Shown here: positions 1-64,000 of the stretch, piece after piece | Layout: each line of letters starts with the position of its first letter | Numbering within the stretch: the stretch's first letter is position 1 | Origin: Acytostelium subglobosum LB1 | Lineage: Eukaryota; Evosea; Eumycetozoa; Acytosteliales; Acytosteliaceae | Assembly: GCF_000787575.1 (NCBI RefSeq) | Contig: NW_012236528.1 | Span: forward strand, 931,552 to 995,551 | Length of the DNA: 64,000 bases | Reading direction: 5' to 3' | The notes under the pieces: model-generated | The model's input: only the letters and a program-made list of their open reading frames with translations | Databases searched by the model: none | What the model was told of the DNA's origin: nothing | Program-made: the position numbers and the translations under genes

Positions 1-1774
1 CATTGCCCTGTTTGACGTCCTCGATGGCATCCACGACGAGGTTATAGGAGGCCACCAGCAACAACACTGGAGAAAAGCGATTCAGCATGAACTTTGCGGC
101 GTTGGCGGTGAAGATCACTGACAAGCACTTTGGCACAATCTTAGCAACCACAGTAGGGACCAGAGGAGCAAGCTTTGAGCCAACAAATATGCCAGTTCGA
201 GCAAACATCGATGTCACCAACTTGTTGCCAGTCTTGAACATTGTGACCGTGTCAAGGAACAGGCCGGACGTCTCTCCAATCAGTTCGAGCTTCTCGCCAT
301 CCTTGAGGTTGTCTTTGTTGAGGAAGCCATAGGTCACTGCGGCAGCCTGGCACACTCGCAAGAGCGAGCTGAAGAATATCTTTGAGGACTTGTCAATCAG
401 GTTGGCCGCCAGCTTGGTCTTGAGCTTGTTGATGATGGATGCACCAATTCGCTCGGCATAGGCGTCGACCCTCTCCGTCCAAGACGCGGTTTCATCATAC
501 ACCTGGTACATTACTGCACGTGTGGCCTCTTGCATCTCGGCGATAAAACCAGGGAAGGTGCCGACTCCAGAAGTCATGTGCTTCATGAGGGCATAGAACT
601 CGCTCTTGGGATCTTTGTTCAACTTGGTGAGCAGGTCCTTGATGACCAGGTTGATGATGTCGTTGCTGTTCTGGTTGTTGGTCATGTTCTGATCGTAGTA
701 GTTGGCCATTGCCGTGTGAGTGATCCTGTTGATCAGCTTGGTGGACTGCACGCAGGTCGGGTCGAGAATGTCCAAGACGATCTTCATACTGGTGATCCTG
801 CGGTAGATCGAGGCGGTGGGATCGAAACCATCTCTCACCCTGTCGTCTTGAAAGCTCGTGCAGAAGGCGGCTAGGTTAGTCTCATCGCTCCAGTAGTTGA
901 CATAGATGTTGGCGCATCTGGCGGGTTGCTCGAGGAAGTCCTCCATCTTGGGATACTTCTCGATGAAGGCAAAGGTTTGCAGAAGCATGGTCTGGTGGGC
1001 GTAGATCTGGCTGTCGCACATGGCCTGGAGATCGGCTTCGACCTTGTCCTTCAAAATCCTCCTTGAGGGATCGTCATCACCGTTGGCCACCTTCATGGTG
1101 AACAGCAGGTTAGAGTAGTCCTTGTACCACTTCTGCTCGTTGGCGTCGTTGACGATGGCCAGTCTCTTGGCGCTGAGTGTTGGCTTGGTCTGCTCGAACA
1201 GCTCCAGCACATTGTCTTCGGTGAAGTAGAGCACATTCTCCAAGAAGTACTTCTCGGCATTGGCCTTGACAATGTTGACGTGTTCTCCTGGATGTGATTT
1301 GCCACCCTTTCCATGATCATCTCCTCCATCTGGCTTTCCACCACCGCCTGGCTTATCTCCACCAGGACGACCACCACCACCTGGCTTACCACCTGGATGA
1401 CCATTGCCGTCGGGCTTGTTATCTGGGTCATTGCCTGCACCCCCTTGTCCTCCATGTCCACCCACACGCCTTGTGGCCGTTTGTGGATCGTTATGTGGAC
1501 CGTTATGTGGAGGTGTTTCAACATGGAACACGGTGAAGTTGGCGAGAGTGGCGGCGATCTCTGCGTTGGTCATGTCCTTGACATCGTCATCCTCTGTATC
1601 ATCATTGGCATCCATCTTGACCACTCTAGAGGCTGGCATTGCTTTCTTGTCTGCTGGGTAAACCTTTGCTCTCGCCTTAATATAAGATACAAAGAATGGA
1701 TTATTGGCTGGATTGGTGGGCTTCTTTGCAGTTGCCGCAGCAACCTTTGGAGCCTTGTTATCGTTTTCTTGCAT
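1..1774 (-). CDS. Unrecognised Gly-rich-linker protein, paralogue A (partial, 3' end beyond window)
   Basis: An open frame runs from ATG at 1774 to the window edge (591 codons) with no stop and no intron, so the C-terminus is missing. It is a clear paralogue of the neighbour at 2275-4251: long stretches such as KVANGDD, ADLQAMCDSQIYAHQTMLLQT and QSTKLINRITHTAMA are nearly identical. The order is a short N-terminal block with NPFFVSYIKARAKVYPAD, an acidic stretch, a Gly/Pro/Asp/Lys-rich linker of about 60 residues, and a conserved predominantly helical region ending in hydrophobic segments. The linker differs completely in sequence from that of the paralogue although both are Gly-rich. I do not recognise the family. 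The paired hydrophobic C-terminal segments of the complete copy suggest a membrane protein (inference). Confidence 0.85.
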   Translation of the reverse strand, partial: MQENDNKAPKVAAATAKKPTNPANNPFFVSYIKARAKVYPADKKAMPASRVVKMDANDDTEDDDVKDMTNAEIAATLANFTVFHVETPPHNGPHNDPQTATRRVGGHGGQGGAGNDPDNKPDGNGHPGGKPGGGGRPGGDKPGGGGKPDGGDDHGKGGKSHPGEHVNIVKANAEKYFLENVLYFTEDNVLELFEQTKPTLSAKRLAIVNDANEQKWYKDYSNLLFTMKVANGDDDPSRRILKDKVEADLQAMCDSQIYAHQTMLLQTFAFIEKYPKMEDFLEQPARCANIYVNYWSDETNLAAFCTSFQDDRVRDGFDPTASIYRRITSMKIVLDILDPTCVQSTKLINRITHTAMANYYDQNMTNNQNSNDIINLVIKDLLTKLNKDPKSEFYALMKHMTSGVGTFPGFIAEMQEATRAVMYQVYDETASWTERVDAYAERIGASIINKLKTKLAANLIDKSSKIFFSSLLRVCQAAAVTYGFLNKDNLKDGEKLELIGETSGLFLDTVTMFKTGNKLVTSMFARTGIFVGSKLAPLVPTVVAKIVPKCLSVIFTANAAKFMLNRFSPVLLLVASYNLVVDAIEDVKQGN

Positions 1775-2274
1775 TGATTGATTGGTACAAATATGAATGA
1801 ATGAATGAATGAATGATATGATATATATATGTAACAATGATTGAATAAATGAATGGATGTGATGTTGAACTTTGATGTACTAGTGATTAGTGTTGGAAAT
1901 AGGTCGACCTATTTCCAAACGACATCGGTGGAGATGTCCTCAGATTTGAAAATCATGATGATCACACAAAAACGTGTAAAATTGATATTTTATCGTGTTG
2001 TTTGTGTCAACCTGGTACTCTAACTCTTTCGATTGGTGGGCCTAGATGATCTAAATTTAGATCCAAATGATTGAATAAGTACAATATTATTTTTAATATA
2101 TATTAATATATAATTAGTATTGTATTTATTTATTAATTGGATCGACCTTAAGTCCACTTGAAGTTAATCAGTTTGATTAAAAGATTGGAAAAAAGATTGG
2201 AATTATTCCAGGTTGGACTACTTGATGATTGAAAGGAACATAATTTATTTAATAATGTTGCTTAATTATTTCAC
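1775..2274. other. Spacer between tandem paralogues, containing a 26-bp perfect palindrome
   Basis: No coding potential. It is AT-rich. It holds an (ATGA)n stretch near 1793-1812, a perfect palindrome at 1893-1918, and a 16-bp palindrome GATCTAAATTTAGATC at 2048-2063. It serves as the upstream region of paralogue A and the downstream region of paralogue B. Confidence 0.7.
1893..1918. promoter_or_regulatory. 26-bp perfect palindrome upstream of paralogue A
   Basis: The half-site is TTGGAAATAGGTC followed directly by its reverse complement, with the centre between 1905 and 1906. It lies about 120 bp upstream of the ATG at 1774. A perfect dyad of this length is unlikely by chance in this spacer. 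It could bind a dimeric transcription factor or be a remnant of an inverted repeat. Function is inferred only. Confidence 0.5.
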
Positions 2275-4251
2275 TTAGCCACCCATTCCACCAATGATTG
2301 GCATAGCTTTCTTGTACTTTGAGTTAACATAGGAGCTGAAGAACTGTTCCTGTGGAGATGCAGAGTAGAAAATGAACTTGATCAAAGCCAGGACAACGAC
2401 GACGCCACTGGCAACAAGAGCGAATGGTCCACTCCAACTGGTGCCCCAGAACAGTGCCACAGCCGCTGCCAGATTGACGCCAAGTGCTGTCAGATCAACC
2501 AAGAGCGCGCCAACTTGGCCCTTCTTGAAGTCCTCGATGACATCCTCGACGAGGTTATAAGAGGCTACCAACAACAACACTGGTGTGAAGCGGGAAAGCA
2601 TGAACTTGGCGGCGTTGGCCGTGAAGACCACTGCCAGACACTTGGGCACGATCTGTGCCACTGTAGCGGGGGCCAAAGGTGCAAGCCTCGAGCCCACGAA
2701 AGCTGCAGTACGAGCAAACACCGATGTCACCAACTTGTTGCCACTCTTGAACATTGTGACCATATCAACTAACAAGCCGGTGGTCTCGCCGATCAGCTCG
2801 GGCTTCTCCCCATCTTTGAGGTGGTCCTTGTTGAGGAAGCCAAAGGTCACTGCGGCCGCCTGGCATACTCTGAAGACTGAGCAGAAGAATACCTTTACAT
2901 TCGTGTTGATATAGTTTGGCGCCAACTTGGTCTTGAACTTGGCGACCATGGATGATCCGAGGCGCTCGGCATAGGCGGCGGCCGTCTCGGCCAATTTTGG
3001 ACTCTCATTGCTCACAGTGTACATCACGGCGCGAGTTGCCTCTTGCATCTCGGTGATCAGTCCTGGGAAGCTGCCAAAGCCAGTTGTCAGGTGCTTCATC
3101 AATTCATAAAACTGGTTCTTGGTGTCTTTGTCCAGCTTGGTGAGCAGGTCCTTGATGACCAGGTTGATAATGTCGGTGCTGCCCTGGTTGTTGGTCATGT
3201 TATGCTCGTAGTAGCTGGCCATGGCCGTGTGAGTGATCCTGTTGATCAGCTTGGTGGACTGCACACTGGTCGGGTCGAGGATGTCCAGGACGATCTTGAT
3301 GTCGGTGATCCTGTTGTAGACGGCGACACTTGGGTCCAGGCCATCGTTGGCTTTGTCACTTTGGAAGCTTGATATGATGCTAGCCAGGTGTGTCTCGTCG
3401 CTCCAGTAGTTGACATAGAGGGTGGCGCACTTGGCAGCCTGGTCGAGGTAGTCCTCCATCTTGGGATACCTCTCGATGAAGGCGTACGTCTGAAGCAGCA
3501 TGGTCTGGTGGGCGTAGATCTGGCTGTCGCACATGGCCTGGAGATCGGCCTCGACCTTGTCCTTTAAAATCCTCCTTGAAGTGCCATCATCGCCGTTGGC
3601 CACCTTCATGGTGAACAGCAAGTTGGAGTAGTCTTTGTACCATTTCTGCTCGTTGGCGTCGTTGACAATGGACAGTCTCTTGGCATTGAGTGTTGGCTTG
3701 GTCTGTTCAAACATCTCTAGCACATCATCATCGGTAAAGTAGAGCACATTCTCCAAGAAGTACTTCTCGGCATTGGTCTTGACAATGTTGACATAGGGCT
3801 CGGGCTCGGGTTCGGGGTCGGTCTGGGCACCACCACTGCTTCCTCCACTGCTTCCTCCACCACCTTTACTGGGCTTTGTAGTATTTTCTCCAGCGTGTCC
3901 TTTGCCAAGAGGATGATCTAATGTACCAGCGCTAGGCTTTGAGCCCTTGCCACCCTCCTTTCCGGCCTTGCCGCCCTTTCCACCCTTTCCATCACCCTTT
4001 CCACCGTCAACTGGCACCACCACCTTTTCAAACACCGTGAAGCTGGCTAGAGAGGCAGTGATCTGGGCGTCGGTCTCGGTTGCCGCAGCAGCAGCTGAAG
4101 TAGTATCTCTCTTTGGGCGTGTTGATGATGCTGCTGCTGATGCATCAGCAGGATAAACTTTTGATCTAGCATTGATATAAGAGGCAAAGAATTGATTCCT
4201 TGCTGTTACTGCAGCTGAAGGAGCAGCTGCATTTGTATCATTTGATTGCAT
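2275..4251 (-). CDS. Unrecognised Gly-rich-linker protein, paralogue B (complete)
   Basis: A single-exon frame of 658 residues starting at ATG 4251. Regions in order: Ala/Thr-rich N-terminus containing QFFASYINARSKVYP (residues 20-34); a GKGG-type Gly/Lys-rich low-complexity linker at about 75-145; a conserved mostly helical body at about 150-560; and two strongly hydrophobic segments at about 581-602 and 607-629 that look like a transmembrane hairpin. The tail contains QFFSSYVNSKYKKAMP (636-651), a second copy of the N-terminal motif. There is no signal peptide. I do not recognise the family or assign a function. The tandem arrangement with paralogue A points to recent duplication. The divergence of the linker against the conservation of the body suggests the body is the functional part (inference). 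Confidence 0.88.
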   Translation of the reverse strand: MQSNDTNAAAPSAAVTARNQFFASYINARSKVYPADASAAASSTRPKRDTTSAAAAATETDAQITASLASFTVFEKVVVPVDGGKGDGKGGKGGKAGKEGGKGSKPSAGTLDHPLGKGHAGENTTKPSKGGGGSSGGSSGGAQTDPEPEPEPYVNIVKTNAEKYFLENVLYFTDDDVLEMFEQTKPTLNAKRLSIVNDANEQKWYKDYSNLLFTMKVANGDDGTSRRILKDKVEADLQAMCDSQIYAHQTMLLQTYAFIERYPKMEDYLDQAAKCATLYVNYWSDETHLASIISSFQSDKANDGLDPSVAVYNRITDIKIVLDILDPTSVQSTKLINRITHTAMASYYEHNMTNNQGSTDIINLVIKDLLTKLDKDTKNQFYELMKHLTTGFGSFPGLITEMQEATRAVMYTVSNESPKLAETAAAYAERLGSSMVAKFKTKLAPNYINTNVKVFFCSVFRVCQAAAVTFGFLNKDHLKDGEKPELIGETTGLLVDMVTMFKSGNKLVTSVFARTAAFVGSRLAPLAPATVAQIVPKCLAVVFTANAAKFMLSRFTPVLLLVASYNLVEDVIEDFKKGQVGALLVDLTALGVNLAAAVALFWGTSWSGPFALVASGVVVVLALIKFIFYSASPQEQFFSSYVNSKYKKAMPIIGGMGG

Positions 4252-4867
4252 TTGTTTGTATGTTATATATGTTTGTTGTTGATGTTGTTGTCTTTATGAT
4301 CCTTGTTGTTGTTGTTGATCATCATCACCATGGTGATGATGATTAAATAATACTTTAGTAATGTACATCTTACAACATAATGTAAGGGTGTTTGGTTAAG
4401 GGTATGTGTTGGGCGAGGACATGTGTCATGTGTCTTTGATGGTCGATTTTCACAACGTCGTCGTCGCACTTGTCTGTGTAGTGTCGTGTTTGAATGGACA
4501 AAGTATCGAGTAAAGTTATGTAACCTTTCATTGTTTACATTATGTGACAATCAATCAAACAATCAAGTGTATGTTGTTGATTGAGTGTGTCTAAATCTAG
4601 AACATTGGGGACCAACCATTGGCCTCAATCTAGATCATGTAATACAACATGATATCTGGCATAGACTGATTGAATCTTGTGTTGTGATTACCATTAACTG
4701 TCTTCAGAGTATGTGTTCAAAAAGACGAACTTCTAATCACTAAAATCAAAATTGTTATTCCAATAAATAATAAATATCTCTTTTAACTTTGACGTCATTG
4801 TATGATCAAGTCAGACATCTGACAATATATCAAAATACACAGTTATAATTAATAAGATAATAATAAT
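4252..4867. other. Divergent promoter region
   Basis: 616 bp between the minus-strand paralogue B and the plus-strand ankyrin-like gene. It holds CAA/TTG trinucleotide repeats near 4265-4320, a small inverted repeat CATCATCACCATGGTGATGATG near 4320, written here as arms CATCATCACC and GGTGATGATG, and AT-rich sequence just before 4868. I see no gene. Confidence 0.6.
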
Positions 4868-7800
4868 ATGGATACATCCATGATGAACCCTGACAACAAC
4901 AGGGTCATTACAAGATTCTGGATGTTGTTTGGAAACAAGTTGATAAGAACAATCATCTTTCAACATGTTGATCATATTCATAGACATTGGATAGCTGATG
5001 GTTTATCATCAAGAACAAACAAAAAAGATGAAGATGATGACCAAGAACAAGATAACAACAACAATGACAACAACAACCTTGACGATGACTTCATCAACCT
5101 CAACGCCAACAACGCCAACAATGCCAAAGAATACCCATCTATCAAATCAACGATCAAGGGTGGAAAGTTATATACTGATGGCTGCCTTACACAGATGATC
5201 AAGTACAATGCTGTACAATGGTTCATTGAGGTGTTTGACAGACTGCCCAACAAGTCATTCACACTCACCGCTGAACTAATGTACCGATCATTCAAGTACA
5301 ACAATACAACTATATTCAATCATATCTTGAGCAGAACCGGTACCAACATGGGCCAGTTGACCAATAAGTGGCTGATCAACATACTCGAGCGTGGAAATGT
5401 CGAAATGTTCAAAGCATACCTTGAGGTGCACACAGCACGCACATTGCCACTCAATGACTCGCACCTGGTGACTGCGATTGACACTGGCAACGAACACTTT
5501 GTACGTCTGTTGCTCCAACATCACTGCTTCGAGCAGCCTCCCGAAGAAGCTGAACGGCTCGTCCTCAAGCGTCCGGGCGTCAGCGTCAATGTGCTCAAAG
5601 TGCTGCACGAGGACTATGATCGACTGTATCATGATGATCTCTGGAAGATGACCCTGCTCCACTCCATTCGAAGTCAACAAGCAGACAGCGTGCAATACAT
5701 CATTGATCACCTGCCGCCAACCAAGGAGTCAACAATGATTGAGTGCATCCATACTTGGATGACTCACATCGTGGCACATGGCAACGTCGCTATCATCAAC
5801 TCGATTAGCCCTCGAGTCTTTAGATATTTGCTTCCTATGCACTGCGACTTGCTATCGACTGCGCTGATGGTGGCCATTGCAGATGGATATGAAGAGGTCA
5901 TCAAGTATCTCTACACTCATCATGTTGGAATGGGCAAGGGAGGAATGCATCCAATGGCCGAGATAACAGTTGTGCAGCATCTCTTTGGCGAATCCTATGT
6001 CAAGGTGCCCAAGAACGATCTGAACTCAAACATTCTGGCTATCAACACACCATCGATTGTCATCATCAAGGATGTCATTGAGCAAGTCGATTCACATCTC
6101 CAAAACATGATATACATCTCGACATCATTGTGGCGACGAATGTCCAAGCGAATGGCCACGCACATCTCCAACCCACGCTCCCGCCGACTACCATTGTTCA
6201 ATCCACAGACCCTTCTCAGCATGTTGCAATCAGTTGGAGTGCCGGGCAGCCAGGTCACTGAGGACATGGTGCTCAACTTCGTTGACAACTGTGCTCAATA
6301 CGTGGACCCCGACAGCGACCAATATGCCACGGAAAGTGTGCAGGCAACGCAAGCATTGGTGTTGGCCACAAAACTCTCGATGACGAGGAGCATGCAGAGG
6401 ATACACGGTGCCTACCAGCTTGAGTACAACACCGATTGTTTGCGCAAGGCCTTGGCCAACGACGACTTTATGGCCCTGTCTATCATCTTTGGAAATGTCC
6501 TACCAACCGAGCTCGATGATTGGTCGAACAACGAGCATGTGGACCTGGCCGCGGACAAACTGATCGCAAAATCCTCGTTGGACACAGTGACATTGGTGCT
6601 CAAACATCTTTCGGCTACCAGAGAGGACGTCTGTATTTGTGAGTGGGCCGTGTTCAACAGCGCGCCAGAGGTGTTCCAGCACATCATCAAACTGTTCACC
6701 TTTGAGGAGATCGTATCAAACATCAATGATACTATCATGCGCGCATTCGAATGTGACAGACCTGATGTGTTGGTCACACTGCGACAGCTGTACGAGGACA
6801 ATGGCAAGACACTACCTATGCCCAGTCTTCATTTGTTGGTACTTGGTGCCAAGTCCAACAGCCTCCAAGCATTGGTCTACTACCTCGGTACACCAGAGTT
6901 TGCCAATCTGCCCAAGATAATCAGATTGAGAACACTCCATGCCATCAACATCAACGCACACTTTGAAGGAAACGTCGGAATCGTCAACCACACCAGTGAG
7001 CTCATCAAGGAAGCACAAGCCAACAAGAAGAGGTACGTATATCCATTTGATAATGGACTCCCATCTGATCATCTCTCTAACATCCACTATCAATCAATCA
7101 ATCAATTATATCAGGGGTCGCGACGAGTCTGAGATTGGTCATAATCAACGAGATGATGAAGATGATGCCAAGGTTCGAGTTGCTGCATCACCAAGACTTG
7201 AGACAGCAATCCACAAGGTGTTCACAGACACCAAGTTGATTGGCCTTGTCATGGGCCATATTAGCAACGTCCACAACAGTGCCAGTGTTGGCGAAGAACA
7301 AAGAGTCAAAGGCAAAGTACTACTCGCCTGTAACAGTCTGGGCCAATATAACAAGTTTGGTGCATCACAATGGTTCCTCAAAGCACACCAAACGCTTGAG
7401 GACAACAACAACAGATTCTTCCCCAACTCCAACCTGCTCTACAACTCAATGATCATGCCCAACACGGCAATCCTGGATGCATTGCTCATCAATCCCAAGA
7501 TGGTGTACCAGGAGGATGGCCAGAACTTCTTGAACGACATGTTCATCTTCCAATCGGACTGCATCAATCCTGATTGGATGCGCACACTCGATCAATACCT
7601 GGTCAACACTCTGCAGGATCCCAAAGACATTGAGATTGACATCGACATGCTTTTGCAGATCCGCCATCCATCGCTGCTCCGCAAGCTCATAGAACTAGGC
7701 TTCGAGATCGTTCCCTACGATACTGACACGGACAAGGTCCACGAGATGGTCGAAGGATGGCTCCTCAAGCCTTGGGCGCTCGAGATGTTCAAGCTGCTGT

Positions 7801-9233
7801 GTGAGCACTCACTGATAGGATATGAAGTCAAGTTCGCACTACTTGAGGAGGCGATCTGTAACAACGTCGTAGATGTCGTGAGGTACATCTTTGAGGCCGA
7901 GTTTGACGATATGATGATCCATGATAACTCACGACCATACAGCATTGTCTCACAATGCATGTCTATAGATTGCCAAAAGGAGATCGTCGACATTGTGCTG
8001 TCGAAGATCCCATTGTACACATTCCCTAAGGACAGGCAAGCAGACTTGCATCGCGAAGCTGCAAGGCGAGGTAACTTGGCGATGTACATCAAGTTGGAAG
8101 GGGTTTGTGGCCCCTCCAACGACTACCAGAGATTGAGCTCGGCACTCCACTACCACGGCCACATGGACCTGGTCAACTATATTCTCAGCAAGCCGCCGCC
8201 ACCCCCCAACGTCCATCTACCAATCCATCAGATCAATTCCACGCTCATATCGGTCGAGTTGATCCAACGACTGCGCGCCATTCCAGCAATTGCATGCCCG
8301 TCTGCCTCATTGATGGGACATGCCATTCGGTCGGGCAAGAAGGACGTGATCGAATTTCTGAGGCAAGAATGCCCACCCAACGATATATTGGCATTCGAGC
8401 ACGCGCTGACCTATTCTGACATCCCCACCGCCAGGAAGATCCTTCAGTCTCCAGAATTCATCAAACAACGCGAAGAGGATAGAGGCCTGTTGGGACGACA
8501 CTCTACGTACGCCCTTTGTATTGGCGCCACCAAAATGAGTGATGATGATTTCATTGAGTTCCTTAAAGTCATGTTCAACCCCGAGGATACAAGCGAGCTG
8601 GCCGTGTCAGATCTTCTTCTGGCCGCTGTCAGAAAGTCATCCCGAGTGGTCAAGCATGTTGTTGCTCTTGCCTCAACCGCCACTGATGCAATTGCTATTA
8701 TCAAGATTGATTTATTCAAGAGTTTCATCCAAGTTTGCATCAACAGGGCAGACACCGAGTCGATAGAGTGTCTGGTCGAAATGGCCGTCAACACCAGACA
8801 GTTCAGTCCACGCGCTCTGTTCCCATTGGAGATTAAGAATGTCAGCATCGTGGAACTCATACTGGACAAGGGCTACTTCACAATGGATGGCAGCTCATAC
8901 GAGTTGGCGAGATTGGTCGATTGGGCATGTGAGAACGGACAAATTGACGTGCTCAAGACTGTGTATCAGCGCATTGCCACCCCCATCCAGCTTCACAACT
9001 ATCTTCCAACGTTGATGAATGTATACAAGTCAGCGATGGAGAATGAACATAAGGTGTTGGCATACCTTTATGAAGAACTTGGCCAGATACTCAATGCAAG
9101 AGATGAACAACTTGGTCGCATCCATCAAGCATACATCAAACGCACAATGGACTACGTCCTTCAAGGTGCACTACTAGTTGGCAACATCAACATCATAGAC
9201 ATGCACCAACGCCTTCAATCCAAGTATCAATAA
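4868..9233 (+). CDS. Large ankyrin-like repeat protein with two tandem units
   Basis: Exons 4868-7032 and 7115-9233 join in frame (1427 residues). The intron begins gtacgt, ends tatatcag and carries CAATCAATCAATCAA. Each half starts with a similar block: FWMLFGNKLIRTIIFQHV in the first and VFTDTKLIGLVMGHI in the second. This is followed by about 600 residues of degenerate helical repeats of the ankyrin type found in large dictyostelid families (SVQYIIDHLP, DVVRYIFEAEF, MDLVNYILSK, SIVELILDKGY). The N-terminal block resembles the F-box-like segment that precedes such repeats, which would imply a substrate-adaptor role (inference). A poly-D/N insert lies at about residues 50-85. The alternative, two separate genes, would leave no intergenic space and no good start for the second, so a fusion of two units is preferred. 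Confidence 0.8.
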
Positions 9234-9393
9234 CTGGAACATCAATCAAGTCGTCCCATAATCTTGTAGTGCGAACATGGGCTGTGGGCGTGAGATGATC
9301 ACCATGCCGTGGCACGCGACCTTTCACTTTCATTAAATGAATAAATCAAGCAATCGATCACATAAGATATCATAGAGATAGATAATAAGAAGG

Positions 9394-10472
9394 ATGTTGT
9401 GTATAAGCAAACTTAGGTCAATAGCTATTAATGCTGTTCAACAGGCTTGTGTCGCATGTTTGGACATTCAGCACAATCTGGTCAACGAAGAGACGATCAG
9501 CAAGAAGGATCAGTCACCAGTGACAGTGGGCGATTATACAGTGCAAGCACTTGTGATTGATATGTTGTTGCGTGGTGCCACAGAGCATGGCGAGCTCGAA
9601 GAGTACTCGATCGTTGCCGAAGAGGACGCAGACACGCTGTCACAACAGCCAGATGTGCAGAGCAAGGTGCTATCATACTATAACAAGTACGCCGACACTC
9701 CTATCAATGGAGAGCGACTAGCCACACTACTTGACAAGGGCAAGGCCAAGAAGCCTACAACAAAGCGTTGGTGGACGCTTGACCCCATCGACGGCACACT
9801 CGGCTTCCTCCGTCGCGACCAATATGCCATCGCCCTGGCACTCATGGAGGACAATGTGCCCATACTCGGTGTGTTGGGTTGCCCTTCCCTGCCCATATCA
9901 AAGGGCTCAATCGAGAGAGGATGCATCTTTGTTGCATCAAAGGGTGCTGGGTCATTCATGCGTACACTACAAGATGTCAACGAGGTGTCGGTCAAGGTAT
10001 CACAACAATCAGACACATCAAAGGCCGTCTTCACCGAGAGCTTCGTATCGCGTGGCTTTGGACATGAGTTGAACTCAAAGATATCAAACAACCTTGGCGT
10101 CAAGAGTGAGCCACTCAAGTAGGTAGTGTTGTAGTCCAAAGACAAACGTGTCCATTCAACTCACTCTCGCGCTCAACAAACAAACAAACAAACAGGATCG
10201 ACAGTCAATGCAAATATGCAATGGTGGCAAGAGGAGACAGTGACATCTATCTACGACTCACTCAGCTGGACTACAAAGAATGTATATGGGATCATGCTGC
10301 TGGTGCTATCATTGTAGAAGAGGCTGGTGGCATTGTCCGCGACTTCCGCGGCAACAAATTAGACTACTCAGTTGGCAGGAAGTTGGACAACAACATTGGC
10401 ATCGTCTGCTCCAACAACATACTCTACACTCCCCTTACAAATGCGATCAAAGAATCCATTCAATTGGATTGA
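9394..10472 (+). CDS. 3'(2'),5'-bisphosphate nucleotidase (HAL2/MET22 type)
   Basis: Exons 9394-10118 and 10196-10472 join in frame to 333 residues. The product belongs to the inositol-monophosphatase superfamily. It has the metal-binding signature DPIDGT at residues 130-135, the acidic EED motif in IVAEEDAD, the KIDSQCKYAMVARG segment, and WDHAAG near the C-terminus, the second family signature. These match eukaryotic enzymes that hydrolyse 3'-phosphoadenosine 5'-phosphate from sulfate assimilation and are Mg-dependent and Li/Na-sensitive. A stop (TAG) occurs just after the donor, so retention of the intron would truncate the protein before WDHAAG. Length is close to the family's usual 320-360. 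It sits 160 bp after the ankyrin-like gene on the same strand. Confidence 0.9.
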
Positions 10473-11433
10473 TATTGATTGATGGATGTATTGGCATCAA
10501 TCATTGTACTTTGGACATGTCCGCCGACAGAGTGGTCGAGAATAAACATCCATACCGTGAGGATGTTTATTCCGCCGGTTGGACGGTTTGATCGTTAGAA
10601 CTTCAGTATCAATTAATATTAATATATTAAGGATCTGATCACATCCATTTATAGTCTTCAATGAACGAGCGAGTTGTGGAACGTTCAAATAGATCCGACT
10701 AGTGGAGTGCCAGCCTGCTAACTGTCCAGAATTGCGACAACAGAATAACAAGATGCACTGCTTTAATTAACGAGGTGCTAATGTCATGGCATGAACATGT
10801 GCCACCTTTGTCCCGCGGGTAACCATGCATTCTACAACACCCATGATGGTTGGACGATGGGCCACTCCATGCAGACTACAACAAAAAGTTTTGCAAAGTC
10901 GTTTGGCAAGCCAAAAAGGTGGGCCAGTCGGTTAGACACATCCTAAAGTAGTAAGTGTGGGGACGATTGAGATAGCCCTAAGACTATACTTCCATCACGT
11001 CATATTAATATTAGTCTAGATGTGTGTTTCGGCGTTGGTTGTAATCATGAGTTGAAGGTAATGAGTCTGTCAGTCTGGCATTCATTCAAGTTGTTTAGGG
11101 TTGTGTTGTGTGGGAGAGGGTAGGCCTTGTTCAAACTTTATCGTTTACTTAGCGTTCAGACAGTGGGACACAGAATGTTGTTGACCAATAATCAATACTA
11201 ATCTCATTCAATTAGATCAATATTCTTATATTATTAATACTTATGATACAAAGTTAATATTAAACAATAACAACACTATGCCACTTTACTATATTTGATC
11301 AATATCCTTATTATAATTAATCAATCAACCAATTAATCAGAATCATTAATTCAAACAATCTATTGATCAAACAATCTATCGATCGAACAATTAATCAATC
11401 AATCAATAATCAGTAATAATAATAATAATAATA
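10473..11433. other. Intergenic region with a perfect 12-bp hairpin
   Basis: 961 bp without convincing coding potential on either strand. The only clear structure is an inverted repeat at 10540-10572. The last 200 bp before 11434 are AT-rich, with AATCAATC repeats and an (ATA)n run leading into the ATG. Confidence 0.6.
10540..10572. repeat. Perfect 12-bp inverted repeat with 9-nt loop
   Basis: GAATAAACATCC (10540-10551), loop ATACCGTGA, then GGATGTTTATTC (10561-10572). It lies 68 bp after the nucleotidase stop. It may be a 3' UTR hairpin or part of a small RNA. One arm contains AATAAA, so it may also overlap the polyadenylation signal of the upstream gene. Confidence 0.6.
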
Positions 11434-12612
11434 ATGGTAGCTTTGGATGAGATATATGATGGAATCAAGTTGGAACATTCAGTTCCTGGATCACCAAGTT
11501 ATTTGAAGAATGGCCAAATACATTATAATGGTCAACTACATAACCAGACTAATAATTTTGTCAATGGTATACATAACTTGAGTAACTCATTCTCAGGAAT
11601 GGTCAAGGAAATACCTTCAGAGTTATCATTGATGAGAAGTAAATGGATAAACAAGCCATACTATCATATTGATGAGAGTGACACAATATATACACATGAC
11701 GAGGATATGGATAGACTGGCGAATGAATCATCAATATCATCAGAGCAGATAATCAAGCATCCAGTGGGAATCAAGGATAATGACACTGGTTTGGATACTT
11801 TTGATGAACCAGCTTCCAATCAAGTGTTGCCCAGTCGGCACCGATCATTCTCCACCCCCAACCTGGTATCGTCATTGAATGGAATTTTCAGTAGATCAAG
11901 GACATTGCTGACATCATCAAGGAAGGGCAACTTGGAGGAGGATAATGATGGTACTCATTGCTCAGAGGACTTGAGAATACGTTCATTCACCGAATCACAT
12001 CGTAACTTACCGAGTCTGAGCGAGTGCCAAGATATACTCAAGATTGTCAAGAATGAACAGGATGAGAACCAGCTCAACTTGATGGCTCGATCACCTCCCA
12101 GCAACAGTATAATATTGATAACAAAGGATATTTGCGACCATGATCAGTACATAGAAGATAAAGATGATGTCCAAGTCTACACAATCCAACAAATGCCTAT
12201 CCCAATTCCTTTGCCAAAGCCTGTGTCATCCAGACCCATTCCCCCGCCTCGTACCCTTCTGGCCCTACCATCATCTGAGATTGTTCAAATCACATCGAGT
12301 CCAGAGTGTTCTCCCCCAGCTCCGTCATCGACATCTACTGCCATCACTTTAGCATCCAACACTCCCAACCTCAACCTTCATAACAAACGATGTATCCCAA
12401 TGACAAGGACAAAGTCATTCTCACATATCACAGACTCAAAAGTGACAACCACTTCAACAACCAATGAACTACGAAAGAGTTCATCATCAACTCATCAATC
12501 AACACCTGTACATCATCAACAACAACAGGCAACACCGATGAGCATGCAAGATGCTTTCCAACTTGAATTGAAGAACAAGTTGAAAAATAGAACACCAGTG
12601 GTCAGGCCCTAA
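11434..12612 (+). CDS. Low-complexity protein with 14-3-3-like and Pro-rich motifs
   Basis: A single exon of 392 residues. I do not recognise a folded domain. Visible features: RSFSTP at residues 137-142, which fits the 14-3-3 mode-1 pattern RSxSxP; a second basic-Ser site RTKSFSHI; a Pro-rich stretch IPIPLPKPVSSRPIPPPR that could bind SH3 or WW domains; a short Gln run; and a C-terminal amphipathic segment QLELKNKLKNR just before the end, reminiscent of short conserved tails in cytoskeletal adaptors. Composition is rich in Ser, Asn and acidic residues, suggesting a mostly disordered regulated scaffold (inference). The ATG at 11434 directly follows an (ATA)n leader. No introns are needed. Confidence 0.7.
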   Translation: MVALDEIYDGIKLEHSVPGSPSYLKNGQIHYNGQLHNQTNNFVNGIHNLSNSFSGMVKEIPSELSLMRSKWINKPYYHIDESDTIYTHDEDMDRLANESSISSEQIIKHPVGIKDNDTGLDTFDEPASNQVLPSRHRSFSTPNLVSSLNGIFSRSRTLLTSSRKGNLEEDNDGTHCSEDLRIRSFTESHRNLPSLSECQDILKIVKNEQDENQLNLMARSPPSNSIILITKDICDHDQYIEDKDDVQVYTIQQMPIPIPLPKPVSSRPIPPPRTLLALPSSEIVQITSSPECSPPAPSSTSTAITLASNTPNLNLHNKRCIPMTRTKSFSHITDSKVTTTSTTNELRKSSSSTHQSTPVHHQQQQATPMSMQDAFQLELKNKLKNRTPVVRP

Positions 12613-14111
12613 CATGGTCATTACCCTGGCCATTATCCAACAACAATATATGTACCATAACTTGTAATACTTATCAACTTACCATCACCAGACTTGTCAA
12701 GACCTTACCTTCTATCCTAAGGTGATGGATGGACCATCATCATCATGAGTACCAGGTCAACCAACAAGTCAACACCCCAGCACAGGACAACGTGAAGTCC
12801 AGTATGTCCAACGTGACTCACCTCAAAACGAAACCCCATGGGTCTCATGAGTCTCGGGAAAGCACCAACAAAAAAACATTCAAAATAAATTTGCTGGCAA
12901 AATTCAAATAATCTAATTTTTAGGAAGCGTGCTTCTCGCTCGTTTGGCTCTCGCCTCTCAATGAATCGAAGCACATCGAAAGTATCGATCACAATTCTCT
13001 TACTTTCACGTATCTCCTACATTCATTCATAAATACATAAACAATCCTTAATGTTGTAGAATATACTGCAAAGTGACTGACGACCACAATTGTCATTTTG
13101 GAGCATTCAATCAATCAATCAATTCAACCAACAGAAACAGGAAAATCAATCAAGTCCAAGTAAGTGTCCCGCTTATTATCTATCAATAATCTATTCTCTT
13201 TCTCCTATTTGTACTTGTTATTTGTCTAATAGTTGTGAACTTGTATTATTGTCTTTTAACCAAAGAGTACTCTTGCAAGCTCCATCCATCTATGTCTCTC
13301 TCTCTCTCTCGCTCACTCATTCACTCATTCAAGCTTCCGCTTCACAAACAAACAATTATTTGAAAATTACAGACACCCATTCACCATCATCGCCACTTGT
13401 TTGCGTCGCAAACACACACACATCCATGGACACAAACACACACGAATGAAATGAATGAATGAATGACCAACAATAACAACTCTGTTGCTGTTGCTGTTGT
13501 CCATGATGATGATGCCTGCTTGCTTTGCCTGCCTGCTTTCCTTCAACTCTCTAATTATAATAATCAGAGAGGAGATTGTTTGAAAAAGGAGACCAGACCA
13601 CCACCCCAACCTTCCTTTTCTTTCCTTTCTTTCCCTTTCCAACCATACTACCATCCTTACTTCTGTTAATTAAGAAGAATATTTATTATTATTATTATTA
13701 TTATTATACCCTCACCCTTAAGGGACACACTCAGTCAGTCAGTCAGTCAGGCAGGCAGGCGGGCATCATCACCCAGGCACCATCATCGCAACTTGGTCCA
13801 AGACAGACAACCTGTCACACTTCAAAGTGAGTGCGTGAGTGAGCAGAGTATGAGTGAGCTAGAGTAGACTGTGCATAAACATACAAAGAGATAGATATCA
13901 TCCATCCATACATTCATTCATTCATTCATACAAACAATAATACATACTTGAAAGATATCTTTGCAAAGCGAATGACGAGACAATAGTGATTAGCGGGCAT
14001 CTATCCCCGAGACAATACTCGAAACATCATACCACATCATACTCTCTTGGAACCTTGACTTGAACTTGAACATTCATTCAGACGAACGAAAGACTAATCA
14101 ATCAATCAATC
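12613..14111. other. Long intergenic/5' leader region
   Basis: About 1.5 kb without a supported gene. Several short open frames exist but read through simple repeats: (TC)n near 13296-13312, (TTA)n at 13681-13708, (AGTC)n near 13732-13752 and (CATT)n near 13912-13926. It probably contains the dstB promoter and an extended 5' leader. CAATCAATCAATCAT immediately precedes the dstB ATG. Confidence 0.6.
13681..13708. repeat. (ATT)n microsatellite
   Basis: Nine uninterrupted TTA/ATT units in the leader region of dstB. Confidence 0.8.
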
Positions 14112-17100
14112 ATGTCCAACAACAACAGCAACAGCAACAACGGTAGAGGTAGCAGTAGCAGTGGCAGTAATAGTGGTCGCAACAACAGTGGTACAACCAG
14201 CAATCCAATACCAATAACACCATTTCCTGGATTTCCACTTCACCAACAACAGCTACATCAATATCAACAACAACAACACCTCCTACAGCAGCAACAACAA
14301 CAGCAACACTTGTTGTTCCAATCATCATATCACCTACAGCAACAACAGCAACAACAACAACATTCAAAAGCAGCTATGATACCGGCATCATCCCAGTCAC
14401 AACAGTTGATGAATAACAACAACAATAATAATAATAACAAGTCTAGTCCAATTACATCTATTGATGATGCAGTAGCCTCATTGTCTGCGCATCATCCAAA
14501 TATCAAGTTGGTCACCAATGGTGGCCAGCAGCAACAGCAACAGCAACAGCAACAACAGCAGTCACAACATCATCTACTCTCACTGCCCGAGTTGCATTGG
14601 GGCAGTAGTCTTGGAGGCACTGGAAGTTCATCACCATCAAATACAGCGCAACTACAACATCATCAACAACAACAACAGCAACAGCAGCAACATAACAACA
14701 GCCTATCGCCAAAGCAATCTATGGATATATCACCAGAGGCCAGTCGCAGCTTCGACAAGACATTGATGACCACGATGGACAATCTGGGCAAGATGGAGAC
14801 GATTCGACAGCAATACGAGTCGCAGATCGAGTCGCTGATGAACCAGGTGCACTCGGCCTTTGAGCGCGAGCAAAAGCACCGTGTGTACACAAAGTCCATC
14901 GAGGAGGCCTACTCCACGCTCGAGTCGGAGAACATCAAGCTGAAAAAGGAGCTGTTTGAGCAGAACAAGAAGATGAACGAGCTGTTACAGATGAAGATGC
15001 CGTCGTCCAACACCAATCCCTACACTTCACCATCGTCACTACTACATGTACAACATCAACAACAACAACAACAACAACAACAGATGCTTATGCAGCACCC
15101 TTCTGCTTTTGGCCAAGGCTTCTTCTCGCCCCTGTCTGCTTCGGCTCCAATCCCACCTCCACCATCCGAGTTGAGAAAGAAAGGTAAGCATATCCTCTCA
15201 CAAGCGTGTCCAACTCTGAACGATCTTACTCACACATATACTCCATTATTAGTCCGAGGAATTGCAGGTGATGAAGAGCTCGTGGCAGAGGCACTTGGCT
15301 CTTTTGTAGAATTCGCCTCATCGTCTCCACAGACAAGGAAGCCACCAATACTGAAGCGTTCAAACAGCGAGGACCTGTTTAGACACAACGGTGGTCAGGC
15401 CAGCGCACTGGCCGCGCTCAACTTTAGACTGGGCGCTCTGCCACCACGCAACGACAGCGCCATGGAGTGGTCGATCGTCAGCACGACGGAGCAGGAGGAC
15501 CGCAGCAAGAAGAGGCGTTCCGACAGCTTTGCCTCGCCCAAGGTCTCTAGCGAGGACACGCTGATGAAACCCAAGAAGAACCAGCAACAGCAGATGTCGA
15601 TATCGCCTACGTCGGGCTCGCTGCCGCCCAAGCAGCCACCCAGCCCCGCCGTCAAGTTGGAGGGAAGTGGCTCAGACATGAGCTCGCCGCTGAGCAAATC
15701 CAACAAGGGCAAGCACCAGCGACAGAACTACCCGTCATTGATGCAGAACATTGGCATGATACCAGAGATGGACACGGATGTCGACAGCACGGACGAGTTT
15801 GACTTTGCTGCCAACAAGCTCAATAGCAGTGGTGGTATTACACGTGGCGAGGACTCACCGGACGACGCACGCAACTCCTCCTCGTCGCCATTCGACTCGC
15901 CCTCAATGTCGGACAACAGCAGCCTGTTCAAGTCGATCTCATCCGCAAGCGACGCACCACACGAGGCGCTGCTCAACGAAATTCACAGCCTCCACCATGC
16001 GCAGCGTGAGGCTTTGGAGAAGATCTACATGGCGCAGCGCCAGTTCCTCATCTCGGGCTTGGCCATGCCCAACCGCGAAGATCTGCTCATGTCTCTGCAG
16101 GGCGACCAAAAGCGTCTGTGCGGCCAGATCGAGTCAGAGCTGCTGTCGCTCAACCAAATGTACTGCCAGACGATACTGGAACCCAACCAACTGTGCAAGA
16201 TCGATATTCTGCTACAGGACCTCTCGATCCAGCTCAAGCAGCTGCAGCTCTACCAGGAGGAGCTCAGCTTTGGCGACGCGGATACGCTGCCCGTCGCCCT
16301 TGTCATCACCAAGCAGCCGTTCCCCATGGTCATCAGCAAGTTCAAGCAGCTGCAGGAGGACCACCTGATCGCACAGCTGCTCACAGGCACCAACGTCGAT
16401 ATTGCGTCCTACTCGCCGATCCGCGCTGAGCTGATCTTCCACGCCAAGCCCATGACCAAGGGCTCGACGCCCATCGTTGGCTCTGCCGCAGGTGGAAGTG
16501 GAGGCAACGGCGGCAACAAGAAGCAGATCGAGAAGGACACCCAGATCATCGATCCAGTCAAGGGCATTGCCAAGTTCCCCATCAAGTTCCTCACAGGCAC
16601 ACGCAAGGGATGCGTCAAACTGCACTTTGTCCTTCAGATCAAGACGTCGGATGGCCGCACCTTTAACGTGCCCAGTGGCACCTCCCAGCCATTCATCGTC
16701 ATCACCAACGATTGTCAATGGGAGGGCAGTGAGGGTACACTCTTGAAGAAAGAGTCATTCAATGAGAAGGTATGTCTTACAACGAGCACTGGATTCCAAA
16801 GCATGTGTCACTAACAATCAATCAATCAATCAATCAATCCATAGTTCGAGATCACCTGGCCACACTTTGTAAATATACTCCAGAAACACTTCCTCAAAGC
16901 TACCAAGCAGAGTCCAATCCAACCGACACGACCACTGTCCAGCTACGACTTCCACTATCTCAATGCGACGTTCTTTGGCAGCCGCACATTCGTCAGCCAC
17001 AAGGACTTTGACCAGTTCTGGCTCTGGTTTGGCAAGTCGTTGCAAACACTACGCTACAAGCGTCATATCTCCACGCTGTGGCAGAACGGCCTGATCTTCA

Positions 17101-17630
17101 TGTTCCTCAAGCGCGAGTCTGTAAATAGTATCCTTAAGGGACAGGAGCCTGGCACCTTTGTCATCCTCTTCTCCGAGTCCTTCCCCGGCCACCTGGAGAT
17201 CTCCTACGTGGCCTCGGGCGGACCGGACCAGGCTGGCAGCTCACAGTCTTCGTCGCTGTCTGGCAGCACTGGTCTGAGCAGCAGCACCGGCATCAGCAGT
17301 AGCACTGGCATTAGCAGCGGCGGCGAAGAGTCATCCAAGGATGGGGCAAACAGCAACAACAACCCATCTTCACAACAGAACAAGATCAAGCATTATCTGG
17401 TGCAGCCAAATGACACGTCTGGCAGCAAGAGGACACTGCCCGACTTCCTCAACGAGCGATCTCAGTTCACTCACGTTCTCCAGCTCAACGTTGCAGCGCT
17501 GTACCACTGCGACGCACCGATTCCACCATTCAAGCGCGAGCCCAAGAACAACGTGTTGGAGGCCTACTACAGCAAGCGACAGACATCACAGACTATAATT
17601 GGCAGTGGATACGAGCCGTTGCCTAACTAA
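14112..17630 (+). CDS. dstB: STAT transcription factor with aberrant SH2 domain
   Basis: Exons 14112-15183, 15253-16769 and 16845-17630 (about 1124 residues). The N-terminal third is poly-Q/poly-N. A helical region (FDKTLMTTMDNLGKMETIRQQ) follows, then a coiled-coil/DNA-binding core, and an SH2 region that begins after the second intron. The SH2 signature reads GTFVILFSES, with Leu (codon 17166-17168) where STATs and other SH2 domains carry the phosphotyrosine-binding Arg (GTFLLRFSES in STATs). A Ser/Gly/Asn insert of about 55 residues interrupts the domain. Both features match what is published for Dictyostelium STATb. A Tyr lies six residues from the end in SGYEPLPN, the usual position for the activating phosphotyrosine. 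The first intron is 69 nt, a multiple of 3 and stop-free; an alternative acceptor at 15267 gives 84 nt, also in frame. The second intron contains a stop. Confidence 0.9.
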
Positions 17631-18281
17631 TCATATTGTCAACTGGCTGGGCTGGACTGGGTTGGTCTAGGCTGGGCTTGGACCTTCATCATCCTCCTCT
17701 TCCTTCATGAATAAACCTTTGTGTAGTGGCCCTGTGGTCTACTGCACTCTATCATCAACTTTCTGGAGTTCCTGATTCCACTATGAGCTGGAGAGTGTAA
17801 GTGAGGGTCAAGTCCTTCGCCCTGTGGACCCTGGGGCTTCGTCCTTTTGGATTTTTCCCTTTTTTTGCTTAATTTTAATTTTGAAAACATTGTTTAGTCG
17901 TTGTGTTTGTTGACGCACCTCGTCTGGTATTAAGTGGTCCATGCCCATACCAACTTTGAGAAGAGTCTAAAGATAGTAGCAATAGTAAGTTACTCTTATT
18001 CTAGCTCACACACATACATACATACACAAAGGTAATTAATAACACAACACACTAAACAAAGGACATAACCTTTAAATAACACATAGACATGAAAGAGGGA
18101 TGTGGACGCGAAGTCTATAGACAGCTCAAGAGTATGAATGTGGACTTAGTCTCTTGTTCCCCATCTTGCCCTGTCGGTCCCATTCATTGCCACCATTCCC
18201 ATTTATACAATCAATCAATGTCCACACACATACACACACACCACGCGTACATGGTCCAACATTGAGACCTCATTTCCAAAC
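17631..18281. other. Spacer downstream of dstB
   Basis: No gene seen. An AATAAA at 17710-17715 is the likely polyadenylation signal for dstB. (CATA)n-like repeats occur near 18010-18026. Confidence 0.6.
17710..17715 (+). terminator. Putative polyadenylation signal of dstB
   Basis: AATAAA 80 nt after the dstB stop codon. It is followed by a T-rich stretch near 17850. Confidence 0.45.
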
Positions 18282-18494
18282 ATGGCATCAGCGTCGACGG
18301 TGAAGGCCATCGACAAGTGGAGCCAAAGGTGGGAGCTATTCATAACTATCTACTATATTTGTTGTTGTTGTTTGTCCGCTTGTTAGAATGAATCATTCAT
18401 GAATGAATGAATGATCAGTATCAAGGCGATCCGTCAACATCCACAAACACCCTTCACCCGCGCCCATATCCAAACTAGTTTGCAACAATATTAG
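18282..18494 (+). CDS. Possible 40-residue spliced small protein
   Basis: Exon 18282-18328 gives MASASTVKAIDKWSQ. It joins across a 90-nt GT..AG intron (gtggga to gatcag) to 18419-18494, which gives SIKAIRQHPQTPFTRAHI followed by TSLQQY and TAG. The frame closes and codons are GC-ending like those of neighbouring genes (GCG TCG ACG GTG AAG GCC ATC GAC). The product is short and basic with no signal or membrane segment. I do not recognise it. Support is only codon character, splice sites and the sensible amino-acid flow across the junction, so this is a candidate gene in what would otherwise be a 2.3-kb gap. Confidence 0.4.
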
Positions 18495-18958
18495 CATCAT
18501 CACACGCGGTTGTCACGGTGAACAACGCTTCTAGACTTGGCAATTTACAAAATAAGACTCTTGTGCACTGACTGGATGGATGGATGGATGAACGGATGAA
18601 TGAATGATCGATTAAAGGACCTTTGCCAGCGAATCATCCAACATGGTCTATGATTGGCGGCGGTCCGCCCGTCATCCAATGTCATGCCGGCTCAAGTCGT
18701 GTGTGTTTGGCCTTGTCTCGAGTCGAGAATCACCCGCGAGAGAATGAATCAAAGTGTCTCATGCTTTTTGTGTGTTTGGAAAACGGCAATCACGCTCAGA
18801 TCTGAGTCGACTCTGAGCTCGACTCCTCGTTGCCCCAAAGAAAGATCACATTACATTACATTATCCAAACCACATCACACACACATAACTTGTAGACAAA
18901 CAACAGACATGTTGTAATCGTTAAAGTAGAATAGTTCGATCATACATATAAATACATC

Positions 18959-18998
<40 letters not shown>

Positions 18999-19989
18999 TA
19001 TATGTATGTATAATGCAATCAATCAATCTGGTAACCAGTAACAGACAAGATGGACCTATCATGTCCAACCATCCATCCACATAACATAACACACACATAA
19101 ATATGATAAAAGGATTCAGTTAATCTATCTAATGTCATGCGTGTCAACAACAACAACTGTCTGTGTTATTGTGCAATGCTACATTGTATCTGATCGTCTT
19201 ATCGTTTACACACTCGTTCAATCACCATGGTGATTGTTCAAACACAACCTCACAGCAATCAATCAATCAATCACATGCATCTCATTCATTCATTCATTCC
19301 TCATGCACCTCTTGCGGTGAATGACTGTCAACAACCCAATATCCATTGGATCTGTGTTTGTTGTGTTTGTTTGCTTCGTAGCGAGAGTGTTTGTGGTGTG
19401 AGTGGTGGTGGGAGGGGGGTGTAATTGTTGCAGTTGTATTGGTTGACAATAAGTGGGTGTGTGTATGAAAGGAAGCAACAAGGAATATTAGGAAGAGATG
19501 GAAGAAGAGGTGCTGTTATAATTAGAGCTCACAACAACAACAGCCAACCAACACCAACACAAAAAAAAACACTATTATTACCATCCACAAGTTACGCCCC
19601 CATTTCTTACTCTTATTATCTCTAAAGAGAGAGATATTCTAAAATAGAAAGACAGACATCTTAGATTATTATTATACCTCTTTTTGAGTTTGTCATCCAC
19701 CAACAACATCAAGTGACAACTCAACTCAATCATCCAACACTCATACACACGTCAATCATTCAATCAATCAGTCATCAATATCAATTCTGACATCTCTCCA
19801 TCCAACAACGACTACAGCCAGCTCCACTTCTGCAGACAGACACACAGACAAGCCATTCAATCTCAACTCTAGCCTGTGAAGACATCACTGTAAACAAGAC
19901 CTGTACAACTACAAACTAGTCGGCTCAAACGACCACCGCGAGCAGCTCCCTAAAGGCTTGCTCATTCATATTTATATTGTCAGTCAACC
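18495..19989. other. Upstream region of mef2A
   Basis: About 1.5 kb with no supported gene. It contains an (ATT)n microsatellite at 18960-18999, GGAT repeats near 18576-18600, AATC repeats near 19256-19270, and a purine-rich block near 19470-19510. The 5' leader of mef2A must end at 19990. Confidence 0.55.
18960..18999. repeat. (ATT)n microsatellite
   Basis: A run of about twelve ATT units in the spacer upstream of mef2A. Confidence 0.85.
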
Positions 19990-21140
19990 AGTAAGTCTAA
20001 ACATACATCATACATACATCAAGCCTCGACACTCATCTAACTCAATCAACCAATCAATTAATCAATCAATCAATCAATCTACTTATTTTAGTGGGAAGGA
20101 ATAAGATCACAATCGAGAGGATCGCAAATGAGAGGAACAGACAGGCAACATTCACCAAGCGTAAGAATGGACTGATCAAGAAGGCGATGGAGTTGTCCAT
20201 TCTGTGCGATTGCGAGATTGCCCTCATCATATTTAGCAGCAACAACAAGCTGTTCCAGTACTCCTCCAAAGACATGGACAAAGTATTGATTCGATACACA
20301 GACAGTCACGAGAACTCGAGGAAGAACCTCACCAACCAAGATGTATGTTGTGTGATGTGTTGACAGAGTTGTCGCCAGACATGACGTCACTTACTAACAT
20401 GTAATGTCATCATGCAGTACCCAAGGATATTCGGAAGCAAGAAGCTAAAGACAGATAATGATGATGATGATGATTTGGAGGACCTTGGCGAAGCCCCAAC
20501 CACACCAACTGGTTGCTCTTCTACCAACCTCAGTCCACTACATGTTGGAAACAACACAAATGGCGCGAACAACAGCAACAACAACAGCAACAACAACAAC
20601 AATAGTGGCGAGCATCCAATGGGCAACTCGACAGGTGCCATGGTCTATCCACAGGTGGCACTGAACGCATCACAGGGTGGCTACCTCTACGCATCGAATG
20701 GCGCACTCATTCATCCCAAGTACTACCCATACAGCAGCATGGAGGCCGATCTGGCACCGCTGACTCCTCGCTCAATGGCCGCGTCCAAGTATGGTCCTCG
20801 CGGATTCCCACTGGGCGGACTCGACCCGAGCAAGTCATTCAATGGCGCCCCACCAGGCGCCGTCCAGATGGGCGGTGTCATGACCCCCAAGAGTGCCATG
20901 CTCAAGGGCGCTGCACATGGCAGTCCATACCACCATCCAATGTACGTCGATGTCAACAACTATCCATTCATGTTCCCGAATGGCGCAGTGCCACCTGGCG
21001 GCTCGCCCTATATGCAGCCACAGATGATGCCCTACTATGGTGGATCAATGACAACACAGCAACAACAACAAATATTCCAATTTCAACATCAACAGCATCA
21101 ACAACAACTCCATCACCTGAGCTTACAACAACAACAACAT

Positions 21141-21175
<35 letters not shown>

Positions 21176-22322
21176 ACAGCAACAACCACAACAGGCAACT
21201 CCACCACAACATCACGCTTCGCCACTGATCCAGCCAGCATACTCTTCACCAGCCATGCAACATCATCCACACCACTCACTGCAACAGCCACATCCATTCA
21301 ATCTCCAACAACCTCATCCACAGATGTACAACACAAACTCCGACATACCAATGGTCCAGGCCTCAACACCCGTGCCATCATCCGCTGCCACATCCACGAC
21401 ATCCACAGCAACTTCCCGACCAAGTTCAGCCCAGAAGAACAACAACAACAACAACCACTCATCGACATCGACGTCGACTACTTCCAACTCCAACTCCAAC
21501 TCCAATTCAAACTCCAACTCCAACGCAACTTTTACATCATCCAAAGCAAACCAGAGCCAGCAGCAGTCCTCCGAGTTTGAACAACAATCAACAATGTTCC
21601 CCAGGCCTTATAATAGCAACAGTAGCTTAGCGTCCACACCGCCTCTCATTTCACCCGCTATTTCACCTGCACTGGTGCCCATCGTCACCAAGGAGGAGAC
21701 CAACAAGCCCAAGAAGAAGCCGCTCAGCGTCGTTATCCCTGATACTGTCAACGTACCCGCGCCCAAGCCTATGTTTTCGCAGCACGGCGGCATCATCCCA
21801 CCCAAGGGAATCGCGCCACTCAATCAAGAGCACATGCCACCAAAGCCTGCCGACATCCCCACGCTGCCGTCGCCTCGCGACTTTTATCCCGAGCCTCTGG
21901 AGCTCACCCCGAGCGGCAACACATTCATGCCAACGCCATTGCACTGGCCACGACCCTCACCGGGTGGCATGAACCTGGCGACGCCCAGCAACATTGACAT
22001 CAGTATGGCAATGTTTGGCACATCCATGCCTTCTCCAGCCAGCCGTGCTGGCTTTGGTCTGCCGTGGAACGATGGCATCCAAACACCTCATAGTATTCTA
22101 CACTCGCTGGGCAGTTCTTTCCCTTCAATATTGACCAGCGCTGACAATAACAACAACAACAACAATAACAACAACAACTCTGATGAATCCAACAACAAGA
22201 AGAGGTCAACGTCAGAGTCTGGCTCATCGAACAACAACAACAAGAGTGTCAGCAGTCCAGTTGGCGAAAGTAATAGTAGTAGTAGCACCAGTAATAGTAA
22301 TAATAATCATAATAATAACTAG
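19990..22322 (+). CDS. mef2A: MEF2-type MADS-box transcription factor; start codon split by an intron
   Basis: Coding pieces 19990, 20092-20342 and 20418-22322 give 718 residues. No ATG precedes the MADS box in its open frame. The first intron (gtaagt at 19991, ttttag ending 20091) joins the A of CCA to TG, creating ATG GGA AGG. Residues 1-57 are the MADS box ([20 protein letters not shown], ending in [17 protein letters not shown]). The following [11 protein letters not shown] is the MEF2-specific extension, which separates it from SRF-type factors. The remainder is low complexity: poly-N, a long poly-Q at about residues 290-330, SN repeats, and many SP/TP sites. In Dictyostelium, mef2A acts in prespore/prestalk cell-type choice. 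The second intron is 75 nt. Confidence 0.9.
19991..20091 (+). other. mef2A: Intron splitting the mef2A start codon
   Basis: The donor is CCA|gtaagt and the acceptor acttattttag|TGGGAAGG. The intron is 101 nt and contains a run of CAATCAAT repeats at about 20044-20079. Splicing creates the only ATG in frame with the MADS box. Confidence 0.75.
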
Positions 22323-22674
22323 CTATCAAGCCATTCTTGATAGATGTGTATGCATCATTAATAAAGCTCCCAGGCCATGTTGGCATCCTGTAACATCATT
22401 CCTCTCCTTCTCCTTCTCCTATCTCTTGTGTGTGTGCATATATGATGCTGTGGCAGTCGCGGCGACAACTAACTTAGTTAACTGTCAAGTCTATTGCCGA
22501 ATGAATATCTGTTATTGATGGTACTATTGCTATTTATTGTGTATCCAATTACATGTGTGTGTTTGTTGTTGTAGCCACTTGCTTGCATGCTGCATGCCAG
22601 CGACACTATATTGTTGATGTTGATTAATGATGAATGATCGAGAAGATATAACTATATCAAAGGGTGCTTGCTGT
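22323..22674. other. Convergent 3' region
   Basis: Lies between the ends of mef2A (plus) and the small mitochondrial-type gene (minus). AATAAA at 22360-22365 is 38 nt after the mef2A stop and is its likely polyadenylation signal. No other feature seen. Confidence 0.6.
22360..22365 (+). terminator. Putative polyadenylation signal of mef2A
   Basis: AATAAA shortly after the stop codon of mef2A, in the convergent spacer. Confidence 0.5.
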
Positions 22675-23352
22675 TTAGAGCTGCTTGATCGACTCTGGGG
22701 TGAGGGAGTTGACGAATGAAGCGATAGCCTCGTCGTGAGCCTCCTGGAGGAGCTTTCTCTGCTCGGTTTGCTCCTTGGCAACCTCTGCTTGGGCTGTTAT
22801 GTTCAATTTGATCATATATTATTGTTAGTTTCAAAGGTTTGGTCTACCTACTTGCTGAATGCTGTTTCTTCAAATATTTACTCTTCTCCTTGTATGTAAC
22901 ATTGTATCTCTGGGCGGTTGGGGCAATGTCTGGTCTGGCAAGGAAGTCCTTGATCTGCTGATCGATGTTCTTGGTGGAGTATGATCTCTGTTGCTATATT
23001 AAAGTTGTGATCATCATAAGTTGATTCGCATTAGTATCTGTCTTGTCGTTCATTCATTCATTCATTCATTCATTGTTTCGCTCCACTGTGTGTCGATCGA
23101 TAAGTGTCGATATCAGTTTAGTTTGATCACAACAATGAGAGTGTTGTCGTCTATTGTGTATAGCTTCTTCCTAAATCGAGTCTGCTGCTGCTGCTGTTGT
23201 TGTTGTAGTTGTTGCTATTGTTATCATTATACGCGTATAATAATACACTGTCGATGTCATGCATGACCTGTTGAGTTGACTTGTTCTGTTAAGATGACAC
23301 CTACAGTGAACAAAGAGGCAGTTCTTGAGTTGAGGAGTCTTCTGGACATCAT
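22675..23352 (-). CDS. Small mitochondrial-type protein (102 residues)
   Basis: Three exons on the minus strand: 23305-23352, 22852-22993 and 22675-22793, which join in frame. The protein opens MMSRRLLNSRTASLFT and continues QQRSYSTKN. This is rich in Arg and Ser with no acidic residue, the look of a mitochondrial presequence with a cleavage-like RSYST. The mature part is helical and charged (DQQIKDFLARPDIAPTAQRY, then AQAEVAKEQTEQRKLLQEAH) and ends SIKQL. I do not recognise the family. A small matrix or inner-membrane complex subunit is plausible from size and charge (inference). The first intron is long for this window (311 nt) and holds a (CATT)n repeat. The gene shares a 299-bp divergent upstream region with PIF1. 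Confidence 0.75.
23050..23074. repeat. (CATT)n repeat inside an intron
   Basis: Six tandem CATT units (plus strand) within the first intron of the small mitochondrial-type gene. Confidence 0.8.
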
Positions 23353-23651
23353 TTTCAATAGATTATTTCTTTGAGTGTATAAATATATATATAAAAGTGT
23401 AAGTATGTAGTTAAGTAGATTGATTGATAGGAGAGCGTGACGCGAGTCAAGTCTGTCTCTGAGTGTGTGAGTGTGTGGGAATGATGATCATTCAGAAGCC
23501 CAGTGCATTATTTGTTTTTTTGAATCCAGGTCAAATTCATAACGTTACACTCATGAGGAGTTGTTCTTGGAACGCGCCTTATTAATTATCTCTTTGGAAA
23601 GTAATAATTATAGTCCATATTATTTATAATTGTTTATATACATACAATAAG

Positions 23652-26002
23652 ATGAATAGTCTAAACAACAATACAAAGTACTTTAGATCCAATCAACGAT
23701 CAAACAAGACGTCATCATTGAACAATAACTCGATAATAACCGATTTCTTCTCTGTTGTATCAAGTCAGACAACGAATAAACAAGGACTACAAGCACAGCA
23801 GCCACCACAACAACAACAACAATCACTACACCTACATTATCCGAATGCCAACAACAACAACAACAATAACAACAATAACAACAGATCAACTTCAACAACA
23901 CAGACTTCATCATCATCTCCACTCAGCAACAAACTAAAACGATTATATGATATGGACCTCTTGGACGATGACCCGCCACAACATCAGCAACAACAAGAGG
24001 ATCATCAACAACAACAGCAACAGCAACCAACAAAGAAGATGAGACCTGATGTTCAAGATGAAGAACCTGACTTCTCATTCGACTTCAGTGGTCAGTTTGA
24101 TAATGACGACGATTATCTATCATATTCTACCAAGGCGACATCAACAAGCACGACATCAACAAGCACGACATCAACAAGCATGACATCAACAAATACATCA
24201 AATCCACTTTCATTGACAAAGCCACAATCACAAGTTCAAGGTCAAACACAACGCAAACAACCGATGGTATCTGCATTGATGCCTTCAAAGATTGGTCTGA
24301 ACAACACTGGCTTTGTAAACACATTGTCAATATACAAGAGCAATCCAAGTCTTTCACTCAACAGTTCTCTGTCACCAACAACCTCGACTACATCCACAGT
24401 ATTTCAAACACCTTCCTCTAGCCTGGTCAAGCCTACTCTTCATGGTCTGGGGAACAAACAATCACAGTCACAGATATCACAGTCATCTCAGTCATCTCCA
24501 ACTACCAATCAATCAATGTTCAAACAGATCAACAACTACTCATCGGAATCATTGCTATCTCATCGATCATCTGGTACCGGCAGTAATAACACATTCAACG
24601 TTGTACCGCCTAAGGGCGGCAACTCAAAGAAGGCCCCACCAAAGTACAAACGATCAATTGAGGATATCAAGATATCAGAGACACTATCGCCTGAGCAACG
24701 ACATGTTGTGGACTTGGTCTTGGGCGGCAGCAGCATCTTCTTCACAGGCAGTGCAGGCACGGGCAAGACATACGTCCTTCGCGAGATCATCCAGGCACTG
24801 CGTTTTCTACACGGCGACTGTGTCCACGTCACTGCTAGCACTGGTATCGCCGCTTGCAACGTTGGCGGCACCACCCTTCACTCGTTCGCCGCGATTGGTC
24901 TCGGTGACAAGCCGGCCAAAGATTACATCCGCTCGATTGCAGGCAACAACAAGAACCTGCTGCGGTGGCGCCAGACCAAGGTGCTGGTCATCGATGAGAT
25001 TTCAATGATCTCTGCCGAGCTGCTCGACAAGCTGGATCAGATTGGAAGGGCTCTGCGCAGCTCACCTCGACCCTTTGGCGGCATACAGTTGGTGTTGGTC
25101 GGTGACTTTTGCCAACTACCGCCCGTGTCCAAGCAGACGGCTGCATCGTACTGCTTCAGGGCTGTCTGCTGGGAGATGATGATTGATCATTCGATCCTCT
25201 TGACCAAGGTGTACAGACAGAAGGATGACAAGTTTGTCAAGGTCCTTAACGAACTGCGATTTGGTGTCATCTCTGATGTTGGTCTAACTACTCTCAATCA
25301 ATGTGTTTCCAACAATCTAGACGCTACCGATGGAATCATTCCGACTGTCTTATGTATGTTGCTACGAACTGAACTCGGAGACTACCAATCCTAACGCGTA
25401 CCATCCCCACCAACAATAATCTAGACCCTCATCGAGCCAAGTGTGATGCTGAGAATGAAAGGAAGTTACAAGCTTTGGCTGGAGAGGCAATGGTGTTTGA
25501 GGCCGAGGACGAAGGACCCGATCCATATAGAGACATGCTGAAGAACATGCAAGCCCAATCAACAGTGACATTGAAGATTGGTGCTCAAGTGATCCTATTG
25601 AAGAACTTGGACTTTGAAGAGGAGTTGGTCAATGGATCACGTGGCGTCGTCGTGGCTTGGGCGGCCGAAGATTCGATGCCCATCGTCAAGTTCAGCACTG
25701 GCACATTGCGCAAGATCGTCAAGGAGGTCTGGAACATCGAGCAGGGCAACGTCAAGGTGGCATCAAGGACTCAGGTGCCGCTGGCGCTGGCGTGGGCACT
25801 GAGCATTCACAAGAGTCAAGGAATGTCGATCGATCGATTGGTCATTGACCTCGAGGGCACCTTTGAGTATGGACAGGCTTACGTGGCACTGAGTAGAGCG
25901 ACCTCCCTCACCGGCCTTCAACTCAAGTCCAAACTACAGTCCAATCAACTCAAGGTGCATCCAGAGGTTGTCGAGTTCTACAAGCAAATGGAGAAACTCT
26001 AG
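23652..26002 (+). CDS. pif1: PIF1-family DNA helicase
   Basis: Exons 23652-25353 and 25425-26002 join to 759 residues. The 71-nt intron begins gtatgt, contains CTAAC and ends ctag. The first 340 residues are low complexity with Q, N and TST repeats. The helicase core then shows Walker A GSAGTGKT (366-373), motif Ia TASTGIAA, Walker B VIDEIS (D448, E449), the PIF1 signature region LVGDFCQLPPV, motif IV-like VYRQKD, and a C-terminal HKSQGMSIDRLVIDL with YVALSRATSL. PIF1 helicases are 5'-3' enzymes that unwind G-quadruplexes and act at telomeres and in mtDNA. Residues 26-33 (NSIITDFF) resemble a PCNA-binding PIP box with Asn in place of the initial Gln. No clear mitochondrial presequence is visible, so a nuclear role is favoured. 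Confidence 0.92.
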
Positions 26003-26268
26003 GATAGATAGAGGAGGACAGGACGCAAGCAAGTACTTTGACAGACTACCAAAGATTCAGTGGATGATACATTTGGAAGCAAGCTCAAAGTATTGATTCA
26101 GTAAACTTGTGGATAAATTATGTTTATATGTTATTTTGGTGCAATGCTGGACTTGGACCTATTCCAGGTCCGGTGACTGGTTTGAGATGGAAGTCTGTGT
26201 GGAAAGAAAGACTGGCGGTATACAATGGAAGGGATGATAATGGTGATGATGGACACATCACATTACAT

Positions 26269-27835
26269 TTAGAGGCTCTTTCTCAAGGTCTCAGCAACCT
26301 TGTCGATAAAGTCAGCGGTGTTGAGGTAGTGCTCACGCTTGAGATCCTTCTCCTCGTAGACGCACAGAGCAAGGTCCTTGGTCATGAAGCCCTTCTCGAT
26401 GGTTTGGACACAAGCCTGCTCCAGCTTGTTGGTAAAGTTGAGCAACTCGGCATTGTTGTCGATCTTGGCACGATGAGCGAGACCTCTGCTCCAGGCAAAG
26501 ATGCTGGCCACTGAGTTGGTGCTGGTCTCCTTGCCCTGCTGGTGCTGACGGTAATGTCTGGTGACGGTGCCGTGGGCAGCCTCAGCCTCGACGATGTTGT
26601 CGTTTGGTGCAGAGAGCACAGAGGTCATCAGACCGAGCGAGCCGTAGCCCTGAGCCACAACGTCGGACTGGACGTCACCGTCGTAGTTCTTGCATGCCCA
26701 GACGTAGCCTCCGTTGGACTTGATGGCGTAGGCCACCATGTCGTCGATCAGACGGTGCTCGTACCACAGACCGGCGGCCTCGAACTGCTTTCTGTACTTG
26801 GCCTGGTAGATCTCCTCAAAGATGTCCTTGAAGCGACCATCGTACTTCTTCAGGATGGTGTTCTTGGTGGACAGGTACAGGGGGAACTTCCTGTCGAGAG
26901 CGTAGCCAAAGCACGAGTGGGCAAACTCAGTGATGGACTCGTCAGTGTTGTACATGCCCATGGCAATGCCGTTGCCCTTGAAGTCAAAGACCTGGCGGGA
27001 GATTGGCTTGCCGTTCTTTGGTGTGACGATCATCTCCAACTTGGCTGGTCCCTCGACCAAAAAGTCGGTGGCCTTGTACTGATCACCGTGTGCATGTCTG
27101 CCAATGACGATTGGCTTGGTCCAACGTGGCACCAATCTTGGGATGTTCTTGCAGACGATTGGCTCTCTGAACACAGTACCTCCGAGAATGTTACGGATTG
27201 TACCGTTTGGTGACTTCCACATCTCCTTCAACTTGAACTCTGTATTTTAGTTGATGAAACATCCGTTAGTCAGTCAGTACTTCTAGACCAAAGTATGAAG
27301 ATTGATCATGTATGACTTACCCTTAACACGAGCCTCATCGGGGGTGATGGTGGCACACTTGATACCGACCTTGGCGTCCTTGATGGCCAAGGCAGCATCG
27401 ATTGTCACTTGATCATTGGTGGCATCACGATGTGGAAGTCCAAGATCAAAGTACAATGGCTTGAAGTCCAAGTATGGGAAGACCAACTAATAGTGAGTGA
27501 ATGAGTGAGGTGATGGGTTAGTGTATGTCTCGTCTTCATCGTCACAACGTGATTGTGCTCACCTTTGACTTAATCATCTCCCAAATGATACGGGTCATCT
27601 CATCACCGTCCATCTCAACGACTGGTCCCTTAACCTTGATCTTGGTGACTAGTTTATGACAAACAATAGTGTTAGGTTGTTATCACTATTATGGTTTGAT
27701 TGCTATAGTCTGCTTACAATCTCTGGTCTGGTAACCATTGAAGTTGAGGGCAGAGTAGGTCACTCCGCTTCTGAACTGATTGCCAAGGGCAATGTTGGAG
27801 GTGAACATAGTGGTTCTCTTCAATCCGTTGAACAT
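26269..27835 (-). CDS. idhM: NADP-dependent isocitrate dehydrogenase, probably mitochondrial
   Basis: Four exons: 27718-27835, 27563-27648, 27321-27486 and 26269-27239, which join to 446 residues. The body is a full eukaryotic [68 protein letters not shown], and [20 protein letters not shown] near the C-terminus. The enzyme oxidises isocitrate to 2-oxoglutarate with NADP+ and a divalent metal. About 35 extra residues ([18 protein letters not shown] and on), basic and without acidic residues, precede the conserved start, which points to mitochondrial import rather than the cytosolic isozyme. Introns cluster in the first third. Convergent with pif1, 266 bp apart. Confidence 0.93.
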
Positions 27836-28169
27836 TCTTGATTGTTTGTGATTGATTGTTATATATGTAATTAATTAATAAAGAACAAGTTAGGTTTGTG
27901 AATGGATTGATTGATGGTTGGATGGATGGATAGATAAGGAAGGAATGAGGTTGGATAGATTGAGATTGATTGTGTGAAGAGCAACAATTATTTAATTTGT
28001 GAAAAGCACTAATATCTGGTGATGGTGCGCCCAAAGATAAAAAACAAGTAAAAAACAGGAGCCCACCTTGTGTACATCACGTGATTGATTGAACTTGAAT
28101 GGGCGCAGGTAGTGGAATTGAATTGTTTGGTTGGGTACCAGGATGTTTGTCGCAGTGTGGAATGAATGA
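27836..28169. other. Spacer: isocitrate dehydrogenase promoter / SET-MYND 1 3' end
   Basis: 334 bp with GATTGATT and GGATGGAT repeats near 27905-27935, AT-rich. No gene seen. Confidence 0.55.
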
Positions 28170-29991
28170 TCATGTCCTTTGTGTTTGAGGAGGGAAGTAG
28201 TCAAAGCTCTCAAGGTTGGTTCTGGCCTCTGCGATCATCTCTTCACCTTTCTCCTTTTGTCCAATCGCGCACTATGCATGTGTACATGTGTTAGTATATC
28301 TGGGTGGATGGATGGATGGATGGATTGACGGATTGGAACATACATTAGATAACTACCAAGTCTGTAACTAAAGTAGGAGGTTGATCTGGTCCCAGGTGAT
28401 AGAGGAAGTGCTGTCGGGATAGTGCCAGTACTGGTACCAAGAATGGATACTGGCAGAAAAAGGCCATGTTGTCTGATGGATTGCCTCTCAATAGAGTGAT
28501 CTGGAGATCATAGTAGACCGGGTGTCCACAATGAAGATACTCCAACGCTGGCATCATCTCCTTGAGCTTCTCTACCAACTTTGCACCTCTTGGCACATCA
28601 TCCAGCTCCAGGTCAAGACGCTCGGCCTTCTTCTCCATTAGCTTGAACTTCTTGTATTCACCACCACTGATCTTCTTATTGCACGACATGCAGTACACCT
28701 TGGTGGTGCCACCCTTGGTCTCTTGGACCTCGACGCGGCCATCTGGACAGGCGTTGCACTTGTAAAACTTGCCCAAACGATGGTTGTTGACAAAGTCCTG
28801 GCACACAACACATTGGCAATTGAAGTAGCTGTTCTCCTTCAACTGTTGGCGCAACTGATTGTGTTCTTGACCTTGCATATGGTAGTGAATGAGTATCTCC
28901 TCTCCTTGCTCAATAGGTCGCAAAGCTCTCAACTGGCACGAGTTGTCTGTGAACAACTGGATAGCATTTGGACGACATCTGATTGTTTGTTTGTTGGAAG
29001 TTGGTTGAAGAGTGAGTGATTGTGATTGAGTGATTGAGTGATTGAGGCTGACCAAGGAGTGAACTTACGAGTGGTTTAGTAAAGATAGATATGGATATAT
29101 CACGGCGGCCTTTAGTACTTGATCATCATCCACATGAAATCCATTTGTCAATCCCTAAAGATTGATAGATTGATTGAGTTAGTGAGTGTGGGTTTATGGA
29201 TGTCTTGACATAAACATACCTTGCTCAAGTAATCAAGGACATTGATTGTTTGGTCGTTGGTAACATTCTTCATGGGCTGCTTCGTGAGAATGGATGCTGT
29301 AATACTAGAGAGCATGGTATATCTAAATCTTTGATCCCCATTCATCTTGTTGATGTCTGTGTATCCAGGTTGATGATCATTCTCGTCTGACTTGAAAGTC
29401 CAGTCCAGTCCACACCATCAAACCAAACATCCAACCAACCAACCAACACTATACTACCATACTATACTTACGTGATAGGAGTTGCTCAAATATCAAGTAT
29501 GAGCCAAAGATGCTCTTGCTCTCTGGCGTGCAAAGGTTGTCACGTTGAAGCTTCGTTCGGATTAGCAATCTGACAAAGAGAGACGCAGTCCTGGGTATTG
29601 GTTCTTGTGATGTGCTTTTAAACACCTTGTATAGTGGACACTCGTACTTGTGCAGGTCCTCCCATGCAGCGATCTGACATTGTCGTGAGCAATAGTATAC
29701 AAAGTGGCAGCCTGCACAACGATCAATCTTGTGATTGGAGTAGTCGTACTTTAAACAGTAATCGCAGACGTAGCCGACCAAGGGATTGTCCACTGCAGAT
29801 GCGAATGAGTTCGCTTTGAATAGTAGGTCACCAGTCGCATATGACTTTGTTGCAAAGCAACCAACTCCTCCCTCTGGCAAAGGGCTTGGTGCAACCTTTA
29901 TACCAGGATGATTCCATTCTCCATTTATCAAGTTTGCTCTAAATACATTATCAAGTATTGAGGTTTGTGATCTGGTATGAACTCCATTCAT
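28170..29991 (-). CDS. SET and MYND domain protein 1 (SMYD-like)
   Basis: Five exons: 29472-29991, 29220-29356, 29069-29154, 28357-28978 and 28170-28271 (488 residues). The order is typical of SMYD proteins: the start of a split SET domain (GVGCFATKSYATGDLLF), a MYND zinc finger (CDYCLKYDYSNHKIDRCAGC, YYCSRQCQ, HKYEC), then the SET core with LSLLNHSCRPNA and LRALRPIEQGEEILIHY, then a post-SET cysteine cluster. SMYD proteins are lysine methyltransferases acting on histones or cytosolic proteins. The SET core NHSCxPN and the GEEILIxY motif are intact, so catalysis is plausible. It is a tandem paralogue of the next gene with the same intron positions. Confidence 0.88.
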
Positions 29992-30286
29992 TCACTTGAT
30001 TATATATATATATATATATATCTCTATATCACTATATATCTATCTAAATCTCTCTATCTTTGATATTATTGAAAGTAGTGCACTTGAATTGTGTTTGACA
30101 AATAAAGTTGTGTACACTAATCAACCCAAATAAGGTAATTGTCATTATTGAAAGATTGAATGTATTTATAAATATTCGAATAATAAGTGTAATAAAGTTG
30201 GAAGTCTGTCCAACAACACCTATCTCTTGGAATTCAATTACAGATGATTATTATTATTATTGGCAATCAATCATTTAATCAATCAA
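29992..30286. other. Spacer between the two SET/MYND genes
   Basis: 295 bp, AT-rich. It contains an (AT)n run at 30001-30021 and an (ATT)n run near 30246-30260. It acts as upstream sequence for SET-MYND 1 and downstream sequence for SET-MYND 2. Confidence 0.6.
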
Positions 30287-32071
30287 TTAATTCTGGTGGA
30301 AGTTGAATCGAACAAGGTTGGGTCTGGCATTGTACATCATCTCTTCTCCTTGGTCTTGTTGTCCAATTACACTAATGATGATGGATGGATGAGGGTTAGA
30401 CATGGAGCATGTGATTGGTTGATTGTGCGAACGATCGGTGAACGAACATACTTTAGGTATCCACCGAGTGTGAAGCAGAAGTCCGAGGTAACAGGGTGAT
30501 CAATACCAAGGTGATAAATATAGTATTGTATGGTGTAAATCAATACTTGGACAAAGAATGGATTCTGGCGATATATTGCCAGGTTGTCATCGGGTCCAAC
30601 TCCATCTGTAATGTTTGGTTGCAACAGTGCAATGATTTGTTGGTATACATTGTGTCCAGGATGAAGATATGCCAACATTGGTGCCAACTCCTTTATAAAC
30701 TTAACCATTTCCTTGCCAAATGGGACGTCTTTGGTTCGTTTAAGATAGTCCTTGGCCATATTCTCCATGTCCTGGTATTTCTTTAGCTGGGCATTGTTGT
30801 ATTGCTTGTTACAAGACAAACAGTATGCTCTGGATGTGCCATCTTTGATTGTGACGTCGACACGTCCCTCTGGACACGCATTGCACTTGAAGTACATGTC
30901 CAAACGATTGTTGTTGATGACGTCCATGCACTTGGGACATGCACAATCAAAGAAGAAGTAGTCCTTTAGGACCTCACGTCTTTCTTCATGTGATTGTTCT
31001 TGAGTACAATAACAAATGAGTATTTCCTCGCCTTGCTTAATGGGTCGCAGCGCTCTAACCTCGCATATACTACCACAGAACAATTGGACTGCATTGGGTT
31101 GACAACTGTGAAGTGATGGGATGGGTTAAGTAAGAGTGAGCACCAGTGATGATGGATGTGATGGCAATGACATACGAATGGTTCAATAGAGAGATGAATG
31201 GATACATTGCTACACCCTTCTCCATGCGTCCTCCACCGACTTGGAATGCATTACGTGATGACTATAATGTTTGATTGATTGAGGTGGATAATCGTTAGGA
31301 CCATGTGTATGCTCCACAGATGAATGAATGAAGGAGCCTATTCATACTTTGGACAAGTAATCAAGGACAATCTTGCTCTTCTCAATGTCCACTGTTGGGA
31401 TTGTCGCTTTGGTGAGTAGTGCAGTTGCCGCGCGGGACATGGCAACATCTATTTCATATTCCTTCGAGCTTCTCTTGCCAGTATCTGTGTGGATGACTTG
31501 TCAATGAGTGATTGAATGAATGTAACGAATGATTGATTGAGGTCGATGACATACTTGGTATCAGTTGTTCACAGACAAGGTATGATCCAACGATGGTCTT
31601 GTCATCTTTGCTTAGGTTGTCGCGTTGTAGTTTGGTCCGGATGAGCATGCGCGCCACCATGATCATGTCCCGAGGTGGAGGATGCTTTGTTTTCTTGTTC
31701 ATATCGAGGAAGAGTGGACATTCGTGCTTGTGCAAGTCTGACCAAGAGTCGACCTGGCATTGTCGCGAGCAGTAGTACACCAACGCACAACTACTGCATC
31801 GGTCCAGCTTGCGTTCAGGCACAAACTTGAAGCATCGATCGCATATATGTTCGGTCACGTTATTCACCACTGCCCAGCAGTACGGTCTGGCCTTGATGAT
31901 CAGGTCACCTGTCGAGTAAGACTTTGTAGCATAACAGCCCAGTGCACCATCCGGCACTGTGCTCTCTGCCACTCTTACACCATCATTCCTCCACTCTTCA
32001 TTTATCAACTTTGCACGCTCATTATTGTCAGCAAGTATTGTAGGTGTAGTATCTGGTATGAACTGCATCAT
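30287..32071 (-). CDS. SET and MYND domain protein 2 (SMYD-like)
   Basis: Five exons: 31555-32071, 31348-31484, 31176-31261, 30452-31105 and 30287-30371 (492 residues). Same architecture as the neighbour: LGCYATKSYSTGDLII, MYND finger CDRCFKFVPERKLDRCSSC with YYCSRQCQ, SET core ISLLNHSCQPNA and LRPIKQGEEILICY, and post-SET cysteines CACPKCMD and CNACPEGR. Exons 2 and 3 have exactly the same lengths (137 and 86 nt) as in the paralogue, so the intron pattern predates the duplication. The last intron differs in phase (2 here against 0 in the paralogue), yet both products align as YLNVIGQQDQGEEM and DLCAIGQKEKGEEM. Role as for the paralogue: probable lysine methyltransferase. Confidence 0.88.
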
Positions 32072-32369
32072 GTATGTATCTGTGTATCACTTCAAGACTT
32101 GAAGTTAAAGACGAGAAGTCTTGATCTTTTTTGCGAAGACGGGTTCGTCCCATAAATAATGATTTGGAGTCAAGGTGAGAGCGAGTGAGTTGTCTTTATT
32201 GTGATTGATTGGATCAGGATGTGGATGGATGGATGTATGGATGGATGGATGGGGATGTAGATATGATTATAATGGCAGAGAGAGAGGACTTCCATGATCC
32301 TTAGGATGGATGATTGAGTAATCATTGTTGTTAGCAACAAATGTGGATGGAGGAGGGAGGAGCAGGAGT
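32072..32369. other. Short spacer with GGAT repeats
   Basis: 298 bp between the SET-MYND 2 start and the AGFG-like gene's stop. It contains (GGAT)n at 32221-32254 and a T-rich tract near 32127. No gene seen. Confidence 0.6.
32221..32254. repeat. (GGAT)n repeat
   Basis: Tandem GGAT/GTAT units in the spacer downstream of the AGFG-like gene. Confidence 0.75.
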
Positions 32370-34430
32370 CTAGAAGAATGAGAATGATGATGGAGATGAC
32401 ATGGTGTTTGGTGCGTTCTTGTTTGGATTGTTGTTGGTGTTGAAGTCACCGAATGGTGATGATTGATTCGAGAAAAATTGTTGCTGTTGCTGTTGTTGTT
32501 GCTGCTGCTGCTGAGGCTGGAATTGTTGGTTTCCACCGCCATTGAATTGATTGAATCCACCGCCACCGCCACCACTTGCAGCCTTTGGTGGGATGCCTGC
32601 TGATGATGGCATTACCATTGGAGTGGAGTTGGTGCCAAAGAAGTCATTGTTCATGCCCATGTTGTTGCCGCCCATGTTGTTGTTTCCCATGCTGCCCATG
32701 CTGCCCATGTTGTTCATATTGTTCATATTGTTGTTCTGGCTGCCCATTGGTGGGGAGAATGGGTTGGCAACCATACCATTGCTGGATGTGTTGTTGTTGA
32801 GGTTGGCGAATGGGTTTGAAGCAGTCTTGCTAACACTGCCTGGTCCACTTGAAGATGTTGGGTTGACGTTGAAAGTTGACTCGAATGGATTGGGCTTGGT
32901 TACACTGCCTCCATTACTACTGATTGCTGTATTGTTGCCACGCTGGGAGTTAGTTGGTGACACTGTATTGAAGTTGTTTGGTGTTCCAGTGCTTGGGCTG
33001 CTAGCAAATGGTGACAAGTTGGCGAATGCTATGATTGATCGGAATGGGTTAGGGAATCATTCCACTCTGGTCACTCACATGTACAATTACACTTACCTCC
33101 TGCGTAGTCCTTCTTCTCTGGTTGTTGAGGTTGCTGTGGCTGCAGTTGTTGTGCAAAGAATGGATTGCTCTGTTGTTGGTTGATGGCGCTGCTCTTGTCC
33201 CAATAGTCGAACCCTGGGTTGGCGGGCTGCTGTTGCTGCATCATCTGTGGCTGATTGAATGGTTGGTTGAATGGCTGAGGCTGGATGAATGGTTGTGGTG
33301 TTTGATTGAATGGCTGGGTTTGGTTGAATGCTTGGTTGAAAGGTTGCTGCTGCTGTTGAGGGTTGAATGGTGACTGTTGTTGCTGGTTGAACGGTTGCTG
33401 TTGTTGTTGCTGTGGGAACTGGAACTGTGACTGAGGAGGGGCCTGTTGAGGCACGCCCCATTGGTTGACACTTGTGCTCCATGGATTGTTGCCACCAGTG
33501 GACCATTGGTTAACCTGTGCGTTGTTGCTGAATGTGTTTGGTTGTTGTTGTTGTATTTGTGGCAGATGTGACTGTGGAGCTGGTGCTGGCGCGGGTGTGG
33601 GCGCTGAGAAGATGTCGGACAGGTCCAACAATGTATTGCTCTGTTGTTTGGGCTGTTGTTGCTTTCCATTGGCGCCTGGTTGGTCGAGCCAGAGGTTGGT
33701 CGAGTTGGTGTTGGATGTATTGTTGTTGTTGTTGTTGTTACCATTTCCATTGCTAAATGTCTGTGAGTTCCTCTTTGGATCGACGCGGATAGGAGGTATA
33801 TCATTGCCTAATATATTCGATAATGGTTCAACCTTGTGTTGTGCTGGGATAACATTGTTAAAGTTGTTGTTGCTACTGTTGTTACTGTTGTTGTTGTTGC
33901 CAAAGTTGCCAAAGTTACTGTTGCTACTGTTGTTGTTGTTGTGATGTGATGGAGCATGTGATTGAGCATGTGATGATGAACCTGCTGTATCGGCCCATTG
34001 CTTGTTGGTGTACTTTAGCTCAATGAAACGTCTGATCCTTGCGGAATCACCCTCTGCTGGCTCAGGGAAGTCCTCAGGTCTCCATCTTGCCAACCAATAT
34101 GCACGAGCAGCCTTGTTTCCACCATTCTGTATCTTTTGTATCTCCTCTGGTTTCCATGATCCCATTGATACAGACTTGCATCTTCTTCCCATGTTTGAAC
34201 TGTTCATTCATTCAATCATCCAATGTTAGTATGTGTGTTCATCAATCAAACATCATCAATGAATTGTGAACTTACTGTATTCCACTGCATGATTGACAGA
34301 CGAATGTAGCAAGCTCCAAACAGACGTATACTGGACCCTTCATTGAACAGTCCATACATCTCTTATTGTCATCCAATGTCATAAGATCACGAAGGATCTT
34401 CTCATTCTTATCAGCTCCTGGTTTGCTCAT
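32370..34430 (-). CDS. AGFG/AGD14-like ArfGAP-domain protein with NPF motifs
   Basis: Three exons: 34276-34430, 33097-34199 and 32370-33028 (638 residues). The zinc finger is C25-x2-C28-x16-C45-x2-C48, followed by SGIHSNMGRRCKSVSMGSWK and NGGNKAARAYW, which match the AGFG (Hrb)/plant AGD14 branch of ArfGAPs. The rest is Q/N-rich with many NPF-type and FN motifs (NPFFAQQ, SNPFAN, ANPFS) that bind EH-domain endocytic proteins. It is therefore likely an endocytic or Golgi trafficking adaptor. Oddity: the catalytic arginine expected at C48+5 (GIHR in plant homologues) is Ser53 in this splice form. The H52-S53 junction falls exactly on the first intron, so an error in my splice choice is possible, but the only good acceptor gives Ser. 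Confidence 0.85.
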
Positions 34431-34837
34431 GACTGATTGTTTGTTTGATTGATTGATATTTATTTATTTGTTGAACAAAGATATTATATTATATATGATG
34501 TGAATATAAAGATAAGGTATATGTAAAGAATATTTAAAGTATATGAATAAATGTAATGAATGAATGAATGATTGCCCAGGGTAAGTATCTATTTCATTCA
34601 CATCAGTCAATGTGGTGAGGGAAGATGCAACGTTGGAGAGTGCCTTCCACCACCCTCAACTTGCTCCAAATTAAAAAAAATTCGAAGGTTCTCAATTCTG
34701 CAAACAAACCACAATCGGGTCATATTTGATCGATTTGATTGATTGATTTTTTGGTGAAAGCACCATTCTACCTCACTACAACATTCCATGTCTATGTAGT
34801 AGTCTGGTGAGTTTGCTTTAATATTTATATATATATG
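34431..34837. other. Spacer between AGFG-like gene and myotubularin fusion
   Basis: 407 bp, AT-rich, with GATTGATT repeats near 34442-34456 and 34736-34746. It serves as the promoter of the AGFG-like gene and the 3' end of the fusion gene. No gene seen. Confidence 0.55.
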
Positions 34838-37800
34838 TTACACTAATGGACCACCAAAGTAGAACTTCTCCTTGGTCATGTGCCTCAGGTCAACATGATG
34901 GCCAACAACCCATCCTGATCCTCCGCCAGTGACAATGGGCGTGGCGCCATTGGCCCTATTGATGCCTCCACTAGTTGGTCGGTGTGACCCCAGTATGAAT
35001 CGTTGAGTTCTAGGCAGTCTAAGTCCTCTCCTAACAAACGACACTGATCTTGGCAACGACACCTCCTTGCCAAGTTGGATACTTGATGATGATGATTGAT
35101 TGATGTTGTTGTTGTTGGAGATGGACAACTTCTTGGCGTTGTCAGAGTTGGTCGTGGTCGTGGATGATGGCTTCAATGTGTTGTTGTTATAGATGATTGG
35201 CTTGTGATGATCTTGCAAAGAGTATGATCTACGATGTCTGTGATCCAGTTGTCTTCTTCGTTCGGCTGCTCGTGCAGTCGACACTTCAATTATTACAGGT
35301 GCTGGGGGTACGATTGTTGGGGGCAGCTGCGGCGGTCCACTAAGCATGCTTGGCGCCATTGATGGCCTTCGCTCCAATGATGATGTCGATGTGTTGATGA
35401 TGGTCGGACTGGACGAATTTGAAAGTGATGGCCGGGTTGACGTTGGTTCGAGACCAGTCGCATCATTGTCCTCGCCAGCGCTAGCCAGTGATGGTCGTGG
35501 TGATGTGGTCGTGGATGTCTGAGTCGAGTGTTGGTGATGTGATAGTTGCAGCTGTTGAGTGGCCTTGAGGTATTGATGGTTCTGGATCATCCATGAGTTG
35601 TGCAGCCATGTGTTCTGTGTGTCGCTGCGCATGTACAGCGCCTTCCACACCTCCATCGAGCGCAGGTTGAGGTTGGGTCGCAGCACAACGCCATCCTGCT
35701 GTGTCTGATAGAATGGATTCGTGAATCGCTCTATGTTCCTGTTGACATCGGTCCATATCGAGACAGTCTTGGTCTTGGCGTGCTTCTCAGCTCTCTCCTT
35801 CTCGCAGTTGTACAGGAATGTGCCATACTTGCATGAGAAGAGGTGTTCGGCAATGAATTGCAGTAGAGCGGGAGTGTACTCAAACAGCAGAGGGAACTGA
35901 TTGACCAGTTGGAAGAGGCAATCGAGGAACTGGATGAAGATGGGCGAGCGCTCCTCTTCCAGCTCGTGCAGATGGCCAAGTCGCTGGGTGAACTTGTGGC
36001 CAAAGGACAGCCACTCCTTTTCGATCAGTACCTCCAGTCCGACGATCGTGCGATAGTACTGGTCCAGGAGAACCTGCGCCAGGGATGTGAGTTGGGGAGT
36101 ACGGTCCCATCCGTCGCTGCAATGCACCAGCACACTGATGTTCTTTTGGATCAGCTCGGCAACGTACACGCCGCCCGCCAGACAGCCACGCACATGGTTC
36201 AGCCAGTTGCTCTCTTCGATTGCCGACAGGTGCTTGCCGTCGCCGTCGCCCCCATACGGTGACATGGTGGCGACCAGCTTCTCGAGACTGCGGCGCATTA
36301 CGTGGATGTTGGCAATGTTTAGGAATACCAGCTTGCAGTTGGGATAGTTGGAGATGTTCTCAAAGCCTGCGCCATTCGCCGTGTTGGCAATGGCATTGAG
36401 CTTGGGACGAGCATCGATCAAGTAGACTGGGCGCTGAGTGGACAGCTCCGTCATGTACATCTCGTCCTCGGGACATCGTGTACGCTCGAGGCCCACCAAT
36501 GGCTGACTGCAACGGGTGATTGATGCGCCACTTGGTGCGCGCCAGGACAATGCAGGGATGCGACCCTTGCTCCGGAAGCCAAATACACGCTCCAGGTCCT
36601 TGTCGAGCATGACACGTGGCACCACAATGCTGCTGGGATACGTTGGACACAGCTTGTACTCCTTGTTCAAAGTTGTGAATCTCCAGTACAGATTGTTGTT
36701 GTTGACACTGTTGTCCAGACTGTTGTGGCTGATGTTGTGACCTCCGCTGTTGGCGCCATCCATGAAGATGCCAAATCGTTGGTACTCGCGTCGTACCGAG
36801 TATATGTTCCAGCCATTGTCCTCCTCGACTGCGGGACAATGTAAGAAGTGAGCAAAGAGATAGGGCATGGGGTCTTCAAAGATGCCGTAGCATTCGTAGC
36901 GATCGATGTGCTGCATTCGGTTCTCGTCATCCAGATGTATGTTGTCGTGAGCGATCTTGAGCTGCAATTGTCGATTGCCTTCGTTATGCTTCATGCTGTG
37001 CTCGATCATTGATTGTGAGTGATGTGAGATGACCTCTATGACGCGATCGCGCGTCACCTGTGACGTGAAGTAGAGCTTGCAGTTCCTGTAGTCCTTGGTT
37101 GTGATTGTGAGCGAGCAATAGGTCGATGATGATGGTGGTGGCGTCATTGACAGTGATGCTCCCAAGGACGTTGTCGACGACTGCTGAACATTCAATGAGG
37201 ATGAGTTGGGAGTGAGCGAACCATTGGGTGTGTGTGAGCCGCTGTGCGAGCCAGACGACGAGAGTGGAGGCGTCTGTGGTGGGGCAGCCAGCTGTTGTGA
37301 CAACATCAGTTGCTGCTGCTGTTGGGAGTCGGCCGGAATGACAACATAGCCAGACTGCTGTGATGAGGTCGGCTGAGTGGTGGTCGTCGTGTGGATGTGA
37401 TTGTCAGATGTGAACGAGTCGATTGAAAGAAGGGGTATGGTCATCTCCTCGGACTCGCCAAATGGCCATCGCAACGAGTATGTCTCATGATTGATGGGTG
37501 CGGTCGATGCATCGCTGCGGAACACCACCCTATAGTTTGTGACAAAGATCCTGCCCGACACCAACTGAATCGAATGTCCAACCAAGAACTGATCGCTCGA
37601 CTGATGGAATACCGAAGCATTCTTTCCAATATAACAACTTGCCATCTTATCATTAAACAGTATATACTCTCCACAGTTGGCTATCCTCTCTTTGATTGAT
37701 TGTGTATGTGTTGGTTAGTAGGGACGTTGAGTTGTAGCATGTGACTGACGCCATACCATTGAAGAATTGAATGATTGAAGTGTTCTTGGACTCTTTGGCC

Positions 37801-39031
37801 AACTCGAGAGGTGATGGGAAGTTGTTTGAAGGTTGTTTGGTAAAGATGGCACCATACTCGAGGAATAGTTCCAGGAGGTCCACCCTCCCTTCCTCTATAG
37901 CGTAGTGCAAGCATGTCTTTCCTCGCCTAATGACCATATAGAGAGTGAGTTGGCGTCCAAATCAATCATGGATAATAGTACATACTTATTGAAGATGTTT
38001 GGATTCGCGCCATGTTCTAGGAACACTTTGATAAGGTCTAGACTGTTACTGCTATTGTTGTAGGTGCGCATCATCACTCGTGTGTTGGTGGGGCAGCCAG
38101 AGATGTCACCAGATATAACTACATAGGTTTGGAGTGTGGCGCGATGTAGAGGTGTCTCAAACTTTGTATCCTTGTGATTGATGAATGCTCCACCATCCAG
38201 CAACTGCACGGCCAGTTTACACGCCTTGGGATGATGAGAGTATTTGGCCAACAGATGCAGAGGAGTTGATCCACTGACAGTTCTCGAGTTTGGGTCTGAG
38301 CCCTTTGCCAACAGTCTCTCTGCCACCTCAAAGTGTCCACCATTGATCGCACAATGCAGTCCAATATATCCATCCTTATCCCTCATTAACAGTGGCTTGA
38401 CTTCCTCAAGGTTGATGTACTAATGGTGGGGAGGGAGGGTCAGTGCATGTCACTCAATCAATCAATCAATCACTTCACATTACTTTACCTTCTTCTTTAG
38501 ACATTGCCTGATGACATATTCATTTCCATGCATTGCAGCCAAATGGAATAGGGTCTGTTCATTGCTATTCTTTAGATCGAGTGCATGTTTCTTGAGATGT
38601 TCCTTTATAGCATGTTTATCATTGCTCTTGGCCATTGTCTCCAATAGACTGAGTGATGATGTTGCAGCTGCATTACTCAAATCCTTAAGGCTTATATCCT
38701 TTGTACTATTACTATTATTACTGTTGTTGTTGAAGCCACTGCTTGTTCCACTGAAACTACCACTATTACAATTGGCTTCTTTGCTGGTTGTGACTGATGG
38801 TGCAGGTGTCTGAGTATGTGTCTGTGTCTGTGTTTGTGTTGTTGTGAGTGATGGTGTAGGTGTTGGTGTTGCTGTAAGAGTAGGTGTAGCTGTAGGAGTG
38901 GGAGTAGGAGTAGGAGTAGGAGTAGTTGTCGGAGTAGTGGTTATTGAAGGTGCTGGAGTAGGAGTTGTATCAAGATCAGACATTGTTGGAACAATGTTCG
39001 ACGGTACCGACGTCGAAGTTGGTGTGTCCAT
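34838..39031 (-). CDS. Ankyrin-repeat / GRAM / myotubularin phosphatase fusion
   Basis: Four exons: 38489-39031, 37986-38419, 37757-37926 and 34838-37689 (1332 residues). Regions: a TP/TPT-rich disordered N-terminus to about residue 120; ankyrin repeats (TLFHLAAMHGNEYVIRQCL, GLHCAINGGHFEVAERLLAK, TPLHLLAKYS, TPLHRATLQ, TCLHYAIEEGRVDLLELFLE); a PH-GRAM domain beginning NCGEYILFNDKMASCYIG and including GRIFVTNYRVVF; and an active myotubularin domain with HCSDGWDRT (catalytic Cys about 906), followed by a Ser-rich tail. Myotubularins remove the 3-phosphate from PI3P and PI(3,5)P2. The third intron is 67 nt. Two in-frame acceptors exist (exon start 37689 or 37680). A stand-alone myotubularin start at 37645 would lie 8 bp from the end of the ankyrin frame and cut the GRAM domain, so one gene is favoured. 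Confidence 0.82.
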
Positions 39032-39267
39032 GATAATATGTGGTTGTGAATGAAGACCAATAAATATATAATGAATATAGTAATGAATGAATGAATGAAA
39101 GTAAATAATGCAAAGAGTAAACAATTGTAGTTGTGATCAATTCAAGTTGTGTTGAGTTGGAGAAAGGATTAAGGACTTGAATCTGAAATCAATCGGTTGA
39201 TTTGCAAAAATTGCAAAAACAGATGTGTTGACGACATTCGATGATTGGACTTTGAGTAAGTTGAGTT
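39032..39267. promoter_or_regulatory. Divergent promoter, ankyrin-myotubularin / cdk10
   Basis: 236 bp separating two divergent start codons. AT-rich, with an ATGA repeat near 39083-39098. No recognised element. Confidence 0.5.
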
Positions 39268-40931
39268 ATGATGATGTTGGTAAGTGATCATACAATGATT
39301 GTACCTTACACCTATGATGATGAAGATGATGATGACATTGTTTACAACGACAAAGTTCACTCTAATGCTGCTGCCACTACTACAGCTTCTGTTAATATAA
39401 CAGAATCAGATGACAACAACAACAACAACAACATTGACAAAGATAAGGCTCAATTGCCCATGGCAACTACTACCTCAACAATAAGATCAGTCAGTTCGTT
39501 TGAGAAACTTGATTGTATTGGAGAGGGTACCTATGGTATCGTGTGTAAGTATCATGACGCCATCACAATGACATTCCCAACCTCACTCACTCATTCAATC
39601 AATTAAACAGACAAGGGTAGGGACAAAGACACTGGACGCATTGTGGCACTCAAGAAGGTCAAGATGGAGAAGGAGAAAGATGGCATGCCATTGGTATGTA
39701 TAGTCCATTCCCCTTTCTTTCGCGAGATAGTCTCCCAAAGTCCTAACATACCAATACATATCTCAATCCAGACATCATTGAGAGAGATAGAGTTGCTCAA
39801 ACAATTGAATCATCCTAATATTGTACGTCTACTTGAGGTCGTTGTTGGATCAAGCGTGGACAGTATCTACTTGGTGTTTGAATACGTCGAGCATGACATT
39901 GCTGGTAAGAAGCGAATCAATCAGTCTCAGTCTTTGATTGAATGAGTTACTAACTTCCATTGTAGCATTGGTGGATCACATTAACAAACCATTCAAAGAG
40001 TCCGAGGTCAAATGCTTCATCCTACAACTTCTCAAGGCTGTTGAGTATCTCCATGCGCGATGGATCATCCACAGGGATTTGAAGTGCTCAGTAAGTGTCC
40101 CCTGCCTCGATCAATCAATCAATCAATCAATCAATCATACTCAATCAAATGAACTCAATAGAATCTATTGTATGGCAATGATGGATTCCTCAAGCTGGCG
40201 GACTTTGGATTGGCACGCAAGGCTGGACACCCAGCCATTCACTTGACACCAAAGGTCGTCACATTGTGGTATCGTGCACCAGAGATATTGTTGGGCGACA
40301 GCAAGTATACACCGGCAATCGACATATGGGCCGTAGGTTGTATATTTGGCGAGTTATTACTTGGCAGTCCATTCATCAATGGCAACAATGAGATTGAACA
40401 ACTTAAGAAGATATTCTACCTGCTTGGCTCACCAAACAATCAAATATGGCCAGCCTATTCATCACTTCCATTATCCAACAAACTGGACATCACGCACTAT
40501 CCCTACAGTAACCTACGCAACAAACTATCACAATACAGTAATAACTGTATTGACCTTATGAACAAGCTATTGGTATGTAGGATACATGGCGCGGTCTGGA
40601 ATCACTCACTCACTCGATCAATCAAACATTGTAGACATATGATCCAATGAAGAGATTGACTGCTAGTGAAGCATTGAGACATCCGTATTTTAATGAGAGT
40701 CCATTCCCTCAGTCAATTGATAAGATGCCTAGGTTTCCAGTATTGGATAAACATCTTTCAAAAGAGAAGTACCATGAACAACATCCAAAGCATCATGGTA
40801 CGTTGACGACTACAACTACGACTACGACTTCATCTACAACTTCATCAAAGTCCAAACGAACTATTATGGATCACCACAATATCAATGGAAGTGAACAACA
40901 ACATGTGTTCCCTCGATACGACCTCCGATGA
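39268..40931 (+). CDS. cdk10: Cyclin-dependent kinase 10 orthologue
   Basis: Six exons: 39268-39544, 39611-39693, 39772-39904, 39966-40090, 40162-40572 and 40635-40931 (441 residues). An acidic/poly-N N-terminal extension precedes the kinase: [34 protein letters not shown] with the cyclin-contact helix [27 protein letters not shown]-loop [13 protein letters not shown], then [11 protein letters not shown]. The combination of DGMPLTSLRE and [14 protein letters not shown] fits CDK10 rather than CDK1 or CDK11. CDK10 with its cyclin partner acts in transcription and G2/M control. Three ATGs in a row open the frame, and I used the first. All introns are 61-78 nt. A Thr-rich tail follows the kinase domain. 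Confidence 0.9.
40111..40138 (+). repeat. CAATCAAT repeat in cdk10 intron 4
   Basis: Seven uninterrupted TCAA units in the intron 40091-40161, on the sense strand and upstream of the acceptor. Confidence 0.85.
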
Positions 40932-41440
40932 CACGTGGATGTGGATGTGGATGAGAGGCCCAACCCCGAATGTAACATGACACTTGGCACATGACACGAC
41001 ACTACCACTACCACTGCACAAGAGTCATTGGTCCACATTGGGACCTGACATAACCATAACTTTTACCAGGATGACAGGTCCAATAGAAGCGCGCCCAAAC
41101 TACCCATAAATGGGATTGGGGGATCAACCCCCACAAGCATCAGGTGATCGTTTGCAGCCCCCACGATACACCCCCATTTTGATCACACATACATACAACC
41201 GCCAAGTTCACCTTCCTACGCGGTTTAATTAATAATAATAATAATAACAATATATTATATGTAATGTATGTGTATGTTCACATCCCCATTCATTCATTCT
41301 TTCATAAATTCATTCCAAAGATATAACATTGATTCGCTCATTCAATCAACCAAACAATCAATATCAATAATTAATTAATTATTAACGCCAGATACAGAGT
41401 CCAGTGTCCTTGAACATCAGACTAAACTTAAACATTAACA
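40932..41440. other. Spacer cdk10 / acyl-CoA synthetase, with adjacent hairpins
   Basis: 509 bp. It contains TACCCATAA at 41101-41109 within CCCAT-AA-ATGGG (41103-41114), then a hairpin TGGGGG-ATCAA-CCCCCA at 41117-41133, and an (AAT)n run near 41228-41246. The synthetase promoter must lie here. No coding gene seen. Confidence 0.55.
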
Positions 41441-44185
41441 ATGGCGGACGTGGCTACAGACACTCATCCAAACCCAACACCAACAGCTACTACCACTGAG
41501 GCCACGACAGAAGCCCCACATGTAGTCCACGAGACTCATGCTTCGTCCAATTCAGGACCTCCAGCTTCCTCTTCAACTGAGCCAACCACAACAACTACTG
41601 CTCCACCTGCTGCTACTGCACCAACTACCACTACTACTACTACTACTACCGCGGCAACGACTACAGCTGCGCCAGCAGCACCAGCAGAGCCACGTATGGC
41701 TCATGGACTACCATTGATCGATCCCCAGCCACATCATGCAGTAAATGGAGTTTTGATCGAGCCCTTGCCAATGCCCTTGACCATCGTTGATGGATTGGAG
41801 AACACGGTACTGCGCTACCCACACAATCTGGCAATACAGGTGAAGCGTGGTGGCAAGTGGACCAAGTGGACTTGGGCCAAATACAGGGAGGACATATACT
41901 CGGCGGCAAAATCATTCATTAAGCTCGGACTTCGCGAGAAGGAGGGCATCAACATCATTGGCTTCAACTCGCCCGAGTGGCATCTATCGCATCTCGGCGC
42001 CATCTTTGCCGGTGGTGTGCCCACGGGCATCTACTCGACCAGCTCATCGACACAGTGCGAGTACTTTGTACAGCACTCTGAGGCGGCCTTTGTCTGCGTA
42101 GAGAACGAGCAGCAGCTGGCCAAGTACACCTCGATCAGAGACCGCATCCCGACATGTCGCGGCATCATCATTATGGAACCTACGCCGGTGGCGGCAGGCG
42201 CGACCGCGACAGCCCACGGCGAGGGCATCTACACGTGGGAGCAGTTCATGGAGCTGGGTCGCTCGGTGCCCGACTCGGAGGTGGACCGCCTCTCCAAGGC
42301 CATCAAGCCCGACGACCTCTGCACACTCATCTATACCAGTGGCACGACTGGCATGCCCAAGGGCTGCATGATCACCCATCGCAACGTGTCCTGGACCGTC
42401 CACACCCTTGGCAGCATGGTGCTTCACCCACAGCGTTGTCATCGCGAGCGCTTCATCTCCTACCTCCCGCTCAGCCACATTGCCGAGCAAGTAGTAACCC
42501 TCTACGCGCCCATGCTCTTTGGTTTCAACGTATCATTCGCAGACAGGGATGCGCTACAGGTATGTGCCCGTCGCCAGGCTGAAATCATCCCAATCAATCA
42601 ACTAACTCAATCAAATATTATATAGGGTACATTGCTTGACACATTGATGGACGTCAAGCCAACAGTGTTCTTTGGAGTCCCAAGAGTATGGGAGAAGATA
42701 CAGTTGAAGATCTCGCTGATGTTGAACCAGGGCGGCTTTGTCAAGAAGAAGTTGCTGAGCTGGGCACGTGGCAAGGGCATTGCCGGAGGCTACAGCGCTC
42801 AGCGCGGCGAGAAGAAGCCCATGGGCTACGGCTTGGCTCGCTCCCTCGTCTTTAAGAAGGTGCTTGGCAACCTCGGTTTGTCCAACTGCTGGTTCATGGC
42901 GTCGACCGCCGCACCCATCAGCAAGGACACGCTCGAGTTCTTCATGTCGCTGGGCATCACCATCACTGAGGCCTACGGTATGTCTGAGTTGACTGGCCCA
43001 CAGACGATCGGCTATCCCAAGGTCAAGACGGGCAGTATCGGCAAGACCCTGCCCGGTTCGTTCATCAAGCTCAACGAGGGCGACAACGAGATCTGCGTCA
43101 AGGGACCAAACTGTTTCGCTGGCTACTACAAGAATCCAGAGGCCACACGCGAGACAATCGACAGCGACGGCTGGGTGCACACAGGCGACGTTGGATACAT
43201 TGACGAGAGCGGCTACGTCTACATCACGGACCGCAAGAAGGAGTTGATCATCACGGCCGGTGGCGAGAACATTGCGCCATCTCTGATCGAAGGTTACTTG
43301 CGCCAGATTCCCGGTGTCAACATGGCTATGGTGGTGGGTGATCGCCAGAAGTACCTGGTGGTGCTGCTCAACATTGGAAGCCCAGAGCTTCTCAAGAAGT
43401 TGGAGTACGGCCACACGCCACCCGCATCGCTGGCCGAGGCCATCACCGACAAGCACTTTAACGAGTACCTCGAGGCCAAGATCACCGAGGTGAACTCGCG
43501 TCTGCCCAACGTGTCCACTGTGAAGAAGTACAAGATCGTGCCACAGGACTGGACGGACCAGGGCCCCGACGCCGAGCTCACGCCCACCCAGAAGCTCAAG
43601 CGCAGGATCATCCTGACCAAGTACGACGCGATGATTCGCGAGATGTACGGCGACCAGTATGCCGAGGGAGCGTTTGTTCAGGCGCCCGCGGCCAGTCTCC
43701 AACAGTCAATGGTGGTTGAGCGACGAACACACTCAAACGAGGCCATCCCACCAGTCGTTCACTCATCAGCACCGGTTGCACCTGTGGCTGCGGCAGCAGC
43801 AGTGCCATTGGTCGTGGCGGGAGGTGCAGCGGCTGCGGCCGCAAACCATCAGCCTGAGCACCAACAACAGGCTCCAGCACCGCAGCATCAAGAGCAGCAC
43901 GAGTCGGCGACAGCACCACCAGCAGTCGACAGTCCGGAAGTGGCCAAGGTGAACATTGTGGATAACCAGCAGCAAGGCACGCCCCCTCCTCCATTGGGCG
44001 ATGTTGTCGATGTGGTAATTGTTGACAAGAACAAGGCGGTGGCGGCACCAGTTGCCGCCCACGAGGCAGTGGCAGCAAAGACTGATGATGAATCCTCTGA
44101 TTACACCACATCGTCCAGCGACACCAGTGACAGTGACTCATCGACCAGCGAAACAACCGAAGACAATTCGATACAGGCCAAATAG
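41441..44185 (+). CDS. Long-chain acyl-CoA synthetase (bubblegum/ACSBG-like)
   Basis: Exons 41441-42559 and 42626-44185 join to 892 residues; the 66-nt intron starts gtatgt and ends tatatag. The AMP-binding core is complete: LIYTSGTTGMPKGCMITHRN, SYLPLSHIAEQV, FFGVPRVWEKI, ITEAYGMSELTGP, and GWVHTGDVGYIDESGYVYIT with DRKKELIITAGGENIAPSLIE. FGVPRVWEKI with the GENIAP/LIE motif is typical of the ACSBG branch. It activates fatty acids to acyl-CoA using ATP. Compared with about 700 residues for the family it has extra ends: a Thr/Ala/Pro-rich N-terminus of about 85 residues and an Ala/Gln/Ser-rich C-terminus of about 175, both low complexity. No membrane segment is obvious. Confidence 0.92.
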
Positions 44186-44903
44186 TTATTTTAGCGATCA
44201 TTCAAACATTCAAGATAAAAATATGTCAAGATACAGATAATTGCCAAGATCGATCCAGAGGTCCATCAAGTCAAGTTCATTCATTCATTCAAGTCACAAT
44301 CAAAGTCAAAGTCAAGTCAATCAAGTCAACCCAACACGAGTAATGTAGATAGCCATCCAATTTCAATAAACAGATACATAACATTCGAATCATTAACAGG
44401 ACCAAGACCCATCCATCAATCAATCATATAATCATCGGAGTCCGACGATCCCACATCACACTTAACACATCACACATCAAACATCACACGAGACAGAATG
44501 AATGAATGAATGTCACATGATTTACATACTCGGTTCGTAATAAGTTATTTATAACTTGTTTGTTTGATCATTATTAGTAAAAGGGTCCATGCTTGGTCAC
44601 GATTGGGTCTGTCCTCACCCAAATTCAACCCAAGATCGAGATCAAACATGTGTTTTTCCAGATTTACAATCTGAAAGGGTCTTTGTCAGACTTTCCCCTT
44701 CAACCCCCACAACTGTGTCACTCGCTCAAACAACCACACTCTCCAATTGCAACAGCAACACTGTCTACACTCTCTCACTCTTTTGCAACTATCTAATCAA
44801 TCAAACATATAACATAACATACTTGTACTATATATATCTAATAACAATATTATTTATCTGTTTATTATTATTATTATTACTTTATTATTATTAATTTAAT
44901 GAT
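44186..44903. other. Spacer upstream of the SH3-kinase gene
   Basis: 718 bp. It contains CATT and AAGTC repeats near 44278-44330, CACATCA repeats near 44455-44490, and an AT-rich (ATT)n stretch at about 44862-44900 right before the ATG cluster. No gene seen. Confidence 0.55.
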
Positions 44904-47223
44904 ATGATGATGTATCTGATTGCCACTGCAGACTATACAGGCATCACAGACAACCATCTAAGCTTTGTAAAGGGCACCAAGATAGAGTACATTGAGAAGA
45001 CCGACAATGGCTATATAAGAGGCAAAGTAGATGGCAAGATTGGTCTATTGCCATCGTCACACATTACAATAGATACCAGGCCATTAAGTGTAGGTACATC
45101 CATATTCAATCAATCATGTGATCATGTCTAACTTGAGGTAATTACCAAGGTCATACAACAAGCTCAAGCTCAAGCTCAATCCCAAGCACAGGTTCAGGCC
45201 CAACAACAGACACAGACACACACAATGGAGACTACAAAGACTGATGAATGGTCGAATGATACAATGAATGAGTTGGACGCTCCACCAGTGAATAATGGCA
45301 CACCATCATTACATGATGACGATGATAATATCCCCATTGAAGCATTGGCCATTTCAAACATGACTTCCCCATCAATTGAATCAACTACTACAACAACAAC
45401 AACCACTGCAACAAATATATCTGGTGGTGGCGGAGGCGGTGCCGGTGACAATCACTCACCTTCGATGTTGACGTCGATGATGTTGGAGCGACTTCAATCG
45501 GACCACAGGAAGGAGAGTGGCGGCTCAGGCTCACTCGAGCATCCCTGTGTCGACTCGAGCGAGGTGACGGGCGTCGACAAGAAGATCAAGAAACAACAGA
45601 GCAGCAGTAGCATGGCGAATACCGGAATGGGACTATTCCATCGCTCCAAGAGTGGATCAATCACCAAACATCTGCTGCCGGACGGCTCGCCCAAGCGTCG
45701 TTACGCCAATCGAAAGAGATGTCCGCGCTTGGTCGTCAGCACATTTGACGACCTCCCCGAGGACATTGTCGCCGACCTGAAACAGGAGGACATCCCATTC
45801 GAGGACATCAAAAACAACTTCAAGGTGTTCCTCACCGTGCTCAAGTTCCTCACGCGTCAGAAGATCACCTTTGTACATCCAGACGATGATTTGCTCACAA
45901 TAGAGGCAAGCACCGAGGCATCAGTCGCAGAGAGCCTCGTAGCTCCAGCACCTGTGGTCAACAAGCCACGCTCAAAGACAATGGAGGAGATCCAGACATC
46001 ATCCATTGTCATTGACAAGGAGCAGATCGTCTCCAACAACGAAGAGGAGATGAAGAAGAAGCTCCTGGACCTCAAACTACGACGAAAGATCAGACTGGCG
46101 GGCGCCACTCCTGAGTTCCTTGCCAGCGTGGCCACAACAATCAAAGAGTATCCAGACATCAAGAAGCGCATCAAGTTTGGCAACCTCCTTGGTAAAGGGT
46201 ATGTAGTACCTCACTCACTCAATCAACCAATCAATCAATCATATAACTAATCAATCAATCACATTATTATAGTGGATATGGAAAGGTGTTTGAAGCTCAT
46301 TATGACAAGAAGAAGGTGGCCATTAAGGTGGTACATTATAGGACACCAAAGGAACAGCACAATGTATTGATAGAGGTTGGATTCCTCAAGCGATGTGATC
46401 ATCCCAACATCATTGGTTACAAGGCATCGGTGCTGCACGTTGAACAACTATTCATCATTATGGAGTACATGCAGGGTGGCACGCTGGAGCAGGCAGCCGT
46501 CACCTCTTCACACGTGTTCAAAGAGACACAAATCGGATACATTGGCAAGGAGATACTCAAGGGAATCGCCTACATGCATCAAAACAAGTTGGTGCACCGC
46601 GATATCAAGAGTGCCAATGTCATGATCACAGTTGGTGGAGAGATCAAACTTGGTAAGTTCAATCATTCAATGGAACTATACCACATTACTTACCCCAATT
46701 CAATGATACATTACAGTTGACTTTGGACTATGCTCATCAGTTGAGAATGAGGTGTCCAACCATTTAGTGGGCTCGCCATTCTGGATGCCTCCAGAGATGG
46801 TGAAGGGCGAGCCACATTCATACCCAGCGGATATATGGAGCTTTGGAGTGTGTATGTTGGAGTTGATGTATAAAAAGCCACCACATCGCGAGTCACGTAT
46901 GCGTGCAATGTTTACAAATGCCACCAAGGGAATTGATGTGGCGCGACTCAAGTGCTCACTGGACCTCAAGGACATGCTCTGGCAATGCTTTGAAATGGAT
47001 CCCAACAAGCGATCGAGTGCACAGAAATTGTTAAGGGTATGTCAACATTATAATTATCGTTTCCAAAATTTGGAATAGTTCCAACATCCACTCACACATC
47101 AACTACCATACACGCAAATAGCATCCATTCTTTGCCAGAGCCGAGACCAAGCAGGGTATGAAGGGATTGTTTGACAATATGTTCTTGCAGAGGAACCTCA
47201 ACACCACTGGATTCTTACACTAG
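44904..47223 (+). CDS. SH3-domain STE20/PAK-like serine/threonine kinase
   Basis: Five exons: 44904-45089, 45138-46198, 46273-46652, 46717-47036 and 47122-47223 (682 residues). The first exon is an SH3 domain (YLIATADYTG, LSFVKGTKIEYIEK, GKIGLLPSSHI). A Gln/Ala-rich and Ser/Thr-rich linker leads to a conserved helical block (FDDLPEDIVADLKQEDIPFE) that may be a PAK-type regulatory segment. The kinase follows: LGKGGYGKVFEA, VAIKVV, HRDIKSANVMI, DFGLCSS, and GSPFWMPPEMV, the STE20-type activation signature. All catalytic residues (K, HRD, DFG) are present. The first intron is only 48 nt. Dictyostelids have several such kinases (pak and mkc groups); I cannot say which this is. The SH3-first order is unusual among PAKs. 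Confidence 0.86.
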
Positions 47224-47411
47224 CGAGCGAGATGAATACCTACCCTACCTACCTACCTCTGGTCTGCCAGCGCCATTCGTTGACAGACTATTGTAATACC
47301 ATACACACACACATATGACCGACGATATCATAAACACTTTGTGAATGTCTTTACGAAGAGACACACATTACAAAGGTTGTGGATATCGATATATGCACCC
47401 AATTTATTTAA

Positions 47412-47646
47412 TTAAAATACATCTGTACTTCCTACAACTCCAAACTCAATCATTTGGCGATTACTCTTGACCTTGAGGACAGGGTAGACGTCAAGAGGTG
47501 AGGTCATGTCCAAACCATTGAGCGCAGCCATTCGCAGAGTAGTCAAGGAACTGAATGTGTATGTGACTCGTTAGGAAGATGAGCCTTGACAAGTCTCGGA
47601 ATTGTACATCCAACAGGAATTTCTTGCCATCCGGCTTCAAGGACAT
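47412..47646 (-). CDS. Possible 64-residue small protein directly downstream of tRNA-Gln
   Basis: Exons 47591-47646 (MSLKPDGKKFLLDVQFRD) and 47412-47550 (SLTTLRMAALNGLDMTSPLD, then VYPVLKVKSNRQMIEFGVVG and STDVF) join through a 40-nt intron with donor gtcaag, a CTAAC branch-like site and acceptor attcag. The second exon has clear protein-like character with GC-ending codons and an in-frame TAA. The first exon and the weak donor are less sure. I do not recognise the product. Its start is only 43 nt below the 3' end of the tRNA on the same strand, leaving almost no room for an independent promoter, so it might also be a remnant or a 3' exon of something I have not resolved. Confidence 0.4.
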
Positions 47647-47688
47647 CCTGAATACGAAGTTCAGTTTGTTATTTTCCTTTTTAAGATA

Positions 47689-47760
47689 TTGCCCTGCTGA
47701 GATTCGAACTCAGATGACAGGATTCAGAGTCCTGGATCCTAACCCTTAGATGACAGAGCA
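47689..47760 (-). tRNA. tRNA-Gln (anticodon CUG)
   Basis: 72 nt folding into a complete cloverleaf on the minus strand. Acceptor TGCTCTG pairs with CAGGGCA (one G-T). The D arm is ATCT/GGAT with an 8-nt loop. The anticodon arm is CAGGA-CTCTGAA-TCCTG with CTG at positions 34-36. The variable loop is TCAT. The T arm is CTGAG-TTCGAAT-CTCAG. The discriminator is A. No intron and no encoded CCA, as expected for a eukaryotic nuclear tRNA. The anticodon reads CAG, relevant in a genome with many CAG/CAA runs. There is no run of four T on the transcribed strand until about 270 nt downstream. Confidence 0.94.
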
Positions 47761-47989
47761 TTCGTGCGCCAAAAATAATTTTGCTCAACATATATTGTAA
47801 AAACATTTTGATCCAATTTTACACAAAGTCAGTTGGATCGTAGAATTTTATGGTACGGTTTGAGGTAGTTGCCAAAGTTGACTAAGGAATAGTGCCGACG
47901 TTTGTCACACTCAACCTATTAATTCATTAAACATTAGACCAAGACTGAGGGAAAGTGGATGCAACACATTTACAAATCATTTATTGTTA

Positions 47990-48317
47990 TTAACAATATC
48001 TGCCACAGACTGGTGGTGGGAAGCATGGGTAGCATGGTGGTGGGTAGCATGGGTAGCAAGCTGGATAAGCTACAAACTCCTGATAAGTGTGGTTGACAGG
48101 TCCACATGGACCACAACCCGATGTTGAGTTTCCTCCCTGAGAAGATCCACTGCTTCCAGATGAACCAATAACGCTTCCACTCATTGATGATGGCATAAAG
48201 CTACTGACGGATGATGTAATGGCCTCTATAATAATTGTTGTTTGAAAGTTAGAATTAAATGTTTGATTTATCGTGTGAGGATATTAATTAATAATGATTT
48301 AACTTACTGATCAACAT
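47990..48317 (-). CDS. Small Ser/Gly then Cys/Pro-rich protein (81 residues)
   Basis: A 10-nt first coding exon (48308-48317, ATG TTG ATC A) joins to 47990-48225 in frame, giving an N-terminus MLIKAITSSVSSFMPSSMSG. A Ser/Gly/Asn stretch follows, then a C-terminus of repeated aromatic-Pro-Cys units (PACYPCYPPPCYPCFPPPVC). It resembles in layout the many small developmentally regulated dictyostelid proteins with a Ser-rich start and Cys/Gly- or Cys/Pro-rich tail (hssA/2C/7E-like), but the tail differs, so I leave it unnamed. The regular CYPC/CFPP spacing suggests metal binding or disulfide crosslinking (inference). The intron directly after the third codon is a feature shared with several such small genes. 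Confidence 0.7.
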
Positions 48318-49245
48318 GTTTTATAAAGTTAAGTAAGAAGTTAATTAATTAAATTAAAGGATTAGTTAGTTTGTTTGATTGTTAGATTGAATATCTGATG
48401 ATGGATAATGTTTGGGAATTCCCAATGATTAAATAGAATTCCAGGATGGCATGGAAGGAGGGAAAAGGAAGTTGTATCCAATGAGTCAATCTCGTACATT
48501 ATTTGTAATATTGACGATCGAAGATATGATTAATACAAAGTTGACCCAATATCCATTGATGGTTGAATGTAAAGTACAACTTGTCAATCATCCATCCTTA
48601 TAATTCATGTATTATAACAGTTGTCGACAATGATGGTGATTGAACATATAAGGTAAGATAAATATTGATTGATTGATTGATTGATTGAAAGTGTCAGTGA
48701 GGTGATGGTCATTCCAATTCAAGTTCAATCACGTATCCATGCTCTGATTGGTTAGTTCATTGGTGGTAACTCCAATACAACCTTCTGTTCACACAACTCT
48801 TACATTTGTGATTGAGAGATTGATTGAGTGATTGAATGTTGTTTAGTTGTTACAATCAACGACAGTGAATTGATTAATATAGATACATTCGTAATACGGA
48901 TAATGGCCAAGGGCGAGTAGTCGTCGCTGTTGTGAAGATAAGTAAGGGGTAATGTCACACATTTGATCAACCCCAATCTTAAACATCTTCACCTTAGGTA
49001 GACACGTGATTGATTGGTCAGTGTGTATGTGTACATGTAACACACGATCACATGATGCATGGTGAATGACTAATGTACTTCATGAGTCCAATGATGAAGA
49101 AAGACATTTGGTTACCTATTCCGTACTTCCAAAAAAATGGAAAGAGTCCTTTGACGCGTCCATTGGTCATCAGGTCACGACTGATGTTCATTGTGTCTAG
49201 CCCCTCATCAGATACCAATCAAACATATACATATTCGCATCAACC
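48318..49245. other. Divergent upstream region, Cys/Pro-rich gene / SAM50
   Basis: 928 bp with no supported gene. It contains (GATT)n at about 48667-48687 and the palindromic TGGGAATTCCCA near 48413-48424. The in-frame region upstream of the SAM50 ATG carries a TAG near 49198, supporting the start at 49246. Confidence 0.55.
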
Positions 49246-50903
49246 ATGGCAAAGGTATACACTATCTATGACATGATGATGATCAACATGTGATCATCCC
49301 GAAACTGATCAGTTTACTAACACATCAATCAATCATCAATCAATTCAGGTCGAGTTGACATTCAATCAGATTAGGTCCAATGATGAGTATTTGCGAAGGA
49401 CGTACTTTAAGAACATTGATACGTACGCAGGCGACAAGAAAAGACTACGTAGATATGTACAGGATGGTATACAACTGATGGAGCGTGATCAGATCATGTC
49501 GCAGGGTGACTACACCGTTGGCGATGACGGACGCACCGTCACCATCTCTGCGATCAAGCGCGGTATCTCCCTAGACACCTCGATCAACACCGACTTTACA
49601 CAAAAGACCATCCTCTCCATCGTCAATCCCTTTGGCTATGGTGGTGAGGTTGGTGGCGAGGGTTCAGTTGGCATCTTCAAGACATTGAATGGTGGTGTAT
49701 GTATTCATCGTGCCTTGCTCGTCAACAGACCGACTCATTCGATCAAACATACATACAGATATATTATAAGGATAGATATAACAACAAGATTGAGTTGTCA
49801 AAGAGATTGGAGAACCCTATCGAGCTGTAAGCATACATACTTGGATGGATGGACGCGTGGACACGCATTAGACACACGCGCGAGCATTAGATTTCTGACA
49901 TGACTCACAACACGATAGCAACAAGAACTTACAGATTGAAGAGTCATGTATCACATTCCATCCAAACAACTATGGTCGACACTACTTTAGCCTCTACGCA
50001 GGTGACAGAAGAACCTTTGTCTCTGGTGAAAACAAGGATGAGGAGTAAGATTGGACTGATCGGACGATATTGCACACGCGACACTCACTGACTTGATCAT
50101 CGATTGTAGGATGAGGAATCATACTGGCTTCTCACATAAGCTGAGTCTGACGCACAAGTATTACTATTTCAAGGAGTGGATGTCAAGGAAGACTGGATTG
50201 TACGGACTTGGTCTGTGGGGCAGAATTCACAATGAGGTGGCTGGAGGTCCATTCAGTACCAAGTTCATCAAGACAGAGTCATTCACTCATATATACTATC
50301 CCCTCTACAGAGGCTTTGTAAGTTGATCAATAACACCCAATCCTTCGATCACTCAACTCATTCATTCATTCAATGAACTTTAGAACTTGGAATGCATGCT
50401 TGCCTTTGGAGGTCTTTACAATATGGCGAGAGGAATGTCTCCAATGATCGATAGGTTCTACAATGGTGTATCATATCACTTCAAGGGATTCGAATATAAG
50501 GGATTGGCAACAACAAAGAGCAAGAGTATGGATTGGATTGGATTGATTGATTGATTGAATGGTGCCAAAGATAGGATACTAACATTGTTGAACAACAGAG
50601 CCAAGCCTTGGAGGAGACTTCTATCACAACACAACACTCTATTTGACAAAGGATATTGATGACTATCCAGGCCAAGCATTCTTGTTCTACGCATTTGGTA
50701 ACTCTGTGTTGAACTATGATAACTTTGGATCGTGCATGAGGGAGTTGTTGCGACCAGACAACTACAGACACACTGTTGGATTTGGCTTCCGATTCGAAAC
50801 AGGACCAGCACTAGTTGACATCTACGTCGGACATCCCCTCAAGAAGCTTCAATCAGACCAATCAAACAGGATGGGCATCAACTTCAATTTGAAGTTCTTC
50901 TAA
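49246..50903 (+). CDS. samm50: SAM50/TOB55-like mitochondrial outer-membrane beta-barrel assembly protein
   Basis: Seven exons: 49246-49254, 49349-49696, 49759-49826, 49919-50044, 50110-50317, 50384-50525 and 50599-50903 (401 residues). The first coding exon is just ATG GCA AAG, with an upstream in-frame stop. The N-terminal part (VELTFNQIRSNDEYLRRTYF) may be a reduced POTRA domain. The rest is rich in alternating aromatic strands typical of Omp85 barrels (SHKLSLTHKYYYFKEWM, GRHYFSLYAGDR). The family hallmark near the C-terminus is PMIDRFYNGVSYHFKGFEYKG, matching the DRF..GG...RGF pattern of SAM50. The last strand is NRMGINFNLKFF. The protein would insert beta-barrels into the outer membrane. 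It is shorter than yeast and human SAM50 (about 470-485), mainly at the N-terminus. Confidence 0.8.
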
Positions 50904-51303
50904 GAAGTACTTAGTTGGACATTAAATGTCACCGACTGAGTTGGTTGGTTGGTTGGACAACAACATCAACAATGGACATGGACATGTCTTGGTTATTTAT
51001 GGCGCCAAGAACCTTTGCTCGAGGTAGAGCATATTCCAGATCTTTGCCCCGACTTCCACTTTTGGAATTGTTTTGTGAAGATTCGTTTCATTTTGATCAC
51101 CTTTTTGGTTGTGGAGGGTGGTTTTGCAACCAAAGGGGTGCAAATGGGCGTGGTGCAGAAGGTCCCTTGAACACCAACTTGTTGTTTGTTTGGTACCAAA
51201 CTAACTAATCGATGGCACAAGTGTCACTCCAAACAACATAAACAACACTGTATGCATACTTAATTGTTAACAACTACTACTCCAATCATACATGTAATAG
51301 GAG
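50904..51303. other. Spacer SAM50 / SAC phosphatase
   Basis: 400 bp, no gene seen. GGTT repeats near 50941-50956; TTGTTAACAA palindrome near 51264. Confidence 0.5.
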
Positions 51304-54300
51304 ATGGATAACAACACAAACAATAATAACAATAGCAATAATGAAGATAGTAGTACTACTACAGGTGAACCAGTAACCTATGTATATCCCAATGTCAATG
51401 TTGTAGTGTTAGACTCATTCATGTTGTTGCAGACATCTGCCAACCATGAACATGAAGACCCAAAGACAGTATTTATAGATCGTTCAACAGGCAATGTAGA
51501 ATTGAGAGGTAGGTCGATGTGATGGACTCGGGACAGGGAGGCACGCACTCAATCAATCCTAACTTGGTACTGACCAAATTACAGCTGGGACAAGATGCAA
51601 TGATAACAGAACCTATTAGAACTGTTTATAAGACACATGGATGTCTTGGAATCATAAGTTTACTATCGGGTCCACATTTGTTGACTATTGCCGAGAGAAC
51701 AGAAGTTGGTGCCATTCGAGGCAATGACAACGTCATATACCGAGTGACCAAGACAAACATACATCCAATCTTAGCCACTCCAATAGCATTGACTGATGCA
51801 GAGGTATGTCCCACTCACAATCCAGGCTTGGTCCATAAGTGATCGTTCACTCACTCACTCAATCACTCATTCAATCTTGGATACAAAACAGAGATTGGAA
51901 GAGAAGAACTACTTGGCAATACTGAATAACATGTTGGAGACATTCTCATTCTACTTCTCATATGACTTTGATGTTACACATACGGAACAACGCATATCGG
52001 ACATTGAATGTTGTGTCCAATCACAGAGTTCACCACTATGGAAACGAGCTGACCAAAGGTTCTTCTGGAATCAACATCTCCAGAAGAAGTTCATCGATGC
52101 CGAATGCCATCCATTCATTCTCCCAATCATGGATGGTCGTATGTATACACATATACTCACTCCAATCAATCAATCACATACTCTTACTCATACTTAACTT
52201 AGACATCAAGATACTCAACTGCGAAATCAATTCAAACAAGTTCAAGTATATATTTATATCGAGGAGGAGTTGTAAGAGAGCTGGAGCTAGGTATCATATG
52301 AGAGGCGCAGATCCACTGGGCAATGTAGCAAACTTTGTAGAGACTGAGCAGATCGTTGTCTTTGATCAGGTGCTCACATCATATGTTCAGACCAGAGGTT
52401 CAATACCCTTAATATGGAAACAGAAGCGTAAAGGACTAAAGCCAACTCCAATACCAGGCAACAATATTCTAACTGTAAGGATTGGGACTAGATTGATGGA
52501 TGGATGATGGGGCACAATCATACTCATACTCCTTGATTATCCCCATCCAGGACAGAGCATTCACATCACATTGCGATGAACTGATAACATTGTATGGTCC
52601 ACAAGTTATGGTATCATTGATTGATCATCATGGAGGAGAGTCAACAATTGGTAACATGTTTGAGACTTATGCCAAGTTGTCAAGACATGCCAATCCCACA
52701 GCCACAACAACAGCCACATCCCCGGCCACAGATACAAACACAACAGACAAAGACACATCGACAATGTTAAGATACTACTCATTCGACTTCCATGATAAAT
52801 GCAAGAACAATCGATATGAGAACTTGAGCGAACTGTTGGACCTAGTGCGTCCACATCTTGACAGACATGGATACTTGTTCAAGAGCACGGCGTGCCAAGC
52901 ACCATTGTTGCGCCAGGGCGGCACATTCCGAACGAATTGCATCGATTGCCTGGACCGCACCAACGTCTTCCAGAGCATACTGGCACATAGTATGCTACAC
53001 AAACAGTTGTCAAAGATGGGTATCATCTCACCGTATGATCGCGTCGAGGATCACGCGGCATTTGAGTTGCTGTTCAAGAATGTATGGGCGGACAATGCCG
53101 ATGTGATGAGCCAGCGATATACGGGTACCGCCGCGCTCAAGACCGACTTTACACGCACAGGCAAGCGCAGTGTCAAGGGCACAATGACCGATGGCGTCAC
53201 CTCGGTCAAGCGATACATCAACACCAACTTCAAGGACGACGAGAAGCAGCTGGCGCTCGACCTGTTCCTTGGCAAGCTGGTCGTTGAGAAGTGGACGTCC
53301 GACCAGCTGGCTGTCGATGGCTGCGAGCTGGACGTCGAGTACCTGGTGGACGAGGAGGAACGCATCATTGTGTCGGCCGTCCTGTCTGTGCGCACGATGG
53401 GATCGACTGCGACTCGCTGCGTCTCTCTTTGGATCCCCGAGAGTGGCCGGCGCAAGGACGTGCTGCTGGACAACATCATATTGGTCGAGCGCAGCAAGCA
53501 TAACTACCGATCACTCAATCTCTATCATTTGGAAAGTGCAACGCCAGAGATCATCATATTCTCGACGTCTTTGGCGCGCGAACAATTCATTCACGAGCTT
53601 TATAGACATGGCGACGTGGGCCATACACCCAGTCTGAGAAACTCCAACAGCCAGACGATTCAGGCCGAAGCACTGGACTGTCTGGTGGTGTCGATCAATG
53701 TGGATAGTCGGCCTGAGCGACTCGATGTGTTGGCCTATCTCCAACAACACAACATACCCAAGGACAAGAGTGTATATTACATAGCGGCACAGCGCATCAC
53801 TGACCAGGAGGATGGCAATGGACTGGGTGGACCGCCACTGACGGGCTGCCACGGCAACTGGTTCTACCAAATACGTCGATACTTTGGCCACGAATACACA
53901 ATGGTCACGACAGCAACCTCGCCACATACAGCCGCCATTGTTCTGGTGCACAAGGATCTGGCGTCCTACATATCCAACATCACAGTCAGCTGTCTACTCA
54001 GACGATTCTCCAACAAGAAGGTACAAATACCATCATCAGACGCGTTGACAGTGCCTACTGAGAGCTTGACACCTGTCACGCCAACATCATCGTCACCTCC
54101 ATCATCACCACCAAGTCCAAATCTTGCACAAGGCATGGAGGAGATCGCCTCACCTCCAGCGTTGACCTCGTCATCGACATCAGTGCTGACCAGTAGCAGA
54201 CTAAAGTTGTTGTCGAGGACTCAGTCAGTGTCACAGTTGTTCAAGTTTGGCAACAAGTTGAAGGAGACTGGTAACAAGCCAACGGATGCATTGAAGGAGT

Positions 54301-55619
54301 ATAAGAACAAGGACGTTCAATTTGGAACTACCATATCATTCAAGTTGAAGGAGACATCAGTATGCTTTGTCAATCATTGCAATTGGATGCCACTGTCTGT
54401 GGACGACCGCACATCAGTTCTCTACGTCAAAAACAACGAGTATCTCAACGTGTCCTATCGCTACACCTTCTGGACTGGCGACTCTGATGCGCAGTCCCTT
54501 GCATCCAGTGATTGGCAAAGCGTGGCAGCAACACCATCAATCCCATCAGACTCTACTACCACTACTACAGAGTTGTCCAATGGTATCTACTTCAAGTCCC
54601 TACCAGAGGCCGAACCCCTGTCCGTCACTAGTGATGCAGACTCGGTGTACACTGCCCTGCGCCTGCCACTCTTGTCGCCATACAGTTGGATGTCCAATGC
54701 AGGCGTGCCAACATTCATCTTTATCAAGTCACTGGTGGCCGATCAGTTTGATCTTCTGCCGCCTGGCACAAGACTGGACGCCTATCTCGAGTTCAACGCG
54801 CTGCACCTGGTCAGCCAGGACAACTGTGAGCGCACATCAAGTGTACGCTCAACATTGCCCGTGTGGAGCGAGTCCATTGAGCTGCGATCATTCATCGATG
54901 ACAAGGAGTACCTCAAGACACAGTACATACAGGTGGCACTCGTGTCCAAAGAGTTGATGGAGTACACTCTTGTGGGCAAGGGCGCCATCCCACTCAGCAA
55001 TGCATGTGGATCTGACCCAACGCCCTTCAAAGTCAACCTGTACTTGGAGGATGAACTGGCGTGTCAGCTGCAAGGTGAGGTCCAGGTGTTCTCCAAGCAC
55101 GAGGTGTGTCAACTGGTCGAGAAGGAAACATTACAGAAGCAGGCTGCTGCTGCTGCCGCCGCCGCTGCCTCTAGTGAACCAACGGTGGTTTCGGACACAC
55201 CAACACGATCATCCCCATTGCTGTCCTTCATACCATACTTTTCATCGCCAAGGTTCTCCTCGCCACAACTGTCACAGTCTACACAGGGTATGTCACCGCC
55301 ACCACCTTCGCAAGCCAACAAGACAGGCACAGCCACGCCATCATCACCATTATCCAAGAGTCAATCGATACTGTTTGGCAGCGTGCCCAAGTTCTCCAAA
55401 ATGATGGAGAACTTTAGTGAACTCAAGTTCAATCCATTCTCAAGACGAACATCTGCATTACCAACTGTTGTAGTTGATGGTGATGGAGATGATGATGTTA
55501 CAGATGATGAAGACGATGATGATGAAGATGACGAAGATGACCAAGATACACCATGCAGATCTGAAGATGATACCTCATCAATATGTGGTGTAATGGATGA
55601 TGATGACAATATGTTGTAG
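51304..55619 (+). CDS. SAC-domain phosphoinositide phosphatase, synaptojanin-like with degenerate 5-phosphatase region
   Basis: Five exons: 51304-51508 (or -51495), 51595 (or 51585)-51803, 51892-52138, 52203-52474 and 52551-55619 (about 1333 residues). The first junction has two in-frame solutions, a strong donor with a weak acceptor or the reverse. The SAC domain is complete, with FISRRSCKRAGARYHMRG and the catalytic RTNCIDCLDRTN (CX5R). After it comes a region with traces of an inositol-5-phosphatase fold: SINVDSRPERLDVL, and FGTTISFKLKETSVCFVN, which resembles GNKGAVAI..F..TSFCFVNCHL. The catalytic GDLNYR and GDHRPV-like motifs are not recognisable, so this half looks inactive. A C2-like segment (AGVPTFIFIKSLVADQF, PVWSESIEL) and an acidic tail (poly D/E) follow. 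It probably dephosphorylates PI4P or PI3P on endocytic or Golgi membranes. Confidence 0.85.
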
Positions 55620-56032
55620 AAGTAGTCATAGTAAACTAATTAATGGTCAATCTTATTTATCTCATGGACTTGATTGAGTGAGTGAATGAGATTGAATGAG
55701 AGGTGGAAGTTGGCGCCCTTTTTATTTTTTTAATTTAATTGTTCACAAACAAAGGGAGGGAGAGAGGATGATGTGGGCCACAAAGGTTACCCTCTCACTA
55801 ACTTCCAACACAATTCATAAACCATAACATATATACATAATCAATCAACAACATTCTATCTTTCACATATACATATTAGCAATAGTCTATCCTCATCATT
55901 ATTAGTGCGAACAGATCGATTGATTGAATTAATTGATTGAATTGATTGATTGATTGATTGATTGACACAGCACAAACAAGCCAATCCAATACCATAGTCA
56001 AGATAATACAAGACAAGAAAAGACAAGACGAT
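55620..56032. other. Spacer upstream of rblA with GATTGATT repeat
   Basis: 413 bp. GATTGATT/GAATTGATT repeats at 55917-55965, opposite in orientation to those in most intronic CAATCA repeats. An in-frame ATG at 55958 could extend rblA by 25 residues. A poly-T tract near 55720 may serve the upstream gene's 3' end. Confidence 0.55.
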
Positions 56033-59000
56033 ATGGCAACACCATCGATATTTAAGAGAAGCGACAGTAATTTGAGCAGTTGCACGGATGATGAACCAGT
56101 TAGCCAGGGTGGTTCAATGGATGAATTGGTGGCCGCAGTAGATAGTCTGCGTGGTGAGACCGCCCTACTCAGCATGGATGAGCTGAGACCAAAGCTAGTA
56201 GACATTGCCACCACTCTAAACGTTGACCAAACAACAACCTCAATAGCATTGGACCTACTAGAGTATATACAGTTAACCAATGATGTACGTACATCAACTG
56301 AATGAATGAGTGAGTCAGGACCATGGACTAACCATCACATCACACAACTCAACACAACCAAACACCAACAGACATCAGATATCAATCAAAGATATTATAT
56401 AGCATGTTCATTGTTTGTTGCAGGAAACAAACGATTCAATACGCTTATACCAAAGACACTGTCGACACACCTCAGCACGGAGCAGCTGACACACAGCGTC
56501 TATCTGTCACAGCTGCTCAAAACTGCCGACATCAAGATGCGCGACTTTTTTGAGATACTACCATCGTTCGTATCGATGCTCCGATGCGACACTCAGCCAC
56601 TGGGCGAGATGACGCGCAAGCTCGGCGTCTCATTCGTCGTGCTCAACGTCATCTATCGCAAGTACGAAGACACGTATCGCAGCTGCTTCCAGTTCAATCC
56701 GGTCACGGACCGTCTGGCGGGTGGCGGCATGGGCAGTGTGGCGCGCAATCAGGCACTGGGGCGCTTCAGCGACGAGCACCTCTTTGACATTGGCTGGCAC
56801 ATCTATCTGTACTGCAAGCGCAGGCTGTTCAACACGACACCCGATCTTATCCAGTCGACCAACCTCATCATATGCAGCATCAATCTAGTGTACAGCAAGT
56901 CGAACCTACTCTCCAAGCTCAGTCTACCACTTCCCCCATCCTCCTCCCATGTTGGCGACAACAACAACGATAACAATAACAACAATAACAACAACAACAA
57001 TCACACAGACAATCCAAACGAGATACTAGAGTATCTATGTAGAAAGATAGACATATCCCTGTACAAGGAACTTGTAAATACCAACAAGACAACATTCACC
57101 AACTTGGTCAAAGAGGTAAGTAGTCGCGGTCCATGTCCATGTCCAAATCAGGTGACTAACCAATCAATAACTCTTAGATGGTGAATGATCAACTACTTCA
57201 ACAATCAAACAATGATATTGTGTTCTCAACATCCAATATCTCATCGATATTGGCGAGCTTCAATAAGCATTATGAGCGACAGTATTACGCCGGTGGTGAT
57301 ATTGATGAGCGTTGCTTCCTCACGGACAAGGCCGCAATTGGAACACCCTTTAAACAGGCCAACAACAACAACAATCAGATGTCTGCAAAGAAGGCCATGA
57401 CACCAGACTCCAAGTTCCAGCAGCCAGCCAGACATGCAAGGAACAACGCCTCAGACACACCGATCAAGTATCCAACCACGCCCAGCAAGGCCACAAACAG
57501 CTCGGGACACCTGCCCGCCACACCCATCTCTGCATCCCTATCAATGATTGCCTGGATAAAGGCCGTCAGCAAGTCGGACGATGTTCTGAGCACGACAGAG
57601 AGCCTGATCGAACGGGGCTCAAAGAAGGAGACCGTTCAGGACATTAGCAATCGCGTGAAGCAACTGACACAGAGCATTGACAAGCTGTACACTTCAGAGG
57701 AACTGTCGGAGCATGGCGCCGAGAGAATCCAGAACAAGAGGAGGACGTACGGCGTGCGACTCTACTACAAGCTGCTCGGCACGATCATTGAGCAGGAGTT
57801 GGCCAAGGGGTCGGCTGGCACCAAGACCCTGCCGTTCCTGCCAAACGAGGAGTTCAACCGATCGCTGCTGGCCACCAGCTACGACATGGTGTGCTATGCG
57901 TACAAGCTGGACGCGCTGCTGTTCCCCTACTTTGTCAACCGATTCCAGATACTGCCCTACAGTCATCTGCGTGTCATTGCCACCGTCATCAACCTGGGCA
58001 TCATCCCCGCACTGCTCACTCAACACCTGACCTCCATTGAGACCAAGATCATCGAGCAATACGCATGGACCACCAACTCATTCGTCTTTACGCACATTGA
58101 GCAATATCGTGAACCACTGTACCTATACGCCACACAATACAACTCAAGCAGCAGCAGTATTACGACTCAAGGCAACATACCATCGACGCCAACAAAGTCC
58201 AACAATACCTCGCTACTCAGCGCCACTCCAACCAAGCCCAACACAACATCAACGACCACAACAACGACAACAACTACATCCAATCTTCAATCACCAACTC
58301 CAGCAGCTCCAGGCCAACAAACATCACCCGTTCTAATGGTATGAAGCCCAACTCATCCCACTCCAACAATGTCCTCTACTAACATCCACTTCCACAACCA
58401 AACAGATGTTCTTTAGAAAGCTTATCATGCGACTGCAGGCCAAACTAAAACATTATGCAACAGAGCTGAGTCTGCCAGCGCAGATGGTGGCGCAGATGAA
58501 CTGGGTACTCCTGAAGCTTATCATTGAACATACTCGCATGCTACAGGATAGATACTTGGACACTGCCATCGCCTGCACCGTCTATGCCATTTGTAAATCA
58601 AACAACATGGAGATAGGATTTAAGTCACTGTTAGAGATAGCTTCAATACCAACACCAGTATGTATCAATCGATCAATCAATCAAACATCTTTACCTTGAT
58701 ACTTACTCACTTACTCAATCAATCAAACAATTTCCTAGGCTTACAAGGACATACCATTGAAAGAAGGAGAAAGTGGAAATATTATTGCATTCTACAACGC
58801 GATATACCTGGAAGAGATGACGTCGACTGTTGTCCAGGCAAAGGACAAGGTGCCACAAATGAAGGTGCCAATAACAACACCAACCAAGCAGTCTATGGCA
58901 ACAGTCGCCTCGCCAATGTCCAATGTCATATTCTCACCGATGGGATCGGCCGCGCGCGTCTCATCACTGACGCCATCAAAGACCACATCATACAGCATTG

Positions 59001-59479
59001 GCAAGACGCCCACCAAGGAGCTACGAAGCATCAATATGAGCATCAACCAGGCAGTTCCAATCAATGGCTTTGGCAACAGCAACAGCAACAATGCTCACCA
59101 CCAAGCAGTTGCTGGTGGTAGTGGATTGGGACTGACATCACTCGCGCCCATCGGATCGTCTGCATCGTCCACCAGCACATCGACCTCCTCGTCGTCATCC
59201 GTGTCACCTATACTTTCATCGGCATCCGAGATGGAGTTTAATGAGAACAGTTCAAATGGCGCCTACAACAGTCTGCAGTATCACGAGGCCAACTCCAAGG
59301 CAAGAGGCAAGCGTCTATTCTACAGAGAGGATGACAATGGCAATGGCAATGGAAATGGAAATAGTGGTGGCAACAGCAACAACAACTCATCATCTGGTAG
59401 TGGCAATAGACACACTCCAAGTCCATCCTCATCGAATGATGACAATGACGGTGTGCAAGAACCTCCATTGAAGAAATAA
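56033..59479 (+). CDS. rblA: Retinoblastoma-like protein
   Basis: Five exons: 56033-56284, 56372-57115, 57178-58338, 58406-58657 and 58739-59479 (1049 residues), all joining in phase 0. Regions: an N-terminal cyclin-like domain (YYIACSLFVAGNKRFNTLIP, QLLKTADIKMRDFFEILPSF); a spacer with poly-N; then pocket box A after a TPTK-type linker (SLSMIAWIKAVSKSDDVL, IFEQ-like IEQELAKG); a Thr/Ser/Pro spacer; and pocket box B (MFFRKLIMRLQAKLKHYATE, LDTAIACTVYAICKSNNMEI). The C-terminus has SPMGS, TPSK, TPTK and other SP/TP sites for CDK control. Rb proteins repress E2F-DP genes; in Dictyostelium rblA limits cell size and S-phase entry and affects stalk differentiation. The start at 56033 is preferred over the in-frame 55958. 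Confidence 0.92.
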
Positions 59480-60534
59480 TGAAGATACACTACATTATAT
59501 ACATACACACTATCTCTTCCACATCCATCCAATCACCTGATTGGATTGTTCCCTACCTAGGTTCCCCACACCACCCTACACTGTAGACGATGGATTCGAT
59601 TGGTTCATTGCCAAGTTCTGGCATAACTCCGATCACTGATTGAATCTCTTGGGGGCCACGTGGGAACACTTTAAGTTCACTCACTCTGTTCATTCAATTG
59701 CTTCCTTTGGACCGGTCTCCTGGGGACTTGCTCCAAGGACTACGACATGTTGATGATAAAAAACAACAACAACACGATTCTATAGGACAATTGATCAACA
59801 ATAGACTCCTCCTCATTGCTTGTTGGTATGTGAGTGAGTGAGTGAGTGTGTCATCCATCGGGTCTGATTTGACCATCATAGTTTGCTAGCTTTCCAAAGG
59901 ACATCTTTTTAATTGTGATGATGGTGGTGTGGTGGGTGACAAAGGACCTGGCTGTTCTTTCCAAAAAAGGTAGAAAGTGGTCCAACCGGCACTCACCCCG
60001 CTGGTAGTTGGGATTCCAAACATGGGTAAAGGATTCATTCATTCTTTTCACATGATATATCATATCATACATATTATTATTAATAATTAATTAATTGAGG
60101 GTAGAAGAAGGAGAAGTTGGTTATATTATAGTTTTGTTTGTTTGGAATAGTTGTTGTTGGTGCCCTGGTTGGTTGGAGTTTGTGTGAGTGAGGAAGAAGT
60201 GTGAGTGTGTTGTGGGTTGGGGGAAGGTGTAACTTGCGATTGAGATAAAGGACAAGCCTGGCACTTCCTTGTATGTTCACTTCGAGGTTTCACAATCTCA
60301 TTCAACTTCAACAAACACACATCATCATCTTGTAAATCAATCAGATAATTATAAATATAATATAATTACATCACATTACACATACATAATTATACATTGT
60401 ATTATATTATTACTAATTCATTTAATCAATCAATCAATCAATCCATCAATTAATCATTCAATTAAAAAATATTATTAATATAAATATATATCAATTAAAC
60501 AAACAAAATAATAATTGAATGTTAAATATAGTAC
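59480..60534. other. Intergenic region rblA / methyltransferase
   Basis: About 1.05 kb with only shadow open frames. A GTGAGTGAGTGAGTGAGT repeat near 59830-59848. AT-rich, TAATTAATTAAT and AATCAATC stretches near 60077-60096 and 60424-60452. No gene seen. Confidence 0.55.
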
Positions 60535-61656
60535 ATGACAAGATCTACACAATCATCACCTACACCTAATATATCAATTATAACGGATAATAATAATAAT
60601 AACGAAGAAGTAGATGAAGTTGGAGCTCAGGAGGAGGAGAAGAAAACGAAAATATCAGAAATAGCTTCAATACCAAGTGGAGAAATGGGAGGGGTCCACA
60701 AGTGGAATATAAAGGACCCTATTCCATTTGCTCCGATCAACTCCAATCCAAGTAGTTCAATACAACCTCAATTCAATGATAAGGAGAGAGGACATATGAA
60801 AGATATGAGGGACGGCTGGTTTGACGAGAACCTGGAAACATTTGTAAAGACGATGAGGGACTACAAGACAATGTCACCATACTGTACCGACGCAATGGAC
60901 ATTTCGATTGGTGTAATGCCAAATAGACCGCACAAAGTGCTGGACTTGGGCTGTGGGGCTGGAGCCCTATCTATTCAGGCTGCCTCAAGATTGGCTCCCA
61001 TTGGTGGTTCGGTCACCAGCATTGACAGCTCCCGTCGAATGTTGGAGCTGCTAGAATTGGAGCGCTCAAGCATGAAACTGGAGAACCTGGACACTGTACT
61101 AATGGATGGAGAGTTCTTACAATTCGAGCACGACACATTCACAATTGTATATTCGGCATTCAGTTTGGTCTTCTTCTCTGACCGCGAGAAGATTGTTAAG
61201 GAGATGTTGCGAGTGCTGACGCCTGGCGGCAAGTGTGTCATCACTTCATTCCCCTACAACAACGAGGTATTCAATATATTTGAAGAGGCCATTTTCCGTT
61301 TGACCAAGATACATCCATCCGAGACCATTCGTCAAGTGGTGTCGCTAGGCGATGGCATTGACATCAAGAGAATGATGAGAGACTGTGGATTCACGAATGC
61401 AACAGTACATACAACATCACATCAGTGGCTGATGCCTATTGATGTATTTCTCAACTTCTTCCGATTCAACCCAATATTCAAGACATTCCAATCATATCTA
61501 CCAGAGTGCTACCAATCCAACTTTGTAACAATGTGTCGCGAGATCATTGAAGAGATATTCCCCGATGGAACACTAGACCTCAAGATCACATGTGTAATTG
61601 GACTTGGAGAGAAACCAAAAACAAATGGTCAGGTAGCACTCAATCCCCATTCCTAA
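60535..61656 (+). CDS. Class I SAM-dependent methyltransferase
   Basis: A single exon of 373 residues. After an N-rich, E-rich disordered start, the Rossmann methyltransferase fold appears: motif I VLDLGCGAGALSIQAA (SAM binding), acidic end of strand 2 SVTSIDSS, motif II-like DTVLMDGEFLQFEHDTF, SAFSLVFFSDREKIVKEMLR, and post-I LTPGGKCVITSF. This fits the methyltransf_11/25 type acting on small molecules, lipids or quinone-type substrates. The exact substrate cannot be told. The C-terminal region (DVFLNFFRFNPIFKTFQSYL) is hydrophobic-aromatic and may form a lid. The ATG at 60535 is the first in a long AT-rich leader. No introns. Confidence 0.85.
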   Translation: MTRSTQSSPTPNISIITDNNNNNEEVDEVGAQEEEKKTKISEIASIPSGEMGGVHKWNIKDPIPFAPINSNPSSSIQPQFNDKERGHMKDMRDGWFDENLETFVKTMRDYKTMSPYCTDAMDISIGVMPNRPHKVLDLGCGAGALSIQAASRLAPIGGSVTSIDSSRRMLELLELERSSMKLENLDTVLMDGEFLQFEHDTFTIVYSAFSLVFFSDREKIVKEMLRVLTPGGKCVITSFPYNNEVFNIFEEAIFRLTKIHPSETIRQVVSLGDGIDIKRMMRDCGFTNATVHTTSHQWLMPIDVFLNFFRFNPIFKTFQSYLPECYQSNFVTMCREIIEEIFPDGTLDLKITCVIGLGEKPKTNGQVALNPHS

Positions 61657-62930
61657 TCAAATTCATAGTCATATATATATCAAATAATAATGAATAATAA
61701 GTAATATATAATTATTTATATCTAAATATAGAGATATATGATCATACATCATCATGGAATACCATTATTTGATTTAAGTTTTGATTTGAATAGACATTGA
61801 CCTCCGGACATCTTTAAAGGATAGATAGAAGAACTCACTCAATCAGAATTTGTTGAAGCCTTGTATGTGTTATACAATTTTCCTAAATGGTGATTTATTA
61901 TCATTCCTTTAAATTGCCATCGTAATGAGTACGTGTCACTAGAGGTGTACTAACCTGCAGGGGATGGAACATAAAGAACAATTAGGCTTCATCTTCATTA
62001 TTCTCAAAAAGGAGGACACTTCTGTTGACCCAACAACCCCTCAAACTGGTAAACACAACATAAAATAATCTTTGCAACCCAAATAAGGAATATGTTGGGG
62101 ATGTGAACAACACAATGGATTGACCATTAATAATAAAATGTGAGTCTCAGGGTTGTCCTACACTATATCAATCTATTTTTTGAATATTTACTCATTATTG
62201 ATTTATTTACCTTTATACATATATACAATATATATTTCAATTTACAATACCCCTTTGAATATAAATATTTATATAATTATAAATATAAATAATTATAATT
62301 AGAGATAGTGTAACCACCTCTATAGACTACAAAATACTCTCATCTCAGCATCATTTATCATCTCTATCCATCCCTTCATCATTAACATTCATCAACAACA
62401 TCATCAATAGTGGTGCCAACATAATCTATCCAATATTGAAATTTCCTCCCACACATATCGATTGCATCTGAATCAACTATAACTGCACATCGCTCTATCA
62501 CTCTGCATCATCATTAACATCATCCAGCCTATTCGTCTCTGATCAGTCTGAGTGTTGTGTGTGTGTAAGCACTGCATTTGATTACCCATCACACCCTTTA
62601 ACACAATCTACACCGACCACATCCATCACCCTCACACCCGCCCACCCTCAAACACACTGTTTGATCATCATCAATTCAGCCTCAACCAACCAACCAACTG
62701 CCCTACCGTACCCTACCCCATCAACATCATATATTAGCGATACAATAGTTGTTCAATTGCATCATTAATTAATTCAACAGTGTTGTTCCTGTCTTCATTT
62801 ATTCAGTAGCATATATATATATATTGAAAATCATTGTAAATAATTCATTATTACTTGTACATATAATAATAATCAATATAAATATATTTGTATATAAATA
62901 TTTCCATATCAAACAATTTAATATAAAACA
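61657..62930. other. Long AT-rich intergenic region
   Basis: About 1.27 kb. It holds nested AT-rich inverted repeats (ATAAATATTTATATAATTATAAATA and neighbours, 62260-62300), a CA-rich pyrimidine stretch 62580-62700, and (AT)n near 62812-62826. No credible coding frame. Confidence 0.55.
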
Positions 62931-63255
62931 ATGAATACTGCAATTACCAATTCACTTAGACGCTTCTACACAACTGGCGTCGGAAGACCAACAATGAAGA
63001 TGTTGGGTCAAAAGAAAGGCAAAGGTATTTAAAACACAATTAATCAAACTATTCTTATCCATTCCAATACTAATCATTGCCAATCCAACTTCCAACAACA
63101 TAGATGGAAAGTTATTCACTGTCCCACCAAAGACATGGGATGAATCCGTTTCATCACCAAGTGAAGCCATTGTCAAGGCCGAAAGATCATCAAACAAGTC
63201 CTTTGAAGAATTGCAAAGGTTGTCTGTTAGACGTATTCACAAGTTGAACATCTAA
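62931..63255 (+). CDS. Small mitochondrial-type protein (81 residues)
   Basis: Exons 62931-63024 and 63104-63255 join in frame through a 79-nt intron. The protein begins MNTAITNSLRRFYTTGVGRP, an Arg/Thr/Ser start without acidic residues that looks like a mitochondrial presequence with cleavage near RFYTTG. It continues TMKMLGQKKGKDGKLFTVPP, a short acidic segment, and a basic tail SVRRIHKLNI. I do not recognise it. Size, charge and presequence suggest a small mitochondrial ribosomal or respiratory-complex component (inference). AATAAA at 63345 follows the stop by 90 nt. Confidence 0.75.
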
Positions 63256-63603
63256 AGAATGTCCAATGTCCGTTAAAGTTTAACATGATCCCTCACTGAT
63301 TGAGATGTTCTCCTACAACAAATTAATCAATCCCTAGCCGTGTAAATAAAGAATCATAAATAATAGCCTTAAATTTTGGTAAAGAGTACACAAACAATAC
63401 TTTGATGGAATGATGGAACGAGTTAATTGACACACCCTCATTAGGTGTTGAACATCACCCTTTTGCTAATTTACTCTCATTATGATGAGAATGGAGGGGT
63501 TGGGTGAATGAGCAAGAGACATCCGCTCACTCACTTGACTCATTATCTCTCTATTGTTGTTATATTCTTATATACCTATACCTATTATATATAAATATTA
63601 ACT
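63256..63603. other. Spacer before the IBA57-like gene
   Basis: 348 bp. AATAAA at 63345-63350 is the probable polyadenylation signal of the upstream small gene. (TATA)-rich leader near 63570-63598. No gene seen. Confidence 0.55.
63345..63350 (+). terminator. Putative polyadenylation signal
   Basis: AATAAA 90 nt after the stop codon of the small mitochondrial-type gene. Confidence 0.45.
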
Positions 63604-64000
63604 ATGCTTGTAAATAGAATTAAAGATTTGAAGAGGTGTGTGATACCAATCACAAACTCTAGAACATTGATTAGGGTCACTGGACAGGACTCTGTAAAGA
63701 TGCTGCAGGGATTGACAACAAACAACATTGCTAGACTTGTTGATGTACAACATACAAACCCAGGATCATTGTACACTGGTTTCTTGTCGGCCAGTGGTCG
63801 TTTGTTGTTTGACGCCTTTGTACTACATGAACAACATGCGTCAACTATAACATCATCGGCGTCTAGTGTGGCCAAGGTGGACAACAGTGCAAACGAGACT
63901 CTACTGATCGATGTGGACTCTGAAGTGGCGACCCGTGCAATCGAGCACTTAAACTTCTACAAGATGCGCAACAAGCTCAAGATTGAGAATGCAACGTCAG
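63604..64000 (+). CDS. caf17: IBA57/CAF17-like mitochondrial Fe-S assembly protein (partial, 5' part)
   Basis: An open frame from ATG 63604 runs to the window end (132 codons visible). After a short basic start (MLVNRIKDLKRCVIPITN) comes RTLIRVTGQDSVKMLQGLTT, the hallmark beginning of the YgfZ/IBA57 branch of the GcvT-like fold, then YTGFLSASGRLLFDAFVL and a low-complexity insert of Ser/Ala. IBA57 is a folate-binding-fold protein needed for maturation of mitochondrial [4Fe-4S] enzymes such as aconitase, lipoate synthase and radical-SAM proteins. The diagnostic Cys-containing motif of the family lies beyond the window. The basic N-terminus fits mitochondrial import. No intron in the visible part. 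Confidence 0.85.
   Translation, partial: MLVNRIKDLKRCVIPITNSRTLIRVTGQDSVKMLQGLTTNNIARLVDVQHTNPGSLYTGFLSASGRLLFDAFVLHEQHASTITSSASSVAKVDNSANETLLIDVDSEVATRAIEHLNFYKMRNKLKIENATS

Follow-up and report, generated by a model that had tools for sequence, protein, structure and literature searches.

The usual view is that myotubularins are positioned by their PH-GRAM, FYVE, DENN or coiled-coil parts. A 30-genome survey lists ANK among the myotubularin accessory domains with a suggested role in protein contacts, associates the HCSDGWDRT-type signature with active subunits, counts nine active myotubularins in D. discoideum, a member of the survey set, and reports a myotubularin-LRR-Roc-COR-kinase arrangement from Amoebozoa only (Kerk and Moorhead 2010, PMC2927912). 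Dictyostelium Mtm6 is described as degrading PI(3,5)P2 and PI3P and being recruited to one site (PMC8855053). ORP1 is an ANK-PH-ORD protein whose ankyrin domain binds Rab7, placing ORP1 on late endosomes (PMC6363164), and a T. cruzi dual-specificity phosphatase, which is not a myotubularin, carries an ankyrin domain (PMC2175518).

A keyword literature search, mostly at listing level, returned no report of an ankyrin-myotubularin combination beyond PMC2927912, and the word ankyrin is absent from the portions of PMC6563779 and PMC2443395 that were covered. An earlier note on this DNA had called an N-terminal ankyrin array on a 3-phosphoinositide phosphatase an arrangement not familiar from animals or fungi. 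ANK on myotubularins was already listed in the 2010 survey (PMC2927912), which gives the species in figures, and the combination is unusual but not unprecedented.

Layout of the gene and likeness to described proteins

The window, meaning the whole 64,000-nucleotide stretch of Acytostelium subglobosum LB1 DNA that was analysed, holds an ankyrin-myotubularin gene on the minus strand, from 39031 to 34838. Splicing joins an ankyrin array at the N-terminus to a PH-GRAM domain and a myotubularin phosphatase, and at the level of sequence this fusion is confirmed as real; the probability of one fused gene encoding an ankyrin array and a myotubularin-family enzyme is put at about 0.9. The initial four-exon model (39031-38489, 38419-37986, 37926-37757 and 37689-34838) comprises 3999 nt, encoding 1332 aa plus a stop, and a five-exon model of 3927 nt and 1308 aa is likely the better one. 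The features of the latter are as follows, in window coordinates.

38489..39031, minus strand: exon 1, with the start codon, a Thr/Pro-rich low-complexity N-terminus and the first part of the ankyrin array
38420..38488, minus strand: intron 1, 69 nt, GT..AG, matched in protein position by an intron of the paralogue
38110..38419, minus strand: exon 2, ankyrin repeats
38038..38109, minus strand: probable further intron, 72 nt, GT..AG, stop-free if retained; not in the earlier model
37986..38037, minus strand: exon 3, ankyrin repeat
37927..37985, minus strand: intron, 59 nt, GT..AG, likewise matched in protein position by a paralogue intron
37757..37926, minus strand: exon 4, final ankyrin repeats with the C-terminal cap
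37690..37756, minus strand: junction intron, 67 nt, GTATGG..TCAAAG; absent in the paralogue, where the joint lies within one exon
34838..37689, minus strand: exon 5, encoding PH-GRAM (which holds a low-complexity insert), the myotubularin phosphatase and a low-complexity tail, then the stop
37646..37689, minus strand: start of PH-GRAM upstream of the first Met of exon 5, ERIANCGEYILFNDK, its first codon split by the junction intron; agrees with the paralogue at 12 of 15 aligned residues
35792..36829, minus strand: phosphatase domain with HCSDGWDRT, placed by converting the PF06602 match at C52:967343-968380

The domain search proposed in the earlier note, run with Pfam on the joined 1332-aa protein, returned Ank families, GRAM and Myotub-related. 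Tandem ankyrin repeats are present in the window copy, with PF12796, PF13637, PF00023 and others above their cut-offs (best 6.9e-25, best stretches between residues 133 and 352); about five repeats plus capping half-repeats were counted by eye. In a search of solved structures, the array resembled generic ankyrins and designed repeat proteins, with no hint of a partner among the best 60 of 344 sequences. GRAM (PF02893, residues 399-471) passed weakly on the whole window protein, with 23.9 bits against a cut-off of 23.6. Myotub-related (PF06602, residues 670-1015) reached 430.9 bits against a cut-off of 25, and no domain was recognised by Pfam in the C-terminal tail after the phosphatase. The Thr/Pro-rich N-terminus, the GRAM insert and the tail are low-complexity sequence. 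AlphaFold2 run without an alignment gave a mean pLDDT of 36.8 for part of exon 5 (663 aa) and 35.6 for the ankyrin exon (144 aa, including the 24 residues of the extra intron).

Like the active myotubularins, human MTMR2 and its kin, the window protein carries an HCSDGWDRT phosphatase after PH-GRAM. It matches human MTMR2 structures over the phosphatase (E 1.3e-109) and is strongly similar to MTMR2, MTMR1, MTMR6 and MTMR8 chains over the catalytic domain; the MTMR2 alignments over PH-GRAM scored -3.2 bits, without significance. Unlike them, it has an N-terminal ankyrin array and a low-complexity insert inside the PH-GRAM region, and by Pfam it has no C-terminal FYVE or other domain. Mtm6 is a likeness by its described activity as an active myotubularin (PMC8855053), not by sequence, and the ANK myotubularins of Kerk and Moorhead are likened by description only, in having ankyrin in a myotubularin homologue (PMC2927912). 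ORP1L, also compared by description and not by sequence, shares only the layout of N-terminal ankyrins, PH domain and lipid-acting domain (PMC6363164), but is a lipid-transfer protein rather than a phosphatase.

A second ankyrin-myotubularin gene with the same domain order, L013, was found on contig C53 when the assembly that contains the window (30.7 Mb, 56 contigs) was searched with an ankyrin-GRAM query. In L013 a single uninterrupted frame of 888 aa from stop to stop spans the final ankyrin repeats, GRAM and phosphatase; the first part of this frame is the end of an intron. Identity between the two copies is 71.2% over 226 aligned ankyrin residues, 55.0% over 258 residues of PH-GRAM and linker, 74.8% over 365 phosphatase residues and 25.4% over 169 tail residues; the Thr/Pro-rich N-terminus of exon 1, more than 100 aa long, is lacking in L013. 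Pfam found Ank, with five PF00023 stretches, and Myotub-related in the paralogue as in the window copy; the paralogue's GRAM scored 15.4 bits, below the cut-off of 23.6. HCSDGWDRT (HCSDGWDR, CX5R) is intact in both copies, and the 3-phosphatase is, judging by this motif, most likely active. With the unbroken paralogue, the motif and the domain matches in hand, the central claim of the earlier note, an ankyrin array and a myotubularin with an intact catalytic motif in one gene, is borne out, 'active' being read from the motif.

The ankyrin/myotubularin joint and a further intron

The two frames adjoin on the same strand, as the earlier note described. Read through, the ankyrin frame meets a stop at 37655-37653, and a product with the junction intron retained would end TINQREDSQLWRVYTV; the myotubularin frame has its first ATG at 37645, with 7 nt between that stop and this ATG, and no other ATG was found between the end of the junction intron and 37645. 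Unspliced frames that end and begin so close together are what two adjacent genes would give, one encoding an ankyrin protein as far as 37653 and the other a myotubularin from 37645 on. Frame arithmetic alone is weak evidence for a fusion, since the region of the junction offers 39 GT..AG pairs, with acceptors 40-199 nt beyond the donors, that leave an open frame. The fusion is accepted because L013 carries the same joint within one open frame, which is independent proof: it reads AKESKNPNIIQFFNERIATCGEYILYNEK where the window copy has AKESKNTSIIQFFN/ERIANCGEYILFNDK. Splicing 37756-37690, an intron that ends CAATCAATCAAAG, gives the paralogue's joint without a gap, and this pair scored best against the paralogue, with 538 over 520 for the runner-up. 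The 67-nt intron that the earlier note had proposed to join both frames exactly is upheld in its coordinates.

Conservation around the joint also speaks against two genes. Over the 15 aligned codons that immediately precede the first Met in the last exon, protein identity is 80% (12/15) and identity at the three codon positions 93/87/60%; for the 16 codons leading up to the joint the figures are 75% (12/16) and 88/94/25%. Both sides of the joint, as read from these values, show coding patterns of conservation. With an AT content of 0.60, the segment 37645-37760 falls inside the gene's exon/intron range of 0.48-0.63 and below the 0.67-0.69 of the flanking intergenic DNA. Two separate genes are hardly credible on this evidence. 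A misassembly would need the same error twice, in the window copy and the paralogue alike.

The codons upstream of 37645 had been credited with restoring the start of the GRAM domain, a statement that holds in substance. That they are coding is judged from paralogue conservation, not from Pfam: on a fragment, PF02893 scored 29.0 bits from the Met and 29.4 bits with the upstream codons, over profile positions 20-61 both times, so that this part of the claim gained little from the profile. Two other myotubularin-like loci, L018 (LIPGEHIIL) and L020 (LAGEFTVL), have Gly-Glu at a comparable position ahead of the GRAM strand motif.

The four-exon coding length is a multiple of three, as had been claimed, but the number of exons is probably five. 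The stretch 38109-38038, which encodes 24 residues within an ankyrin repeat in the four-exon model, is in frame and stop-free if retained and is therefore invisible to length and frame checks. It is likely spliced out as a further intron. In L013 the 24 residues are missing, and an intron sits there or close by. When the stretch is spliced out of the window copy, the full-length score against the paralogue rises from 3129 to 3163, or from 3123 to 3147, for two splice choices in the paralogue, and the joints match, with TYVVIS/DLIK in the window copy and GYVMDS/NLIK in the paralogue. That the four-exon model is right and the stretch is a coded 24-residue loop in the repeat appears doubtful in the face of these results, even though the stretch is open in frame and would have GTGACA as its donor, a less common form than the GTA of the gene's other introns. 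The 72-nt intron is likely, though not certain, and its exact site is tentative: among 25 stop-free GT/GC..AG choices in a local test, the best scored 492 and a GC-donor alternative 491, almost equally, against 468 for the unspliced form, and the paralogue splice at this site has a second possible form, GTATGT..CATCAG. The gene model is corrected in this respect; automatic annotation could split this gene or keep the 72-nt intron.

Possible roles of the ankyrin array

The proposed protein of about 1308 aa would run from the Thr/Pro-rich N-terminus through ankyrins, PH-GRAM and 3-phosphatase to the low-complexity tail. The phosphatase most likely removes the 3-phosphate of PI3P and PI(3,5)P2, the substrates expected from its membership of the myotubularin family. 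Targeting of the enzyme by the ankyrin array is the reading we lean towards: the array would most likely serve as a protein address, binding a membrane-anchored partner, e.g. a Rab-type GTPase, and the enzyme would act on membranes that offer both this partner and the lipid recognised by PH-GRAM.

The array enters PH-GRAM with almost no linker in both copies, and the alignment of the copies stays gapless until 15 residues past the joint, where a single residue is skipped; this suggests that array and PH-GRAM may form a single stiff unit. The same near-absence of a linker, gapless between the paralogues, would suit an array that regulates the phosphatase as an intramolecular lid or a dimerisation surface, replacing the C-terminal coiled coil of the animal enzymes. 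Pfam recognises no domain after the phosphatase, and coiled coils are described as sporadic outside animals in PMC2927912, both of which fit such a replacement. The structural models that bear on it are of low confidence (pLDDT 36.8 and 35.6), and the ankyrins of the two lipid-binding proteins that PMC6363164 describes with such repeats, ORP1 and Osh1, serve membrane targeting; regulation by lid or dimerisation is unlikely, and targeting stays the preferred reading. More speculative by a good margin is a rigid coincidence detector made of array and PH-GRAM, which would need a specific membrane protein and a phosphoinositide together for the 3-phosphatase to act, with retention of the junction intron in the window copy possibly releasing an ankyrin-only protein. 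If such retention occurred, the address would be separated from the enzyme, and in the window copy only, the paralogue being without a junction intron. The active-type pair could offer a tractable amoeba system for how 3-phosphatases get assigned to endosomes, macropinosomes and the leading edge.

Other myotubularins of the assembly and neighbouring genes

A family search of the assembly gave 24 matches, grouped into 18 myotubularin-like loci (window, L013 and L014-L029); no myotubularin match was found in 14 control genomes. HCSDGWDR is present in 10 of the 18 loci (window, L013, L014, L015, L024-L027, L016 and L018), HCTEGWDR in one (L028) and HCISGWDR in two (L022 and L023), and no intact catalytic motif was seen in the remaining five (L029, L017, L019, L020 and L021). 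The HCISGWDR loci, L022 on C50 and L023 on C49, both carry VHCISGWDRTP and presumably resemble MTMR14-type phosphatases. In a tree built from the 14 myotubularin rows that were long enough, the window copy and L013 pair (96/90) at a path of 0.34, against 1.34 to the next row; six of the 11 inner branches are open and the deeper order is not settled. L029 (C40) and L026 (C56) also pair in the tree (100/100), with YCADGSDQT in L029 and HCSDGWDRT in L026, and are perhaps an active and an inactive member of a pair from duplication.

Among the 18 loci, a detected ankyrin match lies within 4.8 kb only for the window copy and L013. The ankyrin-GRAM query gave 57 matches, and those outside both genes are near no other myotubularin locus, the closest being 4.8 kb away on C37 (opposite strand) and 10 kb away on C56 (same strand); this count is a lower bound, as the query was this array and divergent ankyrins could be missed.

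L017 (C53:355500-362500) is pats1-like, with a divergent myotubularin without the active motif, LRR, Roc, COR-A, COR-B and the start of a kinase. Its presence accords with a dictyostelid source. Proteins of this IMLRK/pats1 type, like the window protein, are amoebozoan myotubularins with added interaction domains, and L017 is one such gene in this assembly; theirs is an inactive phosphatase with LRR-Roc-COR-kinase, whereas the window protein has ankyrins and an intact motif, and Pfam found none of the LRR-Roc-COR-kinase domains in it.

Downstream of the ankyrin-myotubularin gene and on the same strand, 33071-34463 encodes an ArfGap domain in two frames with an Asn/Gln-rich tail, a gene that is probably split by an intron. 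The divergent upstream neighbour, 39265-40246, contains a protein kinase in pieces (Pfam on 39607-39942).
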